NCBI GenBank assembly: GCA_008501585.1
Contig: QQUN01000027.1
Coordinates: 1 to 64,000, forward strand
Length of the DNA: 64,000 nucleotides
Direction of reading: 5' to 3'
Source of the DNA: Pseudomonadota bacterium
GTDB taxonomy: Bacteria > Pseudomonadota > Gammaproteobacteria > Burkholderiales > Rhodocyclaceae
How positions within the stretch are numbered: position 1 is the first letter of the stretch; every line of letters starts with the position of its first letter. This document shows, in pieces, positions 1-64,000 of this stretch. The translations under genes and the position numbers were made by a program. The notes under the pieces were generated by a model, which ran no database searches, was not told the origin of the DNA, and worked only from the letters and a program-made list of their open reading frames with translations.

Positions 1-925
1 CCCGCTGGCCAAGACCATCACCCTGATCGAGTCCTCGCGGCCCGATCACCGCGCGCGCGCGCGCCGGGTGCTCGAGGCCCTGCTGCCGCACACCGGCGGT
101 GCCATGCGGGTGGGCATCTCCGGCGTGCCGGGGGTGGGCAAGTCGACCTTCATCGAGGCGCTGGGGCTGTATCTCATCGAGCAGGGCCTGCGCGTGGCGG
201 TGCTGGCGGTCGATCCGTCCTCATCGGTGACCGGTGGCAGCATCCTAGGCGACAAGACGCGCATGGAGTTGCTGTCGCAGCGCACAGAGGCGTATATCCG
301 CCCCAGCCCCTCGGCCGGCAGCCTCGGCGGCGTGGCCGGCAAGACGCGCGAGACGCTGCTGGTATGCGAGGCGGCCGGCTTCGACGTGGTGATCGTCGAG
401 ACCGTGGGCGTCGGCCAGAGCGAAACGGCCGTGGCCGGCATGACCGACATCTTCTGCCTGCTGCAACTGCCCAATGCCGGCGACGACCTGCAGGCGATCA
501 AGAAGGGGATCATGGAGCTGGCCGACCTGATCGTCATCAACAAGGCCGACATCGACCCGCGCCAGGCGGCGGTGGCCAGGAGCCAGATCAAGACCGCGCT
601 GGGCATGCTGCGCCATACCTCGCCCAACTGGGTGCCGCCGGTGCTGACCCTGTCGGCGCTCAAGAAAGACGGCATCGCCCAGTTCTGGGACGAGATCCAG
701 CGCTATCGCGACACCATGCGCGGCAGCGGCGAATTCGACGACAAGCGTCGCCACCAGGCCGAGGCCTGGATGTGGGAGCTGATCGACAGCGGCCTGCGGC
801 AGGGCTTTCGCGAGCATCCGCAGGTACGCGCCGAGCTGGCGGGCCTGCAGGCGGCCGTGGCGCGGGGTGATACCACCCCGGCGGCGGCGGCCCACCGGTT
901 GTTGAACCATTTGCGTGAACATTGA
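1..925 (+). CDS. meaB: MeaB/ArgK-family G3E GTPase, 5'-truncated by window edge
   Basis: This is the GTPase chaperone that loads and protects adenosylcobalamin in methylmalonyl-CoA mutase. The open frame continues to the first base (it reads PLAKTITLIES at the edge, a typical MeaB N-terminal stretch), so the true start lies upstream. Visible motifs are the P-loop GVPGVGKST, the switch region with VETVGVGQSE and the base-recognition motif NKAD. The C-terminal helical arm is present and the stop is at 925. The gene lies just upstream of pccB/pccA on the same strand, so this is a propionyl-CoA to succinyl-CoA locus, and a conventional mutase gene is expected just before the window. MeaB family assignment is firm; ArgK transport function is an old name for the same family. 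Confidence 0.93.
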   Translation, partial: PLAKTITLIESSRPDHRARARRVLEALLPHTGGAMRVGISGVPGVGKSTFIEALGLYLIEQGLRVAVLAVDPSSSVTGGSILGDKTRMELLSQRTEAYIRPSPSAGSLGGVAGKTRETLLVCEAAGFDVVIVETVGVGQSETAVAGMTDIFCLLQLPNAGDDLQAIKKGIMELADLIVINKADIDPRQAAVARSQIKTALGMLRHTSPNWVPPVLTLSALKKDGIAQFWDEIQRYRDTMRGSGEFDDKRRHQAEAWMWELIDSGLRQGFREHPQVRAELAGLQAAVARGDTTPAAAAHRLLNHLREH

Positions 926-987
926 GCGGGGTGGCCGGATCGCCGGCGCGCCGCATGCAGAGAAGTGCCTTTCAGGAGACCTGAGTT

Positions 988-2520
988 ATGCATGAAATCA
1001 TCCGCCAGTTGGAGGAGAAGCGTGAGAAGGCCCGCCTCGGTGGTGGCCAGAAGCGCATCGCCTCGCAGCACACCAAGGGCAAGCTGACCGCGCGCGAGCG
1101 CATCGCCCTGCTGCTCGACGACGGCAGCTTCGAAGAGTGGGACATGTTCAAGGAGCACCGCTGCACCGATTTCGGCATGGCGTCCGAAAAGGTGCCGGGC
1201 GACGGTGTGGTGATCGGCTACGGCACCATCAACGGCCGTCTGGTCTTTGTGTTCTCGCAGGACTTCACCGTGCTCGGCGGCTCGCTGTCCGAGACGCACG
1301 CCGAGAAGATCTGCAAGGTGATGGACCAGGCGATGAAGGTCGGCGCACCGGTGATCGGCCTGAACGACTCGGGCGGCGCCCGCATCCAGGAAGGCGTGGC
1401 CTCGCTCGGCGGCTACGCCGACGTGTTCCAGCGCAACGTGATGGCCTCCGGCGTGGTGCCGCAGATCTCGCTGATCATGGGCCCCTGCGCCGGCGGCGCG
1501 GTGTACAGCCCGGCCATGACCGACTTCATCTTCATGGTCAAGGACTCGTCCTACATGTTCGTGACCGGCCCCGAAGTGGTCAAGACCGTGACCCACGAGG
1601 ACGTCACCGCCGAGGAGCTGGGCGGCGCGATGACCCACAGCAGCAAGTCCGGCGTGGCTGACCTGGCCTTCGAGAACGACGTCGAAGCGCTGATGGTGAT
1701 CCGCCGCATGATGGGTTTCATCCCCGCCAGCAACCGCGAGAAGCCGCCGGTGGTGCCCTGCGACGACCCGGCCGACCGCCTCGACATGTCGCTCGACACC
1801 CTGGTGCCGGACAACCCCAACCAGCCCTACGACATGAAGGAGCTGATCATCAAGATGGTCGATGACGGCGACTTCTTCGAGCTGCAGCCCGACTACGCCA
1901 AGAACATCGTGATCGGTTTCGGCCGCATGGAAGGCTCGCCGGTGGGCATCGTCGCCAACCAGCCGCTGGTGCTGGCCGGCTGCCTGGACATCAAGAGCTC
2001 GATCAAGGCGGCGCGCTTCGTGCGCTTCTGCGACGCCTTCAACATCCCGGTGGTGACGCTGGTGGATGTGCCGGGCTTCATGCCGGGCACCGCGCAGGAA
2101 TACGGCGGCATCATCAAGCACGGTGCCAAGCTGCTCTACGCCTACGCCGAGTGCACCGTGCCCAAGGTCACCATCATCACCCGCAAGGCCTATGGTGGCG
2201 CCTACGACGTGATGAGCTCCAAGCACCTGCGCGGCGATGTGAACTTCGCCTGGCCGACCGCCGAGATCGCGGTGATGGGCCCGAAGGGGGCGGTGGAGAT
2301 CATCTTCCGCGAAGAAAAGAACAACCCCGAGAAGATCGCCGAGCGCGAGGCCGAGTACAAGGCCAAGTTCGCCAACCCCTTCGTGGCCGGCGCGCGCGGC
2401 TTCATCGACGACGTGATCATGCCGCACGAGACGCGCAAGCGCGTGTGCCGTTCGCTGGCCATGCTCAAGGACAAGGAACTGGAAAACCCGTGGCGCAAGC
2501 ACGGCAACATTCCCCTGTAA
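988..2520 (+). CDS. pccB: Propionyl-CoA carboxylase beta (carboxyltransferase) subunit
   Basis: This is the carboxyltransferase half of propionyl-CoA carboxylase. It moves CO2 from carboxybiotin to propionyl-CoA and makes methylmalonyl-CoA. The 510 aa match the usual PccB length and carry both crotonase-like halves. Typical segments are [37 protein letters not shown] and the oxyanion region [13 protein letters not shown] in the N half. [20 protein letters not shown] and [13 protein letters not shown] lie in the C half. The start ATG follows a purine-rich stretch (CAGGAGACC) about 10 nt upstream. It sits 62 nt after meaB and 72 nt before pccA, so one operon is likely. Acetyl-CoA carboxylase activity cannot be excluded, but length and context favour propionyl-CoA. 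Confidence 0.95.
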
Positions 2521-2523
2521 TCG

Positions 2524-2544
2524 GTGATTCGTGATTGGTGATTG
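2524..2544 (+). repeat. Three tandem heptamers (GTGATTS) in pccB-pccA spacer
   Basis: Three head-to-tail 7-bp units (GTGATTC, GTGATTG, GTGATTG) start four bases after the pccB stop codon and are followed by a partial fourth unit. The units are non-coding. I know of no function; slippage is the simplest origin. Confidence 0.7.
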
Positions 2545-2552
2545 GGTGAGTC

Positions 2553-2570
2553 GAGGTGCCGAGGCACCTC
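2553..2570 (+). other. Perfect 8-bp hairpin between pccB and pccA
   Basis: GAGGTGCC and GGCACCTC pair with only two bases (GA) between the arms. There is no T-run, so it is not an intrinsic terminator. It lies just ahead of the pccA ribosome site (CCGGAGGAAAA) and could stabilise or process the pccB mRNA; that is inference. Confidence 0.55.
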
Positions 2571-2592
2571 CTGCACCGGAGGAAAACTGAAT

Positions 2593-4581
2593 ATGTTCAA
2601 GAAAATTCTGATCGCGAACCGGGGCGAAATCGCCTGCCGCGTGATCAAGACCGCCCGTAAGATGGGCATCCAGACCGTGGCCGTGCACTCCGAGGCCGAC
2701 AAGCGCGCGCTGTTCGTCGAGCTGGCCGACGAGGCGGTGTGCATCGGGCCGGCGCCCTCGGCGCAGTCCTATCTGGTGGCCGACAAGATCATCGCCGCCT
2801 GCAAGCAGACCGGCGCCGAGGCGGTGCATCCGGGCTACGGCTTCCTGTCGGAAAACGCCGAGTTCTCGCGCCGGCTGGAAGAAGAAGGTATCAAGTTCAT
2901 CGGCCCCAAGCACTACTCGGTGGCCAAGATGGGCGACAAGATCGAGTCCAAGAAGCTGGCCATCGAGGCCGGGGTGAACACCATCCCCGGCTACAACGAC
3001 GCCATCTCCGGCCCCGATGAGGCGGTCGAGATCGCCCGTGGCATCGGCTACCCGGTGATGATCAAGGCCTCGGCCGGCGGCGGTGGCAAGGGCCTGCGCG
3101 TGGCCTTCAACGACAAGGAAGCGCATGAAGGCTTCGCCTCCTGCAAGAGCGAGGCCAAGAACGCCTTCGGCGACGACCGCGTGTTCATCGAGAAATACGT
3201 GCTCGAGCCGCGCCACATCGAGATCCAGGTGCTCGGCGACGGCCACGGCAACTATGTGTACCTGAACGAGCGCGACTGCTCGATCCAGCGTCGCCACCAG
3301 AAGGTCATCGAGGAGGCGCCGAGCCCCTTCGTCGATCCGGAAATGCGCAAGGCCATGGGCGAGCAGGCCGTGGCGCTGGCGCGGGCGGTGAACTACGAAT
3401 CGGCCGGCACGGTCGAGTTCGTGGTCTCGGGCGCCACCAAAGAGTTCTACTTCCTGGAGATGAACACCCGCCTGCAGGTCGAGCATCCGGTCACCGAATA
3501 CATCACCGGCCTCGATCTGGTCGAGCAGATGATCCGCGTGGCCGCTGGCGAGAAGCTGCCGCTGAGCCAGGCCGATGTCGGCATCAACGGCTGGTCGATG
3601 GAATGCCGCATCAACGCCGAAGACCCGTTCCGCGGCTTCCTGCCCTCCACCGGTCGCCTGGTCAAGTTCGAGCCGCCGGTCGAGCGCGAGGACGTGCGTG
3701 TCGACACCGGGGTGTACGACGGCGGCGAGATCTCGATGTACTACGACTCGATGATCGCCAAGCTGATCGTGCACGGCAAGGACCGCGACGACGCGATCCA
3801 GAAGATGCGCGATGCGCTCAACGAGTTCGTGATCCGCGGCATCAGCTCCAACATTCCCTTCCAGGCCGCGCTGCTGCAGCACCCGCGCTTCTGCTCGGGC
3901 AACTTCAACACCGGCTTCATCGCCGAGGAGTATCCGCAGGGCTTCGATGCCTCGATGGTGCCCCACGACGACCCCGGCCTGCTCGCCGCCGTCGCCACCT
4001 TTGCCCGCATGCGCTACATCGAGCGCGCGGTGCAGATCTCCGGCCAGATGGCCGGCCACGGCCGCAGCGTCAAGAAGGACCTGGTGGTGCTGATGGGGGC
4101 CGACAAGTATCCGGTGTCGGTGGACGACCTGCCCGGCGGCATGCGCATCCGCCAGGGCGAGAAGACCTACGACATCGTCTCCGACTGGACGTTCCGCGAC
4201 CTGCTGTTCAAGGGCACGGTCAATGGCGTTCCGGTGTGCCTGCAGATCGAGCGCCGGGGCCTGCGCTACCACATCAGCCATTTCGGGCTGCAGGTGCAGC
4301 CGATGGTGATGACCGAGGTGGCCACCACCTTGCTCGAGCGCATGCCGGAGAAGCTGCCGCCCGACCTGTCCAAGTTCCTGCTCTCGCCGATGCCCGGCCT
4401 GCTGCGTGAAGTGGCCGTCCAGCCCGGCCAGGAAGTGAAGGCCGGCGAGAAGCTGGCCGTCATCGAGGCCATGAAGATGGAGAACGTGCTCAAGGCCGAG
4501 CAGGACTGCGTGGTCAAGAAGGTCGTCGCCCACCCGGGCGCCAGCCTCACAGTGGACGAAATCATCATCGAGTTTGAATAA
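2593..4581 (+). CDS. pccA: Propionyl-CoA carboxylase alpha (biotin carboxylase/BCCP) subunit
   Basis: This is the biotin-dependent subunit. The N-terminal ATP-grasp biotin carboxylase (about residues 1-445, opening MFKKILIANRGEIACRVI) carboxylates biotin carried on the C-terminal BCCP domain. Glycine-rich ATP loop KASAGGGGKGLR, the RRHQKVIEEAPSP segment and EMNTRLQVEHPVTE are all present. The biotin site is EAMKMEN with lysine 628, 35 residues from the C-terminus, as in the family. The middle part (about 450-585) is the PCC-type BT domain, which supports propionyl- over acetyl-CoA carboxylase. I chose ATG 2593 because it follows GGAGGAAAACTGAAT; an upstream in-frame GTG at 2542 would translate through the hairpin. 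The gene is 662 aa and probably cotranscribed with pccB. Confidence 0.95.
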   Translation: MFKKILIANRGEIACRVIKTARKMGIQTVAVHSEADKRALFVELADEAVCIGPAPSAQSYLVADKIIAACKQTGAEAVHPGYGFLSENAEFSRRLEEEGIKFIGPKHYSVAKMGDKIESKKLAIEAGVNTIPGYNDAISGPDEAVEIARGIGYPVMIKASAGGGGKGLRVAFNDKEAHEGFASCKSEAKNAFGDDRVFIEKYVLEPRHIEIQVLGDGHGNYVYLNERDCSIQRRHQKVIEEAPSPFVDPEMRKAMGEQAVALARAVNYESAGTVEFVVSGATKEFYFLEMNTRLQVEHPVTEYITGLDLVEQMIRVAAGEKLPLSQADVGINGWSMECRINAEDPFRGFLPSTGRLVKFEPPVEREDVRVDTGVYDGGEISMYYDSMIAKLIVHGKDRDDAIQKMRDALNEFVIRGISSNIPFQAALLQHPRFCSGNFNTGFIAEEYPQGFDASMVPHDDPGLLAAVATFARMRYIERAVQISGQMAGHGRSVKKDLVVLMGADKYPVSVDDLPGGMRIRQGEKTYDIVSDWTFRDLLFKGTVNGVPVCLQIERRGLRYHISHFGLQVQPMVMTEVATTLLERMPEKLPPDLSKFLLSPMPGLLREVAVQPGQEVKAGEKLAVIEAMKMENVLKAEQDCVVKKVVAHPGASLTVDEIIIEFE

Positions 4582-4615
4582 ACAGACCGCTTTCGCGAAT
4601 CGATAGGGAGGGAGG

Positions 4616-4636
4616 CTCGCCGCGCAAGACGGCGAG
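4616..4636 (+). other. Hairpin 3' of pccA
   Basis: CTCGCCG (4616-4622) pairs with CGGCGAG (4630-4636). It lies 35 nt after the pccA stop and just upstream of the true terminator. It has no U-tract and probably acts as a 3'-end stabiliser. Confidence 0.45.
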
Positions 4637-4651
4637 TGCCTGTCGGCGCAC

Positions 4652-4680
4652 GGGGCTCACGAAAGTGAGCCCCTTTTTTT
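4652..4680 (+). terminator. Intrinsic terminator of the meaB-pccB-pccA operon
   Basis: GGGGCTCAC and GTGAGCCCC form a perfect 9-bp stem with a GAAA tetraloop, followed directly by seven T. This is a textbook rho-independent terminator. Confidence 0.93.
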
Positions 4681-5006
4681 ATGCGCTGACCCCGTGGGCG
4701 ACGGTGCGGAACCTCGGGGGCGATCGCGGCGTCAACCTCTTGCAACACGGCAGCGGAGCGACGCCGGATTTGCGCAAAAATGTTTTGTGCAATAGTATTC
4801 GGGCGTTAACGTTTGATCCTTAAGCTTTGAGCGCGGGCAGAAACCGTCTGCCGCGCATCCTGTCGGCAGCGGCCGGCGCTTCCCCAACGCGCCCAACCCG
4901 AGCTTGCTGCCCCAATGTAGTTGGCGAAAAAGCCCTGGCGCCCCCCGCGCTAGTCTGCCGCTGTGTGCCTGTGGATCGGCCGGCGGCCAAAGAAAGGAGA
5001 CCATCC
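4681..5006. other. 326-bp non-coding region upstream of kamA-like gene
   Basis: Apart from the palindrome at 4770-4792 and the ribosome site AAAGGAGA at 4993-5000 I see no gene or structured RNA here. An in-frame extension of the kamA-like gene back to a GTG at 4827 exists but has no ribosome site and no family-like sequence, so I treat this as leader or promoter DNA. Confidence 0.5.
4770..4792. promoter_or_regulatory. 10-bp inverted repeat, candidate operator
   Basis: TTGCGCAAAA and TTTTGTGCAA are inverted copies with one mismatch around a 3-bp centre. The site lies about 215 bp ahead of the kamA-like start in an AT-rich patch. A related half-site (TTGCGCAAACATG) occurs at 54871-54883 ahead of the acyl-CoA ligase operon. 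A transcription-factor site is plausible; the factor is unknown. Confidence 0.4.
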
Positions 5007-6404
5007 ATGCCTCAACAAGCTGAAACCGTGATCAACCAGTGGCCCTTGCATGCTGTGGACGGAGGTTACGAAATGGTGCCCTTCAAGGTGTATACGCAGC
5101 GCGATCTGGACAAGATCGAACCCCTTCAGGCCCTTCCTGAAGCCCTGCGCTTCGAGATGAAAGTGGTGTCCTCGGTGTTGCCGTTCCGGGTGAATCAGTA
5201 CGTCATCGACGAACTCATCGACTGGAACAACATCCCGGCCGACCCCATCTTCCAGCTCACCTTCCCGCAGCGCGGCATGCTCGAGCCGGAGCACTACGAC
5301 ACCATCGCCAAGCTGATTCAGGCGGACGCCGACAAGGCCACGCTGAACGCCGCGGTGAATGAAGTGCGCCAGGCGCTCAACCCCCACCCGGCCGACCAGA
5401 TGGAAATGAACATGCCGGTGGACGACGAGGGCAACCGCCTCGACGGCATTCAGCACAAGTACCGCGAGACGGTGCTGTTCTTCCCCAGCCAGGGGCAGAC
5501 CTGCCACGCCTACTGCACCTTCTGTTTCCGCTGGGCGCAGTTCGTCGGCGACAAGGAGTTGCGCATCGCCGCCTCCGAGGCCAGCACGCTGCACGACTAC
5601 CTCAAGGCACACACCGAGGTCACCGACCTGCTGTTTACCGGCGGCGACCCGATGGTGATGAAGACCAAGCACCTGGCCGCCTATCTCGAGCCCTTGCTCG
5701 AGCCCGAGTTCGACCATATCCAGACCGTCCGCATCGGCACCAAGGCGCTGACCTTCTGGCCGCACCGCTTCCTCGGCGCCGAGGACGCCGGCGAGCTGAT
5801 CGAGCTGCTCACCCGCATGGTGCGCGCCGGCAAGCACGTGGCGGTGATGGCGCACTACAACCACTGGAAGGAACTCGACACCGAGCCGGCGCGCGCCGCG
5901 ATCCGCGCCATTCGCAGCACCGGTGCGCAGATCCGTGCCCAGGGGCCGCTGATCGCCCACATCAACGACGACCCCGATGTGTGGGCCAAGATGTGGAAGA
6001 TGCAGGTCAAGCTCGGCATCATCCCGTACTACATGTTCGTCGAGCGCGACACCGGCGCCAAGGGCTACTTCGAAGTGCCGCTGGAGCGGGCCTGGCAGAT
6101 CTACCGCGAGGCCATGCAGCAGGTCTCCGGCCTGGCGCGCACCGCGCGCGGCCCGTCGATGTCGGCCAGCCCCGGCAAGGTCGAGGTGCAGGGCGTGACC
6201 GAGATCAACGGCGAGAAGGTGTTCGTGCTGCGCTTCATCCAGGGCCGCAACCCGGACTGGATCCAGCGCCCGTTCTTTGCCAAGTACAACCCCGACGCCA
6301 CCTGGCTCAACCACCTCGAGCCGGCCTTTGGCGAAGAGAAGTTCTTCTTCGAGGACGAGTACGAGGCGATCCGCAACGAGCGCATCGACGCCGCCCAGGC
6401 CTGA
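5007..6404 (+). CDS. KamA-family radical SAM protein (lysine 2,3-aminomutase-like)
   Basis: This is a radical SAM protein of the lysine 2,3-aminomutase (KamA/YodO/EpmB) superfamily, 465 aa. The [4Fe-4S] motif is CxxxCxxC at C166, C170 and C173 (TCHAYCTFCFRWAQF). The SAM-binding glycine motif is FTGGDPMVM. A lysine in SASPGKVEV near residue 392 is a candidate PLP Schiff-base residue. The protein is longer than EpmB (about 340 aa). The start ATG 5007 follows AAAGGAGA with 6-nt spacing. No other lysine-fermentation gene is adjacent, so it may be a biosynthetic aminomutase (for example beta-lysine as a compatible solute) or act on another substrate. Family is firm; substrate is unknown. Confidence 0.85.
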   Translation: MPQQAETVINQWPLHAVDGGYEMVPFKVYTQRDLDKIEPLQALPEALRFEMKVVSSVLPFRVNQYVIDELIDWNNIPADPIFQLTFPQRGMLEPEHYDTIAKLIQADADKATLNAAVNEVRQALNPHPADQMEMNMPVDDEGNRLDGIQHKYRETVLFFPSQGQTCHAYCTFCFRWAQFVGDKELRIAASEASTLHDYLKAHTEVTDLLFTGGDPMVMKTKHLAAYLEPLLEPEFDHIQTVRIGTKALTFWPHRFLGAEDAGELIELLTRMVRAGKHVAVMAHYNHWKELDTEPARAAIRAIRSTGAQIRAQGPLIAHINDDPDVWAKMWKMQVKLGIIPYYMFVERDTGAKGYFEVPLERAWQIYREAMQQVSGLARTARGPSMSASPGKVEVQGVTEINGEKVFVLRFIQGRNPDWIQRPFFAKYNPDATWLNHLEPAFGEEKFFFEDEYEAIRNERIDAAQA

Positions 6405-6428
6405 GCCGTTCGGTCCTGAGGTCACAAG

Positions 6429-6453
6429 AGCCCGCCCTGGTGGCGGGCTTTTT
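6429..6453 (+). terminator. Intrinsic terminator after the KamA-like gene
   Basis: AGCCCGCC and GGCGGGCT form a perfect 8-bp stem with a 5-nt loop and five T. It lies 25 nt past the stop codon. Confidence 0.9.
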
Positions 6454-6569
6454 CGTCAATTGATGCAACAGCCGACGGGTGAGGCGGGCACGCGGGCCGG
6501 AAGGCGGCCGGTGGTGTGCCACAATCGGAGCCTGACTCGGCCGCGCGGACCGCGGCAAAAGGGGATGCC

Positions 6570-7427
6570 ATGCGCTTCGACAACGGACGACAGAGCGACA
6601 ACGTGGAGGACCGCCGCGGTGCGCGGAGGCCCATGCGGGTAGGCCGCGGCAAGATCGGTGTCGGCACCATCGTGCTGGCACTGGTGGCGATGTATTTCGG
6701 CGTCGATCCGTCGGTGGTTCTCAACACCGGCCTCGGCGGTGGCGGCATGCCGGTCGAGGCGCCGGCGGGTGCCCCGCCGGCCAACGATGCCGAGGCCCGC
6801 TTCGTGTCCATGGTGCTGGCCGATACCGAGACCACCTGGCACGCCCTCTTCCAGCAGGCCGGAGGGCACTATGTCGAGCCCAAGCTGGTGTTGTTCACCG
6901 GCGCCACGCGCACCGCCTGCGGCCTGGGGCAGGCGGCGATGGGACCGTTCTACTGTCCGGGCGACCAGAAGGTGTATATCGACCTGGCCTTCTATGACGA
7001 GTTGCGCACCCGTTTTCGCGCACCGGGCGACTTTGCCCAGGCCTACGTGATTGCCCATGAGGTGGGGCACCATGTCCAGAACCTGCTCGGGATCTCGGGC
7101 AAGGTGCAGGAAGCGCGTCAGCGGCTGAGCGAGGCCGAGGGTAACCAGCTGTCGGTGCGGCTCGAACTGCAGGCCGACTGCTTCTCCGGCGTGTGGGCCC
7201 ACCACGCGGACCGGGCCCGCCAGGTCCTCGAAGCCGGCGACGTCGATGAGGCGCTCGGCGCTGCTGCCGCCATTGGCGACGATCGCTTGCAGAAGCAGGC
7301 CCAGGGCTATGCGGTCCCCGACAGCTTCACCCACGGCAGCTCGGCGCAGCGGGTGCGCTGGTTCAAGCGGGGGCTCGAGACCGGCGCGCTGAAAAGCTGC
7401 GACACCTTCGCCACCAACGCGCTCTGA
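6570..7427 (+). CDS. ypfJ: YpfJ-family neutral zinc metallopeptidase
   Basis: This is a membrane-anchored putative zinc metallopeptidase of the YpfJ family, 285 aa. The N-terminal 25 residues are charged (MRFDNGRQSDN), followed by one hydrophobic helix (about residues 28-42) and a low-complexity linker. The catalytic domain has the zincin motif HEVGHH at residues 163-168, preceded by CGLGQAAMGPFYCPGDQKVYID, which is typical of the family. The start at ATG 6570 gives the standard family N-terminus; the upstream in-frame codon 6516 adds unrelated residues. It stands alone between terminators. Physiological substrate is unknown for the whole family. Confidence 0.9.
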   Translation: MRFDNGRQSDNVEDRRGARRPMRVGRGKIGVGTIVLALVAMYFGVDPSVVLNTGLGGGGMPVEAPAGAPPANDAEARFVSMVLADTETTWHALFQQAGGHYVEPKLVLFTGATRTACGLGQAAMGPFYCPGDQKVYIDLAFYDELRTRFRAPGDFAQAYVIAHEVGHHVQNLLGISGKVQEARQRLSEAEGNQLSVRLELQADCFSGVWAHHADRARQVLEAGDVDEALGAAAAIGDDRLQKQAQGYAVPDSFTHGSSAQRVRWFKRGLETGALKSCDTFATNAL

Positions 7428-7507
7428 GACGGCATCTCCCTTACCGCGGAAAAGCGAAGCGCTTTCCGCCCGACATGCTGTCCGTGGCCATTGCGCACGA
7501 TGAAACG

Positions 7508-7537
7508 ACAGGGGCGCTCGTCGAGCGCCCCTGTTTT
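7508..7537. terminator. Terminator between convergent ypfJ and VOC genes
   Basis: ACAGGGGCGCTCG (7508-7520) and CGAGCGCCCCTGT (7522-7534) form a perfect 13-bp stem around a single base, followed on the plus strand by TTTT. The very long stem could stop transcription from either side. Confidence 0.8.
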
Positions 7538-7551
7538 GGCTTATGCCGGCT

Positions 7552-8028
7552 TCAGCCTGCCAGCTTGGCAAAGGCCGCCACTACCTCCGGCGGCGCCTGT
7601 ACCAGTTCGATCAGCACGCCTTCGCCGGCAATCGGGAAGTCGTCGTTGGCCTTGGGGTGCATGAAGGTGATGTCGAAGCCCGCTGCGCCCTTGCGGATCC
7701 CGCCCGGCGCAAAGCGCACGCCCTGGGCGGTGAGCCACTCGACGGCGGTGGGCAGGTCGTCGATCCACAGGCCGATGTGGTTGAGCGGGGTGGCGTGCAC
7801 CGCGGGCTTCTTGTCGGCGTCGAGCGGTTGCATGAGATCGACCTCGACCTTGAACGGGCCGCTGCCGATGGCGCAGATGTCTTCATCCACGTTCTCGCGC
7901 TCGGAGACGAAGTTACCGGTGACTTCGAGGCCGAGCATGTCGACCCACAGGGTTTTCAGGCGGTCCTTGCTCGGGCCGCCGATGGCGATTTGCTGGATGC
8001 CGAGGACCTTGAAGGGGCGTTGCGTCAT
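7552..8028 (-). CDS. VOC-superfamily protein, candidate methylmalonyl-CoA epimerase
   Basis: This 158-aa protein has two betaalphabetabetabeta modules of the vicinal oxygen chelate fold. The second half has [12 protein letters not shown] and ends [10 protein letters not shown], which place a metal-ligand His and Glu as in methylmalonyl-CoA epimerase and glyoxalase I. In the first half the usual IDHVGIAV histidine is replaced by glutamine (GIQQIAIGG), so the metal site is atypical. Its proximity to pccAB and a CoA mutase makes an epimerase role attractive. The family is often just labelled lactoylglutathione lyase-like, and sequence alone does not settle it. The start ATG is preceded by GGAGGC. 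Palindromes sit in its promoter. Confidence 0.7.
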
Positions 8029-8040
8029 GGAAGCCTCCGT

Positions 8041-8065
8041 GGATTAATAATCCATAATTATGGAT
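8041..8065. promoter_or_regulatory. Overlapping palindromic operators of the VOC gene
   Basis: Two perfect palindromes overlap here: GGATTA-A-TAATCC (8041-8053) and ATCCATAATTATGGAT (8050-8065). They are strikingly AT-rich against the background and lie 13-37 nt ahead of the VOC start, over its predicted -10 element. A MarR- or TetR-like repressor site is likely; no cognate regulator is adjacent. Confidence 0.65.
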
Positions 8066-8085
8066 AGGGTGCCGCGCTTTGTCGA
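8057..8085 (-). promoter_or_regulatory. Predicted sigma-70 promoter of the VOC gene
   Basis: On the minus strand TCGACA (8085-8080) and CATAAT (8062-8057) are separated by exactly 17 bp, matching -35 and -10 elements. The -10 lies inside the ATCCATAATTATGGAT palindrome. The rest of the 8086-8298 gap shows nothing I recognise. Confidence 0.5.
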
Positions 8086-8298
8086 GTGCGTCGTGCGGCC
8101 GCGTGTGCCCGTGGGGGGGGCGCGTGCGTTGGGGCGCATCGTTTCGCCGGCCCGCCTCCTGGCCCCGACATGATCTGGCGGGCGCCAGGCAAGGCGCCAG
8201 CTCGCGGCAATGGGTGTCGGGGCAGATAGCGCGGGACGTCGGGATCGACGGTGACGTTGCCCGACCGGCGCTGTCGCCCCGTGTCAGCGCCGGCGCGC

Positions 8299-8332
8299 TT
8301 TTTTCGGGCGCTGCCCGACCGCGCCCGAAAAA
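8299..8332 (-). terminator. Intrinsic terminator of the two-component operon
   Basis: TTTTTCGGGCGC (8300-8311) and GCGCCCGAAAAA (8321-8332) form a perfect 12-bp inverted repeat. Read on the minus strand the stem ends in a T-run. It lies 12 nt beyond the response regulator stop. Confidence 0.88.
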
Positions 8333-8343
8333 CGCTCAGACTC

Positions 8344-9066
8344 TCAGGCCCAGCTGACGCTGCTGCAAAAGAGGTAGCCGGCACCGTACACGGTCTTGAT
8401 CAGGGCCGGGTTCTGCGGGTCGTCCTCGAGCTTGCGACGCAGGCGGGAGATGCGCACGTCCACACTGCGGTCGTAGGGGTCGATGTCGCGCTCGCCGATG
8501 AGCTGCTCGCGGGTGAGGATGCGGTTGGGGCTCTTGAGCAGCGCGGTAAGCATGCTCGCTTCGGTGGCGGAGACGGACACTTCGCGGCCGTCGGGGGTGA
8601 TCAGCATGTGCCGGCCGAGGTCGAAGTGCCAGCCGGAGAAGGTGGCGACGCCGGGCGAGGTGGCCGTGTCGCTGGCCTCGGCGCTGCGCAGGTAGCGCCG
8701 CAGGATGGAGCGCACCCGCGCCACCAGTTCGCGCGGCTCGAAGGGTTTGACGAGGTAGTCGTCGGCGCCCAGCTCGAGGCCGAGCACCCGGTCGGTGACG
8801 TCGTTGCGGCCGGTGAGGATCAGCACCGCACAGGGCGAATGCTCCTGCAGTTCGCGGATGACCTGCATGCCGTCCATGTCGGGCAGGCCGAGGTCGACAA
8901 TCGCCAGCTCGGGCGGGCACTGCCGGGCGGCCTGCAAAAAGCGCCGGCCCGTCTGGTGGTGTTCGCAGCGGAAGCCGTAGCCGTCGAGCCCGTTGCAGAT
9001 CAGCCGGGCAATGTCGATCTCGTCTTCGAGCACCAGGATGCGGGGGTGGGTCGCGTCTGTGGTCAT
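8344..9066 (-). CDS. OmpR-family response regulator
   Basis: This is a 240-aa receiver plus winged-helix DNA-binding protein. The receiver has acidic residues LEDE, phospho-acceptor D58 in IVDLGLPDMDG, the conserved T in LILTGRND and K in YLVKPF. The C-terminal half (about 130-235) is a Trans_Reg_C domain with VSVSATEASMLTALL and DRSVDVRISRLRRKLEDDP. Its start overlaps the stop of the upstream sensor kinase by 4 bp (ATGA), so the two are translationally coupled and are almost surely a cognate pair. Target genes cannot be read from the sequence. Confidence 0.93.
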   Translation of the reverse strand: MTTDATHPRILVLEDEIDIARLICNGLDGYGFRCEHHQTGRRFLQAARQCPPELAIVDLGLPDMDGMQVIRELQEHSPCAVLILTGRNDVTDRVLGLELGADDYLVKPFEPRELVARVRSILRRYLRSAEASDTATSPGVATFSGWHFDLGRHMLITPDGREVSVSATEASMLTALLKSPNRILTREQLIGERDIDPYDRSVDVRISRLRRKLEDDPQNPALIKTVYGAGYLFCSSVSWA

Positions 9067-11111
9067 GCGTCGGTGTCCTGGAGAAGTTGGGCCAGCGTGC
9101 GCTCGAGAAGCTTGCGGTCGAAGGGCTTGCGCAGCACCGGCACGTCGAGTTCCTGTACATCGTGGATGGCGTTGCCGCTGGCGTAGCCGGTGATCAGCAG
9201 CACGGGCAGGTCCGGTCGGATCTCGCGGGCGAACCGGACCAGCTCCCTGCCGCCGATGGCGCCAGGCATGACGGTGTCGGAGACGAGCAGTCCGATGTCG
9301 GGGATCTGCCGCACCATGTCCTGCGCGGCGGCGCCGTTGTCGGTCTCGAGCACAGGGTAGCCGAGCTCGGTCAGTTGCATGCGGATGATCTTGCGTACGT
9401 CGGGTTCGTCTTCGACCAGCAGCACGGGCGGGCGTGCCGTGGCCGTGTCGGGGGTGCCGCTGCGGGTGTCTTCGGCGGCGGGGGCGGGCGGGTCGGTGCG
9501 CGGCAGCACGAAGGTGACGGTCGAGCCCTTGCCGACCGTGCTGCGCACCCGGATGTTGCCGCCCGACTGGCGGACGAAACCATACACCATCGACAGGCCG
9601 AGGCCGGAGCCACGGCCGAAGGGCTTGGTGGTGACGAAGGGCTCGAACACGCGCGGCAGCAGTTCGGGCGCGATGCCGCTGCCGGTGTCCTCGACCTCGA
9701 TCTGCACATAGTCGCCCACCGGCAGCTCGATCAGCATGGCCAGGCTGGAGGGGATGTGCCGTTCATGTACGCGGATGCTCAGCTCGCCGCCGCCGGGCAT
9801 GGCGTCGCGCGCGTTGATGGCCAGGTTGAGCAGCGCGCTCTCGAGCTGGTGCGGGTCGGCCATGGCGTACAGCGGCGCCTCGGGCAGATAGGTGCGCAGG
9901 CGCACCGATTCGGTCAGCGAGCGGCTGAGCAGCTGCGACATGTTGTGCACCAGCTGGCCGACTTCGACCGCGCAGGGCTCCAGCGTCTGCCGGCGCGAGA
10001 AGGTGAGCAGCCGGCGGATCAGCTCGGCGCCGCGCTGGGCGGCATGCAGGGCGGGGTTGAGATAGTCGCTGGCCAGCGCCGGGTCGCAGCGCTCCTTGGC
10101 CGCTTCGAGGTTGCCCATGATGATGGTCAGCAGGTTGTTGAAGTCGTGCGCCAGCCCGCCGGTGAGCTGGCCGACGGCTTCCATCTTCTGGGCCTGCACC
10201 AGTGCCGCCTCGCTGGCGCGTTGCTCGGTGATGTCGATCGACAGCACGAAGAAGCCGACCACCTTGTCGCGCTCGTCGAACTCCGGCACCACCACGCTGC
10301 GTGCATACACGGTGCGGCCTTTGTCGGCCTTGCGCGCGTACTCGTAGGTGACGCGCTCGCCGGCCGAGGCGGTGTCGAGATAGCCGGAGATCTGGTCGTA
10401 GGCTTCGTCGCCGAAAACCGAGCGGATCGAGCGGCCGACGATGCTCTCCTTGGTCAGCCCGAACCATTCGGCGTAGCCCTTGTTGGCAAACTGGTAGTTG
10501 CGCTGGCGGTCGACATAGGCGATGAGCGCCGGGATCGAGTCGATGATCATCTGCAGCCGCGCCTCGCTGCGCCCCAGCGCCTGAGCGAACTGGTCGATCT
10601 CGGTCTTGGCCGAGAGCAGCTCGGCGGTGCGTTCGCGCACCCGCGCCTCGAGCAATGCGTTCTGCTGCTGGATCAGTGTTTCGTAGCGGCGCTGCTCGGT
10701 GATGTCGGTCCACAGCGAGACGAAGCCCAGGTTGGGGATCGGTACGCCGCGAATCGCCAGCACCTTGCCGTTGGGGCGCACCCGCTCGATGTAGTGCGGC
10801 TCGAAGGCGCGCACCGAGGCCATGCGCTCGGCGACCTGCTTTTCCAGACTGCCGTCACCGTATTCGCCACGCTCGGCATTGAAGCGCACGAAGGCCTCGA
10901 AGGGGGTGCCGACGCGCACCAGCGACTCGGGGAAGTCGAGCAGGCGCACCATCGCCTTGTTCCAGGTCACCAGCTTGGGCGTGGCGTCGAAGACGGCGAT
11001 GGCCTGGTCGAGCAGGTCCAGCCCGGCCAGCAGCAGGTCGTAGCGTCGCAGCTCTTCCGGCGAGTTGCCCGTGGCGGGCGCAGGGTGAGCGAAGGGGTTG
11101 CGCGGGGGCAT
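9063..11111 (-). CDS. Hybrid sensor histidine kinase (PAS-PAS-HisKA-HATPase-REC)
   Basis: This is a soluble 682-aa hybrid kinase with no membrane segment. Order: PAS (about 20-140, PAS_7 type, ending WTDITEQRR), coiled coil, second PAS (about 185-298), HisKA with phospho-acceptor H322 in GGLAHDFNNLL, HATPase_c (NLAINARDAMPGGGEL, DTGSGIAPELL, GRGSGLGLSMVYG), and a C-terminal receiver (about 565-680) with LLVSDTVMPG. It belongs to the group whose N-terminal PAS senses cytoplasmic redox, flavin or small ligands. The start MPPRNPF is the last Met before homologous sequence; longer in-frame starts read Arg/Ser-rich nonsense. It is followed by its response regulator with a 4-bp overlap, giving a phosphorelay with two receivers. 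Confidence 0.9.
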   Translation of the reverse strand: MPPRNPFAHPAPATGNSPEELRRYDLLLAGLDLLDQAIAVFDATPKLVTWNKAMVRLLDFPESLVRVGTPFEAFVRFNAERGEYGDGSLEKQVAERMASVRAFEPHYIERVRPNGKVLAIRGVPIPNLGFVSLWTDITEQRRYETLIQQQNALLEARVRERTAELLSAKTEIDQFAQALGRSEARLQMIIDSIPALIAYVDRQRNYQFANKGYAEWFGLTKESIVGRSIRSVFGDEAYDQISGYLDTASAGERVTYEYARKADKGRTVYARSVVVPEFDERDKVVGFFVLSIDITEQRASEAALVQAQKMEAVGQLTGGLAHDFNNLLTIIMGNLEAAKERCDPALASDYLNPALHAAQRGAELIRRLLTFSRRQTLEPCAVEVGQLVHNMSQLLSRSLTESVRLRTYLPEAPLYAMADPHQLESALLNLAINARDAMPGGGELSIRVHERHIPSSLAMLIELPVGDYVQIEVEDTGSGIAPELLPRVFEPFVTTKPFGRGSGLGLSMVYGFVRQSGGNIRVRSTVGKGSTVTFVLPRTDPPAPAAEDTRSGTPDTATARPPVLLVEDEPDVRKIIRMQLTELGYPVLETDNGAAAQDMVRQIPDIGLLVSDTVMPGAIGGRELVRFAREIRPDLPVLLITGYASGNAIHDVQELDVPVLRKPFDRKLLERTLAQLLQDTDA

Positions 11112-11151
11112 GGGCGAATCTCGGTGGGCGGCGGCGGTGCGAGGCACCATT

Positions 11152-12264
11152 CTAGTGCGTGGCCGTGTCGGGCGGGAAGGGCGCGGCCGTGTCGTCGGCC
11201 TGCTGCTGGACCTGGCGGCGGAAGCGGTCCGGCGCGATGCCGGTCCATGCCACAAAGGCGCGATAGAAGGCCGAGGTGTCGGCGTAGCCCAGGTCGGCGG
11301 CGATCTGCGCGACGCTGTGGCGGGTCTTGGCCAGGCGCGACAGCGCGATGTCGCGGCGGAAGGCGTCCTTGATCAGGCGGAAGCCGGAGCCCTCTTCCTC
11401 GAGCCGGCGGTGCAGGGTGCGGGTGGACATGTGCAGGCGGGCGGCCGCCTCGGTGACAGTGAGGGCGGTGGGCAGGGCGTCGCGCAGCAGGTCGCGCACG
11501 CGGAACACCAGTTCGCGGTCGCGCCGGTAGAGCATGCTGATCTTGCCCGGCGCGCCGTCCAGAAACACCGCCAGCGCCGCTTCGTCGCGCCGGATCGGCA
11601 GGTCGAGCAGGTTGGCCCGCAGGCTTGCCTCGAGGCAGGGCGCGTCGAAGGACGAGTGCTCGGTGTAGACCAGTGCGTAGTCATCGGCATGGGGCGGGCG
11701 GGCGTAGGGGAAGCGCACCGCCTCGAGTGCCAGGCCGCGTCCGACCAGCCAGCAGGCCACGCTGTGCAGCAGGCGCAGCAGCCATTCGAAGGCAAAGACG
11801 CGGCCGGGGGCGTCGCGCGGGCCGATGGGGCGGGCCTCGGCAATCTGCAGGCGGGCCATGTCGCCGCCGCGGCGGATGGTCATGCTCAGGTCGGGCAGCA
11901 CCAGGTGCAGGAAGCGGCCGGCGCGCTCGAGCGCGTCGGCGAGGTTGGGCGCGCCGAGCATGCTGCGGCACAGGAACTCGAAGCTGCCGGGGCGCATTGG
12001 CTGGGAGAACAGGCCGAAGCCCTCGTCGCCCAGCTCGGCGATGATCCGGTTGTAGAGCGCGGCATAGCGATCGACCGGGATGCGCGCGCCCGGGGCCGAC
12101 AGATCGATGCCGGCCTCGGCGAGCAGCGGGGCCGTGTCGCGGCCCTGGTGCTGCAGTCCGGCGAGCATGCCGGTGACGAAGCCGGAGGCGACCGTGGCGC
12201 GCGGGCGGCGCGGCCGGCCGGCCGTGCCGGGGGGCGAGTCGGCGGACTTTGCAGGTCGAGGCAT
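11152..12264 (-). CDS. AraC-family regulator, OruR/GltR-type N-terminus
   Basis: This is a 370-aa transcription factor. Residues about 30-220 match the Arabinose_bd (AraC_binding_2-like) domain seen in OruR/GltR-type regulators ([25 protein letters not shown]). Residues about 265-350 form the double HTH ([23 protein letters not shown] and [20 protein letters not shown]). It is divergent from icmF across a 146-bp spacer that holds an inverted repeat, so it is a good candidate for the icmF regulator responding to a branched-chain or short-chain acyl compound. That role is inference. The N-terminal 25 residues are Arg/Pro-rich and probably disordered. Confidence 0.88.
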
Positions 12265-12310
12265 GGTGGGCTCCCGGGGCGCCGCTGCTGGCAGGCGACG
12301 GAGGATGTTG

Positions 12311-12356
12311 GCCGATTTTGCACGATAGGCGTCATCGGGGGCAATGGCAAATCGGC
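12311..12356. promoter_or_regulatory. Inverted repeat in the araC-icmF divergent promoter
   Basis: GCCGATTTTGC (12311-12321) and GCAAATCGGC (12347-12356) are inverted copies with one extra base, 25 bp apart. The site sits between the divergent AraC regulator and icmF, 55-100 bp before the icmF start. It is a plausible regulator-binding site. Confidence 0.45.
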
Positions 12357-12410
12357 GCTGCGCCTTCTACCATGAGCAGGATAACGCCTAACCGCAACCG
12401 GGAGAGACAC

Positions 12411-15400
12411 ATGACCGATCTGAGCGTCGCCAAGAAGCTGCAACCCTACAAGCCGAAAAACAAGGTGCGCTTCGTGACTGCCGCGTCCCTGTTCGATGGC
12501 CACGACGCCTCGATCAACATCATGCGGCGGATTCTGCAATCTTCCGGCGCCGAAGTCATCCACTTGGGCCACAACCGTTCGGTCGGTGAGATCGTCAACG
12601 CCGCGCTGCAGGAAGACGTGCAGGGCATCGCCATCACCAGTTACCAGGGCGGGCATGTCGAGTTCTTCAAGTACATGATCGACCTGCTCAAGGCCAACGG
12701 CGGCGAGAACATCAAGGTGTTCGGCGGCGGCGGCGGGGTGATCGTGCCCTCCGAGATCAAGGAGCTGCACGCGTACGGCGTGACCCGCATCTACTCGCCC
12801 GAAGACGGCGCGACCATCGGCCTGCAGGGCATGATCAACGATGTGGTCAAGACCTCCGACTACGACCTGGCACCGCTGGCGCCGGCCGCCAAGGAGGTGC
12901 TCAAGCAGCTCAAGGCCGGTGATCTGCGCGCGCTTGCGCGCGCCATCACCGCCCTGGAGAACGGCGCCTACGACGCCGCCACCAAGAAGGCGCTGATCGA
13001 CGCTGCGGCCAAGCTGACCGTGCCGACGCTGGGCATCACCGGCACCGGCGGCGCGGGCAAGAGCTCGCTCACCGACGAGCTGGTGCGCCGCTTCCGACTC
13101 GACCAGGAAGACCGCCTCAAGCTGGCGGTGGTGTCCATCGACCCCTCGCGCAAGCGCACCGGCGGCGCGCTGCTGGGCGACCGCATCCGCATGAACGCCA
13201 TCGAGCACGAGAACATCTTCATGCGCTCGCTGGCGACCCGCGACACCGGCGCCGAAGTTTCGGCCGCGTTGCCCGAAGTCATCGCCGCCTGCAAGCTGGC
13301 CGGCTTCGACCTGGTGGTGGTGGAGACCTCCGGCATCGGCCAGGGCGATGCGGCCATCGTGCCGTTTGTGGACAAGTCGCTGTACGTGATGACCCCCGAA
13401 TTCGGCGCGGCCAGCCAGCTGGAGAAGATCGACATGCTCGACTTCGCCGACTTCGTGGCCATCAACAAGTTCGACCGCAAGGGCGCCGAGGACGCGCTGC
13501 GCGACGTGCGCAAGCAGTACCAGCGCAACCGCGAGGCCTTCGGCACGCCGACCGAGGAGATGCCGGTGTTCGGCACCATGGCCGCGCGTTTCAACGACGA
13601 TGGCGTGACCGCGCTGTACCAGGCGATCCTGCCCAGCCTGATCGAGGCCGGCCTCAAAACCAAGCCGGGCAAGCTGCCCAAGGTGAGCGTCAAGTCCTCG
13701 TCCAAGGGCCGCGCCATCGTACCGGCCGAGCGCACCCGTTACCTGGCCGAGATCGCCGAAACCGTGCGCGACTACCACAAGCATGTGCAGCAGCAGGCAC
13801 GCGTGGCACGCGAGCGCCAGTCGCTGAAGACCGCCAAGATGCTGTTCGAGCAGTGCGGCAAGGACGTCGGCTCCTTTGACGAGATGATCTCGTGGAAGGA
13901 CGGCGAGCTGACCCCGGCGGCGCGCAAGCTGCTCGAGCAGTGGCCGACCGAGAAGGCGCTCTACGCCGAAGACGAGTACGTGGTGAAGATCCGCGACAAG
14001 GAGATCCGCACCCAGCTCACCCGCCAGTCGCTGTCGGGCACCAAGATCCGCAAGGTGTCGCTGCCCGCCTTCGAGGACGACGGCGAGACGCTGCGCTTCC
14101 TGATGAAGGAAAACGTGCCGGGCTCCTTCCCCTACACCGCCGGCGTGTTCGCCTTCAAGCGCGAGGGCGAGGACCCGACGCGCATGTTCGCCGGCGAGGG
14201 CGACGCCTTCCGCACCAACCGCCGCTTCAAGCGCGTGTCCGAAGGCATGCCGGCGCACCGCCTGTCGACCGCCTTCGACTCGGTCACGCTGTACGGCTGC
14301 GACCCCGATCCGCGTCCGGACATCTACGGCAAGATCGGCAACTCGGGCGTGTCGATCGCCACGCTCGACGACATGAAGGTGCTGTACGACGGCTTCGACC
14401 TTTGCGCGCCGACCACCTCAGTGTCGATGACCATCAACGGTCCGGCGCCCTTCATCCTGGCCTTCTACTTCAACACCGCGCTCGACCAGCAGGTGGCCAA
14501 GTTCAAGGCCGACAACGGCCGTGAGCCGACCGAGGACGAACACGCCAAGATCAAGGCCTGGACGCTGTCGACCGTGCGCGGCACGGTGCAGGCCGACATC
14601 CTGAAAGAAGACCAGGGCCAGAACACCTGCATCTTCAGCACCGAGTTCGCGCTCAAGATGATGGGCGACATCCAGGAATACTTCGTGCACCACAAGGTGC
14701 AGAACTTCTACTCGGTGTCGATCAGCGGCTATCACATCGCCGAGGCCGGGGCGAACCCCATCAGCCAGCTTGCTTTCACGCTGTCGAACGGCTTCACCTA
14801 TGTGGAGTCGTATCTGGCGCGCGGCATGCACATCGACGATTTCGCGCCCAACCTGAGCTTCTTCTTCAGCAACGGCATGGACCCGGAATACACCGTGATC
14901 GGCCGCGTCGCGCGCCGCATCTGGGCGGTGGCGATGAAGAACAAGTACGGCGCCAACGAGCGCAGCCAGAAGCTCAAGTACCACATCCAGACCTCCGGCC
15001 GCTCGCTGCACGCGCAGGAGATGGACTTCAACGACATCCGCACCACGCTGCAGGCGCTGATCGCCATCTACGACAACTGCAACTCGCTGCACACCAACGC
15101 CTACGACGAGGCCATCACCACGCCGACCGAGGAATCGGTGCGCCGTGCCATGGCCATCCAGCTCATCATCAACCGCGAGTGGGGCCTGGCCAACAACGAG
15201 AACCCCAACCAAGGCGCCTTCATCATCGACGAGCTCACCGATCTGGTCGAAGAGGCGGTGCTGCGCGAGTTCGAAGCCATCTCCGAACGCGGCGGCGTGC
15301 TCGGCGCCATGGAAACCGGCTACCAGCGCGGCAAGATCCAGGAAGAGTCGCTCTACTACGAGCACAAGAAGCACGACGGCTCCTACCCGATCATCGGCGT

Positions 15401-15674
15401 CAACACCTTCCTCAACCCGAAAGGTTCGGCCCAGCAAGAGATCGAGCTGGCCCGTTCGACCGAGGAAGAAAAACAGAGCCAGCTCAAGCGCCTGGCCGAC
15501 TTCCAGGGCCGCAACAAGGCCGAGTGCGACAAGTGGCTGGCCAAGCTGCGCCAGACCGTGATCGAGAACGGCAACGTGTTCGCGGTGCTGGTCGACGCGG
15601 TGCGCTACTGCTCGCTCGGCCAGATCACCAGCACGCTCTACGAAGTGGGTGGCCAGTACCGCCGCAGCATGTAA
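12411..15674 (+). CDS. icmF: Fused isobutyryl-CoA mutase IcmF (B12 domain, G domain, mutase)
   Basis: This 1087-aa single chain interconverts isobutyryl-CoA and butyryl-CoA (and often isovaleryl/pivalyl-CoA) with adenosylcobalamin. Domains: B12-binding (1-140, FDGHDAS with the axial histidine H31), MeaB-like GTPase (about 195-415, P-loop GTGGAGKSS with K217, NKFDRKG), and TIM-barrel mutase (about 540-1087). At the position of methylmalonyl-CoA mutase Tyr89 it has F580 (AGVFAF), and at that of Arg207 it has Q737 (GQNTCIF). Both changes are those known to define isobutyryl-CoA specificity, so this is not the methylmalonyl-CoA mutase of the pcc pathway. Start ATG 12411 follows GGGAGAG. An earlier ATG at 12372 would add 13 residues. 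It is monocistronic, with a terminator downstream. Confidence 0.95.
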
Positions 15675-15705
15675 GCGCCCGGACGGGCGCCGTCGATCTC
15701 CCTTT

Positions 15706-15735
15706 TTGGCCCGCCGCGTGCGGGCCAATTTTTTT
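15706..15735 (+). terminator. Intrinsic terminator of icmF
   Basis: TTGGCCCGC and GCGGGCCAA form a 9-bp stem around CGCGT, followed by seven T (15729-15735). A smaller hairpin GCGCCCG/CGGGCGC precedes it at 15675-15690. Confidence 0.92.
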
Positions 15736-15755
15736 CGTGCCGCACGGGCCGTGGC

Positions 15756-16607
15756 TCATCGGTGCGCGGCGGCGTTCAGCCGTGACGGAGGCTGGCCCAT
15801 GGCCGCCTTGAACATGGCGGTGAACGCGCTGTCGCTGGCATAGCCGCTGGCGGCGGCCACGTCGCTCACCGGTGTGCCGCGCGCCAGCAGCGGCAGGGCA
15901 TGGGCCAGCACCACCAGTTGCCGCCAGTGCCGGAAGCTGGTGCCCAGCTCCTCGCGGAACAAGCGGGCCAGTGTCCGCTCACTGGCGCCACTGTGGCTGG
16001 CCCAGGCGGCCAGGGTCGTGTGCTGCGCGGGGTCGTGCACGATGGCTTCGCACAGGGCGCGCAAGCGGCGGTCGCCATGCTGCGGGTCGGGCATCGGGAC
16101 GGCCAGCGCCTGGGTGGCGGCGTCGGTCATCTCGCCGAGCAGCAGGGTGTCGAGCGCCTGCCGGCGCGCCGGCGAGGCGGCCGGTGTGGCCAGTGCCAGC
16201 GCCAGCACCAGCTCGCGCATCAGGGCCGACACCATCAGCACCCGCGGGCCCTGCCAGTGGGCCGGCACCACCGATGGGTCGAAATACAAGGTGTAGAGCT
16301 GAGCGTCCTCCAGGATCGTCACCCCGTGCAAGGCCCCCGGCGGCACCCACATGGCACGCGAGGGCGGAACGATGGCGGTGATGTCGCAGCGCCGCTCGTG
16401 CGTGGTGCCGTCCGGCGGCGCGGACACGGTCACCTGCAGCAGGCCGCTGGCGCAATAGGCCAGCTGGCCCCATGGGTGCTGATGCGGCTCGACCTGCACA
16501 TCGTTGCCCAGTGCGCGGGCGCGGGCGCGCACCGGCTGGGCCGGCGTGGGCGCGTAGGGCGCGGTGTTGCCGACCGGGATGGCATGGCGTGGGCTGCGGC
16601 GGTTCAT
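15756..16607 (-). CDS. AraC-family regulator with cupin sensor domain
   Basis: This 283-aa regulator has an N-terminal cupin (about 35-125, VEPHQHPWGQLAYCASG) and a C-terminal AraC double HTH (about 185-280, LAAWASHSGASERTLARLFREELG and VSDVAAASGYASDSAFTAMF). The architecture and the divergent MFS exporter match the NimR/NimT arrangement of E. coli, where the cupin-AraC protein represses the neighbouring transporter. The specific ligand is unknown. The genes face away from each other across about 90 bp. Confidence 0.87.
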   Translation of the reverse strand: MNRRSPRHAIPVGNTAPYAPTPAQPVRARARALGNDVQVEPHQHPWGQLAYCASGLLQVTVSAPPDGTTHERRCDITAIVPPSRAMWVPPGALHGVTILEDAQLYTLYFDPSVVPAHWQGPRVLMVSALMRELVLALALATPAASPARRQALDTLLLGEMTDAATQALAVPMPDPQHGDRRLRALCEAIVHDPAQHTTLAAWASHSGASERTLARLFREELGTSFRHWRQLVVLAHALPLLARGTPVSDVAAASGYASDSAFTAMFKAAMGQPPSRLNAAAHR

Positions 16608-16699
16608 GGCGGGGCGCGTCGATCGGGTTGGCAGAAGCTCGATGAATCTTGGCGGATTGTCGCAAACTGCGCGTGCCCGTCAAACGTACCATCGGCAGC

Positions 16700-17914
16700 A
16701 TGAATACGACAACCGCTGCCGCCGCCACCCCCGCCCTGCCCACGCTCCGGCAGGACGCCCGCGTGATCGGGCTGGTCGGGCTGGCCCATGGCACCTCGCA
16801 TTTCTCGCATCTGCTGCTGGCGCCGCTGTTTCCGGTGTTCATCCGCGACTTCGGGCTCAGCTTTTCGGATGTTGGCCTGCTGATGAGCCTGTTCTTCGTG
16901 GTCTCAGGCAGCGGTCAGGCCCTGGCCGGTTTCGTGGTCGACCGGTTTGGCGCCCGGCCGGTGCTGTTCGCGGCGATCGCGCTGTTCCTGCTGGCGGCGC
17001 TGGTGGCCAGCCAGGCGACAGGCTATGCCGGCCTGATGCTGGTGGCCGTGCTCGCCGGCCTGGGGAATGCCCCTTTTCATCCGGCCGACTTCACCATCCT
17101 CAACCAGCGGGTGTCGACCGCGCGCCTGGGGCATGCCTTCAGTGCGCACGGGCTGACCGGCAATCTCGGCTGGGCGTTGGCGCCGGCGTTCCTGGTGGGG
17201 GTGTCGACACTGGCCGACTGGCGTACGGCCTATCTGGCGGCGGCCGGCCTGTACGCCACGGTGCTGGCGGTGCTGTTCTGGCAGCGCGATGCCCTGCTCA
17301 CCGAGGTGGTGGTGCGCCACCCCGATGCGCCCCGCGGCGCGGATCTGGATTTCCTCAAGCTGCCGGTGGTGTGGTGGTGTTTCGCCTTCTTCCTGTTGTC
17401 GACCATGACGCTGGCGGTGGTGCAGAGCTTTGCGCCGTCGATTCTCAAGGCCTTGTACGGCGTCAGTGTCGAGGCGGCCACGCTGACCATCAGCGCCTAC
17501 ATGTTGTGCGGTGCGCTGGGCATGCTGGTGGGTGGTTTCGTGGCCGGCCAGGCCCGCCATTGCGACCGGGTGGTGGCGCTGGCGATGAGCGGTGGCGCGG
17601 TGTTGCTGCTGGTGTGCGCCACCGGCTGGCTGGGCGGCGCGGGCACCATGGCCGCGCTGGCGGCGACCGGCTTCGCGGTGGGCATCGGCGGTCCGAGCCG
17701 CGACATGATGATCAAGCGCGCGACCCCCAAAGGCGCCACCGGCCGGGTGTACGGCACGGTGTATTCGGGTCTGGATGTGGGCTTCGCCATCTCGCCGGTG
17801 GTCTTTGGGGTGTTCATGGACCAGGGCTGGTATGCCGCCACCCTGGCGGGGGCGGCGGTGGTCTTGATGGTATCGGTCTATGCCGCCATCGGCGTCGGGC
17901 GGCGAACGGTCTGA
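16700..17914 (+). CDS. MFS transporter
   Basis: This is a 404-aa major facilitator with about 12 hydrophobic helices. Loop 2-3 has the MFS signature variant GFVVDRFGARPVL. Other family marks are HGTSHFSHLLLAPLFP in helix 1, close to fosmidomycin-resistance (Fsr)-like MFS proteins, and FHPADFTILNQRV in helix 4. It probably exports or imports a small anion or drug. It is divergent from the cupin-AraC gene, which likely controls it. The start at ATG 16700 (MNTTTAAAATP) is preferred over 16649, but no clear ribosome site is visible, so the N-terminus is uncertain. I cannot name the substrate. Confidence 0.85.
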   Translation: MNTTTAAAATPALPTLRQDARVIGLVGLAHGTSHFSHLLLAPLFPVFIRDFGLSFSDVGLLMSLFFVVSGSGQALAGFVVDRFGARPVLFAAIALFLLAALVASQATGYAGLMLVAVLAGLGNAPFHPADFTILNQRVSTARLGHAFSAHGLTGNLGWALAPAFLVGVSTLADWRTAYLAAAGLYATVLAVLFWQRDALLTEVVVRHPDAPRGADLDFLKLPVVWWCFAFFLLSTMTLAVVQSFAPSILKALYGVSVEAATLTISAYMLCGALGMLVGGFVAGQARHCDRVVALAMSGGAVLLLVCATGWLGGAGTMAALAATGFAVGIGGPSRDMMIKRATPKGATGRVYGTVYSGLDVGFAISPVVFGVFMDQGWYAATLAGAAVVLMVSVYAAIGVGRRTV

Positions 17915-17952
17915 ATCAGGCCGCCTCCGGGGCGCCGCTCGGCCGCGCCCGC

Positions 17953-18357
17953 TCAGACGAAACGCACCGGCTGGCCCTGTTTGTCGAAGGCCAGGAAGCG
18001 TTCGATCTGGCCGTTCTCGATGTGCTTGACCATCAGCTCCAGCGGCTGTTGTGCCGCCTCGCTGCTGATCACCTGGCCGCGTTGGCCGTCGAGTGCGCCG
18101 ACGAACACGATCTGCCAGTCGCGGCCGGTGTGCCGCGATTCCTCGACCAGGCTGTCGAAGTCCGCGACCTCGGTCTGCGCCTTGTCCACATACATCACCG
18201 GCGCCAGCGTGCCGCCCTGGCCATCGGCAAAGCGGCGGGCTTCGTCGTCGGTGTGCTCGGCCGGCAGGGCCGCCGCGGCGAAGACGAACAGCAGGCGCTG
18301 CGGTTCGGTCTGCTGCGCGGCAACGGCGAGAAAGTCGTTGAAATGGGTCAGTTCCAT
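17953..18357 (-). CDS. Conserved small protein, betaproteobacterial, unknown function
   Basis: This 134-aa soluble protein opens MELTHFNDFLAVAAQQ and has the stretch PQRLLFVFAAAALPAEH. Similar short proteins occur in many betaproteobacteria, and I recall that some were labelled ribonucleotide reductase subunit alpha. That name is not supported: it has none of the radical, cysteine or ATP-cone features and is far too short. The start at 18357 gives the standard N-terminus; the frame is open further upstream (to 18621) but reads Arg-rich residues. It is convergent with the MFS gene. No function can be offered. Confidence 0.72.
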   Translation of the reverse strand: MELTHFNDFLAVAAQQTEPQRLLFVFAAAALPAEHTDDEARRFADGQGGTLAPVMYVDKAQTEVADFDSLVEESRHTGRDWQIVFVGALDGQRGQVISSEAAQQPLELMVKHIENGQIERFLAFDKQGQPVRFV

Positions 18358-18607
18358 GGCGCGGGCCTCTCGAAAAAACGGGCATGGTACGACGCGCTGC
18401 GAGGCAATTCCTTGAGCTGACCGGGCATGGCGGCGTGAAAGCGACGGGCGGTCGGAGGTGGGCTGGCGTGTGAATTTTTTGTTGCGCCCGCCCTTCAGAA
18501 AACCGTGCCCGCGGCCGTAGATGCACAGACGAACGCGCCGGGTTGGCTCATGTCTGTGCCGGCGCGCCTTTCGACCGGACCTCGTCCCCCTCGCTTTGCG
18601 AAAGGAT

Positions 18608-19777
18608 ATGCGCACCTCCATGTCCCGGCAGCCCTCGATCCGACTCGGTCACTCGCGCGCACAGGATGCCCGCCTGGCGGTGCAGGAATTCCATGCCGCG
18701 GTGGCGCAGACCGATGCGGCGCTGGTGGTGTTCTTCTGCTCGAGCCTGTACGACCTGGAAGTGTTGGCCGACGAGATGGCGCGGCGCTTTGCCGGTGTCG
18801 CCGTGATCGGCTGTACCACCGCTGGCGAGATCGGGCCGGCCGGCTACTGTCGTCACAGCCTGTCGGGGGCGAGCTTTGCGGCCGACGGCTGTACGGCGGT
18901 GGTCGGTGCCCTCGATGCGCTGCAGCAGTTCGAGGTGGCGCAGGGCCAGGCCCTGGCCAGCGGCCTGCTGGCGCAGCTCAAGGCGCAGCGGCCCGCGGCA
19001 TCGGCGGCCAACAGCTTCGGCATGCTGCTGATCGACGGGCTGTCGATCCGTGAAGAGGCGGTGGCGCATACGATTCAGTCAACGCTTGGCAGCCTGCCCG
19101 TGGTGGGCGGGTCGGCGGGCGATGACCTGAAGTTCAGCCGCACCTGGGTGTACCACGACGGGGCATTCCATGCCGACGGCGCGGTGCTGGCCTTGCTCCA
19201 CACCGAGCTGCCGTTCATGGCCTTCAAGACCCAGCACTTCCTGACCGAGGCGGAGCGCCTGGTGGTGACCGAGGCGGATGCCAGCCGCCGCATTGTCTAC
19301 GAAATCAATGGCCTGCCGGCGGCCGAGGAATACGCGCGGCTGATCGGCGCGACGCAGGCTGGCCTGGGGCCGGCGCAGTTTGCGGCCCACCCGATCGTGG
19401 TGTTGATCGACGGTACCGACTATGTGCGCTCGATCCAGAAGGTCAATGCCGACGGCAGCCTGACGTTCTACTGTGCCATCGAGGAAGGGCTGGTGCTGCG
19501 CGTGGCGCGGGGGCAGGACATTGTCGCTGATCTGGCGCAGACCCTGGACCGCGTGCGCGAACTGATCGGCCCGCCCGAGCTGATCTTCAGTTGCGACTGC
19601 ATTCTGCGTCACCTCGAAATGGAGGCGCGTGCTCAGCGCGAGGCGGTGGCCGAGCTGCTGGTCGGCAACAATGCGGTCGGTTTCAGCACCTACGGCGAGC
19701 AATACGGCGGCGTGCATATCAACCAGACGCTGACCGGCATCGCCATCGGCCGCTCGCTGGAGGCCGGTGATGGCTGA
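18608..19777 (+). CDS. FIST-domain sensory protein
   Basis: This 389-aa protein has FIST_N (about 40-230, LVVFFCSSLYDLEVLADEMA, GCTTAGEIGPAGY) and FIST_C (about 235-370, YARLIGATQAGLGPAQFAAHP). FIST proteins are predicted intracellular sensors of small ligands, possibly amino acids, and are usually coded next to signalling kinases. The stop overlaps the start of the following histidine kinase by 8-11 bp, so the two work together. Start choice is between ATG 18608 (ribosome site AAAGGA only 1 nt away) and ATG 18620 (13 nt away); neither spacing is ideal. The final Cys-containing segment FSCDCILRHLEM is typical of the family. Confidence 0.88.
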   Translation: MRTSMSRQPSIRLGHSRAQDARLAVQEFHAAVAQTDAALVVFFCSSLYDLEVLADEMARRFAGVAVIGCTTAGEIGPAGYCRHSLSGASFAADGCTAVVGALDALQQFEVAQGQALASGLLAQLKAQRPAASAANSFGMLLIDGLSIREEAVAHTIQSTLGSLPVVGGSAGDDLKFSRTWVYHDGAFHADGAVLALLHTELPFMAFKTQHFLTEAERLVVTEADASRRIVYEINGLPAAEEYARLIGATQAGLGPAQFAAHPIVVLIDGTDYVRSIQKVNADGSLTFYCAIEEGLVLRVARGQDIVADLAQTLDRVRELIGPPELIFSCDCILRHLEMEARAQREAVAELLVGNNAVGFSTYGEQYGGVHINQTLTGIAIGRSLEAGDG

Positions 19778-20882
19778 GGATCACGGCACGGCCAAGCGCA
19801 GCCTGCAGGACGAGGTCGTCCGTCAGCAGAAGATCATCCGCGCATTGATGGACCGTATCGAACGCGAATCGGACGCGCGACGCTCCGACTTCGGCCTGTT
19901 CCAGAGCACCGTGACGCTCGAGAACCAGGTGCGCGAACGCACCGTCGAGCTCGAGAACGCGCTGCTCGAGAACAAGAAGATCACCCAGAACCTCGCCGCG
20001 GCGCGGGCCCGCATGGCGGAGGAGATCGATGAACGCCGCCGGGCGCAGGAGGCCCAGCGTGCGCTGATCCAGAAGCTCGAAAGCGCCCAGCACCAGCTGC
20101 TGCAGTCGGAAAAGCTGGCCTCCATCGGGCAGCTGGCCGCCGGTGTGGCGCATGAGATCAACAACCCCATCGGCTTCGTGCACTCGAACCTGGCAACGCT
20201 CAAGACCTATGCCGCTGATCTGCTGCGACTGCTCGCCGCCTACGAGCAGGGGGCGCCGCCGGGCGATATCGAGGCAGTCCGCCAGGCCATCGATATCGAC
20301 TACCTGCGCACCGACATCGGGGCGCTGATCGACGAGTCGATCGACGGTACGGCGCGGGTGCGCCGCATCGTGCAGGACATGCGCGACTTCTCGCGCATGG
20401 GCGACGACGGCTGGCAGCTGGCCGACCTGCACCACGGCCTGGAGAGTACGCTCAACGTGGTGTGGAGCGAGATCAAGTACAAGGCGCAGATCGTCAAGAA
20501 GCTCGGCTGTCTGCCCGAGGTCGAGTGCCTGCCATTCCAGATCAACCAGGTGTTCATGAACCTGCTGGTCAACGCCGCCCAGGCGCTCGACGGGCGCGGC
20601 ACCATCACGCTGAGTTCCGGCGTGGACGGCGAGCGGGTGTGGATCGCGGTGGCCGACACGGGCGCCGGCATCGCGCCCGAGCACCTGTCAAAGATCTTCG
20701 ACCCCTTCTTCACCACCAAGCCGGTTGGGCAGGGGACCGGCCTGGGTTTGTCGGTCTCCTACGGCATCGCTCATCGTCATGGCGGCTGCATCGAGGTCGA
20801 CAGCCAGCCGGGTGCCGGCACCACCTTCCGTCTCTGGCTGCCCGTGCGCCAGGGCGCGGCGTCGGCCGTGGCGCAACCCTGA
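19770..20882 (+). CDS. Soluble sensor histidine kinase paired with FIST protein
   Basis: This is a 370-aa cytoplasmic kinase with no transmembrane segment. A long coiled coil (about 10-105) leads to a HisKA domain with [17 protein letters not shown] and a HATPase_c domain with [25 protein letters not shown] and [13 protein letters not shown]. It lacks its own input domain, so the FIST protein coded immediately upstream, with overlapping reading frames, is the probable sensor partner. No response regulator is adjacent; the GGDEF-EAL gene 117 bp downstream is a possible output but has no receiver domain. A GTG at 19767 would add one residue. Confidence 0.9.
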
Positions 20883-20999
20883 GGTGAGGGTCCCCATCGT
20901 CCCCCGTTCGCGCCGTCGCCCCCGGCATGCTCGCCCGGCCGCCGCCATGATGGTGGGCGACGGCTTTCATCCAATCCGGCTTTCGAGGCCCGCTGTTTC

Positions 21000-22715
21000 A
21001 TGATGCAGATCTACCGCAAACCGCCACAGGCCTTGCCCTCGGAGAGCGCCTTCTTCCGCCTGCCCGGCGCCCTGTTGATGATCCTCGACGAAGACTGGAT
21101 CATCCAGATGATGAGTGAATCGTGGCGCGATGTGCTCGGCATGGGGCAAGACACCCTGCGCTGGCGGCGCTTCCCCGAACTGGTTCACGAACTCGACCAC
21201 GGCGACGTGCTCGCCCGCCTCGCCTGTATCGACGACACCCTCACCACGGTCCGTTTCTCCTGTCGCTGCCGCAAGGCCGACGGGCAGTATGTTGGCCTGG
21301 CCTGGAGTGTCAGCCACGATGTCTCCCAGGGGCTGTTCTACGCCGCGGCGCATGAAACCGGACTCAATCTGACGCACCATGAGGCACGCCTGCCCGAAGT
21401 GTTTGTCGACGGGCTGACCGGCCTGCCCAACCGCGGCCTGTTCCTCGACCGTGTCACCCACGCCATGCAGCGCGCCGCGCGGCGCAAGGACCTGACCTTT
21501 GCCGTCATCCACTGCGGCGTGGACCGTTTCAGCGTCATCAACCACAGCCTCGGCAACCGCATCGGTGACCTGCTGCTGATCGAAGTGGCCAACCTGCTGC
21601 GCCGAACCACCCGCCCCACCGACATGGTTGCCCGCCTCGGTGGCGACGAATTCGGCATCCTGCTCGAAGACATCCGCGACGCTACCTCGCCCGTGCGCGT
21701 CATCCAGCGTCTGCAGGACAAGCTCGTGCTGCCCTTCCGCCTCTATACGCACGAGGTGTTCTCCAGCCTGTCCTCCGGCATCACCCTGTCCGGCGAACAG
21801 TATGTCGAAGCCGACGTCATGCTGCGCGACGCCAACATGGCCATGGGCCGCGCCAAGGGGCAGGGCGGCGGCGGCTACGTGCTGTTCGATCGCGGCATGC
21901 ACGAAGAAGCCCTGCGCCGGCTCGACCTCGAGCTCGACCTGCGCCGCGCGCTCGAGCGCAACCAGTTCGAGGCCTACTACCAACCCATCGTGCGTGTCAG
22001 CGACCGCCGGCTGATCGGCTTCGAAGCCCTGGTGCGCTGGAACCACCCCGAACGCGGCCTCATCTCCCCGGCCGACTTCATTCCGCTGGCCGAAGAAAGC
22101 GGCCTCATCGTGCACATCGGCCGCTGGATGCTGCACCAGGCCTGCGCCCAGATGCGCGCCTGGCAACTGGCCTTCCCCCGCCGGCCGGCGCTCACCGTCA
22201 GCGTCAACCTCTCGGCCCGCCAGTTGCTGCACCCCGACATCCTCCCCGAGATCCGCCGCACCCTGCGCGAGACCGGGCTGTCGGCCCGCCACCTCAAGCT
22301 CGAGATCACCGAAAGCGCCATGATGGAAGACGCCGAGCGCGCCATCGAGCTGCTCGAAACCCTCAAGCGCACCCGTCTCAAGCTCATGCTCGACGACTTC
22401 GGCACCGGCTACTCCTCGCTCTCCTACCTGCACCGCCTGCCCATCGACGTGCTCAAGGTCGACCGCTCCTTCGTCATGCACATGCACGAACGCATCGAAG
22501 ACCGCAGCTTCGTCGAAACCATCGTCAACCTGGCCCAGAAACTCGGCCGCCCGGTGGTCTGCGAAGGGGTGGAGCTGCCCGAGCAGGAAGCCCTGCTGCG
22601 CGAGCTGAGCGTGGAATACGCGCAGGGCTACCTGTATTCACGGCCGGTGACGGCCGCGCAGGCCGAGATGCTGATCATCGAGGACGCGGCGCGAGGGGCG
22701 CGCAAGCGGGGGTAG
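21000..22715 (+). CDS. PAS-GGDEF-EAL bifunctional c-di-GMP protein
   Basis: This 571-aa soluble protein makes and/or degrades cyclic di-GMP. A degenerate PAS domain (about 20-115) is followed by a GGDEF domain with an intact GGDEF motif at 214-218 and by an EAL domain (EAL at 342-344). The EAL domain keeps its metal and catalytic segments (NLSARQ, EITESAMM, DDFGTGYSSLSYL, KVDRSF, EGVE). Both activities could therefore be functional. The RxxD inhibitory site upstream of GGDEF is not evident. Start at ATG 21000 (or 21003). It lies 117 bp after the FIST kinase gene and may share its regulon. Confidence 0.93.
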   Translation: MMQIYRKPPQALPSESAFFRLPGALLMILDEDWIIQMMSESWRDVLGMGQDTLRWRRFPELVHELDHGDVLARLACIDDTLTTVRFSCRCRKADGQYVGLAWSVSHDVSQGLFYAAAHETGLNLTHHEARLPEVFVDGLTGLPNRGLFLDRVTHAMQRAARRKDLTFAVIHCGVDRFSVINHSLGNRIGDLLLIEVANLLRRTTRPTDMVARLGGDEFGILLEDIRDATSPVRVIQRLQDKLVLPFRLYTHEVFSSLSSGITLSGEQYVEADVMLRDANMAMGRAKGQGGGGYVLFDRGMHEEALRRLDLELDLRRALERNQFEAYYQPIVRVSDRRLIGFEALVRWNHPERGLISPADFIPLAEESGLIVHIGRWMLHQACAQMRAWQLAFPRRPALTVSVNLSARQLLHPDILPEIRRTLRETGLSARHLKLEITESAMMEDAERAIELLETLKRTRLKLMLDDFGTGYSSLSYLHRLPIDVLKVDRSFVMHMHERIEDRSFVETIVNLAQKLGRPVVCEGVELPEQEALLRELSVEYAQGYLYSRPVTAAQAEMLIIEDAARGARKRG

Positions 22716-22940
22716 GCTGGGGGTGGGGTGTCAGCCAATCAGGCCATTTCCACGCATTTCTGAATGCCCGGCAGGTATTGACTGGGTCGTCGGGGGCGCA
22801 GGCCAACGCGTCGGCGACGACCGGGTTGCCTCGCTGGCGAAAGCGAACACATGCACCAATGAGCGGCCTGCGCACGATGCTTGAAGGCGGGCGCTGATCG
22901 GCGTTCATCGGCACCTTCGCCGGAGCGCCGGCCAAGCGTG
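22716..22940. other. 225-bp convergent intergenic region, no feature seen
   Basis: This lies between the GGDEF-EAL stop and the LysR stop on the opposite strand. I found no stable terminator-like stem with a T-run and no credible open frame. Confidence 0.5.
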
Positions 22941-23819
22941 TCAGCTGCGTTTCAGAAGGGCTTCACACCACTCGCGGAAGACGCGGATCTTTGGCCAGGT
23001 CGACTTGTGCCGCGCATTGACCAGGTAGTAGGCGCTGCGCGAGTTGGCGACCAGACCGAAGGGCGCGACCAGCCGCCCCGAGCGCAGGTCGGCGTCGACA
23101 TACACGGTCTGGCCGATGGCGATCCCGAGGCCGTCCGCGGCGGCTTGGTAGGCAAGCGCCGCATTGGCGAACTTGGGGCCGGCGAGCGGATCGATGGCGA
23201 GCCCGGCGGTGTCGATCCACACCCCCCAGGACTCCGGGCGGATCATCGAGTGTAGTCGCGGCACGTGCTCCAGGTCAGCTGGCGTGCGCAACTGGCGTGC
23301 CGTCTCCGGGCTGCACACCGGCGTGAAGGCGTCGCGGAAGACCAGCAGCCAGTCGTGGTCCTTGGGCGGCTCGTCGCGCACGCGCACGGCGAAGTCGAAG
23401 TCGTCGAGTGCGACCTCGTCAGCAATCGCCGTCGTGTTGACCTCCACCTCGATCTCCGGATAACGGCCGATGAAGTCACCCAGATTCGGCACCAGCCAGC
23501 GGATCGCAAAGGTCGGTGCGAGGCGCAGGCGCAGGTGGGTGGGTGCGGCGCTGGAGCGGACTTCGAGCACCGCGCGTTCGAGCTGATCGAAGGCAGGGCC
23601 GAGCCGCTCACCCAGCCGACGCCCCTCGGCCGTCAATACGAGCCGGCGGCCGGTGCGTTCGAACAGCGGCACGCCCACCCAGGCTTCGAGCTGCTGGACC
23701 TGCTGGCTCACTGCGCCGGGCGTCACGCACAGTGCTTCGGCGGCCTGCGCGATGCTGGAATGGCGGGCAGCGGCTTCGAAGGCGCGCAGGGCGGTGAGGG
23801 GGATGCGCGGACGGCTCAC
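22941..23819 (-). CDS. LysR-family regulator (GcvA-like)
   Basis: This 292-aa LysR protein has an N-terminal HTH (about 5-65, FEAAARHSSIAQAAEALCVTPGAVSQQVQQLE) and a C-terminal periplasmic-binding-like effector domain (about 92-285). The wording of the HTH is like the GcvA/AmpR subgroup. It is divergent from the CoA-transferase gene across a 187-bp AT-rich spacer with an interrupted dyad. LysR genes in this position normally activate the divergent operon, so the effector is probably the substrate or CoA intermediate of that pathway. Confidence 0.9.
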   Translation of the reverse strand: MSRPRIPLTALRAFEAAARHSSIAQAAEALCVTPGAVSQQVQQLEAWVGVPLFERTGRRLVLTAEGRRLGERLGPAFDQLERAVLEVRSSAAPTHLRLRLAPTFAIRWLVPNLGDFIGRYPEIEVEVNTTAIADEVALDDFDFAVRVRDEPPKDHDWLLVFRDAFTPVCSPETARQLRTPADLEHVPRLHSMIRPESWGVWIDTAGLAIDPLAGPKFANAALAYQAAADGLGIAIGQTVYVDADLRSGRLVAPFGLVANSRSAYYLVNARHKSTWPKIRVFREWCEALLKRS

Positions 23820-23854
23820 TGGTGTATTCCAGAGGACTTATTGGGTTTAGAAAA

Positions 23855-23890
23855 ACTATACAGCGTGACAGAAAAACTCGCTGGCATAGT
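23855..23890. promoter_or_regulatory. Interrupted dyad in lysR/CoA-transferase promoter
   Basis: ACTATACAGCG (23855-23865) and CGCTGGCATAGT (23879-23890) are near-perfect inverted repeats (one mismatch and one extra base), 13 bp apart, in AT-rich DNA 36 bp upstream of lysR. It has the size expected of a LysR-type binding site. Binding is inferred. Confidence 0.5.
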
Positions 23891-24006
23891 TGTTTCTTGC
23901 GGGATTAGCATCCATGCCAGACTCGGCTCTGATCGAGGCGGATTTTCCGGTGAGGAATCTTCGATTTCGCACTGCAACACAGAATAACTATATATCAGGA
24001 GACGCC

Positions 24007-25227
24007 ATGCACGCCCCTCTGACTGGCATCAAGGTGCTCGAACTCGGCCAGTTGATCGCCGGCCCGTTCGCGGCCCGCATGCTCGGTGAGTTCGGTGCCG
24101 AGGTGATCAAGATCGAGCCCCCGGGCCAAGGTGACCCCTTGCGCTCATGGCGAAAACTCCACAATGGGACTTCGCTATGGTGGTACGTGCAGGCACGCAA
24201 CAAGAAGTCCGTGGCGGTCGATCTGCGCAGCGAGACAGGCCAGGAGGTGGTGCGCCGGCTGGCGCGCGAGGCCGATATCGTGATCGAGAACTTCCGCCCT
24301 GGTACGCTGGAGAAATGGGGCCTGGGCTATGACGCCCTGTCGGCCGAGAACCCCGGGCTGATCATGGTGCGCGTGTCCGGCTTCGGCCAGACCGGGCCGA
24401 TGCGCGACCAACCCGGCTTCGGCGCCATCGGTGAGTCGATGGGTGGGTTGCGTTATGTCACCGGCTACCCCGACCGACCGCCGGTACGCCTGAATCTGTC
24501 GATCGGCGATTCGGTCGCCGGCCTGCACGCGGTGATCGGCGCGCTGATGGCGCTGCGCCACCGCGAGGCGCGTGGCGGCACGGGGCAGGTGGTGGATGTG
24601 GCGCTCTATGAGTCGGTCTTCAACCTGATGGAGTGCATGGTCCCCGAGTACGCCATGTACGGTGTGGTGCGCGAGCGCACCGGGAGCAACCTGACCGGTA
24701 TCGTGCCGTCGAACACCTACGTGTCGCGCGACGGCGTGAACATCATCATTGCCGCCAACGGCGACGGCATCTTCCGCCGCCTGATGACAGTCATCGACCG
24801 CGAGGACATTGGCAACGATCCGCGCTTTGCCAACAACAGCGGGCGCGGGGCAGCGGCGGATTTCATCGACGGGGCAATTGGCGAATGGTGTGCCCGTCAC
24901 GACGCCGAGGCGATCATCGCGCTGCTCAAGGCGGCCGGCGTGCCCAACGGCAAGATCTACAGCGCCGCCGACATCGTCGAGGATCCGCAATACCAGGCAC
25001 GCGACATGATTCTCGCCGCCGAGCTTGAGGACGGGGCGCAGATCAAGATGCCGGGCATTGTCCCGAAGCTCGGCCTGACGCCGGGCGCGGTCGAGACCCT
25101 CGGGCCCGCCATCGGCGCCCATACCGCCGAGGTGTTGCGCGCCGCGGGTTACACCGGCGCGCAGCTTGCCGAACTGGAAGCTAAGGGGGCGATTGCGCTG
25201 TCCGCACCGCAGGGAGGTGCGCAATGA
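24007..25227 (+). CDS. Class III (CaiB/BaiF) CoA-transferase
   Basis: This 406-aa family III CoA-transferase moves CoA between carboxylic acids. The N-terminus LTGIKVLELGQLIAGPFAARMLGEFGAEV is typical. The catalytic aspartate expected at about residue 169 in formyl-CoA transferase corresponds to D168 in NLSIGDSVAG. The start ATG 24007 has AGGAG 6 nt upstream; longer starts have none. The stop overlaps the downstream HMG-CoA-lyase-like gene by 4 bp, followed by a TRAP transporter. It therefore likely activates the imported dicarboxylate, perhaps with succinyl-CoA as donor. The substrate is inferred, not shown. Confidence 0.9.
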   Translation: MHAPLTGIKVLELGQLIAGPFAARMLGEFGAEVIKIEPPGQGDPLRSWRKLHNGTSLWWYVQARNKKSVAVDLRSETGQEVVRRLAREADIVIENFRPGTLEKWGLGYDALSAENPGLIMVRVSGFGQTGPMRDQPGFGAIGESMGGLRYVTGYPDRPPVRLNLSIGDSVAGLHAVIGALMALRHREARGGTGQVVDVALYESVFNLMECMVPEYAMYGVVRERTGSNLTGIVPSNTYVSRDGVNIIIAANGDGIFRRLMTVIDREDIGNDPRFANNSGRGAAADFIDGAIGEWCARHDAEAIIALLKAAGVPNGKIYSAADIVEDPQYQARDMILAAELEDGAQIKMPGIVPKLGLTPGAVETLGPAIGAHTAEVLRAAGYTGAQLAELEAKGAIALSAPQGGAQ

Positions 25228-26141
25228 CAGCCACTCGAAAGCGCATCGAACTCACCGAAGTGGTCATGCGCGACGGCCTGCAGATCGAGCCGGCGATCGT
25301 GCCGACCGATACCAAGGTCGCGCTGATCGACCAACTCTCCGAACAGGGGTACGCGCGCATTGAGGTGAGCTCCTTCGTCTCCGCCAGCGCGGTGCCGGCG
25401 CTCGCCGACGCGGCAGAGGTATTCGCGCGCATCCGCCGGCGGCCGGGTACCGTGTACAGTGCGCTGGTGATGACCCCGCGCGGCGCGGCGCGCGCGCTGG
25501 CCGCACAGGCCGACGAACTATCGCTGGTGGTGTCCGCCTCGGAGGCACACAACCGTGCCAACGCGGGCCGCGACATCGACACCTCGTTCGACGGTTTCGC
25601 CGAGATCGCGCTGCTCGCGCGCGACACCCCGGCCACGCTGTGCGGTGCCATCGCGATGAGCTTCGGCTGCCCGCTGGAGGGCGATATTCCGTTCGAGCGC
25701 GTGCTCGGCCTGGTCGGCCGCTATGCCAATCTCGGCGTGCGCTCGGTCAGCCTGGCCGACACCACCGGCATGGGCTACCCGACACAGATTGCGGCGCTGT
25801 GCGAGGCGGCGCTGCGCCGCTTCCCCGACGTGCGCATCGGGCTTCACCTGCACGATACCCGTGGGCTCGGCCTGGCCAACGTGCATGCGGCGCTGGGCGT
25901 GGGCATCGAGCGTTTCGACGCCAGCCTGGGCGGGCTGGGAGGCTGCCCGTTCGCGCCCGGAGCGTCAGGCAACATCTGTACCGAGGATCTCGTGCACATG
26001 CTCGAACTGATGGGCTACGACACAGGCGTCGATCTGGACACACTGATTGCGCTGCGGCCGGCATTGGAGAATGCCGTTGGCCATGCGCTGCACGGCCATG
26101 TCGGCCGTGCCGGCCCGTGCCATCGGCTGGCTAGGGCCTGA
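25224..26141 (+). CDS. HMG-CoA lyase-like enzyme (DRE-TIM metallolyase)
   Basis: This 305-aa aldolase-type TIM-barrel enzyme cleaves a 3-hydroxyacyl-CoA to a keto acid and acetyl-CoA. All HMG-CoA lyase residues are present: R16-D17 (VMRDGLQ), metal ligands H208/H210 in HLHDTRG, loop cysteine C241 in GLGGCPFAPGASGN and E254 in TEDLVHML. So it should process 3-hydroxy-3-methylglutaryl-CoA or a close relative such as citramalyl-CoA. It is translationally coupled (ATGA) to the CoA-transferase. In leucine degradation this enzyme sits with liuABCD genes, which are absent here, so a stand-alone catabolic role is favoured. Confidence 0.9.
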   Translation: MTATRKRIELTEVVMRDGLQIEPAIVPTDTKVALIDQLSEQGYARIEVSSFVSASAVPALADAAEVFARIRRRPGTVYSALVMTPRGAARALAAQADELSLVVSASEAHNRANAGRDIDTSFDGFAEIALLARDTPATLCGAIAMSFGCPLEGDIPFERVLGLVGRYANLGVRSVSLADTTGMGYPTQIAALCEAALRRFPDVRIGLHLHDTRGLGLANVHAALGVGIERFDASLGGLGGCPFAPGASGNICTEDLVHMLELMGYDTGVDLDTLIALRPALENAVGHALHGHVGRAGPCHRLARA

Positions 26142-26218
26142 ATGTACCGAATTGCACGGCGAGGTTCGCGTCGCGCACCGATTCATCCGCCGTGACGGTG
26201 GTGGCGGAAAGCAGAACC

Positions 26219-26237
26219 GGGCAGCGTTGGGCTGCCC
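26219..26237 (+). other. Short hairpin ahead of dctP ribosome site
   Basis: GGGCAGC and GCTGCCC pair with a 5-nt loop, 12 nt before the GAGGAG ribosome site of dctP. It may tune translation or protect a processed mRNA end. There is no T-tract. Confidence 0.4.
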
Positions 26238-26262
26238 ATCACATCAACGAGGAGACACCAAA

Positions 26263-27243
26263 ATGAAAAAAAACCTGCTGGCCGGTCTGCTGCTTGCCGC
26301 GAGCGTCGGCATCGTCCATGCGGCCGACTTCACGATGCGTCTGAGCCATCAGCTGCCGCCCACCCACCACGTCGCCAAGGCGCTCGACCGTTTTGCCGAG
26401 GATGTTGCCAAGGAAACCGGCAAGCGTGTCGAGGTGCAGATCTTCGGCTCCGAGCAGGCCTTCAAGGCAGCCCAGAACCACGCCGCCGTCGCCCGCGGGC
26501 AGATCGAGGCAGCGGTCGTCACCAACTTCCAGTGGGGCGGCACCATCCCCGAGATGAACGTCATCACCCTGCCGTACTTCATGACCGACCTGCCGCGACT
26601 GGAGCGCTTCCCCAAATCGGACGCAGCCAAGGTGCTGGAAGACAAGCTGCTCGAGAAGGGCGTGCGCAACATCGCCTGGCTGTACACTTCGCGGCAGAGC
26701 ATCTTCACCTCGAACAGCAAGCCGCTGATCAATACCGAGGACTTCTCCGGCATGAAGGTGCGCGGCCTGTCCAAACTGGTCGATGAGGGCCTGATCGCTG
26801 TGGGTGCCGCGCCCGCGACCATGCCCGGCTCCGAGGTGTACCAAGCACTGCAGACGGGGGTGATCGACGCCGGCCTCACCGACGTCTCGGCCGGCTACAG
26901 CCGGCGCTACTACGAAGTGCAGAAGTACGGCACGGTGACCCCCTTCTTTGCCGTCTACTTCCACCTCTTCGTCACCCCGGCGTGGTGGGACAAGCTGCCC
27001 GACGATGTGCGTGCCGGCATCGAGCGCGCCGCCGACAAGGCCGAGCGCGACATCATCAGCGTGACCGAGGAGACCGCCGCCAACGCCATCACCCAGCTCA
27101 AGGAGAAGGGTATGGTGATCCACGTGCAGCCCGAGGCGGAGGTCGCGGCGTGGAAGTCGCGCATGCAGAAGCCGGTGCTTGACGCGTTCCGCAAGCTCGG
27201 CCCCGATGCCACGAAACTGGTCGAGCTGATCGAGAAGCTCTGA
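26263..27243 (+). CDS. dctP: TRAP transporter solute-binding protein (DctP family)
   Basis: This 326-aa periplasmic receptor catches a carboxylate and hands it to the DctQM permease. A signal peptide (MKKNLLAGLLLAASVGIVHAA, cut near residue 22) is followed by a typical DctP fold with MRLSHQLPPTHHVAKALDRFAEDV. The family carboxylate-anchoring arginine likely lies in GMKVRGLSK. ATG 26263 has GAGGAG upstream. It is the third gene of the catabolic island and lies 120 bp after the lyase, so it may have its own expression level. Ligand is a C4-C6 hydroxy- or dicarboxylate by context only. Confidence 0.93.
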   Translation: MKKNLLAGLLLAASVGIVHAADFTMRLSHQLPPTHHVAKALDRFAEDVAKETGKRVEVQIFGSEQAFKAAQNHAAVARGQIEAAVVTNFQWGGTIPEMNVITLPYFMTDLPRLERFPKSDAAKVLEDKLLEKGVRNIAWLYTSRQSIFTSNSKPLINTEDFSGMKVRGLSKLVDEGLIAVGAAPATMPGSEVYQALQTGVIDAGLTDVSAGYSRRYYEVQKYGTVTPFFAVYFHLFVTPAWWDKLPDDVRAGIERAADKAERDIISVTEETAANAITQLKEKGMVIHVQPEAEVAAWKSRMQKPVLDAFRKLGPDATKLVELIEKL

Positions 27244-27254
27244 CCTCCGTCTGT

Positions 27255-27292
27255 CCGGCCCCGGTGTTGCCATCGTGCGACGCCGGGGCCGG
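27255..27292 (+). other. Strong hairpin between dctP and dctQ
   Basis: CCGGCCCCGG (27255-27264) and CCGGGGCCGG (27283-27292) form a perfect 10-bp stem, with no T-run after it. It lies just after dctP. Such stems commonly protect the binding-protein mRNA and give more receptor than permease. Confidence 0.6.
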
Positions 27293-27319
27293 GCCGTTCT
27301 ATCCGGTGGCGTATTTCCG

Positions 27320-27940
27320 ATGACAAATACCAACTCCACACGCACACACCCATCCACCCCGACCCTTGCGCAGCGCGCCGCCAAAGGCCTCGATGCCGTG
27401 GTCGGCGGCCTGTGCTCGGCGGCAATGGCCATGTCCGCGCTGGCCTTGATCGCCTCGCTCGGCATGGTCGTGTACTCGGTGGTGATGCGCTACATCTTCA
27501 ATGTCCCGCAGACCTGGGTCGATGACCTGGTCGGCTTCCTGCTGGTGGCCATAGTCCTGCTCGGCGCCGGCGACGTGATGCGCCGCGGCGAGCACATCGG
27601 CGTGGACCTGCTCACCAGCCGGCTGGGCCCGAGGGGGCAGCGCATTGCCGCCATCTGGTCGTTGCTCGCAGTGCTCGTGACCGCCGCGATGTTCGTCGTC
27701 GAGGGCTGGGAGACGGTGAGCTTCTCGAAGATGCTCGGCATCGTGTCGCAGGGGCATCTGGAAGTGCCGATCTACATTGTCCAGCTCGCGGTGCCGATCG
27801 GCGGTGCCTTGTTCGGCCTCGCGGCGCTGGTGGCGCTGCTGCGCACCGCGCTCGGCGAGGACGTGCGGGTGAGCCGCGGGGAGTCCGCGGTGGGCGGTCA
27901 CGACCCGGATGGAGAATCGCAAGACGGAGCACGCTCATGA
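27320..27940 (+). CDS. dctQ: TRAP transporter small permease subunit (DctQ family)
   Basis: This is a 206-aa four-helix membrane protein, the small subunit of the TRAP permease. Four hydrophobic segments lie at about 35-60, 72-92, 112-132 and 155-180. The central segment has VVMRYIFNVPQTWVDDLVGFLL, typical of DctQ. The N- and C-termini are polar. Start ATG 27320 is chosen over 27275; the ribosome site is weak, suggesting low expression relative to dctP. The stop overlaps dctM by 4 bp. Confidence 0.9.
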   Translation: MTNTNSTRTHPSTPTLAQRAAKGLDAVVGGLCSAAMAMSALALIASLGMVVYSVVMRYIFNVPQTWVDDLVGFLLVAIVLLGAGDVMRRGEHIGVDLLTSRLGPRGQRIAAIWSLLAVLVTAAMFVVEGWETVSFSKMLGIVSQGHLEVPIYIVQLAVPIGGALFGLAALVALLRTALGEDVRVSRGESAVGGHDPDGESQDGARS

Positions 27941-29229
27941 CCTTCTTCCTGCTGCTGCTGGGGGCCTTGCTCCTGCTCCTCAGTGGACTGCCGATCTTCG
28001 CCGGGCTGGCGCTGTTCGGTGGCACGCTGACCTTCCTGACCCAGGGCGACCTGGGCGCACTGGGCGAGATCGTCTTCGGCAAACTCAACCACTACCTGCT
28101 GGTCGCGATTCCGCTCTTTGCGCTGATGGCGCACATCATGATCCGCGGCAAGCTGGTCGATGACCTGTACGGCGCGGCCTTCACCTTCACCCGTCATTTG
28201 CCGGGCGGTATTGGCATTGCCACCGTGCTGGCGTGCACCATCTTCGCGGCCATCTCGGGTTCGAGCGTCGCCACCGCACTGACCATCGGTGCCGTGGCCA
28301 TCCCGCAGATGATCCACTACGGTTACAGTCCGCGCACCGCCTATGGGCTGGTGGCGGCCGGGGGAACGCTCGGCATCCTCATTCCGCCTTCCGGGCCGAT
28401 GGTGCTCTACGGCGTGATCACCGAGTCATCGATCGGTGCGCTGTTTGTCGCTGGCATGGTGCCGGGCCTGCTGCTTGCAGCGATTTTCTGCGCCTGGTGC
28501 ATGTTCGACGCGCGCTGGCGCGGGCGCGGCCTGCGTACCGAGCCGCGCGCGACCTTGCCGGAACTTCTCACCGCATTGCGTCGCGCGTTCTGGTCCCTGA
28601 CCCTGCCGGTGCTGGTGCTTGGCGGGATGTACCTGGGCGTGTTTACCGCCACCGAGGCCGCCGGCGTCGGAGCCATGGCCGCGCTGCTGATCGCGGTGCT
28701 CGCGTATCGCAACTTCGGTATCGGCGACCTGTGGCACGCCGCGCTCGACGCCAGTCGGACCTCGGCAATGCTGTTCATGATTCTCGCCGGGGCGAGCATC
28801 TTCGGCCACGTGCTGACCAAGCTGCGCATCCCGCAGGAGATCGTCGGCCTGGTTGCGCAACACGGCATCGGCATCGCCGAATTCCTGCTCGTCGCGATGC
28901 TGCTGATTTTCGTGCTCGGCATGTTCCTGGAAACCATCTCGATCATCCTGATCACCACGCCGGTGATCCTGCCGGTGATGCTGCACCTGGGCATCAACCC
29001 GGTGTGGTACGGAGTGCTGCTGATGATCAATCTGGAACTGGCACTGATTACGCCGCCGGTGGGCATGAACCTGTTTACCATCAAGGCGATCAGCCGGGCA
29101 CCGATGGGTGAGATCGTGCGCGGTGTCATCCCCTACGTGTTCCTGCTCATCCTGGCGCTGGTGCTGGTCGCCGCGGTACCGTCGATCGCGCTGTGGCTGC
29201 CGGGGACGATGTTCCGGATCGGCAACTGA
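27937..29229 (+). CDS. dctM: TRAP transporter large permease subunit (DctM family)
   Basis: This 430-aa protein, with about 12 hydrophobic helices, is the sodium-coupled transport subunit. Conserved family stretches include LFALMAHIMIRGKLVDDLY, TIFAAISGSSVATAL, AAGGTLGILIPPSGPMVLYG and LELALITPPVGMNLF. It starts within the dctQ stop (ATGA), so the QM subunits are coupled. Together with dctP this is a complete tripartite transporter for the island's substrate. A 354-bp gap follows before the next operon. Confidence 0.93.
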   Translation: MTFFLLLLGALLLLLSGLPIFAGLALFGGTLTFLTQGDLGALGEIVFGKLNHYLLVAIPLFALMAHIMIRGKLVDDLYGAAFTFTRHLPGGIGIATVLACTIFAAISGSSVATALTIGAVAIPQMIHYGYSPRTAYGLVAAGGTLGILIPPSGPMVLYGVITESSIGALFVAGMVPGLLLAAIFCAWCMFDARWRGRGLRTEPRATLPELLTALRRAFWSLTLPVLVLGGMYLGVFTATEAAGVGAMAALLIAVLAYRNFGIGDLWHAALDASRTSAMLFMILAGASIFGHVLTKLRIPQEIVGLVAQHGIGIAEFLLVAMLLIFVLGMFLETISIILITTPVILPVMLHLGINPVWYGVLLMINLELALITPPVGMNLFTIKAISRAPMGEIVRGVIPYVFLLILALVLVAAVPSIALWLPGTMFRIGN

Positions 29230-29519
29230 CCGCCCGGTTTCCGGGGGCTTGAGGGAGATCATCAATTCGGCAAGCAAACCGGCGCGTCAGGGCGTTTGGG
29301 GAAGTTCAACCGGGACCGTACGCGCATGCCAGGGCCTGCCGCCCGTCGTCAGCCGGGGGCGCCGGATTGTGAAAACATTTCCCGAGACAGGCAGGGCCTG
29401 GTCCGGGCTGTCCGTTCAAATTCGCCGGATGGAACTGTCGTGGTTCGGGGGCAGGCCATACTGAACGACAGGCGGGGTTGGCTCCTCGCCGGTGAGGTAC
29501 GACCGAGCAAACCGGCAGC
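29230..29519. other. 290-bp non-coding region after dctM
   Basis: No convincing open frame, RNA gene or terminator with a T-run is visible. GC-rich imperfect repeats (CCGCCCGGTTTCCGGG near 29231) are weak. The region ends at the Pho-box array. Confidence 0.45.
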
Positions 29520-29559
29520 CCGTCACACCTCCGCAACCCCACTGTCACATCCCTGACAC
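29520..29559 (+). promoter_or_regulatory. Tandem Pho-box array (PhoB site) ahead of plcP-like operon
   Basis: Four 7-bp units lie in exact 11-bp phase: CCGTCAC (29520), CCGCAAC (29531), CTGTCAC (29542) and CTGACAC (29553). The last two with their 4-bp spacer match the PhoB consensus CTGTCAT-N4-CTGTCAT at 11 of 14 positions. The site ends 24 nt before the start codon. A CACACT -10-like hexamer lies 10 bp downstream (29570-29575), the spacing used at PhoB-activated promoters. Confidence 0.78.
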
Positions 29560-29583
29560 CGCCGCTGCCCACACTGCGCAGCA

Positions 29584-30375
29584 ATGCGCTGGAAAACCGT
29601 TTTTCTCTCCGATATTCACCTGGGCACGCGGGCCTGCCAGGCCGATCGGTTGCTCGACTTCCTCCGTCACCATCCCTGCGAGCGTCTGTACCTGGTCGGT
29701 GACATCGTCGATTTCTGGGCCATGTCGCGCAGCATCCACTGGTCGGCGCAGCAGAACACCGTGGTGCAGAAGGTATTGCGTATGGCGCGGCACGGGACGC
29801 AGGTGGTGTTCATCCCCGGCAATCATGATGAGGCGTTGCGTGACTATTGCGGCACCTCGTTCGGCGATGTGCAGTTGCTGGAGGAGACCATCCACACCAC
29901 GGCCGACGGCCGGCGCTTGCTGATTGTGCACGGCGATGCGTTCGACCAGGTGACGCGGCATCACCGCTGGGTCGCGGTGCTGGGCGACATGGCCTACAAC
30001 ACGCTGGTGCGGCTCAACATCTGGCTGTCGCGCGCGCGGCGCCTGCTGGGCATCAGCGGCTACTGGTCGCTGGCCGGCTACGCCAAGCAGAAGGTGAAGA
30101 AGGCGATCGACTTCGTGTTCGATTTCGAGGATTCGGTCATCCACCATGTGCGCGACCGCGGCCTCGACGGGGTGGTCTGCGGGCACATTCACTGGCCAAC
30201 GATCAAGACCGTCGACGGCACGCTGTATGCCAACTGCGGCGACTGGGTGGACTCCTGCTCGGCGCTGGTCGAAGACGACAGCGGCACGCTGCGCGTGGTG
30301 CGCTGGGACCCGAGCATGGCGCGTCCGGCGGCCGAGCCTGCGCCCCACAAGGAGGATGCCGAATGCGTGTCCTGA
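29584..30375 (+). CDS. plcP: PlcP-like metallophosphoesterase (candidate phospholipase C)
   Basis: This 263-aa calcineurin-like phosphoesterase of the LpxH-related COG2908 group has motifs SDIHLG (D10, H12), VGDIVDFW, PGNHD, VHGDAFD and GHIHWPTIK. The central region YWSLAGYAKQKVKKAIDF and the C-terminal CGDWVDSCSALVEDD resemble PlcP, the Mn-dependent phospholipase C that converts phosphatidylcholine, -glycerol and -ethanolamine to diacylglycerol during phosphate starvation. Lipid A enzyme LpxH is shorter and lacks this tail. Two downstream genes (glycosyltransferase, DAG kinase) use diacylglycerol, and a Pho-box array precedes it. The ATG lies only about 8 nt beyond the predicted -10, so the mRNA may be leaderless. 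Confidence 0.82.
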   Translation: MRWKTVFLSDIHLGTRACQADRLLDFLRHHPCERLYLVGDIVDFWAMSRSIHWSAQQNTVVQKVLRMARHGTQVVFIPGNHDEALRDYCGTSFGDVQLLEETIHTTADGRRLLIVHGDAFDQVTRHHRWVAVLGDMAYNTLVRLNIWLSRARRLLGISGYWSLAGYAKQKVKKAIDFVFDFEDSVIHHVRDRGLDGVVCGHIHWPTIKTVDGTLYANCGDWVDSCSALVEDDSGTLRVVRWDPSMARPAAEPAPHKEDAECVS

Positions 30376-31568
30376 TGTTGAGTGATGTGTATTTCCCGCG
30401 CATCAACGGGGTGTCGACCTCGATCGAGACCTTTCGCCGGCAGTTGCCAGAGCATGGGGTGGCGACGACCTTGCTGGCGCCGGATTATGGCGGCGAGGCC
30501 ACGGCCGCGGTCGAGGCGGACATCCTGCGCATCGCCGGCCGGCCGGTGCCCGGCGACCCGGAAGACCGCATCATGCGCTGGCGCGAGGCCTGTCGCGCGG
30601 TCGATGCGTTGCCGCTGGCCGATTACGACGCCATCCATATCCAGACGCCGTTCCTCGCCCACCACCTGGGCAGCCGCCTGCGCCGCAAGACCGGGCTGCC
30701 GACGGTGGTGACCTACCACACCCTGTTTGAAGACTACCTGCACCACTACGCGCCATGGGCGCCCCGTGTGGCACTGCGCGCGCTGGCCCGGCGGCTGTCG
30801 CGCCAGCAGTGCAATGCGGTCGATGCGGTGATCGCGCCGTCCTCGGCCATGGCCGAGCGGCTGCGGGCCTACGGGGTGTGCCAGCCCATTCACATCCTGC
30901 CCACCGGCATCCCGGTGGCGCACTACGCCAAGGGCAATGGGCGGCGCTTTCGCGCGCGTCACGGCTTCAACGCCGAGCGCCCGCTGGCGCTGTATGTGGG
31001 GCGGCTGGCCTTCGAGAAAAACCTGCACTTTCTGCTCGATGTGGCCGAGCAGTTGCGCCAGAAGCAGTCGCCCGCGCGCATCCTGCTGGCCGGCGACGGG
31101 CCGGCCAATGCGCCGCTGCGCGAAGCGGTCAAAAGCCGCGGGCTGACCGACTGCGTGGCCTTTGTCGGCTACCTGTCGCGCGAAGACGAACTGCCCGACT
31201 GCTACGCGGCGGCCGATGCCTTCGTGTTCGGCTCCAAGACCGAGACGCAGGGACTGGTGCTGCTCGAAGCGATGGCGGCCGGTGTGCCGGTGGTGTGCCT
31301 GGCCGAGATGGGCGTGCGCGACGTGGTGGCCGATTGCCCCGCCGCGCGCACCCCGCCGGACGAGGCCGGCGCCTTTGCCGAGGCGCTGATCGATCTGCTC
31401 GCCGACCCGGCCCGGAAGACCACGCTCGCCGCCGCCGCCCGTGCGCACGCTGCCGAGTGGTCCGACGCGGCCATGGCCGCGCGGCTGGCCACGCTGTACC
31501 GACAACTCGCCGCCCCCGGCGCCCGACCCATCCCCGGAGATCTGCATGGAAAGCCCGTTCAAGGGTAA
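30363..31568 (+). CDS. agt: GT4 glycosyltransferase, candidate diacylglycerol glycosyltransferase (Agt-like)
   Basis: This is a 401-aa GT-B fold family 4 retaining glycosyltransferase. The N half opens MRVLMLSDVYFPRINGVSTSIETF, typical of lipid- and mannosyl-type GT4 enzymes. The C half has VGRLAFEKN and the EX7E motif in KTETQGLVLLEAM. It overlaps the PlcP-like gene by 13 bp. In phosphate-limited bacteria, the plcP-linked GT4 enzyme Agt glycosylates diacylglycerol to a phosphorus-free glycolipid. That is the preferred role here, but alternatives such as phosphatidylinositol or exopolysaccharide glycosylation are not excluded by sequence. Confidence 0.83.
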   Translation: MRVLMLSDVYFPRINGVSTSIETFRRQLPEHGVATTLLAPDYGGEATAAVEADILRIAGRPVPGDPEDRIMRWREACRAVDALPLADYDAIHIQTPFLAHHLGSRLRRKTGLPTVVTYHTLFEDYLHHYAPWAPRVALRALARRLSRQQCNAVDAVIAPSSAMAERLRAYGVCQPIHILPTGIPVAHYAKGNGRRFRARHGFNAERPLALYVGRLAFEKNLHFLLDVAEQLRQKQSPARILLAGDGPANAPLREAVKSRGLTDCVAFVGYLSREDELPDCYAAADAFVFGSKTETQGLVLLEAMAAGVPVVCLAEMGVRDVVADCPAARTPPDEAGAFAEALIDLLADPARKTTLAAAARAHAAEWSDAAMAARLATLYRQLAAPGARPIPGDLHGKPVQG

Positions 31569-31914
31569 GACCGGCCTGCGCCGGTTGATCAACGCCTTTG
31601 GTTACTCGATGAACGGCCTGGCCACTGCCTTTCGTGTCGAAGACGCCTTCCGCCAGGAGGTGCTGCTCGCCGCCGTGCTCATTCCGCTGGCGCTGTGGTT
31701 CGAGATCAGTGGCATCGAGCGCGCCATGCTGATTGCCAGCGTGATGCTGGTACTGGTGGTCGAGCTGCTCAACTCCGCGGTCGAAGCCACGGTCGATCGC
31801 GTCTCGCTCGACAGCCACTCGCTGGCCAAGCGGGCCAAGGACATCGGCAGTGCCGCGGTGTTCGTGGCGCTGGTCAACGCCGCCATTGTCTGGGGCGTGG
31901 TCCTGCTCGGCTAA
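31546..31914 (+). CDS. dgkA: Diacylglycerol kinase
   Basis: This 122-aa integral membrane kinase turns diacylglycerol plus ATP into phosphatidate. It has three membrane helices and the family signature ELLNSAVEATVDRVS followed by AKRAKDIGSAAVF. The start ATG 31546 has GGAGA upstream and overlaps the glycosyltransferase by 23 bp, so it is third in the operon. It could recycle diacylglycerol left over by the PlcP-like enzyme. Confidence 0.95.
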   Translation: MESPFKGKTGLRRLINAFGYSMNGLATAFRVEDAFRQEVLLAAVLIPLALWFEISGIERAMLIASVMLVLVVELLNSAVEATVDRVSLDSHSLAKRAKDIGSAAVFVALVNAAIVWGVVLLG

Positions 31915-31929
31915 GCGCCCCCTGCCGGT

Positions 31930-32274
31930 TCAGATGCCGTTGGCTTCCGTCCAGTGGCGCAGCTGGTCGAGGACCGACAGCGCGCTGCGTCCGGCGGCCG
32001 TCATCTCATAGGCCACCGCCACCGGCCGGGTGCTGAGCACCTCGCGGCGCACCAGCCCATGCGCCTCCAGCTCCTTCAGGCGCTGGTCCACCATCTTCTT
32101 GCTCGCGCCACCCAGCTGGCGGGCAAGCTCGTTGAAGCGCACCGGGCCGTCCTTCAGGTGCCATAGCACCGAGCCGGTCCATTTGCCGCCGAGCACGCGC
32201 ATGCCACGCTCGATCGGGCACGGTTCGTTGCAAGCGGTTTTCTGAAGGTCATGCGCGGTGGTGGGGGCATTCAT
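31930..32274 (-). CDS. HxlR-family regulator, likely electrophile/redox sensor
   Basis: This is a 114-aa winged-helix protein. The family marks are CPIERGMRVLGGKWTGSVLWHLKDGPVRFNELAR. Two N-terminal cysteines (C15, C19 in KTACNEPCPIE) resemble the redox cysteines of YodB/QorR-type HxlR sensors. It is divergent from an Old Yellow Enzyme, a typical target of quinone- or electrophile-responsive HxlR proteins. Start ATG 32274 (MNAPTTAH) is preferred to the longer frame at 32310. Confidence 0.9.
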   Translation of the reverse strand: MNAPTTAHDLQKTACNEPCPIERGMRVLGGKWTGSVLWHLKDGPVRFNELARQLGGASKKMVDQRLKELEAHGLVRREVLSTRPVAVAYEMTAAGRSALSVLDQLRHWTEANGI

Positions 32275-32301
32275 GTGAGGCTCCGGGGTACACAAAAACA
32301 A

Positions 32302-32336
32302 GGTTACCAAAATACCACTGGTTGATATTTGTTACC
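32302..32336. promoter_or_regulatory. Candidate HxlR operator
   Basis: GGTTACCAAAATA (32302-32314) and TATTTGTTACC (32326-32336) are imperfect inverted repeats centred on a second dyad ACCACTGGT (32314-32322). It lies in the 124-bp divergent spacer and would cover both promoters. Confidence 0.55.
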
Positions 32337-32398
32337 AGCGCCCCCACACTCTGGCTCAAGCTGTTTTCCCGCTCAGAGAATCGAACAAGGACACCCCC

Positions 32399-33481
32399 AT
32401 GACCTCATTGTTTTCCCCGCTCCAGGCCGGCGCCCTGACGCTGCCCAACCGCATCCTGATGGCGCCGCTGACCCGCACCCGCGCCGAGGCCGGCCATGTG
32501 CCCGGCGCGCTGATGGCCACCCACTATGCCCAGCGCGCCAGCGCCGGGCTGCTCATCGCCGAGGCCACCATGGCCATGGAAGGCACCTCCGCCTTCTGGA
32601 AGGAGCCCGGCATCTATTCCGAGGCGCAGATCGCCGGCTGGCGCCAGGTGACCGACGCCGTGCATGCCGCCGGTGGCCGCATCGCGCTGCAGATCTGGCA
32701 CGCCGGCCGCGCAGCGCATCCGCTGCTCAACGACGGCCGCCAGCCGGTGTCGTCCAGCGCCGTGGCCATTGCCAACGACGAAGTCCACACCCCGCAAGGC
32801 AAGCAGCCCTACACCGTGCCGCGTGCGCTGGCCGACGACGAGATCCCCGCCATTGTGGCCGGCTTCGCGCAGGCCGCGGCCAATGCCAGGGCGGCCGGCT
32901 TTGACGCGGTGGAGGTGCATGGCGCCAACGGTTACCTGCTCGACCAGTTCCTGCGCGACGGCGTGAACACGCGCGAGGGCGCCTACGGCGGCCCGATCGA
33001 ACACCGCGCCCGCCTGCTGCTGGAGGTGCTCGAGGCCGTCATCGGTGTGTGGGGGAGCGATCGGGTCGGCCTGCGCCTGTCGCCACTCAACAGCTACAAC
33101 GACATGATCGACAGCGACCCCGTCGGCCTCGTCACCTGGCTGGCCAAGCGCCTGAACGACTACGACCTGGCCTACCTGCACCTGATGCGCGGTGATTTCT
33201 TCGGCAAGCAACACGGTGACGTGGCCACGCCGGTGCGCGAGCACTACAACGGCGTGCTCGTCGGCAACATGGGCTACACCCCGACCGAGGCCGGCGCCGC
33301 CGTGGCCGCGGGCCTGCTGGACGCCGTCGCCTTCGGCACCAGCTTCCTCGCCAACCCCGACCTGCCGGCACGCATCGCCGCCGGGGCCGAGCTCAACGCG
33401 CCGAACCCGGCGACGTTCTACACGTCCGGCCCCGAGGGCTACATCGACTACCCGTCGATGGAGGCGGTCGAAGCGGTGTAA
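32399..33481 (+). CDS. nemA: Old Yellow Enzyme-family alkene reductase
   Basis: This is a 360-aa FMN-dependent ene-reductase of the NemA/OYE1-like group (N-ethylmaleimide, 2-cyclohexenone, nitroester reduction). Typical features are MAPLTRTRAE, QIWHAGRAAHP, the substrate-binding pair in EVHGANGYLLDQFLRDGVNTR and GNMGYTPTEAGAAVAAGLLDAVAFGTSFLANPDLP. The family is about 360-370 aa, matching here. It is divergent from the HxlR gene and probably derepressed by electrophiles. Confidence 0.93.
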   Translation: MTSLFSPLQAGALTLPNRILMAPLTRTRAEAGHVPGALMATHYAQRASAGLLIAEATMAMEGTSAFWKEPGIYSEAQIAGWRQVTDAVHAAGGRIALQIWHAGRAAHPLLNDGRQPVSSSAVAIANDEVHTPQGKQPYTVPRALADDEIPAIVAGFAQAAANARAAGFDAVEVHGANGYLLDQFLRDGVNTREGAYGGPIEHRARLLLEVLEAVIGVWGSDRVGLRLSPLNSYNDMIDSDPVGLVTWLAKRLNDYDLAYLHLMRGDFFGKQHGDVATPVREHYNGVLVGNMGYTPTEAGAAVAAGLLDAVAFGTSFLANPDLPARIAAGAELNAPNPATFYTSGPEGYIDYPSMEAVEAV

Positions 33482-33524
33482 GCGCGCGATCGGACTGCGT
33501 GCGGGAACATTTTCCGGCGCCGTT

Positions 33525-33594
33525 CGTTTCAGTGAGCAGGACCGCCGCGGCACGGAGGAACGCGCCGCGGCGGCCTGCCTCCAATCACTGAACG
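33525..33594 (+). other. Long imperfect stem-loop ahead of the ECF-sigma operon
   Basis: An inner perfect 10-bp stem (CCGCCGCGGC 33542-33551 with GCCGCGGCGG 33564-33573) is extended by CAGG/CCTG and by CAGTGA/TCACTG to about 20 pairs. There is no U-tract. It lies 16 nt before the ATG of the first gene and could be a leader structure or a terminator for nemA. Confidence 0.55.
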
Positions 33595-33610
33595 AAAAGG
33601 ATTCCTGATC

Positions 33611-34096
33611 ATGACTTCCCGCAGCTTGCCCCGCCTTGCTTGCCTTCTGGGCGTACTGGCCGCCTTCTCGGCCGGTGGTGCCGTCGCCGCAGCCGACCAT
33701 CACCACGATGCCCGTCCCCCAGCACTGACACTCAACGCCGGCGCCAAGTGGCAGACGGACGCCCCGTTGCGCGAGGGCATGACGCATATTCGTGCCGAAG
33801 TCGAGCAGGCCTTGCCGGCGGTGCATGCCGATCAGGCATCGCCCGCGCACTACGACGCCCTCGGCGCAGCCGTGGAAGCGCAAATCGCCGCCATCGTCGA
33901 ACACTGCAAGTTGCCGCCCGACGCCGATGCCATGCTGCACGGCGTGATCGCCGAACTGGCCGGCGCGGCCGACACGCTCCGTGCCCCGGCCACAACCGAT
34001 CGCCGCGCCGGCGTGGTCCGGCTGGTAACGGCGCTCGATGCCTATGGGCGCCATTTCGACCACCCGGGCTGGACCCCGGTGGCGACCGGGCACTGA
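33611..34096 (+). CDS. Exported His-rich protein of unknown function (DnrO-like)
   Basis: This 161-aa protein has a signal peptide (about 1-27, ending GGAVAAA) and a His-rich mature N-terminus (ADHHHDARPP). The helical body has ALTLNAGAKWQTDAPLREGM, and similar exported proteins are sometimes labelled DnrO. Predicted soluble four-helix-type fold in the periplasm. The His cluster and the downstream ECF/CnrX-like genes suggest a metal-related role; that is inference only. The AAAAGGA ribosome site is well placed. It begins a four-gene run ending at 35569. Confidence 0.7.
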   Translation: MTSRSLPRLACLLGVLAAFSAGGAVAAADHHHDARPPALTLNAGAKWQTDAPLREGMTHIRAEVEQALPAVHADQASPAHYDALGAAVEAQIAAIVEHCKLPPDADAMLHGVIAELAGAADTLRAPATTDRRAGVVRLVTALDAYGRHFDHPGWTPVATGH

Positions 34097-34108
34097 GCCG
34101 CGCCGGGC

Positions 34109-34678
34109 ATGCACGATGAGGATGCGTCGCAGGAGGCCGCCGAGATCGCGCGTGCCCGCGCCGGCGACACCGGTGCCTTCGCGACGTTGGTGCGTCGCTA
34201 CCAGGACCGCGTGTTCGGTTTTGTTCTGCGCATGACCGGGGCGCGGGAAGAGGCCATGGAGCTGACCCAGGACATCTTTCTCAAGGCCTGGACCGCATTG
34301 CCCGACTGGCGCCCTGACGCGCGCCTGTCGACCTGGCTGCTGCAGATCGCGCGCAACGCGACGCTGGACGTGCTGCGTCGCCGCGAGCGAGTTGGCTTCT
34401 CTGCGCTCGATGCCTTGCCGGACGTCGCCGACCCGGCGCCAGGGCCCGACGCGCACTATGCCGGGCGCCAGCGCCAGGCGCTCCTGCTTGAAGCGCTCGG
34501 TCAGATCGCCCCGGCGCATCGCGAAATCTTGCTTCTGCGTGAAATAGAAGATCTGTCGTATGCCGACATTGGCACGGCGCTGGGGCTGACCGAGGGCACG
34601 GTCAAGTCCCGGCTGGCCCGTGCGCGCCTGGCCTTGCTGGCGCGCTATCGCCCACTTGCCGGAGGTGTAGATGACTGA
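34109..34678 (+). CDS. ECF-family RNA polymerase sigma factor
   Basis: This 189-aa sigma factor has the sigma-2 region (about 20-90, RRYQDRVFGFVLRMTG...ELTQDIFLKAWTAL) and the sigma-4 region (about 125-180, IAPAHREILLLREIEDLSYADIGTALGLTEGTVKSRLARARL). It is an alternative sigma, held inactive by an anti-sigma factor. The next gene overlaps by 8 bp and encodes a zinc-finger protein with one membrane segment. With the CnrX-like third gene the order resembles CnrYXH-type periplasmic stress systems. Confidence 0.95.
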   Translation: MHDEDASQEAAEIARARAGDTGAFATLVRRYQDRVFGFVLRMTGAREEAMELTQDIFLKAWTALPDWRPDARLSTWLLQIARNATLDVLRRRERVGFSALDALPDVADPAPGPDAHYAGRQRQALLLEALGQIAPAHREILLLREIEDLSYADIGTALGLTEGTVKSRLARARLALLARYRPLAGGVDD

Positions 34679-35129
34679 AGCCTGCCCTGACCATGAGGCC
34701 CTGTCGGCCCTGGCCGATGGTGTCTTGCTTGCCTCGGCCGAAGAGGGCGTTCGCACGCATGTCGCACGCTGCCCGGCCTGTGCCGCACGCCTGGTCGAGT
34801 TGCAAGCGCTGAGCGAAGCCTTGCGGGGCCTGCCGCGTGAGTCGCTGGGTTTCGACCTGGGCGCGCGCATCGAGTCACGTCTCCCTGCCCGGGCGCAACC
34901 GACTCCGCAACGTCGATGGCGGCTGGGCTGGCGTTCGCTGGTGCCGTTGGCCGGCGCGGCCGCGGCGCTGGTCCTCGGCCTGCGCCTTGGCGTCAGCCTG
35001 GTGTCCGCCGGTCCCGTGCAGACTGCGGTCTTGCCCGCGGTACAGGCCATGTCGGTGTTCGACGCTGTTCCACCGGGCAACCTGTGCCCTCGTCCCCATG
35101 CCTGTTTGCTTGTGAGTGTGTCCCGATGA
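34671..35129 (+). CDS. Zinc-finger (zf-HC2) anti-sigma factor
   Basis: This is a 152-aa probable anti-sigma factor. The N-terminal zinc-binding anti-sigma motif is HVARCPACAARL (H-x3-C-x2-C), preceded by CPDHEALSALADG. One membrane helix lies at about 85-105 (LVPLAGAAAALVLGLRLGVSL), so it sits in the inner membrane with a short periplasmic tail that contains two cysteines. It overlaps the ECF sigma gene (8 bp) and the next gene (ATGA), consistent with strict co-expression. Confidence 0.9.
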   Translation: MTEACPDHEALSALADGVLLASAEEGVRTHVARCPACAARLVELQALSEALRGLPRESLGFDLGARIESRLPARAQPTPQRRWRLGWRSLVPLAGAAAALVLGLRLGVSLVSAGPVQTAVLPAVQAMSVFDAVPPGNLCPRPHACLLVSVSR

Positions 35130-35569
35130 AACCCTCTGCCCAGCGTTTTGCCTTGTTGTTGTCCGTTCTGCTCAACCTCGGTGTGGTGGCGGCCATTGCG
35201 CTTGATGCCATGCGCGTGCCGGCTGTGCGGGCACTCCCTGATTATCTGGCCTTGAGCGCAGACCAGCGGGTGCGCTGGCAAGCGGCCGAAGGGCCTTTCC
35301 TGGTGCAGTTCAGCGCCGCCTCGCATCGCCTAGAAACCCACCGGACAGACTTGATCCGTGCCATTTTTGCCGACACGGTCGACCCGGCGGCCATTGAGGC
35401 CGAACGTGCGCAGATCGCCGAACTGCAGCAGGCACAGCAGCGCTTGATGATCGAGCAGTTGTTGGCCGAGCGCGCGATGCTCGACCCGGCACAACGCGAA
35501 CGTCTGGCCCGGCTGCTGCTTGAGCAGCCGGGAGTGCCGTCGGCGCTCGAATCCTTGCATCGACCGTGA
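35126..35569 (+). CDS. CnrX/ZraP-like periplasmic metal-sensor protein
   Basis: This 147-aa protein has an N-terminal membrane anchor (about 8-30) and a periplasmic helical hairpin with SADQRVRWQAAEG, histidines in SHRLETH and a long helix to the end. This matches the heavy-metal-resistance family of CnrX, ZraP, Spy and CpxP type. In CnrYXH the sensor binds Ni/Co and releases the sigma factor from the anti-sigma factor. Here it follows the sigma/anti-sigma pair with ATGA overlap, so it probably senses metal or envelope stress for that sigma. No efflux pump is adjacent. Confidence 0.78.
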   Translation: MKPSAQRFALLLSVLLNLGVVAAIALDAMRVPAVRALPDYLALSADQRVRWQAAEGPFLVQFSAASHRLETHRTDLIRAIFADTVDPAAIEAERAQIAELQQAQQRLMIEQLLAERAMLDPAQRERLARLLLEQPGVPSALESLHRP

Positions 35570-35709
35570 GGCGGCGGGCGGCAAGGCGGTGCCAGAGGGG
35601 CGGGATGAATGCCGGGTGAACGTCGGCTTCAGCAGTGGTTCAGGGCGGGCGCAACAGAATGGGCTCACGGTCGAACTGTCGATCGAGACCAACCCAAAGG
35701 AGAACCGCC

Positions 35710-36060
35710 ATGAAAACCCGTACCCTGTTCGCATCCCTCGCCATCGCCGCCGGACTCGTGGCCGGCGCCACCCTGGTGCCGGCGTTTGCCCAGACCGCGC
35801 CGGCCAGCGCGCCGACGCCCGACGCCGCGTGGCTCGGCATTCCGCAGATTCATGACACGCTCACCGCGGCGGGCTACCGTGACATCACGTCGGTGGAGCG
35901 CGAGCGCAATCGCTACGAGGTCAAGGCGACCGCGGCCGACGGGCAGCGCGTTGAACTGTATGTGGATCCGCGCTCGGGCGAGGTCATCAAGACTGAGCGC
36001 AAGCGCACCGAGCGGCGCGACACGGATCGTGATCGCGGCGAAAAGGCGGTGCGCAACTGA
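35710..36060 (+). CDS. Small exported PepSY-domain protein
   Basis: This 116-aa periplasmic protein has a signal peptide (MKTRTLFASLAIAAGLVAG..., cut after AFAQ) and a single PepSY module (about 40-100, IHDTLTAAGYRDITSVERERNRYEVKATAADGQRVELYVDPRSGEVI). A highly charged Arg/Asp/Glu tail ends it. PepSY units often bind or inhibit and are frequent near metal and envelope-stress genes. Start ATG 35710 with AAGGAGA upstream. It is probably part of the metal-stress regulon, 140 bp behind the CnrX-like gene. Confidence 0.85.
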   Translation: MKTRTLFASLAIAAGLVAGATLVPAFAQTAPASAPTPDAAWLGIPQIHDTLTAAGYRDITSVERERNRYEVKATAADGQRVELYVDPRSGEVIKTERKRTERRDTDRDRGEKAVRN

Positions 36061-36092
36061 TCTTGCCGGCGTCAGCCGTGGCCAGAAACGAA

Positions 36093-36114
36093 AACGGCGA
36101 CCTCGGTCGCCGTT
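36093..36114. terminator. Bidirectional terminator between PepSY and PEP-CTERM genes
   Basis: AACGGCGAC and GTCGCCGTT form a 9-bp stem with a CTCG loop. AAAA precedes it and TT follows, so on the minus strand the stem is followed by T's. It serves the convergent genes. Confidence 0.65.
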
Positions 36115-36134
36115 CTGGTGTCTTGCGAACGCGA

Positions 36135-36899
36135 TCAGCGGCGACGCCGGCTCGCCCCCAGACCCAGCAGGCTCAGGCCGAGCAGGGCCAGCGTGGCGGG
36201 CTCGGGGACCGAACCGCCGGGTTGCTCGGGGAAGACCTCGGCGGCCGTGCCCTGCACGCCGACGGTGAAGCCGTTCCAGTACTCGTTGCTCAGGCTGCGC
36301 CAGCTCACCGTGTCGAACGCGCCGGTGAAGCGCAGGGTGCCGTGCGGCTCGCCGGTGCCGAGCAGCTGGTACTCGAAGTTGCCGTTGCCCAGATCGACGA
36401 TGTTCTTGTACGAGGTGCCGCAGCCCCAGTAGCCGCAGGCATTGCCGTCGGCGCCGCCGGCGCTGATGATGTCGAAGTCCTGGTCGAAGGCGTACCCGTT
36501 GCCGTTGAGGCTGACGAAGGCGAACACCGGGTTGGCGATGGCCTGCGAGAACTGCAGCGTCTGTGTGCCGGCAAAGCGCAGGGCGATGATGTCGGTGCCG
36601 GTCGGGCTGTTGTCGACGGCCGCGCTGGTGTAGGGCGAGATGGCGTCGTTGCGGCCGCCGCCCTGGTTCTGCCAGTAGTCGATGCCACCGCTCGGCTGGT
36701 AGAAGCCGATACCGTTGGTGTTGGTATAGGTGACCTGCACCGTCGAGGTGGTGGTGGTGATGGTGCCTTGCGCCTGGAAGCCGGAGGTGGGGTCGAGGTC
36801 GGTGCCGGCCCAGTCGGTCCAGAAGGCGGGGGCGGCCTGGGCGCCAGCGGCGGCGAGTGTCAGGGCGGTGGTCAGGGTCACGCGAGTGATGGGGTTCAT
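36135..36899 (-). CDS. PEP-CTERM sorting-signal protein
   Basis: This 254-aa secreted protein has a signal peptide (MNPITRVTLTTALTLAAAGAQA) and a beta-rich body. The C-terminal PEP-CTERM signal reads SVPEPATLALLGLSLLGLGA and is followed by ASRRRR: Pro-Glu-Pro, hydrophobic helix, Arg tail. Such proteins are processed by an exosortase and usually reach the matrix of exopolysaccharide-producing cells. The exosortase is not in this window. The start at 36899 is chosen because it begins the signal peptide; an in-frame extension to 37049 is unlikely. Confidence 0.9.
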   Translation of the reverse strand: MNPITRVTLTTALTLAAAGAQAAPAFWTDWAGTDLDPTSGFQAQGTITTTTSTVQVTYTNTNGIGFYQPSGGIDYWQNQGGGRNDAISPYTSAAVDNSPTGTDIIALRFAGTQTLQFSQAIANPVFAFVSLNGNGYAFDQDFDIISAGGADGNACGYWGCGTSYKNIVDLGNGNFEYQLLGTGEPHGTLRFTGAFDTVSWRSLSNEYWNGFTVGVQGTAAEVFPEQPGGSVPEPATLALLGLSLLGLGASRRRR

Positions 36900-37124
36900 G
36901 CGGTCGCTCCGAAATTCAGAGGGCGGTATCGTCGGATGGCCGCGCCATCCCGGCAGGAAAACGGTTTCAGACGGAGTAAAGCAAATGCCGCGCCATGCTT
37001 CCCGTGTGCTGCGGTTGTCATTGAAAAACAATGGCTTGCATTGCGTCACCCGGTGTGGGTGCTGCGCCCGTGTAAATAATGCCGACGCCGTGCTGGATGC
37101 CGCGGCAAGTGCCGCGGGCGTGGG
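36900..37124. other. 225-bp non-coding region upstream of the PEP-CTERM gene
   Basis: It holds AT-richer DNA that could carry the PEP-CTERM promoter. No defined motif or gene was found. Confidence 0.4.
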
Positions 37125-38270
37125 TCACAGCAGGTAACGCGCCATCTGCTTTACTGGCACATTGCGCAGCAGGTAGAGGTTGGGGTTGTCACGCCGGGCG
37201 CTGCGGCCGGAGTCGGAGACTTCGACCGGTTCGCGCTCGAGGATGCACAGGCGGCGGCTGATGCAGTCGGCGCGCCAGGCGGCGTTGGCCTTGCGGCCAC
37301 GTTCTTCGACGGCGATGCGGGTGAGCTGGAACTCGTCGCTGGGCCGCTCGGCAGCAATGCGCCGGCGGATGGCCTCGTGCGCCTTGTCGAGGCTGCCTTG
37401 CTGTACGCACAGGTCGTAGAGTGCGGCGAGGCAGCGGAAGTTGCCGATCGGGATCGGGCAGACGCCGTCCAGCCACGACAGCGCAGCAATCAGCTTGCGG
37501 CCATAGACATCGTAGGCGTAGCGCAGGGTTTCATCGCGAAAGGCCGGGGTGTTGCCCACCGCTTGCAGGGCGGCTTTCCAGCGCGGGTCGACGTCGGCCT
37601 TGTTGCGGCCGCGGCTGAGGGCATCGGCCCAGGCCACCTGGCGGCTGCGCGAGGGCAGGGCCATGACCTGTTGCCATTCGTCCCACAGTTCGCCAAAGCA
37701 GCGTTTGAGCGCCGCTTCGTCGCGCGCCCGGTAGCGGCGGAACATCTCCTGCAGCGTGCCGGTGCCGAAGTTGACCTGGATGGGGCCGAAGGACAGGCCG
37801 GCGCCGTCGAAGTTGCCGGTGACCTGCAGGTAGGGGTCACCCGAGGTCTCAAAGGCCGCGGTGACCTCGATGGCGCGGGCGAGGGCGTTCTCGGCCACCA
37901 GGGGCGGCAGGTGTGCCGGGTCCGGCATCTCGAGATAGACCCGCGGACCGCGCGCCTCGATGTGTTCGAACGTGCCATCCCGCGCCAGGCGGGTGGCGGC
38001 GGCCACCACCGCGGCCGGGTCGCCGGCCTCGACCCACACGAAGCGCCCGTCGCGCCCGTGGCCCAAGCCGCCTTCAGGCATCAGCGAGACGATGCCGACG
38101 CTGCGCCCGAGCGCATTGCGGAGCAGTTGCACGCCGGCGACCAGTTCGCGGTGCACCCGGATGCGGCCGTCGGGCCGGGTGTATTCGGCGAGCCGGAAGT
38201 TGGGGGTGACCCACGCGCGGGCGGGGCCGCCGACGAGGTAGTCGTCCTGGTAGCTCAGGCCTTGCGCCAT
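37125..38270 (-). CDS. Putative cell-wall hydrolase (chitosanase/lysozyme-like core)
   Basis: This 381-aa protein opens with NFRLAEYTRPDGRIRVHRELVAGVQLLRNALG, which resembles the N-terminal part of the M15A/YcbK-type wall-binding fold. From about residue 135 it has AAFETSGDPYLQVTGNFDG and GLSFGPIQVNFGTGTLQEMF, a segment typical of chitosanase-like peptidoglycan-active domains with a conserved Glu. The central and C-terminal parts are helical. It has no signal peptide, so it is cytoplasmic or exported by a secretion system such as type VI or a phage-like particle. None of those genes are nearby. Function is not established. Confidence 0.55.
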   Translation of the reverse strand: MAQGLSYQDDYLVGGPARAWVTPNFRLAEYTRPDGRIRVHRELVAGVQLLRNALGRSVGIVSLMPEGGLGHGRDGRFVWVEAGDPAAVVAAATRLARDGTFEHIEARGPRVYLEMPDPAHLPPLVAENALARAIEVTAAFETSGDPYLQVTGNFDGAGLSFGPIQVNFGTGTLQEMFRRYRARDEAALKRCFGELWDEWQQVMALPSRSRQVAWADALSRGRNKADVDPRWKAALQAVGNTPAFRDETLRYAYDVYGRKLIAALSWLDGVCPIPIGNFRCLAALYDLCVQQGSLDKAHEAIRRRIAAERPSDEFQLTRIAVEERGRKANAAWRADCISRRLCILEREPVEVSDSGRSARRDNPNLYLLRNVPVKQMARYLL

Positions 38271-38420
38271 GGTGGGCGTCCTTTGGGGGCGGCGTGGGTC
38301 GGGACTGCGGTGCGGCAGATTTCAGTGTAGACACCGCGCCGGCGCGGGCAAGTCGCATGGCATGCGTGTCATGCCGCGAGGGCGGTTTTGCTGTTGTGTC
38401 AGGGGTTTGCACGAGGGTAA

Positions 38421-38434
38421 TTGACCTCCATCAA
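38421..38434. promoter_or_regulatory. FNR/DNR-type box upstream of the hemerythrin regulator
   Basis: TTGAC-CTCC-ATCAA matches the FNR/ANR/DNR box TTGAT-N4-ATCAA at 9 of 10 positions. It lies 97 bp ahead of the hemerythrin-PAS-CRP start and 151 bp from the divergent wall hydrolase start. It could be bound by FNR, a DNR protein or the gene product itself. Confidence 0.68.
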
Positions 38435-38530
38435 CACGCGCGCTGGCCCGTTCGCGACAATCTCGGCTTGATGCGCTGCGCCATGCGCGCGCGCCCGTCG
38501 AGCGGGTGGAGTGACTGTCGAGGTAATTGA

Positions 38531-40162
38531 ATGCAGATAGTGGCGTGGAACGATTCCCTGAAAACCGACATCGACGTGGTCGACCAGCAGCATCGCGGCC
38601 TGGTCGAGCTGGTCAATGCCACGGCCGCGAAGCTGGCCGAAACCCCCGAGTTGTCGGCGGACGAGGTGCGGCTGCTGCTCGGGTATCTGACGGACTATGC
38701 GCAAGTGCATTTCAGTACCGAGGAGGCGCTGATGGCCTTGTGCGGCCTCGAGGCGCGCCAGACCGATCACCACCACGAAAGCCATGCGCGCTTCCTGGCA
38801 CAGGTCAGCGACATGGCCGACGCGCTGGGCGAGGATGGCGTGCTCGACGCCCAGCGCCTGCTGATGTTCCTGGGCGACTGGCTGATCGACCATATCCAGG
38901 GCGAAGACCAGAGCATTGCGCGCACCTTGCGCGCGGCGCTGGCGGCGGCATCGCCGGCGGGTGCGCCGGTGCTTGCCGGCGCGGTGGACCCGCTCGGCGG
39001 CTGGGAGGCGCGGGCCCGCTCGCTGGTGGCACCGGCCGGCGCCGGAGAGCCGGCGTTCTCCGATGTGGTGGCGCGGCACAGCGCCTCCTTGCTGGCCAGC
39101 GAGGCCGGCGTGCTCGACATGTGCGCCCAAGGCGAGGTGCCGGCCCTGATCGTCTCGCTCGATGCCGCGCTGACGCCGGCGGGAATCCTTCATGCCAACG
39201 CGGCGGCGGCGGATTTTCTCGGCGTGGCGCCTGCGGTCCTGGCCACCCGGACCCTGGCCGAGGTGCTGGCCAGCAACGAGGCGGCCCGTTTTCCGATTCT
39301 GGTCAGTGAAGTGCTGATGGCGGGGCGTTTCGAGGGCGCCATGCGCTGCCGAACGCACGACGGCGCCGAGCAAGCGGTTCAGGCGCGGGTGATTCACCTG
39401 GCGCTGCATGGCCAGATGGTGCTGCTGGTCTTGCTGCGCCCCGTGGCCGATGCCGCACCGGCCACTGCCGGGACGGGCGACCGCCTGCGGGAAGACAGCT
39501 CGGTCCTGTCGCGCCACCCCCTGTTCCAGTCGCTGGACAAGACCCAGCGCGACAGCCTCGAGGCCGCCTCCCGCCTGCTGCGCCTGCCCAAGGGCAAGGT
39601 GGTGTACCACCGCGATGACGCGCCCCTGGGCGTCTATCTGGTCATCAGCGGGCAGGTGAAGCTGGCGGTGTCGAACGCGCGCGGTGGCGAGAAAGTCATG
39701 GAGATCGTCAGCCCCTTGCAGGTGTTCGGCGAGACCGACGCGCTGACCGGGCGGCCCCATGGCATGTTCGCGCAGAGCCTGACGGCGACGGTGCTGCTGC
39801 TCATTCCGCAGGCTCCGCTCGACAACCTCATGGCCGGCAGCCTGCCGTTTGCGCGTGCCGTCGCCTTGCATATCGGCCAGCGCTATCACGCGCTGGCGGC
39901 CGATCTGGAGGCCTATGCCCTGCAAACCGGGCTGGAGCGTGTCGTCAGCCATCTGCTGCAGCATGCCCGCACCAACGGGCACGGCGTGCTCGAAGCCGTC
40001 CTGCCGGCACAGAAGCAGGTCATCGCGTCCTACCTCAACCTCACGCCGCCAACCCTGTCGCGCACCTTCCAGCAACTCACCGAAGCCGGCCTGATCGAGA
40101 TGAGCGGGCGCTATGTGCGCATCCCCAACAAACGCCGTCTGCTCAACTTCTGCCCCGACTGA
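38531..40162 (+). CDS. Hemerythrin-PAS-CRP/FNR fusion transcription factor
   Basis: This 543-aa protein joins three modules not usually fused. Residues 1-140 are bacteriohemerythrin with all seven di-iron ligands: H21, H60, E64, H81, H85, H121, D126. Residues about 195-310 look like a PAS domain. Residues about 335-435 are a cyclic-nucleotide-binding fold (HPLFQSLDKTQRDSLEAAS, GVYLVISGQVKLAVSN, VFGETDALTG). Residues about 450-543 are a CRP-type helix-turn-helix with SYLNLTPPTLSRTFQQL. The Ser-Arg of the FNR recognition helix is kept, but the FNR-conserved Glu is Pro, so its site preference may differ. No FNR iron-sulfur cysteines are seen. It should be a regulator driven by the di-iron centre (O2, NO or iron). 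Confidence 0.88.
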   Translation: MQIVAWNDSLKTDIDVVDQQHRGLVELVNATAAKLAETPELSADEVRLLLGYLTDYAQVHFSTEEALMALCGLEARQTDHHHESHARFLAQVSDMADALGEDGVLDAQRLLMFLGDWLIDHIQGEDQSIARTLRAALAAASPAGAPVLAGAVDPLGGWEARARSLVAPAGAGEPAFSDVVARHSASLLASEAGVLDMCAQGEVPALIVSLDAALTPAGILHANAAAADFLGVAPAVLATRTLAEVLASNEAARFPILVSEVLMAGRFEGAMRCRTHDGAEQAVQARVIHLALHGQMVLLVLLRPVADAAPATAGTGDRLREDSSVLSRHPLFQSLDKTQRDSLEAASRLLRLPKGKVVYHRDDAPLGVYLVISGQVKLAVSNARGGEKVMEIVSPLQVFGETDALTGRPHGMFAQSLTATVLLLIPQAPLDNLMAGSLPFARAVALHIGQRYHALAADLEAYALQTGLERVVSHLLQHARTNGHGVLEAVLPAQKQVIASYLNLTPPTLSRTFQQLTEAGLIEMSGRYVRIPNKRRLLNFCPD

Positions 40163-40233
40163 ACTGCCGCGGCCGCGTTCGGCGACTATGCTGAAGGCGT
40201 GGGCTGGCGCATGACGCGCCGGGGAGACCGGCG

Positions 40234-41034
40234 ATGAACGACGACAATGTGTACTGGGACTGGCGCGCCATGCAGCGCGATGGCCTGTACCCCTCCATCC
40301 TGGCGATCGGGGACTCCTGGTTCTGGTACCCCTTCCCCGGCGGGTCGCTGATCACCCGCCTCGGCCGCCTGGTCGCCAAAAAGCAGCACACCGTGCTGGT
40401 GCTTGGCAACAACGGCGCGGAAGCCTTCGACTATGTCGAGGGCAAGTATCGCAAGGCGGTGCGCGAGGCGCTTCGGCTGCACGGCAGCGCGCTGTCGGCG
40501 GTGTTCATCAGCGGCGGCGGCAACGACTTTGCCGGCTTCAACGACCTGCGGCCCTTGCTCAACGATGACTGCGCCCAGGCCACCACCGCGGCGGCCTGCT
40601 TCCGTCCCGGCGCGCACAGCGGCACGCTGGACTGGTTGATGGGCAAGATGATGGCCAGCTATCGCGCTTTGATCGGCCAGATCATGGCCTCCACCCCGCC
40701 GGGGACCGCCATCGTGCTGCACAACTACGACTATGCCCGGCCGAGCGGGCGCGGCGTGTTCGGCAAGAAAAGCGCCTGGCTCAAGCCTGCGCTCGACGAC
40801 GCCAGGGTGCCGGCCACCCTGCAGCAAGCCTGCATCAACTACCTGATCGACCGCTTCTCCGCCGAGTTGCTGGCGATGGTGGCGATCGACCCCGCGCGCA
40901 TCCGGCGCGTCGACAGCGTCGGCACGCTCGCCGACAAGCACTGGGCCAACGAGCTACACCCCAAGCCCTCGGGCTTTCGCAAGATCGCCACCAACTGCTG
41001 GCGGCCGGTGCTGCGCCAGCTCGGGCTGGCCTGA
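40234..41034 (+). CDS. SGNH/GDSL-fold hydrolase, substrate unknown
   Basis: This 266-aa protein has the SGNH/GDSL pattern: GDSWFWYP (catalytic Ser S28 within AIGDSW), GNNG, GGGNDFAGF and a C-terminal histidine in ANELHPKPSGF. It is probably an esterase or acyl hydrolase. No signal peptide is visible. It is 71 bp after the hemerythrin regulator and 63 bp before the 3D-domain lipoprotein, all on the same strand. The block AGFNDLRPLLNDDCAQATTAAACF has two cysteines that could form a bond. Confidence 0.75.
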   Translation: MNDDNVYWDWRAMQRDGLYPSILAIGDSWFWYPFPGGSLITRLGRLVAKKQHTVLVLGNNGAEAFDYVEGKYRKAVREALRLHGSALSAVFISGGGNDFAGFNDLRPLLNDDCAQATTAAACFRPGAHSGTLDWLMGKMMASYRALIGQIMASTPPGTAIVLHNYDYARPSGRGVFGKKSAWLKPALDDARVPATLQQACINYLIDRFSAELLAMVAIDPARIRRVDSVGTLADKHWANELHPKPSGFRKIATNCWRPVLRQLGLA

Positions 41035-41097
41035 GGGGGCTTGGCGCCGACCCGCGGTTTGCGCTAGCGTGTGCCCGCCCACACTCGCCGCGCCCCC

Positions 41098-41484
41098 ATG
41101 CCACCCGTCCGCTGCCTTGCCGTGTTGATGATCGCCGCGCTCTGCGCTGCCTGCGGCGACGACGAACGCGCCCTCACCGTAACGGCCACCGCCTACACCT
41201 CGTCACCTGGCGAGACCGACGACACGCCCAATATCGCCGCCTGGGGCGACACCCTGGCGCCGGGCATGAAAGCCATCGCCGTCTCCCGTGATTTGCTCGA
41301 GCTGGGCCTGGTGCAGGGCGCCGAGGTGACCATCGAAGGGCTCGACGGGCGCTACGTGGTGCTCGACAAGATGCACCCGCGCTGGAACCAGAAGATCGAC
41401 ATCTACATGGGCGAGAACGTCAAGAAGGCCCGCGCCTGGGGGCGGCGCGAGGTGACGATTCGCTGGGAGGGCGAGCGCCAATAG
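41098..41484 (+). CDS. 3D-domain (RlpA/MltA-like beta-barrel) lipoprotein
   Basis: This 128-aa exported lipoprotein has a signal peptide with lipobox LCAAC (cysteine near residue 18), then a 3D domain TATAYTSSPGETDDTPN, GDTLAPGM, RDLLELGL, EVTIEGLDGRYVVLDKMHPR and KIDIYMG with conserved Asp residues. 3D domains form the double-psi beta-barrel of MltA-type and Rpf-like wall enzymes. It may act on, or bind, peptidoglycan in the periplasm. Start ATG 41098 begins the signal peptide. Confidence 0.85.
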   Translation: MPPVRCLAVLMIAALCAACGDDERALTVTATAYTSSPGETDDTPNIAAWGDTLAPGMKAIAVSRDLLELGLVQGAEVTIEGLDGRYVVLDKMHPRWNQKIDIYMGENVKKARAWGRREVTIRWEGERQ

Positions 41485-41490
41485 CCGGGG

Positions 41491-41709
41491 CTACTGGCGG
41501 CCACCCTTTTGCAACTGCCGGTACGCCTCTACCGGCAGGCCGCCGATGCCCCAGTTGTCGAGGTCCACTTCATCGATGACCACCACGGTGGTTGCGGGGT
41601 TCTTGCCGAGGACGCGGGCGAGCAGGGAGGTGACGCCGTCGATGAGTTCGGCTTTCTGTTCGGCGGTGGTGCCGCCTTCGCGGGTGATCTTGATGTTCAC
41701 ATAGGGCAT
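41491..41709 (-). CDS. 4-oxalocrotonate tautomerase-family protein
   Basis: This 72-aa tautomerase opens MPYVNIKITREGGTTAEQK; Pro after the initiator Met is the catalytic base. The C-terminus VVVIDEVDLDNWGIGG also fits the 4-OT/PptA-like group. It forms homo-oligomers in the cytoplasm. Exact substrate is unknown. It is the last gene of a three-gene operon with an NTF2-like protein (2-bp gap) and a uracil-DNA glycosylase-like enzyme. Confidence 0.9.
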   Translation of the reverse strand: MPYVNIKITREGGTTAEQKAELIDGVTSLLARVLGKNPATTVVVIDEVDLDNWGIGGLPVEAYRQLQKGGRQ

Positions 41710-41711
41710 GG

Positions 41712-42101
41712 TCAGCGGGCTCCGGCGGAGGGAAGGGGGTCGAAGTGGAAGACCTTGGCGATGATGCGCCATTGGCCGTCGATGCAGATGAGGCTGAGGA
41801 TGTCGTCGAAATGCTTGTGCATCATGGTGCTGCGCATGCGCGCCACGGCGGTGACCGGGCCGAGCAACTCGATGCGGTCGATGTGGTAGCTGCAGGCCTC
41901 GCCGGTGCTTTCGGGCGAGGTGCGTCCGGCCACGATGGGGAAGTAGGTGGGCATGTCGAGGTGCAGTAGCGTGCCGTCGCTGGCGGTGAAGTAATGCGCC
42001 TCGGGGTGGAACACCTCGGCCAGCAGCGCGGTGTCGCAGCGTACCAGGGCGTCGTAGTACTTGTGCAGCAGGTCGGTGATGGCGGCGGTTGCGTCGGTCA
42101 T
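41712..42101 (-). CDS. NTF2/SnoaL-like protein
   Basis: This 129-aa protein has the SnoaL-like fold: AAITDLLHKYYDALVRCDTALLAEVFHPEAHYFTASDG and a C-terminal GQWRIIAKVFHFDPL. The fold covers small isomerases, cyclases and ketosteroid-isomerase-like enzymes. The start at 42101 (MTDATAAITD) overlaps the upstream UDG-like gene by 4 bp (ATGA), so the frame is right. The biochemical role is unknown. Confidence 0.8.
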   Translation of the reverse strand: MTDATAAITDLLHKYYDALVRCDTALLAEVFHPEAHYFTASDGTLLHLDMPTYFPIVAGRTSPESTGEACSYHIDRIELLGPVTAVARMRSTMMHKHFDDILSLICIDGQWRIIAKVFHFDPLPSAGAR

Positions 42102-42697
42102 CGGCTTTCCTTGGGGTTGGGGGTGAGGATGGCCCGGATGCGTGCTTGCAGGGCGGGGAGCACGTCTTTTTCGAACCAGGGGTTGCGCACCAGCCAGCGG
42201 TTGTTGCGCGGGCTGGGGTGCGGCAGCGGTAGCGTTGCCGGCCAGTGCTCGCGCCAGCGTTCGACCACCTGGGTGAGCGGGGTCTTGCCGGTGCCGAGGT
42301 GGTAGTCCATGGCGTACTGGCCCAGCACGATGACCAGCGACAGCCGCTCGAAGCGTTGCATGAAGGCGTCGCGCCAGGTGGGGGCGCACTCGGGGCGCGG
42401 AGGCAGGTCGCCGTTTTTGCCGGTGCCGGGGTAGCACAGGCCCATCGGCAGGATGGCGATCTTCGTCGCGTCGTAGAAGGTGTCGCGATCCACGCCCAGC
42501 CAGGTGCGCAGGCGGTCGCCACTGGGGTCGTCGAAGGGCACGCCGGAGGCATGGACGCGGGCGCCGGGTGCCTGGCCCGCGATGAGGATGGGCGCGTGCG
42601 GATGAAACTGGAACACCGGGCGCACGCCGTGCGGCAGATGCGCCGCGCAGCGCGTGCAGGCGCGGACATCGGCCAGGAATGCATCGAGTGTCGGCAT
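42098..42697 (-). CDS. Uracil-DNA glycosylase-superfamily protein
   Basis: This 199-aa protein belongs to the uracil-DNA glycosylase superfamily: LIAGQAPGARVHASGVPFDD contains a GQAPG motif like the UDG family-4/6-type loop, and PLPHPSPRNNRWLVRN the second active-site loop. N-terminal CxxC (RACTRC) could contribute to a metal or iron-sulfur site but a full four-cysteine set is not seen. It probably removes uracil or other damaged bases, but some members have no DNA activity. It leads the operon with the NTF2-like and tautomerase genes. Confidence 0.8.
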   Translation of the reverse strand: MPTLDAFLADVRACTRCAAHLPHGVRPVFQFHPHAPILIAGQAPGARVHASGVPFDDPSGDRLRTWLGVDRDTFYDATKIAILPMGLCYPGTGKNGDLPPRPECAPTWRDAFMQRFERLSLVIVLGQYAMDYHLGTGKTPLTQVVERWREHWPATLPLPHPSPRNNRWLVRNPWFEKDVLPALQARIRAILTPNPKESR

Positions 42698-42771
42698 GGG
42701 GGGCTTCCGGGTTGGACGCTTCGCGCAGGACGGGTGCCATCATCCTGCGCGAAGCGTACGCCATCAGCAAG

Positions 42772-43320
42772 TCAGTGCGGTTTCAGCGTCGGGTAGCCCT
42801 GCACGAAGACGCGGTCGGTCTGGGCGGCGGGGACATGGCAGCCCATGCAGTCGGCCTCGTAACTGACGGCGGCGTTGGTGGCGGGGGCATCGGCCTTGAA
42901 CAAGGCCCAGCCCCAGCCGTCGCCCCACAACGGGTTGCCGGCGAAGCGGCGCTTGGCGTCCTTGACCATCACGAACCACACCGCCGCGTCCGAGCCCCAC
43001 ACCACCGGGTCGCCAGTGGTCATGGCGCTGGTCTCGAGCTTGCGGATCTCCTTGACCAGCGTGGCACCGTCGGGGAACTGACCGGTCTTGCGGTAGTGCT
43101 CGGCAGAGGCCTTTTCGGTGTACACATCGTGCAGGCCGCGCGCGGCGGATTTTTCGTCCAGCACGGCATACGAGCCCAGGTGGACGAAATGGGTGCGGAA
43201 GTCGGTCGGGCGGCTGATGCCGCCCTTGGCATCGACATAGGGCGAAAAGCCGGCCGCGGTGGCGACCAGTGGCAGGGCGATGGCGCTGGCGAGCAGCGCG
43301 CGGGTGAGAACGGTTTTCAT
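42772..43320 (-). CDS. Cytochrome P460-family protein
   Basis: This 182-aa exported protein has a signal peptide (MKTVLTRALLASAIALPLVATAA) and the haem-binding motif CMGCH in DCMGCHVPAAQTDRVFVQGYP. Family marks are PTDFRTHFVHLGSYAVLD and VWFVMVKDAKRRF. Cytochrome P460 oxidises hydroxylamine to N2O or NO and binds NO. In non-nitrifiers these proteins are thought to detoxify reactive nitrogen, so a nitrogen-stress role is likely. It follows an AhpD-like gene by 26 bp and is probably cotranscribed with it. Confidence 0.88.
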   Translation of the reverse strand: MKTVLTRALLASAIALPLVATAAGFSPYVDAKGGISRPTDFRTHFVHLGSYAVLDEKSAARGLHDVYTEKASAEHYRKTGQFPDGATLVKEIRKLETSAMTTGDPVVWGSDAAVWFVMVKDAKRRFAGNPLWGDGWGWALFKADAPATNAAVSYEADCMGCHVPAAQTDRVFVQGYPTLKPH

Positions 43321-43346
43321 CGTCTTCTCCTTGTTGCCGGAGGTGG

Positions 43347-43880
43347 TCAGACTGCGACCACCGGGAAGTCCACCGTCGTGTCGGCGACGTGGTTGGTGTA
43401 GTTGGTGAGCGTGTTCAAGGCCACGTTGGCGATCACCTCCAGGATCAGGCCGTCGTCGAGCCCGGCGCGGCGGTAGCCGGCCATGGCGTCGGTCGAGACC
43501 ACGCCGCGCTGCTCGACCAGCGCACGGGTGAAGCCGGCGATGGCGTTGTCCAGGGCGTTGTCGGCCTTGCCGTCGCGGGCGGCGGCGATGGCCGCAGCCG
43601 ACAGGCCAGCGCCCTTGCCGATCAGGGTGTGGGCGCTCAGGCAGTATTGGCAGCGGTTGGCCTGGCCGGCGGCGAGGGCGACGATTTCGCGCTGGGCGGC
43701 GCTGAGGCGGCCGGTGCCGAGGGTTTCGGACAGGCCGAGGTAGCCGTTGAGCGCCGCCGGCGCATGGGCCAGCGTGGCGAACAGATTGGGCACCATGCCG
43801 AGCTTGGCCTTGACGGCCTTGAGCGTGGCGGCGGTGGCGGTGTCGGCGGTGTCGAGGGTCAGGGGGGCGATTTGGGTCAT
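43347..43880 (-). CDS. AhpD-like (carboxymuconolactone decarboxylase-family) protein
   Basis: This 177-aa protein has the CMD/AhpD helical fold. The redox-active CxxC with histidine is RCQYCLSAHTLI, as in alkylhydroperoxidase AhpD. The first part opens MTQIAPLTLDTADTATAATLKAVKAKLG. It probably reduces peroxides or carbonyl substrates and may work with the P460 protein coded next to it. The divergent AraC regulator likely controls both. Confidence 0.88.
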   Translation of the reverse strand: MTQIAPLTLDTADTATAATLKAVKAKLGMVPNLFATLAHAPAALNGYLGLSETLGTGRLSAAQREIVALAAGQANRCQYCLSAHTLIGKGAGLSAAAIAAARDGKADNALDNAIAGFTRALVEQRGVVSTDAMAGYRRAGLDDGLILEVIANVALNTLTNYTNHVADTTVDFPVVAV

Positions 43881-43946
43881 CGGGATCTCCGTGTTCGATG
43901 AAGTGAATGAAGTGCCAGAGCACGTGACGCATCATCGCCCCGCTGG

Positions 43947-43973
43947 TGATACGATATGGCGCATGCAGTATCA
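43947..43973. promoter_or_regulatory. Candidate operator between ahpD-like and araC genes
   Basis: TGATAC (43947-43952) and GTATCA (43968-43973) are inverted copies 15 bp apart. They lie in the AT-richer divergent promoter, 35-60 bp from the AraC start. The AraC protein may bind here. Confidence 0.4.
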
Positions 43974-44007
43974 AAAACATAACTTATCGTCTTGAATGGA
44001 GGTGGCA

Positions 44008-44856
44008 ATGGTGGATCGCCTGGCCGGGCTGCTTCAGCACTACACCCTGTCGGCCCGGGTGTTTCACAGTGGCGCCTTCTGTGGCCAGCACCACTACGCG
44101 GCGCCGCATGGCTATGTGCATCTGGTACGGCGCGGGCCGATCACGGCGCGCTCATCGGTGCACGCCGACCTGCATGTGACCGAACCGAGCCTGCTGTTCT
44201 ACCCCCGGGTGGCCTCGCATCGCTTCATCACGGCGCCGGGCGAGACAGCCGAGTTGCTGTGCGCCGAGGTCGACCTGGGCGCCTCGGCAGGCAATCCGCT
44301 GGCCATGGCCTTGCCGCCGGTGTTGTTGATTCCGCTGGCGGACCTGCCCGCCCTGGGACCGACGCTGGAGTTGCTGTTTGCCGAGGCGGAGCGTGAGCAG
44401 TGCGGCCGGCAGGCGGCCATCGACCGGCTGTGCGAGCTGTTGCTGATCCAGCTGCTGCGCTTCCTGATGGACCGCAGCGCGGCGCAGACCGGGCTGCTCG
44501 CCGGCCTGGCCGACCCGAAGCTGGCGCGGGCCATCACCGCCATGCATGACGCGCCACAGACGCCGTGGTCGCTTGAGGCGCTGGCGGCGCAGGCCGGCAT
44601 GTCGCGCGCGCGCTTTGCGGCGGCGTTCAAGGACACGGTGGGGGTGACGCCGGGTGACTACCTGGCCGACTGGCGCATGAATGTGAGTTGCACCTTGCTC
44701 AAGCAGGGCCGGCCGGTGTCGGTGGTGGCCGACCGCGTCGGCTACGGCAGCCCGAATGCGCTGGCGCGGGCCTTTCGCGCGCGCATGGGCTGCGCGCCGC
44801 GCGAGTGGCTGGCGCAGGTGCGCGGCGAGGTGGCGCTCAGCGACTCGTCAGCTTGA
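44008..44856 (+). CDS. AraC-family regulator with cupin_6 domain
   Basis: This 282-aa AraC protein has an N-terminal cupin_6-type domain (about 10-165, YTLSARVFHSGAFCGQHHYAA) and a C-terminal AraC double HTH (about 185-275, WSLEALAAQAGMSRARFAAAFK and PVSVVADRVGYGSPNALARAFR). Start ATG 44008 has GGAGG with 5-nt spacing; a second ATG at 43996 lies before the site. It is divergent from the AhpD-like/P460 pair and likely regulates it. The 3' end overlaps the convergent OmpA-domain gene by 20 bp. Confidence 0.9.
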   Translation: MVDRLAGLLQHYTLSARVFHSGAFCGQHHYAAPHGYVHLVRRGPITARSSVHADLHVTEPSLLFYPRVASHRFITAPGETAELLCAEVDLGASAGNPLAMALPPVLLIPLADLPALGPTLELLFAEAEREQCGRQAAIDRLCELLLIQLLRFLMDRSAAQTGLLAGLADPKLARAITAMHDAPQTPWSLEALAAQAGMSRARFAAAFKDTVGVTPGDYLADWRMNVSCTLLKQGRPVSVVADRVGYGSPNALARAFRARMGCAPREWLAQVRGEVALSDSSA

Positions 44857-45964
44857 GTTCGATGCGCCGGTTCTTGGCGTAGGCGGCGTCGGTGTTGCGT
44901 GGGTCGAGCGGGTGGAACTCGCCATAGCCGGTGGCGGCCAGGCGCTGCGGGTCGATGCCCTGGGCGCGCAGATACTTGACGATGGACAGCGCGCGGGCGG
45001 TGGACAGCTCCCAGTTCGAGGGGAAGCGTTCGGTCGAGATCGGCCGGCGGTCGGTGTGGCCGTCGACCTGCAACACCCATGGCAGGTCGGCCGGGATCTC
45101 GTCGGCGATGCCCTTGAGCGTGCTGGCCAGGCGGGCGAGCTGGGTCTTGCCGGCGTCGCTGACCTCGGCCGAGGCGCTGTCGAAGAGCACCTCGCTGGCG
45201 AACACGAAGCGGTCGCCGACGATCTGCACATCCTCGCGCTGGCCGATCACCTCGCGCAGGCGGCCGAAAAACTCGGAGCGGTAGCGCGCCAGCTGCTGCA
45301 CCCGGCTGGCCAGCGCCACGTTGAGCTTCTTGCCGAGTGCCTCGATTTCCAGATCCTTGTTACGCGCGGCGGTCTCGGCGGCGCCGAGTGCGGCGTTGAG
45401 CTGTTCGAGCTGGGTGCGCAGGGCGGCGAGCTGGCGGTTGAGCAGTTCGACCTGGGCGAGCGAGCGCTCGGACAGCTCGGTCTTTTCCTTGAGCGCGGTG
45501 CCGGTGCTGTCCAGTTCGCTGGCCAGCCGGGCGGCCTCGGCTTCCAGCTCGGCCTTGAGGCGTTGCAGGGCGGCGATGTCGGCGGTCAGGCGCAGGGTGT
45601 CTTCTTCGCTCGCCAGGCGGGCCGCTTCGGATTCGGCGCGGGCGGCCTCGGTCGATTGCAGGCGGGCGTCGAGCGCCTGGCGGGCGGACTCGCTGCTGGC
45701 GAGCGAGGCGGACAGCTCACCGAGCTGGATGCTGGCCTGCTTGCGGGCGTTGGTTTCCAGGCTCAGCTGCTCGGCCAGTTGCGACAGCTCGGCGTTGAGC
45801 TGCGCCAGCGCGCGGTCGCGGCCCGACACGGCGTCGGTGAGCACGAACTGGCCGATGGTGAAGATCAGGATCACGAACACCATCACCATCAGCAGCGCGG
45901 CGAGGGCGTCGACAAAGCCGGGCCAGAAGTCGATGCCGCGCCGGCGGCGCGTGAGCGAGGCCAT
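44837..45964 (-). CDS. MotB/OmpA-domain stator-like protein (ZorB-like)
   Basis: This 375-aa protein has one N-terminal membrane helix (about 14-42) with the proton-binding Asp D19 in FVDALAALLMV, a coiled-coil stalk (about 50-235), and a C-terminal OmpA peptidoglycan-binding domain (about 265-375, DGHTDRRPIS, ALSIVKYLRAQGI, NRRIEL). This is the B subunit of a proton-driven motor. It lies 4 bp after the MotA-like gene. The long coiled coil makes it unlike flagellar MotB and more like ZorB of the Zorya system, but no ZorC, D or E gene is nearby. Confidence 0.82.
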   Translation of the reverse strand: MASLTRRRRGIDFWPGFVDALAALLMVMVFVILIFTIGQFVLTDAVSGRDRALAQLNAELSQLAEQLSLETNARKQASIQLGELSASLASSESARQALDARLQSTEAARAESEAARLASEEDTLRLTADIAALQRLKAELEAEAARLASELDSTGTALKEKTELSERSLAQVELLNRQLAALRTQLEQLNAALGAAETAARNKDLEIEALGKKLNVALASRVQQLARYRSEFFGRLREVIGQREDVQIVGDRFVFASEVLFDSASAEVSDAGKTQLARLASTLKGIADEIPADLPWVLQVDGHTDRRPISTERFPSNWELSTARALSIVKYLRAQGIDPQRLAATGYGEFHPLDPRNTDAAYAKNRRIELKLTSR

Positions 45965-45968
45965 GGGC

Positions 45969-47039
45969 TCAGTCCGCCCGGCGGCCGTCGAGTGCCGCGG
46001 CGATGGTGCGTGAGAGCAGGCGCAGCTCGGCGCGCAGCTCGTCGGAGAACTGCGCGGTCGGGTTGGGCTGGTGTGCGAGGTGGCGGACCAGGCCGGCGAG
46101 GTCGTCCTGCGAACTGGCCAGGGCGGTGAAGTCGCGCGACTCGCGCGAGATCAGGTCGGCCAGGCGGGTGAGCTGGGTGTTCAGCTCACCGAGCTGTTCG
46201 CCGGTGGCGCGGCGGTCGCGCTCGGCCTCGACGGAGGCGCGCTGCATGCGCTCGAGGCCTTCGGCGGTCTGTTCGAGCAGGGCCACGACGTAGGCCGGCA
46301 CGCTGCCGTCGCCATCGCCGCCGACCCCGGCCGAGGGCAGGCGGGTGATGCTCGAGAGCCATTCTTCCAGCTCGTTGTAGAAGCGGTTCTGCGCATGGCC
46401 CGACTGCAGGTCGAGAAAGCCGACCACCAGTGAGCCGGCCAGGCCGAACAGCGAGGTGGAAAAGCTGGTGGCCATGCCGGAGAGCGGCGCGTCCAGCCGG
46501 GTCTTGAGGGTGTCGAACATGGCGACCGGGTCGGTGCCCACGCTCATGCCGCCGATGATGTCGCCCACCGATCGGATGGTGGCGAGCAGGCCCCAGAAGG
46601 TGCCGAGCAGGCCGAGGAAGATGAGCAGGCCGATCAGGTAGCGGGAGAAGTCGCGCTGCTCTTCGAGGCGGATCTGCACGCTGTCGAGGAGGGTGCGCAT
46701 CGAGGCCGGCGAGAGGTGGAAGCGGCCGCCGTCGCGGCTGGTGAGCAGGCGGGCCATGGGGGCGAGCAGCACCGGGCGCCCTTCGGTGCTGATGCGCTCG
46801 CTGCGTGGCTCGAAGGCTTCGATCCACAGCACCTCGCGTTGCAGGCGCCACACCTGGCGCAGGTTGACCGCAATGCCGACCAGCAGCACGGCGATGATCA
46901 CGCCGTTGAACAGGGCATTGGCGCGGAAGGCGTGTTCGAGTTGCGGGGCCAGGAAGGCGGCCAGCACGGCCACCAGGGCCAGGAACAGGCTCATCCAGGT
47001 GGTGGCATGGACGGGCCGGGTGAACGCTTTGGGTTGCAT
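45969..47039 (-). CDS. MotA/TolQ/ExbB-family proton channel protein (ZorA-like)
   Basis: This 356-aa membrane protein has four helices: two N-terminal hydrophobic segments (about 12-35 and 43-65), then YLIGLLIFLGLLGTFWGLLATI (about 135-158) and MATSFSTSLFGLAGSLVVGF (about 187-208), typical of the MotA/ExbB core. A cytoplasmic C-terminal tail of about 140 residues is coiled-coil-like. It is the channel partner of the OmpA-domain protein. Start ATG 47039 has GAGGAG nine bases upstream; the other ATG 47045 is only three bases away. It is unlike flagellar MotA in the long tail. Confidence 0.82.
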   Translation of the reverse strand: MQPKAFTRPVHATTWMSLFLALVAVLAAFLAPQLEHAFRANALFNGVIIAVLLVGIAVNLRQVWRLQREVLWIEAFEPRSERISTEGRPVLLAPMARLLTSRDGGRFHLSPASMRTLLDSVQIRLEEQRDFSRYLIGLLIFLGLLGTFWGLLATIRSVGDIIGGMSVGTDPVAMFDTLKTRLDAPLSGMATSFSTSLFGLAGSLVVGFLDLQSGHAQNRFYNELEEWLSSITRLPSAGVGGDGDGSVPAYVVALLEQTAEGLERMQRASVEAERDRRATGEQLGELNTQLTRLADLISRESRDFTALASSQDDLAGLVRHLAHQPNPTAQFSDELRAELRLLSRTIAAALDGRRAD

Positions 47040-47315
47040 CGGCATCGGCTCCTCAGCGCGCCGCCGGGCGCGCGGACCCATCCAGTCTAACGCGCTTCGC
47101 GGCGGAAGCCGAAGCACCACGGGGCGTCGCGGCGTGACGCATGTCGCGACGCCGCCCGCGCGAGGGGGCGGTCAGGGGCCGCATATAGATAAACACACTA
47201 TCCATATGCGCGACGCGGCGGCCGTCGCTGCTTTAGGCTTCGACTCCATCAAGTGCGCCGTCGGGCGCCAGTGGATCGATGCGCGGCGCGAGGATGCCGC
47301 ACCGGGAGGAAAACG

Positions 47316-47678
47316 ATGGAACTGATCGGCGCAGTGGTACTCGTGGTGGGCGTGCTGGCGGGCGCATACGTTGCCGGCAAGCGCAAGAAGCAAGGCGGCC
47401 TGGCCCGGATCGAAGCCGATCCGTCGCAGGTGGCGCGCCTCTACCTGCGGGCCGACCCCGAGATCGACGCCTTCTGGCTGCACGCCGAACTGCGCACCGG
47501 CAAGAAGCTGCGCCTGGCCGCACCGTGGGATGTCGACGCCACCCTCGCCCGCCTGGCGGCCGTGGGCTTGCAGCTGTCGGCCAATGACCAGACGGTGCTG
47601 GCCGCCGAGCGCGCCGAATCGCCGGCCGAGGCGCGGCAGCGTGGCGATGTGCGCGGGGCATGGGCGGCCCAGGCCTGA
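47316..47678 (+). CDS. Small single-TM protein of unknown function
   Basis: This 120-aa protein has an N-terminal hydrophobic helix MELIGAVVLVVGVLAGAYVAG followed by a short polar linker and a soluble domain (PSQVARLYLRADPEIDAFWLHAELRTGKKLRLAAPWDV). It is not recognised. The start at 47316 has GGGAGGAAAACG upstream. It is divergent from the ZorA-like gene by about 280 bp and convergent with tetR. It may be a small membrane-associated adaptor. Confidence 0.68.
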   Translation: MELIGAVVLVVGVLAGAYVAGKRKKQGGLARIEADPSQVARLYLRADPEIDAFWLHAELRTGKKLRLAAPWDVDATLARLAAVGLQLSANDQTVLAAERAESPAEARQRGDVRGAWAAQA

Positions 47679-47751
47679 GAGGGCGGCCGGGCATCTGCCA
47701 ACACAATCGCCGCCATGTGCGGCGATTTTCTTTTTGGGCGCTGCCGCCGCG

Positions 47752-48345
47752 CTACTGTGGCGCCCCGCCCAGCAGCGTCGCCACCGCGCTGTCGGCCAGC
47801 GCATCCAGCGTCATCGTGCCGTCGGGTCGGTACCAGTGGGTGCTCCAGTTGAGCATGCCGAACAGCCACAACCGCACCGGCGGCGCGGCGCTGGCGAGCT
47901 GGCCGCGGGCGGCGAGCGCGTCGAGCGTGGCCTGCCAGGGGATCTGATAGGCATCGAACGCTGCGGCGATCTCGCGCTTGGCGGCCGCGTCGAGGGCGCG
48001 GGTTTCGCCGATCAGCAAGGGCGAGTCGCAGTCGAACTCATGCAGGCTGGTCAGGTGGGTGCGCACCAGCACCCGCAGGCGCGCGAGCGGGTCGTCCACA
48101 CCGGCGATGGCGGCCTGCTGGCGGGCGTCGCTGTTGGCCAGCCCTTCGAGGATCACTGCCTTGAGCAGGTCGAGCTTGCTCCTGAAATGGTAGAAGGGGC
48201 TGCCCGAGCGCATGCCGGCGGCCTCGGCGATGTCGCGCGTGGTGGTGGCCTCGAAGCCTTTCTCCACAAACAGGCGGGCGGCGCTGCGCAACACGTCGGC
48301 GCGGCGGTTGGCGTCGGTGGCCGGATCGGCCTTGCGGCGGCCCAT
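47752..48345 (-). CDS. TetR-family regulator of fadH operon
   Basis: This 197-aa TetR protein has an N-terminal HTH (about 15-55, VLRSAARLFVEKGFEATTTRDIAEAAGMRSGSPFYHF) and a C-terminal ligand domain. The sequence ATTTRDIAEAAGMRSGSPFYHF is like the fatty-acid/acyl-CoA responsive TetR subgroup. It starts 2 bp after the fadH stop, so the two form one operon with autoregulation. A palindrome in the fadH promoter is its likely site. Confidence 0.88.
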   Translation of the reverse strand: MGRRKADPATDANRRADVLRSAARLFVEKGFEATTTRDIAEAAGMRSGSPFYHFRSKLDLLKAVILEGLANSDARQQAAIAGVDDPLARLRVLVRTHLTSLHEFDCDSPLLIGETRALDAAAKREIAAAFDAYQIPWQATLDALAARGQLASAAPPVRLWLFGMLNWSTHWYRPDGTMTLDALADSAVATLLGGAPQ

Positions 48346-48347
48346 GC

Positions 48348-50585
<2,238 letters not shown>

Positions 50586-50619
50586 AGTGGGGCTCGTGCG
50601 ATCGGCCGCCGAGGCTGTT

Positions 50620-50690
50620 GGGTGCAATAGCCGAAGGGCATTGCACCGTTCTACGTTTGCGTGGTGCAATGCCCTTCGGTTATTGCACCC
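50620..50690. repeat. 28-bp near-perfect inverted repeat (REP-like)
   Basis: GGGTGCAATAGCCGAAGGGC (the left arm runs 50620-50647) pairs with its right arm at 50663-50690 with a single G-T mismatch and a 15-bp loop. The sequence GGGTGCAATA is a type of repeat I associate with dispersed REP elements in betaproteobacteria. It lies between the fadH operon and the lower-GC genes. Confidence 0.7.
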
Positions 50691-50811
50691 TGCGCTCGCT
50701 GAGATCAGCTTCCACCAAAGGGAGTGGCGTTTCTGGTCATCGTGCGTTAATGGATGGTGCGCTTGGTTTATTGGACAAGTGGTTGTTGGCTACCTCAAGT
50801 GGGGTTCATCA

Positions 50812-51276
50812 ATGAGCGTTGATCCGGTTCTCGTGGTTTTGGCCGAAGCGAAGAAGCTCGCGCAGCAGTACCGCGCCCTCACGGGTAAGCCGTTGGGAAT
50901 CACCGGAGAGGTTGCCGAATATGAGGCTGCTCGCATTCTCGGTGTCGAACTTACCCCAGCAAGGCAGGCTGGCTATGACGCCATCGAGATTCGCGAGGGG
51001 CAGCCCTTTCGGCTTCAAATCAAAGGTAGGTGCGTACTCAAAGGTAGTAAGCCGGGCCAGCGCATGGGCTCTATTGATATTCAGAAGGAATTCGATGCTG
51101 TCTTGCTTGTTCTTCTTGACGGAGACCTTGAGGCCACCGCCATTTACGAGGCGCCGCGCCAAGCCGTAGTTTCTGCGCTCACCGCTCCGGGTTCCAAGTC
51201 ACGGAATGAGCGCGGAGCTTTGGGCGTCGCCAAGTTCAAATCTATTGGGACCGTTCGGTGGCTACGTTCAGCATAA
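50812..51276 (+). CDS. Hypothetical protein with PD-(D/E)xK-like nuclease pattern
   Basis: This 154-aa protein is not recognised with confidence. E33 in GEVAEYEAA, D56 in GYDAIEI and Q69-I-K71 (LQIKGR) have the spacing of a PD-(D/E)xK core with Q in place of the second acid. This is similar to DUF6998-type proteins. The codon use is less GC-rich than neighbours, and two REP-like palindromes lie upstream, which suggests recent acquisition. Start ATG 50812 is chosen because the upstream frame reads through the repeats. No methylase or partner is adjacent. Confidence 0.6.
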   Translation: MSVDPVLVVLAEAKKLAQQYRALTGKPLGITGEVAEYEAARILGVELTPARQAGYDAIEIREGQPFRLQIKGRCVLKGSKPGQRMGSIDIQKEFDAVLLVLLDGDLEATAIYEAPRQAVVSALTAPGSKSRNERGALGVAKFKSIGTVRWLRSA

Positions 51277-51357
51277 GCTCAATCCATCATTCCACCAGGC
51301 CTGCGCAAAAAGCCGCGCAGTCCAGTGAATTCAAGTTGGCCGTCGAGAGCCACGAGC

Positions 51358-52149
51358 ATGGCTTCTGACGAGATCCGCTTTGGCTCTCTCAAGGAAGATC
51401 GCGGCTGGTATTACGTTGAGTACTCGCCGCCCGTCACAGGCTTTCGCTTCTCGATTCTGCGGCTTTCAATCGTCGAGTCACGCGACACCGAAGCGGTTGT
51501 CGCAGAAATGGAGTCTGAAGCAAGGGAGTGGCTAAGTCGCTATCCGGTACCGATCATGGCAATAGCCTTCTCGGCTGACAACAGCGTCCTCTCTCTCAGT
51601 GGCGTTCGTCCGATCAACTATCTCATCGCTTGGCTCGAATCGGAAAGCAACGAACCGGTTCTTTGTTGGGAGATCATTGGGGACGATGTGCTCCCCGACA
51701 TTGCGCTCAATCGGGACTGGTTGGTAGAGGTCTTCACGGATGTTCCTCACAAGACTGGTGCCGAGATTCGGGCTGAAGTCGCAGGTCGAGTCGCTTCCCA
51801 GCGAGTTGGATGGTGGTTGGTGTTTGTTTGGGCAGTGGCCGTTCCATTCGGTGTTGCAGTTCTGGAGTGGTGGAGTGACCTTCTCGGCCTTCTGGTACTG
51901 GGCTACGCGTTCGTGAAAGCGGCCATCCACGCACTACGCCTGACCGGGCATCTGCCGAGCTCTGCTCGGAAAAGCGAGAAAGAGGCCGAGGACTTGAAGA
52001 TGCAGCATCATCATTACCACTGTGAGCGGAATCCGGAAGCGTTTGTGCGGCTTAAGGCCGAGAATCTTCGGCGCGAAGCGATTGAACGCACGAAAGCCGA
52101 AGCGCTCGCCCTTAAGGCGAAGACGAGCAGCGCGTCGAGTGACGGATAG
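51358..52149 (+). CDS. Hypothetical membrane protein in lower-GC island
   Basis: This 263-aa protein is not recognised. A soluble N-terminal domain (about 1-150) is followed by two hydrophobic helices near residues 155-200 (VGWWLVFVWAVAVPFGVAVL and WSDLLGLLVLGYAFVK), then a charged C-terminal coiled tail with a histidine cluster (MQHHHYHCERNPEAF). Codon use is AT-richer than the average of the window. It follows the nuclease-like gene by 81 bp on the same strand and may be functionally linked to it. Start could be 51358 or the earlier GTG 51325. Confidence 0.6.
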   Translation: MASDEIRFGSLKEDRGWYYVEYSPPVTGFRFSILRLSIVESRDTEAVVAEMESEAREWLSRYPVPIMAIAFSADNSVLSLSGVRPINYLIAWLESESNEPVLCWEIIGDDVLPDIALNRDWLVEVFTDVPHKTGAEIRAEVAGRVASQRVGWWLVFVWAVAVPFGVAVLEWWSDLLGLLVLGYAFVKAAIHALRLTGHLPSSARKSEKEAEDLKMQHHHYHCERNPEAFVRLKAENLRREAIERTKAEALALKAKTSSASSDG

Positions 52150-52194
52150 TCCCTCGTTGCTAATGACCGACGCTACTCGCGGAGAACCCCCCCC

Positions 52195-52623
52195 ATGCTG
52201 ATCCAAGGCCAGTGCCATTGCGGCAACATAGCCTTCACCCTCGATTGGGCGCCCGACCCCGAATTCATCCCTGCCCGGGCGTGTGGCTGTTCGTTCTGCG
52301 TCAAGCATGGCGGGGTGTGGACCTCCAATCCGGATGGGGTGCTGAAGGTGGTGGTGAAGGACGCCGGGCTGGTGAGTCGCTATGCCTTTGGTACGCGGAC
52401 GGCCGAGTTTCATGTGTGCGCGCGTTGCGGCGTGGTGCCGGTGGTGAGCAGCCGGATCGACGGGCATCTGTATGCGGTGGTGAATGTGAATGCTTTTGAG
52501 GATGTGGCCCCGGACCTGTTGCGCCATGGGGTGGCCGACTTTGAGGGCGAGGCGACGGATGCGCGCCTTGCCCGGCGGGCGCGCAACTGGATTGCCGATG
52601 TGAGGTTTTCCGGGCATGACTGA
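52195..52623 (+). CDS. GFA-family zinc protein (glutathione-dependent formaldehyde-activating-like)
   Basis: This 142-aa protein is of the GFA family, which covers S-(hydroxymethyl)glutathione synthase and many relatives. Zinc-site cysteines are present: CHCGN, CGCSFC and CARCG. The family includes formaldehyde detoxification, but many members have no such activity, and the neighbours do not include formaldehyde dehydrogenase. Start is preceded by GGAG. It overlaps the next gene by 8 bp. Confidence 0.88.
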   Translation: MLIQGQCHCGNIAFTLDWAPDPEFIPARACGCSFCVKHGGVWTSNPDGVLKVVVKDAGLVSRYAFGTRTAEFHVCARCGVVPVVSSRIDGHLYAVVNVNAFEDVAPDLLRHGVADFEGEATDARLARRARNWIADVRFSGHD

Positions 52624-53071
52624 GCGCGCCGCCGTGCGACCGGGCCGCCGGGTGCCGTGGATGCTGATTAGCGTGGCGGTGTTCGTGCTCGGGTTCATGG
52701 CGCGCACGGGGTACGACATTTACGACAAGCGTCAGGCGATGGCGAAGGTGCTGGCGGCGTATGCGGCGTTTGATGCGGCCGACGGGCCGTGGCAGCGCGC
52801 GGCCGATGCAGCGGGCAAGGCGGCTCCCGATGCCCGCGCGCCCTTGCTCGAGGAACTGCAGCGGGGCGAGGCGACCGTGGCCGGTGTGCCGGCCACGGGT
52901 TGCGCCGCGCGGGTGGGCGCGCAGTTGCTGGCGGCCATGCAGGCGCGGCGGGCGGCCTTGATGGTGGGTGAGGCGGATGCTGGGCTGGCCGAGGCCATGG
53001 GGCGTGCGCGGGATGCGTGGCTGGAGTATGAGTTGGCGCGGGCGAAGTGCTTTGAGGCGCCGCGTAGTTGA
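52616..53071 (+). CDS. Hypothetical single-TM protein
   Basis: This 151-aa protein has an N-terminal membrane helix (about 14-32, VPWMLISVAVFVLGFMA) and an Ala-rich helical periplasmic or cytoplasmic body with two cysteines. No family was recognised. The 8-bp overlap with the GFA gene supports that it is translated and coupled. It may be a small membrane protein. Confidence 0.6.
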   Translation: MTERAAVRPGRRVPWMLISVAVFVLGFMARTGYDIYDKRQAMAKVLAAYAAFDAADGPWQRAADAAGKAAPDARAPLLEELQRGEATVAGVPATGCAARVGAQLLAAMQARRAALMVGEADAGLAEAMGRARDAWLEYELARAKCFEAPRS

Positions 53072-53192
53072 GGGTGGGCGTTGATGGCGGTCGTTCCCGA
53101 ATTTCGCTGCGCGCACGACCCTCTGCATTGTCCCGCTTTGCGATACGCTGCGACGCCACACAACAACGCACACAACAACAGGAGACAAACCG

Positions 53193-53585
53193 ATGTTCAG
53201 CCATGTAATGGTGGGGTCGAACGATATCGCGCGTTCGAAGCGTTTCTACGATGCCGTGCTGGCGGTGCTTGGCGTGGGCGAGCCGGTGCGCAACGAGGCG
53301 CCGACGGGCCATGTGCGCTTGTTCTACCGGCACGCGGGGGGCAGCTTCGGGGTGACCGAGCCGATCAATGGCGAGGCGGCCACGCCGGCCAATGGCGGGA
53401 CGATCGGTTTTACGTGCGCGTCGGCCGAGCAGGTGAAGCAGTTTCATGACGTGGCGGTGGCGCACGGCGGGGTGTCGATCGAAGACCCGCCGGGGCTGCG
53501 CGAGGGCAAGGCCGGCGCGTTGCATCTGGCCTATGTGCGCGACCCCGATGGCAACAAGCTCTGCGCGGTGTATCGGGGGGCGTAG
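53193..53585 (+). CDS. VOC-superfamily protein
   Basis: This 130-aa protein is a compact glyoxalase/bleomycin-resistance/dioxygenase-fold protein. The N-terminus MFSHVMVGSNDIARSKRFYDAVL and the C-terminal AYVRDPDGNKLCAVY are typical. The usual first-half metal His is at H4 (SHVMVG). Substrate is unknown. It is separate from the VOC gene at 7552-8028 in length and sequence. Confidence 0.88.
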   Translation: MFSHVMVGSNDIARSKRFYDAVLAVLGVGEPVRNEAPTGHVRLFYRHAGGSFGVTEPINGEAATPANGGTIGFTCASAEQVKQFHDVAVAHGGVSIEDPPGLREGKAGALHLAYVRDPDGNKLCAVYRGA

Positions 53586-53646
53586 CGGGGGCAGCGCGCG
53601 TCAGGTGCCTGGATTCCCGGCGGCGGGCCTGCGGCCCTTGGCCGGG

Positions 53647-54753
53647 CTACGGGGTTGTACCAAGGGCGTGGCCCGGCGTCGCGCGAAGTGACATCGGGCG
53701 CGGTGACCGTTTGGGGGGTGATCCCGGTGTCGGGCCTGTGGCGCTCGACCGGGCTACCGGCTGGGGGGGCGCTTCGGTGGCGGGCGGTTTGAACAGGGCG
53801 GGCGTGGCCTCGGCGGTGGGGGCCTCGGGCAGCGCCTCGGGTGCTTCGGGCGGCGGCGTGGCCGCCTTTTTTTGTTTCTTCTGCCGGCGGAAGCGCCGGT
53901 CGCCGACATGCTCGATGCGGTTGAGTTGGAAGGTGATCTCGGCGCCGTAGAGCAGGATCAGCGACACGTAGTACACCCACAGCAGCACGATGGCGAGCGA
54001 GCCGGCGGGGCCGAAGGTGGCGGCGGTATTGCTGCGGCCCAGGTAGAGGCCGATGGCCCATTTGCCCAGTTCGAACAGGATGGCGGTGAGCACGGCGCCG
54101 ATCATCAGTGCGCGGGTAGAAAGTTTGGTGGGCACCAGCACCTTGTAGATGATGCCGATCATGCTGCTCTGCAGGGCGAGCGAGATGCCGATCTGCAGGG
54201 CGGTGGCGAGCCACAGCAGGGCCTGCATGCCGCGGGTGGCGTATTCGCCAACGGCGAGGATGGCGGCGCTGGCGACCAGCGAGACCATGAGCAGGAAGCC
54301 GATGCCGATGACCACGGTGAGCCCACGCAGGCGGCCGATGAGTTGTTTCATCCAGGCGCTGCGGCCCTGGGTGGGGCGGCCGAAGACGGCTTCGAAGGCG
54401 TGGCCCATCTGCACGAACAGGCCGGTGGCGCCGATCAGCGTGATGGCGGTGCTCACCAGGGCGGCCAGCGCGCCCTGGCCGGATTGCTGGCTGGCGGTGA
54501 CCATGCGGGCGATGAGGCGGGCACCGTCGGCACCGATGAGCGCTTCGAGCTCGCCGACGATGCGCTCGCTGGCGGTGTCGGCGCCGAAGATGAGGCCGGC
54601 CACGGAGACGGCGATGACCAGCACCGGGGCGAGCGAGAAGGCGGAGTAGTAGGCGAGCGCGGCGGCGTAGGTGGCGCAGCGGTCGTGGCCCCATTTGTGC
54701 GCGGCGCGCCAGGGGACGAGGGCGTAACGGAGGGCGCGGGTGAGTGTGGTCAC
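53647..54753 (-). CDS. yihY: YihY/BrkB-family inner-membrane protein
   Basis: This 368-aa protein has six hydrophobic helices and the motifs YAAALAYYSAFSLAPVLVIAVSVAG, FGRPTQGRSAWMKQLIGRLRG and LWVYYVSLILLYGAEITFQ. The family was once called RNase BN, but that was a misassignment; it is a membrane protein of unclear role (virulence factor BrkB in Bordetella). The C-terminal 70 residues are a Pro/Ala/Thr-rich tail not seen in the short family members. It is convergent with the upstream VOC gene and divergent from the ligase operon. Confidence 0.9.
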   Translation of the reverse strand: MTTLTRALRYALVPWRAAHKWGHDRCATYAAALAYYSAFSLAPVLVIAVSVAGLIFGADTASERIVGELEALIGADGARLIARMVTASQQSGQGALAALVSTAITLIGATGLFVQMGHAFEAVFGRPTQGRSAWMKQLIGRLRGLTVVIGIGFLLMVSLVASAAILAVGEYATRGMQALLWLATALQIGISLALQSSMIGIIYKVLVPTKLSTRALMIGAVLTAILFELGKWAIGLYLGRSNTAATFGPAGSLAIVLLWVYYVSLILLYGAEITFQLNRIEHVGDRRFRRQKKQKKAATPPPEAPEALPEAPTAEATPALFKPPATEAPPQPVARSSATGPTPGSPPKRSPRPMSLRATPGHALGTTP

Positions 54754-54993
54754 GGCGGTCGGCGATTACGGATGCGTGAAGGCCCTACTGTAACCGCGTT
54801 GGGCGTGGCTGTCGGCCCTGCGCGGCGGGGCGTCGGGCAATTGTCACAATTGCGTACATTCTGAAAATAGTTGCGCAAACATGCCCTGCGAGACTCCAGC
54901 CTCGAACATGGCCCCCAGGCCACCCGGACGCCGAATAACAACACCCCCGGCGCCGAGGCACAGCGAGAAGAGACACACAAGGAGGAGGCGGGT

Positions 54994-56958
54994 ATGTCAG
55001 ACCCCCGTGGGCAGGTTGAACTGAACACTTTTCCGCGCCTGTTGATGCACCATGCTCAACAGCGGCCGAACCGGCCGGCGATGCGCGAGAAGGAATACGG
55101 CATCTGGCAGACCTATAGCTGGGCGGAAGTGGCGCAGAACGTGCGCGCCATCGCCTGCGGTCTGGCCGAGCTGGGCTTCAAGCGGGGCGATCGCCTCGGC
55201 ATCATTGGCGACAACCGTCCGCGCCTGTACTGGTCGGTGGCGGCCTGCCAGTGCCTGGGCGGCATCCCGGTAATGATGTACCAGGACGCGGTGGCCGAGG
55301 AAATGGCCTACGTGCTGCAGGATGCCGAGATCAAGTTCGTGGTGGTCGAGGATCAGGAGCAGGTGGACAAGATGCTCGAGATCCGCGAGCAGACTCCGAT
55401 GCTCGAGCATGTGGTCTATGACGATGACCGCGGCATGCGCCACTACGCCGATACCTTCCTGCTCGGGCTCGACGAGCTGCAGGCGATGGGTACGGCGCAC
55501 GACAAGAACCAGCCGGATTTCCTCGATGGCGAGATCCGCAAGGGCCAGCCGGACGATGTGTCGGTGATGCTCTACACCTCGGGCACCACGGGCAAGCCGA
55601 AGGGTGTGTGCCAGACGCACGATGCGTTCATCCAGTCGGCCAAGGGCGGTTGCCAGTTCGACAAGCTGACCGAGAACGAGGACATCCTCTCCTACTTGCC
55701 GATGGCCTGGGTGGGCGACCACCTGTTCTCCTATGCGCAGGCGATGGTCTCGGGCTTTACCATCAACTGCCCGGAATCGGGCGAGACGGTGATGACCGAT
55801 CTGCGCGAGATCGGCCCCACGTACTACTTTGCGCCGCCGCGGGTGTTCGAGAACCTGCTCACCACGGTGCTGATCCGCATGGAAGATGCGGGCTGGATCA
55901 AGCGCAAGATCTTTGCGCACTTCATGGACGTGGCCAAGCGCTGCGGCGCCGAGATCCTGGACGGACTGCCGGTGTCGGCGGGCGACCGTCTCCAGTACTG
56001 GCTGGGCAATCTGCTGGTCTACGGCCCGCTCAAGAACGTGCTGGGTTTCTCGCGCATCCGCGTGGCCTACACCGCCGGCGCGGCCATTGGCCCGGATCTG
56101 TTTCGCTTCTACCGCTCGATCGGCATCAACCTCAAGCAGCTCTATGGCCAGACCGAAACCTGCGCCTATGTGTGCCTGCAACCGGACGGCCAGATCAAGC
56201 TCGACTCGGTCGGCAAGCCGGCGCCGGGTGTGGAGGTCAAGCTGGCCGAGAACGGCGAGATCCTGGTCAAGGGCCCGATGCTGCTCAAGGCCTACTACAA
56301 GCGCCCCGATGCCACCGCCGAGTCGCTCAACGACGAGGGCTACTTCCTCACTGGCGATGCGGGCTTCTTCGACGAAGACGGCCACCTGAAGATCATCGAC
56401 CGCGCCAAGGATGTGGGCAAGCTCAATAACGGCAGCATGTTTGCGCCCAATTACATCGAGAACAAACTCAAGTTCTTCCAGCACATCAAGGAAGCGGTGG
56501 CCTTTGGCCATGACCGCGACTTTGTCACCGCCTTCATCAACATCGACCTCGAGGCCGTGGGCAACTGGGGCGAGCGTCGCGGCCTGGCCTATTCGGGCTA
56601 CACCGACCTGGCCAGCCAGCCGATGGTGATGCAGCTGATCAAGGAATGCGTCGAGGAAATCAACGCGCAGCTGGCGTCCGATCCGATGATGGCCGATTCG
56701 CAGATCAAGCGCTTCCTGATCCTGCACAAGGAGCTGGACGCCGACGACGGCGAGCTGACCCGCACGCGCAAGGTGCGTCGCAAGTTCGTGTCGGAGAAAT
56801 ACGCGGTGTTGATCGATGCGCTGTACTCGGGCAAGACCGAGCAGCACATCGAGACCGAAGTGAAATACGAGGATGGTCGCCAGGGCAAGATCGCTGCCGA
56901 CCTTAAGATCGAAGAGGCGAAGACCTTCGCCCCGCAGGCCGCAAAGACGGCCGCCTGA
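54994..56958 (+). CDS. AMP-forming long-chain acyl-CoA synthetase-like ligase
   Basis: This 654-aa ligase of the COG1022 (FadD15-like) group activates a carboxylic acid with ATP and CoA. Motifs: YTSGTTGKPKG (P-loop), YGQTETCAYVC, and GEILVKGPMLLKAYYKRPDATAESLNDEGYFLTGDAG. The C-terminal domain lid has RAKDVGKLNNGSM. The start ATG 54994 has AAGGAGG upstream; longer frames are less likely. It opens the livGHMKF operon, and a half-site TTGCGCAAACATG lies 110 bp before it. Together with the transporter it probably handles an aromatic or long-chain carboxylate. Confidence 0.9.
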   Translation: MSDPRGQVELNTFPRLLMHHAQQRPNRPAMREKEYGIWQTYSWAEVAQNVRAIACGLAELGFKRGDRLGIIGDNRPRLYWSVAACQCLGGIPVMMYQDAVAEEMAYVLQDAEIKFVVVEDQEQVDKMLEIREQTPMLEHVVYDDDRGMRHYADTFLLGLDELQAMGTAHDKNQPDFLDGEIRKGQPDDVSVMLYTSGTTGKPKGVCQTHDAFIQSAKGGCQFDKLTENEDILSYLPMAWVGDHLFSYAQAMVSGFTINCPESGETVMTDLREIGPTYYFAPPRVFENLLTTVLIRMEDAGWIKRKIFAHFMDVAKRCGAEILDGLPVSAGDRLQYWLGNLLVYGPLKNVLGFSRIRVAYTAGAAIGPDLFRFYRSIGINLKQLYGQTETCAYVCLQPDGQIKLDSVGKPAPGVEVKLAENGEILVKGPMLLKAYYKRPDATAESLNDEGYFLTGDAGFFDEDGHLKIIDRAKDVGKLNNGSMFAPNYIENKLKFFQHIKEAVAFGHDRDFVTAFINIDLEAVGNWGERRGLAYSGYTDLASQPMVMQLIKECVEEINAQLASDPMMADSQIKRFLILHKELDADDGELTRTRKVRRKFVSEKYAVLIDALYSGKTEQHIETEVKYEDGRQGKIAADLKIEEAKTFAPQAAKTAA

Positions 56959-56973
56959 GCGCGAGGAGACAAC

Positions 56974-57756
56974 ATGGCACGGGAAATCGGCGACGTCATC
57001 CTGAAGATGGAGGGCATTTCGCTCTCCTTCGGCGGGGTCAAGGCGCTCACCAACATCAGTTTCGATGTGCGCGAGCACGAAATCCGCTCGATCATCGGCC
57101 CCAACGGCGCCGGCAAGAGCTCGATGCTCAACGTGATCAACGGCGTGTATCACCCGCAGGAGGGGCAGGTGACCTTCCGCGGCGAGGTGCGCCGCGACAT
57201 GGAGCCGCACAAGGCCGCCACGCAGGGCATTGCGCGCACCTTTCAGAACATTGCGCTGTTCAAGGGCATGAGCGTGCTCGACAACATCATGACCGGGCGC
57301 AACCTGAAGATGAAGTGCAACCTCTTCCACCATGCCCTGCACTGGGGCAAGGCGCGGGCGGAGGAGATCGAGCACCGCAAGAAGGTCGAGGAGGTGATCG
57401 ACTTCCTCGAGATCCAGAGCATCCGCAAGACGCCGGTGGGTCGCCTGCCCTACGGCCTGCAGAAGCGGGTCGAGCTGGGCCGTGCGCTGGCCGCCGAGCC
57501 GTCGATGATGCTGCTCGACGAGCCGATGGCCGGCATGAACGTGGAAGAAAAGCAGGACATGTGCCGCTTCATCCTCGACGTGAATGACCAGTTCGGCACC
57601 ACCATCGTGCTCATCGAGCACGACATGGGCGTGGTGATGGACATCTCGGACCGCGTGGTGGTGCTCGACTACGGCAAGAAGATTGGCGACGGCGTGCCGG
57701 ACGAAGTGAAGAACAACCCGGACGTGATTTCCGCCTACCTCGGCACCAGCCACTGA
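56974..57756 (+). CDS. livG: Branched-chain-type ABC transporter ATP-binding protein LivG
   Basis: This 260-aa ATPase has Walker A GPNGAGKSS, a signature region LPYGLQKRVELGRALAAEP and Walker B MMLLDEPMAGMN. The family is LivG-type with insert HHALHWGKARAEEIEHR. It pairs with LivF to energise the HAAT-type importer. It lies 15 bp after the acyl-CoA ligase. Substrate by context is a carboxylate rather than a branched-chain amino acid; unproven. Confidence 0.92.
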   Translation: MAREIGDVILKMEGISLSFGGVKALTNISFDVREHEIRSIIGPNGAGKSSMLNVINGVYHPQEGQVTFRGEVRRDMEPHKAATQGIARTFQNIALFKGMSVLDNIMTGRNLKMKCNLFHHALHWGKARAEEIEHRKKVEEVIDFLEIQSIRKTPVGRLPYGLQKRVELGRALAAEPSMMLLDEPMAGMNVEEKQDMCRFILDVNDQFGTTIVLIEHDMGVVMDISDRVVVLDYGKKIGDGVPDEVKNNPDVISAYLGTSH

Positions 57757-57790
57757 GCGCGCCGCGAAAAGGGATAAGAGGAGACTAACA

Positions 57791-58717
57791 ATGCAGTTCT
57801 TTTTCGAAGTGCTGATCGGCGGCTTGCTCTCCGGGGTGCTGTATGCCCTGGTGGCGCTGGGCTTCGTGCTGATCTACAAGGCATCCGGGGTGTTCAACTT
57901 CGCGCAGGGCGCGATGGTGTTCTTCGCCGCGCTGACCTTTGTCGGCTTTCTCGAGGTGTTGCCGGGCTGGACCGGGCTGGAAGAAGGCGGCCGGGCGGTG
58001 TTCTGGCTGTCCTTCGTGCTCTCGCTGGCTGCCATGGTGGTGCTGGCCATCGTGACCGAGAAGTTCGTGCTGCGCCCGCTGGTGAACCAGCCGGCCATCA
58101 CCCTGTTCATGGCCACCATCGGCCTGACCTTCCTGGTCGAGGGCATTGCCCAGGGCATCTGGGGCGCCAACGTGCGCGGCCTGAACCTCGGTATTCAGGA
58201 TGAACCCATCGAATACATGATGGAAAACTTCAACATCCTGATCTCCTCCTTCGACGTCTTTGCGGCGGCGGTGGCGGCGATCCTGGTGGCGGCCCTGGCG
58301 CTGTTCTTCCAATACACCCGTATCGGCCGTGCGCTGCGGGCGGTGGCGGACGACCACCAGGCGGCCTTGTCCATCGGCATTCCGCTGCGTCACATCTGGG
58401 TCATCGTGTGGGCCGTGGCCGGTTTCGTGGCCCTGGTGGCCGGCATGATCTGGGGCGCGCGCAACGGCGTGCAGTTTGCGCTGACCTTCACCGCGCTCAA
58501 GGCGCTGCCGGTGCTGATCCTCGGTGGCTTCACCTCGGTGCCGGGCGCCATCGTCGGCGGCCTGATCATCGGCGCCTCCGAGAAGCTGGCCGAGGTGTAT
58601 GTCGGTCCCTTCGTGGGCGGCGGTATCGAATCCTGGTTCCCGTACATCCTGGCCCTGGCCTTTCTGCTGGTGCGGCCTGAAGGCTTGTTCGGCGAGAAGC
58701 ACATTGACCGGGTCTGA
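57791..58717 (+). CDS. livH: Branched-chain-type ABC transporter permease LivH
   Basis: This 308-aa membrane permease has about eight hydrophobic helices. The LivH marks are GGLLSGVLYALVALGFVLIYKASGVFNFAQGAM and the EAA-like cytoplasmic loop YTRIGRALRAVADDHQAALSIGI. It forms a heterodimer with LivM. Confidence 0.93.
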   Translation: MQFFFEVLIGGLLSGVLYALVALGFVLIYKASGVFNFAQGAMVFFAALTFVGFLEVLPGWTGLEEGGRAVFWLSFVLSLAAMVVLAIVTEKFVLRPLVNQPAITLFMATIGLTFLVEGIAQGIWGANVRGLNLGIQDEPIEYMMENFNILISSFDVFAAAVAAILVAALALFFQYTRIGRALRAVADDHQAALSIGIPLRHIWVIVWAVAGFVALVAGMIWGARNGVQFALTFTALKALPVLILGGFTSVPGAIVGGLIIGASEKLAEVYVGPFVGGGIESWFPYILALAFLLVRPEGLFGEKHIDRV

Positions 58718-58758
58718 TGGTCTGCGACCAACGATAAAGACAAGATTGGAGACAACAC

Positions 58759-59826
58759 ATGCTTTACCGTGAAGCCGGCCAGTTCAAGGCCAGTTACGAG
58801 GCAGATCAACAGATCTTCCCGATTTTGCAGGACCGGGTCGGCGTATTGCTGCTGATCGGTTTCTTCGCCCTGGTGGTGCCGCTGATTGCCGATCAGTACT
58901 GGCTCAAGGCCATCCTGATCCCGGTGCTGATCTTTTCGCTGGCCGCCATCGGCCTGAACATCCTGACCGGTTACGCCGGCCAGCTGTCGCTCGGTTCGGC
59001 CGCGTTCATGGCGGTAGGAGCCTTCGGTGCCTACAACTTCATGCTGCGCATCGACGGCATGCCCTTCCTGGTGGCCATCTTGCTGGGCGGGTTGTGCGCG
59101 GCGCTGGTGGGGGTGATGTTCGGCCTGCCGAGCTTGCGCATCAAGGGCTTCTACCTGGCGGTGGCGACCCTGGCGGCGCAGTTCTTCATCGTCTGGGCGC
59201 TGGTGAAGATCGAGTGGTTCTCCAACTACTCGTCCTCGGGCGTGATCACCGCGCAGGAAATCGAGATCCTCGGCTACGCCTTCGACGGGCCGGTCTCCAA
59301 GTACCTGCTGACCCTGTTCGTGGTGGTGGTCATGGCCTTGCTGGCCAAGAACATGGTGCGCTCGACCACCGGCCGTGCCTGGATGGCGGTGCGCGACATG
59401 GACGTGGCCGCCGAGGTGATCGGCATCCGCCTGATGCGCACCAAGCTCACCGCCTTTGCCGTGTCGTCCTTCTACTGCGGCGTGGCCGGCGCGCTGTATG
59501 CCTATACCTACATCGGCACCGTTGAGCCGGAGGGCTTCAACCTCGACCTGTCGTTCCGCATCCTGTTCATGATCATCATCGGCGGCGTCGGCTCGATCAT
59601 GGGCTCCTTCCTCGGGGCAGCCTTCATCGTGCTGCTGCCGATCGCGCTCGACGTGTTCGTGCCGATGTTCCTCGGTGACCTGGTGTCCTCGAGTTTCGTA
59701 TCCAACCTTCAGCTCATCGTCTTCGGCGGGCTGATCGTGTTCTTCCTGATTGTCGAACCGCACGGGCTGGCCCGCTTGTGGCAGATCGGCAAGGAGAAGC
59801 TGCGGCTGTGGCCGTTCCCGCACTAA
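58759..59826 (+). CDS. livM: Branched-chain-type ABC transporter permease LivM
   Basis: This 355-aa permease has about ten hydrophobic helices with AAIGLNILTGYAGQLSLGSAAFMAVGAF and the cytoplasmic loop STTGRAWMAVRDMDVAAEVIGI. It partners LivH in the importer. The N-terminal 30 residues are polar. Confidence 0.93.
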   Translation: MLYREAGQFKASYEADQQIFPILQDRVGVLLLIGFFALVVPLIADQYWLKAILIPVLIFSLAAIGLNILTGYAGQLSLGSAAFMAVGAFGAYNFMLRIDGMPFLVAILLGGLCAALVGVMFGLPSLRIKGFYLAVATLAAQFFIVWALVKIEWFSNYSSSGVITAQEIEILGYAFDGPVSKYLLTLFVVVVMALLAKNMVRSTTGRAWMAVRDMDVAAEVIGIRLMRTKLTAFAVSSFYCGVAGALYAYTYIGTVEPEGFNLDLSFRILFMIIIGGVGSIMGSFLGAAFIVLLPIALDVFVPMFLGDLVSSSFVSNLQLIVFGGLIVFFLIVEPHGLARLWQIGKEKLRLWPFPH

Positions 59827-59894
59827 ACTGGAATCCGGTTGGCGTTTCCCGCTGATCTACCCAGGTAACACCAAAAAAGAGAGGAGATAGACAC

Positions 59895-61217
59895 ATGAAG
59901 CTGAAGAAAACAGTCATTCTCGGCGCCGCCATTGCGGGGCTGCTGGGTTCGTCGATGGCCGTCGCAGCCGAGCAGTTCATCGGTCTGCCGAGTTACCGAG
60001 TGGGCCCGTACGCGGCCGGCGGTTCCGGGATTTTCGGTGGCTGGATCGACTACATGCAGATGATCAACGAGCGCGACGGCGGCATCAACGGCGTCAAGCT
60101 GGCGTGGGAAGAGTGCGAGACCGAGTACAACAACGCGCGAGGCGTCGAGTGCTACGAGCGCCTGAAGAGCAAGGGCGAGACCGGTAACTCGGTGTTCCAG
60201 CCGCTGTCGACCGGTATCACCTACTCGGTGCTCGACAAGGTCGCCAAGGACCAGATCCCGCTGGTGACCATGGGCTATGGCCGCACCGACGCCGCTGACG
60301 GCCGCGTGTTCCCGTACGTCTTCCCGCTGATCACCACCTACTGGTCGCAGGCGACCACGATGGTCAAGTACATCGCCAACAAGGAAGGCGGCACGGACAA
60401 GCTCAAGGGCAAGAAGATCGCCCTGCTGTACCACGATTCGGCCTACGGCAAGGAATCGCACGCCGTGCTCGAGAAGATGGCCGAGCGCTATGGCTATGAG
60501 CTGACCAAGCTGGCCGTCGCCCACCCGGGCAACGAGCAGCAGTCGCAGTGGCTGCAGATCCGCCAGCTGCGTCCGGACTGGGTCATCCTGTGGGGCTGGG
60601 GCGTGATGAACCCGACCGCGCTCAAGTCTGCCGCCAAGACCGGCTTCTCGCGCGAGAAGATGGTCGGTGTGTGGTGGTCCGGCGCCGAGGAAGACACCGT
60701 GCCGGCCGGCAGCGCTGCCAAGGGCTTCACCGCCGCAGGCTACAACGTGGCCGGTGCCGACTACCCGGTCATCAAGGACATCGAGACCAATGTCTATGCC
60801 AAGGGCAAGGGCAACATGGAAGACAAGTCCCGTGTCGGCAGCGTCTACTACAACCGCGGTGTGGTCCATGGCCTGATCACCGTCGAGGCGATCCGCAAGG
60901 CGCAGGAGAAGTTCGGCAAGGGCAAGGCCCTGACCGGCGAGCAGGTGCGCTGGGGCTTCGAGAACCTCGACATCGACGACAAGCGCCTGGCTGAAATGGG
61001 CGCCACCGGCTTCCTGCCGCCGCTCAAGACCAGCTGCATGGACCATGAAGGTTCCGGCAAGGTGAAGTACCAGCAGTGGGACGGCAGCAAGTGGAACGTC
61101 GTCACCGACTGGATCGACGCCGACAAGGAGCTGGTGCGCGGCATGATCGAGGAGTCCGCGGCGGCCTACGCCAAGGAAAAAGGCATTACCCCGCGCGATT
61201 GCTCGAAAGAGATGTAA
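59895..61217 (+). CDS. livK: ABC transporter substrate-binding protein (LivK-type)
   Basis: This 440-aa periplasmic receptor has a signal peptide (MKLKKTVILGAAIAGLLGS and on to VAA) and a Peripla_BP_6 fold. Distinctive parts are EQFIGLPSYRVGPYAAGGSG, GINGVKLAWEECETEYNNARG and QSQWLQIRQLRPDWVILWGWG. It belongs to the group often linked to aromatic and other carboxylate uptake rather than leucine. The 147-bp spacer downstream holds hairpins. Confidence 0.92.
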   Translation: MKLKKTVILGAAIAGLLGSSMAVAAEQFIGLPSYRVGPYAAGGSGIFGGWIDYMQMINERDGGINGVKLAWEECETEYNNARGVECYERLKSKGETGNSVFQPLSTGITYSVLDKVAKDQIPLVTMGYGRTDAADGRVFPYVFPLITTYWSQATTMVKYIANKEGGTDKLKGKKIALLYHDSAYGKESHAVLEKMAERYGYELTKLAVAHPGNEQQSQWLQIRQLRPDWVILWGWGVMNPTALKSAAKTGFSREKMVGVWWSGAEEDTVPAGSAAKGFTAAGYNVAGADYPVIKDIETNVYAKGKGNMEDKSRVGSVYYNRGVVHGLITVEAIRKAQEKFGKGKALTGEQVRWGFENLDIDDKRLAEMGATGFLPPLKTSCMDHEGSGKVKYQQWDGSKWNVVTDWIDADKELVRGMIEESAAAYAKEKGITPRDCSKEM

Positions 61218-61230
61218 TCGCAAGGGCACG

Positions 61231-61311
61231 CACGGCCGCCCCGGCGGCTGTGCGCGGCCTTCCCCGACCGGGGAAGGTCCGCCGAGCGCATCGCGGTGTG
61301 CTGGGCGGACC
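61231..61311 (+). other. Cluster of three hairpins between livK and livF
   Basis: Three adjacent stems are visible: CACGGCCGCC with GGCGGCTGTG (61231-61252), CCTTCCCC with GGGGAAGG (61258-61277) and GGTCCGCC (61276-61283) with GGCGGACC (61304-61311). There is no T-run. They probably stabilise livK mRNA or lower expression of downstream genes. Confidence 0.65.
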
Positions 61312-61364
61312 CTCTCTTGAGAAGTTTGCGGGGGAGGAGGGGACAACACCAAGTCGGCAGAGAC

Positions 61365-62207
61365 ATGACAATGACAATGCAGAACACTGCCGCGGCCACC
61401 GAGGCCGCACCCTACCTCAGCGTCAATAACGTCGAGGTCATTTACGACCACGTCATTCTGGTGCTCAAGGGCGTGTCCCTTGAAGTGCCGAAAGGCAAGA
61501 TCGTGGCATTGCTGGGCGCCAACGGCGCCGGCAAGAGCACAACGCTCAAGTCCATCTCGAACCTGCTGCGTGCCGAGCGCGGCGACGTGACCAAGGGCAA
61601 CATCGAATTCAAGGGCGCGCGCATCGACCAGATGACGCCGGCCGACCTGGTCAAGCGCGGCGTCATCCAGGTGATGGAAGGCCGTCACTGCTTCGGTCAC
61701 CTGACCATCGAAGAGAACCTGCTCGCCGGCGCCTACACCCGGGGCGATGGCAGTGCCGGCATCAAGCGCTCGCTGGAAATGGTCTATGACTACTTCCCGC
61801 GTCTGCGGGAGCGCCGCAGTTCGCAGGCCGGTTACACCTCGGGCGGTGAGCAGCAGATGTGCGCCATCGGCCGCGCCATCATGGCCAACCCCGAGATGGT
61901 GCTGCTCGACGAGCCCTCGATGGGCCTGGCGCCGCAGATCGTCGAAGAGATCTTTGAGATCGTGAAGGACCTGAACCGCAAGGAGCATGTCAGCTTCCTG
62001 CTGGCCGAGCAGAACACCATGGTGGCGCTGCGCTATGCCGACTTCGGCTACATCCTCGAGAACGGCCGCATCGTGATGGAAGGCGAGGCGCAGTACCTGG
62101 CCACCAACGAGGACGTGAAGGAGTTCTACCTCGGCCTGTCCGGCGAAGGGCGCAAGAGCTTCCGTGACGTCAAGCACTACCGCCGCCGCAAGCGCTGGCT
62201 GTCCTGA
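61365..62207 (+). CDS. livF: Branched-chain-type ABC transporter ATP-binding protein LivF
   Basis: This 280-aa ATPase has Walker A GANGAGKST, signature SGGEQQMCAIGRAIM and Walker B MVLLDEPSMGLAPQ. The C-terminal tail (about 245-280) is longer than in standard LivF and is rich in Arg/Lys. Start at ATG 61365; ATGs at 61371 and 61377 would also serve. It completes the LivGHMKF importer. Confidence 0.92.
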   Translation: MTMTMQNTAAATEAAPYLSVNNVEVIYDHVILVLKGVSLEVPKGKIVALLGANGAGKSTTLKSISNLLRAERGDVTKGNIEFKGARIDQMTPADLVKRGVIQVMEGRHCFGHLTIEENLLAGAYTRGDGSAGIKRSLEMVYDYFPRLRERRSSQAGYTSGGEQQMCAIGRAIMANPEMVLLDEPSMGLAPQIVEEIFEIVKDLNRKEHVSFLLAEQNTMVALRYADFGYILENGRIVMEGEAQYLATNEDVKEFYLGLSGEGRKSFRDVKHYRRRKRWLS

Positions 62208-62297
62208 CCGGCTGTTGCGGGCGCCGCCGGCAACGGCGGCCGGCCCGGCGCAGACCACGCATTGCCCGGGCCTGACCAGACTGAACCAAGGAATCCT

Positions 62298-63527
62298 ATG
62301 AGCTTCTTCGACGCCAGAGAACACCGTGACCCCGCCGAGCGCGAGCGGGACCTGCTGGCCCGCCTGCCGCAGCAGATCCAGCACGCCAAGACCCGAACCA
62401 CGGCGTTCGCGGCCTTGCTGAAAGGGGTCGACCCGAGCACCATCACCTCACGCCAGGCCCTGGCCGCGCTGCCGGTGACCCGCAAGTCGGAACTGCTCGA
62501 ACTGCAAAAGGCCGCGCGCCCGTTCGGCGGATTCTCGGCGGTCAGCTGGGGTGCCGCATGCGCCCGCGTGTTCGCCTCGCCCGGCCCGCTCTACGAGCCC
62601 GAGGCCGCGCGCGAAAACTACTGGCGCATGGCCCGCGCGCTGTTCGCCGCCGGCTTCCGCGAAGGCGACCTGGTGCACAACACCTTCTCCTATCACATGA
62701 CGCCCGCGGGCTCGATGATGGAGACCGGTGCCCATGCGATCGGCTGCACGGTGTTTCCCGGTGGTGTCGGGCAGACCGAGCAACAGCTCGCTGCCATGCT
62801 CGACCTGCAGCCGGTGGCCTATACCGGCACACCGTCCTTCCTGCGCATCCTGCTCGAGAAGGCAGACGAAGCCGGCCTGACGCTCAAGCTGAAAAAGGCC
62901 TTCGTGTCCGGCGAGGCCTTTCCGCCGAGCCAGCGCGACGCCCTGGCGGCGCGCGGCATCCACGCCTACCAGGCCTATGCCACGGCCGACATCGGCCTGA
63001 TCGCCTACGAGACCCCGGCGCGCGAGGGCCTGGTGATCGATGAAGACGTTCTGGTCGAAATCGTTCGCCCGGGCACCGGCGACCCGGTGGCCGACGGCGA
63101 GGTGGGCGAAGTGGTGGTCACCACCTTCAACCCCGACTACCCGCTGATCCGCTTCGGCACCGGCGACCTCTCCGCCGTGCTGCCGGGCGCCAGCCCCTGC
63201 GGGCGCACCAACGGCCGCATCAAGGGCTGGATGGGGCGGGCCGACCAGACCACCAAGATCAAGGGCATGTTCGTGCATCCCGGGCAGGTGGCGGCCGTGG
63301 TCAAGCGCCACCCCGAGATCGCCCGCGCCCGGCTGGTGGTGGACAACCCCGGCCTGACCGACCGCATGACGCTCCAGTGCGAGGCTGCCGCGTCGGAGGC
63401 GTTGCAGGCGGCGATCGTCGGCAGCCTGCGCGAGATGACCAAGCTGCGCGGCGAGGTGGCGTTCTGCGAGGTCGGCTCGCTGCCCAACGACGGCAAGGTG
63501 ATCGACGACATCCGGACCTACGAGTAA
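62298..63527 (+). CDS. Phenylacetate-CoA ligase-family (PaaK-like) AMP-binding protein
   Basis: This 409-aa PaaK-like ligase has QQIQHAKTRTTAFAALLKGVD in the N-terminus. AMP-forming core motifs resemble the phenylacetate-CoA ligase group: TGTPSFLRILLEKADEAG, YAIDIGLIAYET-like and RIKGWMGRADQTTKIKGMFVHPGQVAAV. It activates an aromatic or other carboxylate with CoA. Start ATG 62298 follows AAGGAA. It closes the transporter operon with a second CoA ligase, which suggests that one substrate family is imported and CoA-activated here. Substrate not determined. Confidence 0.87.
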   Translation: MSFFDAREHRDPAERERDLLARLPQQIQHAKTRTTAFAALLKGVDPSTITSRQALAALPVTRKSELLELQKAARPFGGFSAVSWGAACARVFASPGPLYEPEAARENYWRMARALFAAGFREGDLVHNTFSYHMTPAGSMMETGAHAIGCTVFPGGVGQTEQQLAAMLDLQPVAYTGTPSFLRILLEKADEAGLTLKLKKAFVSGEAFPPSQRDALAARGIHAYQAYATADIGLIAYETPAREGLVIDEDVLVEIVRPGTGDPVADGEVGEVVVTTFNPDYPLIRFGTGDLSAVLPGASPCGRTNGRIKGWMGRADQTTKIKGMFVHPGQVAAVVKRHPEIARARLVVDNPGLTDRMTLQCEAAASEALQAAIVGSLREMTKLRGEVAFCEVGSLPNDGKVIDDIRTYE

Positions 63528-63603
63528 CACGCCCTCGACAGATGCCCCCGCAACGCACAGGATACGGGCGGACCCACAGGATCCTCCGTTGCGGGAGAGG
63601 CGC

Positions 63604-64000
63604 ATGATCAACGACCTGCTCAAGGGCAACCGCCGTTTCGTCGACACGGTGTTCGAGCGCGAACGCCCGTACTTTGCCGAACTGGCCAAGGCACAACATC
63701 CGACGGTGCTGTGGATCGGCTGCTCCGACTCCCGGGTGCCCGTCAACACCATCACCCAGACCCGCCCGGGCGAGATCTTCGTGCATCGCAACGTGGCCAA
63801 CATCGTCGCCGGCGCCGACTGGAACCTCTCCGCGGTGCTCGAGTTCTCGATCAACCACCTCAACATCCCCGACATCGTCATCTGCGGCCACTACGGCTGC
63901 GGCGGCATCCTCGCGCTCGACAACGCCAGCGAGCACGACCAGTACGTGCCCATCTGGCTCAACAGCGCCCGCGAAGCCGCCCATCGTGTCGATGCCAGGC
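63604..64000 (+). CDS. Beta-class carbonic anhydrase, 3'-truncated by window edge
   Basis: The start codon ATG 63604 opens a frame that runs to the window end (132 residues seen). It has the beta-carbonic anhydrase zinc ligands C40 in CSDSRVP, H96 and C99 in CGHYGCGG, with D42-R44 as the catalytic dyad and HRNVAN. The enzyme hydrates CO2 to bicarbonate. It follows the PaaK-like gene by 76 bp with GGGAGAGGCGC upstream. Bicarbonate supply to carboxylases is a possible reason for its placement but is inference. Confidence 0.93.
   Translation, partial: MINDLLKGNRRFVDTVFERERPYFAELAKAQHPTVLWIGCSDSRVPVNTITQTRPGEIFVHRNVANIVAGADWNLSAVLEFSINHLNIPDIVICGHYGCGGILALDNASEHDQYVPIWLNSAREAAHRVDAR

Follow-up and report, generated by a model that had tools for sequence, protein, structure and literature searches.

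What is a diacylglycerol kinase gene doing in an operon whose first enzyme is expected to strip phospholipids of their head groups? The question is raised by three genes in a 64-kb stretch of DNA (the window, meaning the whole of the 64,000 nucleotides analysed), for which an earlier note had proposed an operon of overlapping genes under Pho-box control. The coordinates and strands of the open reading frames confirm the layout: plcP, gtA and dgkA lie head to tail on the forward strand, with overlaps of 13 bp (plcP/gtA) and 26 bp (gtA/dgkA). Motifs resembling Shine-Dalgarno sites precede gtA and dgkA, and none was found in the sequence upstream of plcP (Table 1). The upstream neighbour is a TRAP transporter gene, DctM (27937-29229), separated from the operon by about 350 bp without an assigned gene; downstream, a gene for an HxlR-type regulator (31930-32310) lies convergently on the opposite strand. 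The best named plcP relatives of the host belong to Rhodocyclales and other betaproteobacterial assemblies.

Table 1. Features of the plcP-gtA-dgkA operon and its promoter region, in window coordinates.
Feature	Position	Strand	Remarks
Pho-type array, four 7-bp units in 11-bp phase	29520-29559	+	comb score; kept in relatives
Array unit CCGTCAC	29520-29526	+	exact 11-bp phase
Array unit CCGCAAC	29531-29537	+	exact 11-bp phase
Array unit CTGTCAC	29542-29548	+	exact 11-bp phase
Array unit CTGACAC	29553-29559	+	exact 11-bp phase
Predicted -10 hexamer CACACT	29570-29575	+	10 bp past last unit, 8 nt ahead of plcP ATG
plcP, PlcP-like metallophosphoesterase, 263 aa	29584-30375	+	would convert phospholipid to diacylglycerol
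AGGAGG, Shine-Dalgarno-like, for gtA	30350-30355	+	within plcP; from sequence
gtA ('agt'), GT4 glycosyltransferase, 402 aa	30363-31571	+	nearest curated families have lipid acceptors, all below cut-off
GGAG, Shine-Dalgarno-like, for dgkA	31536-31539	+	within gtA; from sequence
dgkA, diacylglycerol kinase, 122 aa	31546-31914	+	one of the host's two copies

Parts of this arrangement are familiar. PlcP-Agt remodelling has been described in marine alphaproteobacteria, rhizobia, pseudomonads and methanotrophs; the accounts available to us draw it as two steps. The PlcP-Agt1/Agt2 system of Pseudomonas aeruginosa, as described in the accessible text, comprises PA3219-PA3218 in a Pho-box operon and PA0842 elsewhere with a Pho box of its own (PMC8528852), so that Pho-box control of PlcP-glycosyltransferase operons is already known, as is a further glycosyltransferase with a separate Pho box. 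The host resembles P. aeruginosa in both respects, but it carries dgkA as a third gene and its second glycosyltransferase gene shares a promoter region with olsBA. PlcP likewise adjoins a glycosyltransferase gene in SAR11, Erythrobacter, Agrobacterium and Methylosinus, and the marine plcP-agt clusters have a predicted Pho box (PMC4796936, PMC9239053, as far as their available text goes); dgkA is not named in the available description of six marine plcP arrangements (PMC4796936). Also related to the present case is a proteome of Pseudomonas putida BIRD-1, in which Pi depletion raises a DAG kinase, DagK, along with PlcP and OlsAB; it is a DAG kinase by name, and the accessible text gives no gene linkage or mechanism for it (PMC5082522).

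The product of plcP exceeds the cut-offs of two calcineurin-like phosphoesterase models (PF00149, 44.3 bits; PF12850, 46.9 bits), and residues D10, H12, D40, N80, H116, H201 and H203, which we take to be the metal ligands, are invariant in an alignment with plcP-locus proteins. The closest solved structures by sequence are of LpxH, a member of the same metallophosphoesterase superfamily, and on that ground the esterase might be read as LpxH and the operon as part of lipid A synthesis. We rejected this reading as extremely improbable. The window protein scores 57.6 bits with the LpxH model TIGR01854, far under its cut-off of 190.35, and the host's true LpxH (262 bits) is encoded on another contig (C13). 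Grouping by pairwise identity, alongside the model score, gave 49-70% to eleven other plcP-locus proteins versus 29% to the host's own LpxH, and the motif GNHDE of the window protein reads GNRDF at the same place in that LpxH. The sequence comparisons thus give good support to an esterase that is PlcP-like and not LpxH, as the earlier note had it.

Ahead of plcP, the four 7-bp units noted earlier do recur in exact 11-bp phase. Scored as an 11-bp comb they reach 23/28, a value attained by none of 2000 dinucleotide shuffles, and elsewhere in the window the comb stays below 21 on both strands. The last pair of units is one base off CTGTCAYNNNNCTGTCAY, which bears out its proposed resemblance to a Pho box. 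The 4.29-Mb genome holds five sites with one mismatch to CTGTCAYNNNNCTGTCAY and none with zero; two of the five are the plcP promoter and a promoter region shared by gtB and olsB, and the remaining three, considered by their coordinates and ORFs, were assigned no function. At up to three mismatches the genome-wide counts (256+300 sites) were close to those of a reversed-pattern control (265+256); information comes from near-consensus sites only, and this count was dropped as evidence. In the close relatives L110 and L147 (93% and 84% PlcP identity, respectively) the four units are conserved and the spacers have changed.

The position of the array relative to the gene is also conserved. Across 27 plcP upstream regions, hand-picked at about one per genus label and without regard to Pho boxes, unit scores in the 11-bp comb average highest 33, 44, 22 and 55 nt ahead of the ATG. 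The comb excess of 0.885 compares with maxima of 0.46 (11-bp period) and 0.60 (any tested period) in dinucleotide shuffles and 0.66 in a register-breaking shift null (0/1000 in each null), and only 15 of the 27 regions pass the 3-unit threshold for a clear array. Within those 15 promoters, bases 11-16 past the array follow the pattern xAxxxT, with A at +12 in 14 and T at +16 in 14, and the end of this presumptive -10 hexamer stands 6-8 nt from the ATG in 13 and 9 and 11 nt from it in the other two. Pho box and -10 are separated by a similar gap in Escherichia coli PhoB promoters. That the array is a chance repeat, as the genome-wide counts close to control might suggest, is barely credible beside its uniqueness in the window and among the shuffles and the register and -10 kept in other genera, and we discarded the idea.

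Such a -10 position would put the transcription start on or beside the plcP ATG, which predicts an mRNA with little or no leader. A Shine-Dalgarno-like motif accompanied 2 of 27 plcP starts, 12 of 20 gtA starts, 9 of 15 dgkA starts and 1 of 11 gtB starts; since gtB starts likewise lack the motif, the leaderless argument leans mainly on the geometry. From this geometry and its conservation, the plcP message is probably leaderless and dependent on PhoB, which would bind the array. A literature search of partly accessible sources returned no description of leaderless Pho-box promoters of the plcP kind. The promoter thereby offers a prediction of leaderless translation for a starvation gene.

Upstream 18-mer matches are mostly weak in operons that begin with gtA (8-11/14 in L127-L139). 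A scan of named genomes covered 69 of 80 plcP upstream regions, of which 17 match at 12/14 or better; nine of the ten Burkholderia or Paraburkholderia loci were left out of it where the start-codon rule found no start. Rescanned without a choice of start, all ten of these loci have a best Pho-box match of 12 or 13/14, equalled by 0-2 of 200 scrambled patterns and lying 201-221 nt before the base that matches PlcP residue 1. PlcP seems to be longer at its N terminus in this group, and we therefore claim a fixed register to the start codon only outside those ten loci.

The host encodes PhoB (363.8 bits, over the cut-off) and PstS, but the sequences upstream of pstS and phoB hold weaker Pho-type matches (best 18-mer 10/14 in each). 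The near-consensus Pho-type site on contig C34 lies between divergent genes, with olsBA on one side and gtB, a second GT4 gene, on the other. The OlsB-like and OlsA-like products exceed the cut-offs of PF13444 and PF01553 and score 172 bits with NF052554 (cut-off 350) and 143.5 bits with NF052553 (cut-off 300), respectively. Four units facing gtB end 23 nt before its ATG (0/2000 shuffles), and towards olsB the shuffles gave 3/2000 for a 3-unit and 7/2000 for a 4-unit array. Pho-type units directed at both genes suggest that sugar lipids and ornithine lipids are probably switched on together by phosphate starvation.

Among curated models, gtA scores highest with GlcN-PG synthase (123.3 bits against a cut-off of 480), followed by MGlcDAG synthase (117 bits against 400). 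A quick GT4 tree of 51 rows resolved three clades, comprising gtA, gtB and the plcP-adjacent glycosyltransferases of alphaproteobacterial and Burkholderia loci; the clade that holds window gtA has 17 rows (SH-aLRT 100) and is separate from that of the alphaproteobacterial and Burkholderia enzymes, with 21 rows (99). Unlike the alphaproteobacterial plcP-agt systems, the window thus has a GT4 enzyme outside the clade of the plcP-adjacent glycosyltransferases compared, a set that was drawn up without the characterised Agt proteins. The name 'agt' given to it earlier holds as far as position and GT4 family go and, relative to the enzymes of that set, fails on orthology. The separate clades mean that the dgkA link occurs with non-orthologous glycosyltransferases.

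Window DgkA scores 123.7 bits with PF01219 (cut-off 22.3) and aligns over residues 8-120, nearly its full length, with 3ze3 (E 1.4e-30), which we take to be E. coli DgkA; the blocks AFRQE, VELLNSA and RAKD, in which we presume the catalytic residues to lie, are retained. We asked how common its link to plcP is among 121 sampled genomes of the family, of which 82 carry plcP (E ≤1e-40) and 110 carry dgkA (E ≤1e-8). A same-strand dgkA within 3.5 kb of plcP was found in 35 of the 82 (22 downstream, 13 upstream). Among the remaining 47, four have a convergent dgkA within 3.5 kb, four have dgkA at 3.5-10 kb and 39 were scored as having none within 10 kb, a class that takes in fragmented assemblies. 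By a rough estimate, linkage by chance would be expected in about 0.1% of genomes. Elsewhere, 26 of 140 plcP genomes, spread over 9 of 32 other families, have dgkA no more than 6 kb from plcP. It is also present in 24 of 80 named loci with flanks of up to 5 kb, some of them shortened. These include all ten titled Burkholderia or Paraburkholderia as well as assemblies of Accumulibacter, Dechloromonas and Thauera, in which the handling of phosphate matters in practice for wastewater. The earlier note had regarded DgkA as the less familiar part of the operon; on these counts it is no oddity, and plcP operons of this order contain it repeatedly.

Gene order was read from 57 loci, of which 41 bear dgkA. 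The commonest arrangements are plcP-gtA-dgkA-gtB (18/41, two with an insert) and gtA-dgkA-gtB-plcP (10/41), followed by blocks on the opposite strand facing plcP, either gtA-dgkA-gtB (3/41) or dgkA-gtB-gtA (3/41); other orders make up the last seven, including plcP-gtA-dgkA in the window and L110. In 31 of the 41, dgkA sits directly between gtA and gtB. Where an insert parts plcP-gtA from dgkA (L070 and L069), a separate Pho-like match accompanies dgkA (12 and 11/14, equalled by 2% and 6.5% of control patterns, respectively). No dgkA was seen in the flanks (up to 5 kb) of 27 loci with alphaproteobacterial names, their class being assigned from the names. Together with the 39 of 82 plcP genomes in the family without a nearby dgkA, this indicates that DgkA is not needed for remodelling generally.

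These results fit a PhoB-type operon for remodelling of membrane lipids under phosphate starvation. At low phosphate, PhoB would bind the tandem 11-bp units and recruit polymerase to the -10 beside the ATG, and plcP would be expressed from its leaderless or nearly leaderless mRNA. PlcP would remove the phospho-head groups of phospholipids and leave diacylglycerol, which gtA, helped by gtB from the separate Pho-type locus, would turn into sugar lipids. Diacylglycerol unused by the glycosyltransferases would be phosphorylated by DgkA to phosphatidic acid, preventing its build-up and allowing a minimal phospholipid pool to be rebuilt, and ornithine lipids made through olsBA would round out the phosphorus-free set. 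The activities and fluxes in this scheme are assigned by analogy with characterised systems as far as their accessible text describes them (PMC8528852, PMC9239053, PMC5082522, PMC4796936). On the sequence evidence, the identity of PlcP, its Pho-type control and its place in phosphate-starvation lipid remodelling appear well supported, as does the view of the operon as a variant of the known PlcP-Agt pathway, and we regard the PlcP-glycosyltransferase-DgkA scheme as a whole as likely. The earlier proposal that this organism may exchange phospholipids for glycolipids is supported in part: PlcP, its Pho-type control, PhoB and the olsBA/gtB locus fit it. The recycling role proposed for DgkA has a precedent in form. 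E. coli DgkA phosphorylates diacylglycerol left by another lipid pathway, glucan synthesis; the window enzyme is of the same family and presumably does the same job, but its diacylglycerol would come from PlcP and the host retains a second dgkA.

Two alternatives concern the role of DgkA. PlcP and the glycosyltransferases might carry out the remodelling while DgkA stands outside that flux, serving other sources of diacylglycerol (osmoregulated glucans, phosphoethanolamine transferases) or being a spare copy. Such a separation would suit the plcP genomes and alphaproteobacterial-name loci that have no dgkA nearby, and is at odds with a link that turns up repeatedly in varied gene orders, both upstream and downstream of plcP and mostly between two glycosyltransferase genes, that extends to the non-orthologous glycosyltransferase of Burkholderia-type operons, and that is matched by a Pho-like site at dgkA where an insert has separated it; we consider it rather unlikely. 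A PlcP/DgkA cycle could instead be the point of the operon, with phospholipid passing through diacylglycerol to phosphatidic acid so that head groups are changed and glycolipid is an overflow. In three genomes (G376, G224 and G293) the same-strand gap between dgkA and plcP is 15, 214 and 250 bp, too short for a glycosyltransferase gene, as such a cycle might lead one to expect. Each of the 41 dgkA-bearing loci, however, has one or more GT4 matches close by, and no phosphate is saved by a pure cycle, which makes this explanation distinctly unlikely.

Recycling of surplus diacylglycerol by DgkA, as proposed above, can be carried further, and we do so tentatively. It is possible, if short of probable, that in many members of the order PlcP remodelling is a three-enzyme circuit in which the operon DgkA sets the split of diacylglycerol between sugar lipids and rebuilt phospholipids, that the parts were joined more than once and with non-orthologous glycosyltransferases, and that in the window's family a PhoB promoter placed at the start codon yields a leaderless PlcP mRNA. 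A recurrent, operon-bound kinase suggests where surplus diacylglycerol goes and makes control at this branch point directly testable. We found no description of dgkA within plcP operons in a literature search of partly accessible texts (including PMC13086504, PMC12282109 and PMC11828411), a weak negative given that few subscription journals were covered.

The host's second dgkA lies on contig C34, unlinked to plcP. On a 61-row DgkA tree, 7 changes of the linked label are needed versus 17.6 in shuffles, and the C34 protein falls in a seven-row, all-unlinked clade (98/99) that also holds the unlinked proteins of G402 and G354. An origin of the window gene by recent duplication of the C34 copy was considered and is unsupported by that placement. 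A quick tree of 110 rows gave 10 changes versus 33.6, with many weak forks, the place of the window copy among them; its well-supported branches force only two changes of label, and we therefore make no claim on how many times the link arose. A second dgkA match was present in 16 of 35 linked genomes, in 5 of 39 plcP genomes lacking the link and in 3 of the 29 genomes that bear dgkA but no plcP, numbers that become 14, 1 and 1 in a by-eye count once weak second matches (E >1e-20) are removed. One kind of gene, assigned to the PfkB family from the host's own representative, lies near the C34 dgkA and near its unlinked counterparts in G402, G354 and G360.

In the ten Burkholderia/Paraburkholderia loci (L214, L215, L221, L225, L228, L229, L234, L241, L243 and L245), the gene order is plcP-GT-dgkA and all ten carry an upstream Pho-box match at 12–13 of the 14 positions of the two-unit 18-mer; plcP appears to have an N-terminal extension in this set. 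At two other loci, L070 and L069, the operon is broken by two opposite-strand ORFs inserted between the glycosyltransferase gene gtA and dgkA, and a Pho-like match lies 40 nt upstream of dgkA in each (12/14 and 11/14 positions, respectively).

One sampled genome, G014, holds a plcP copy carrying two in-frame stops (C7:19944-20681, L021) together with a stop-free copy on C57. In G387, whose genus label differs from that of the window, plcP and gtA on contig C84 (L147) share 84% and 79% identity, respectively, with their window counterparts, and the plcP of G333, the other sampled genome with the G387 genus label, stands at 65%. The closeness of the C84 genes to the window despite the other genus label may reflect transfer or a misplaced contig.

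On contig C34 of the host genome (L065:6999-9936), a second lipid-type GT4 gene is divergent from OlsB-like and OlsA-like genes, with Pho-type units directed both ways, to the GT4 and to the OlsB-/OlsA-like side.

Neighbouring window genes and remaining one-mismatch Pho-type sites of the host genome
Feature	Location	Strand	Remark
HxlR-type regulator	window 31930-32310	-	divergent from 32399-33481 gene
Old-yellow-enzyme-like gene	window 32399-33481	+	identified by eye from ORF list
One-mismatch Pho-type site	C56:10725		
One-mismatch Pho-type site	C64:57929		immediately ahead of methyltransferase-like ORF (identified by eye)
One-mismatch Pho-type site	C70:131787
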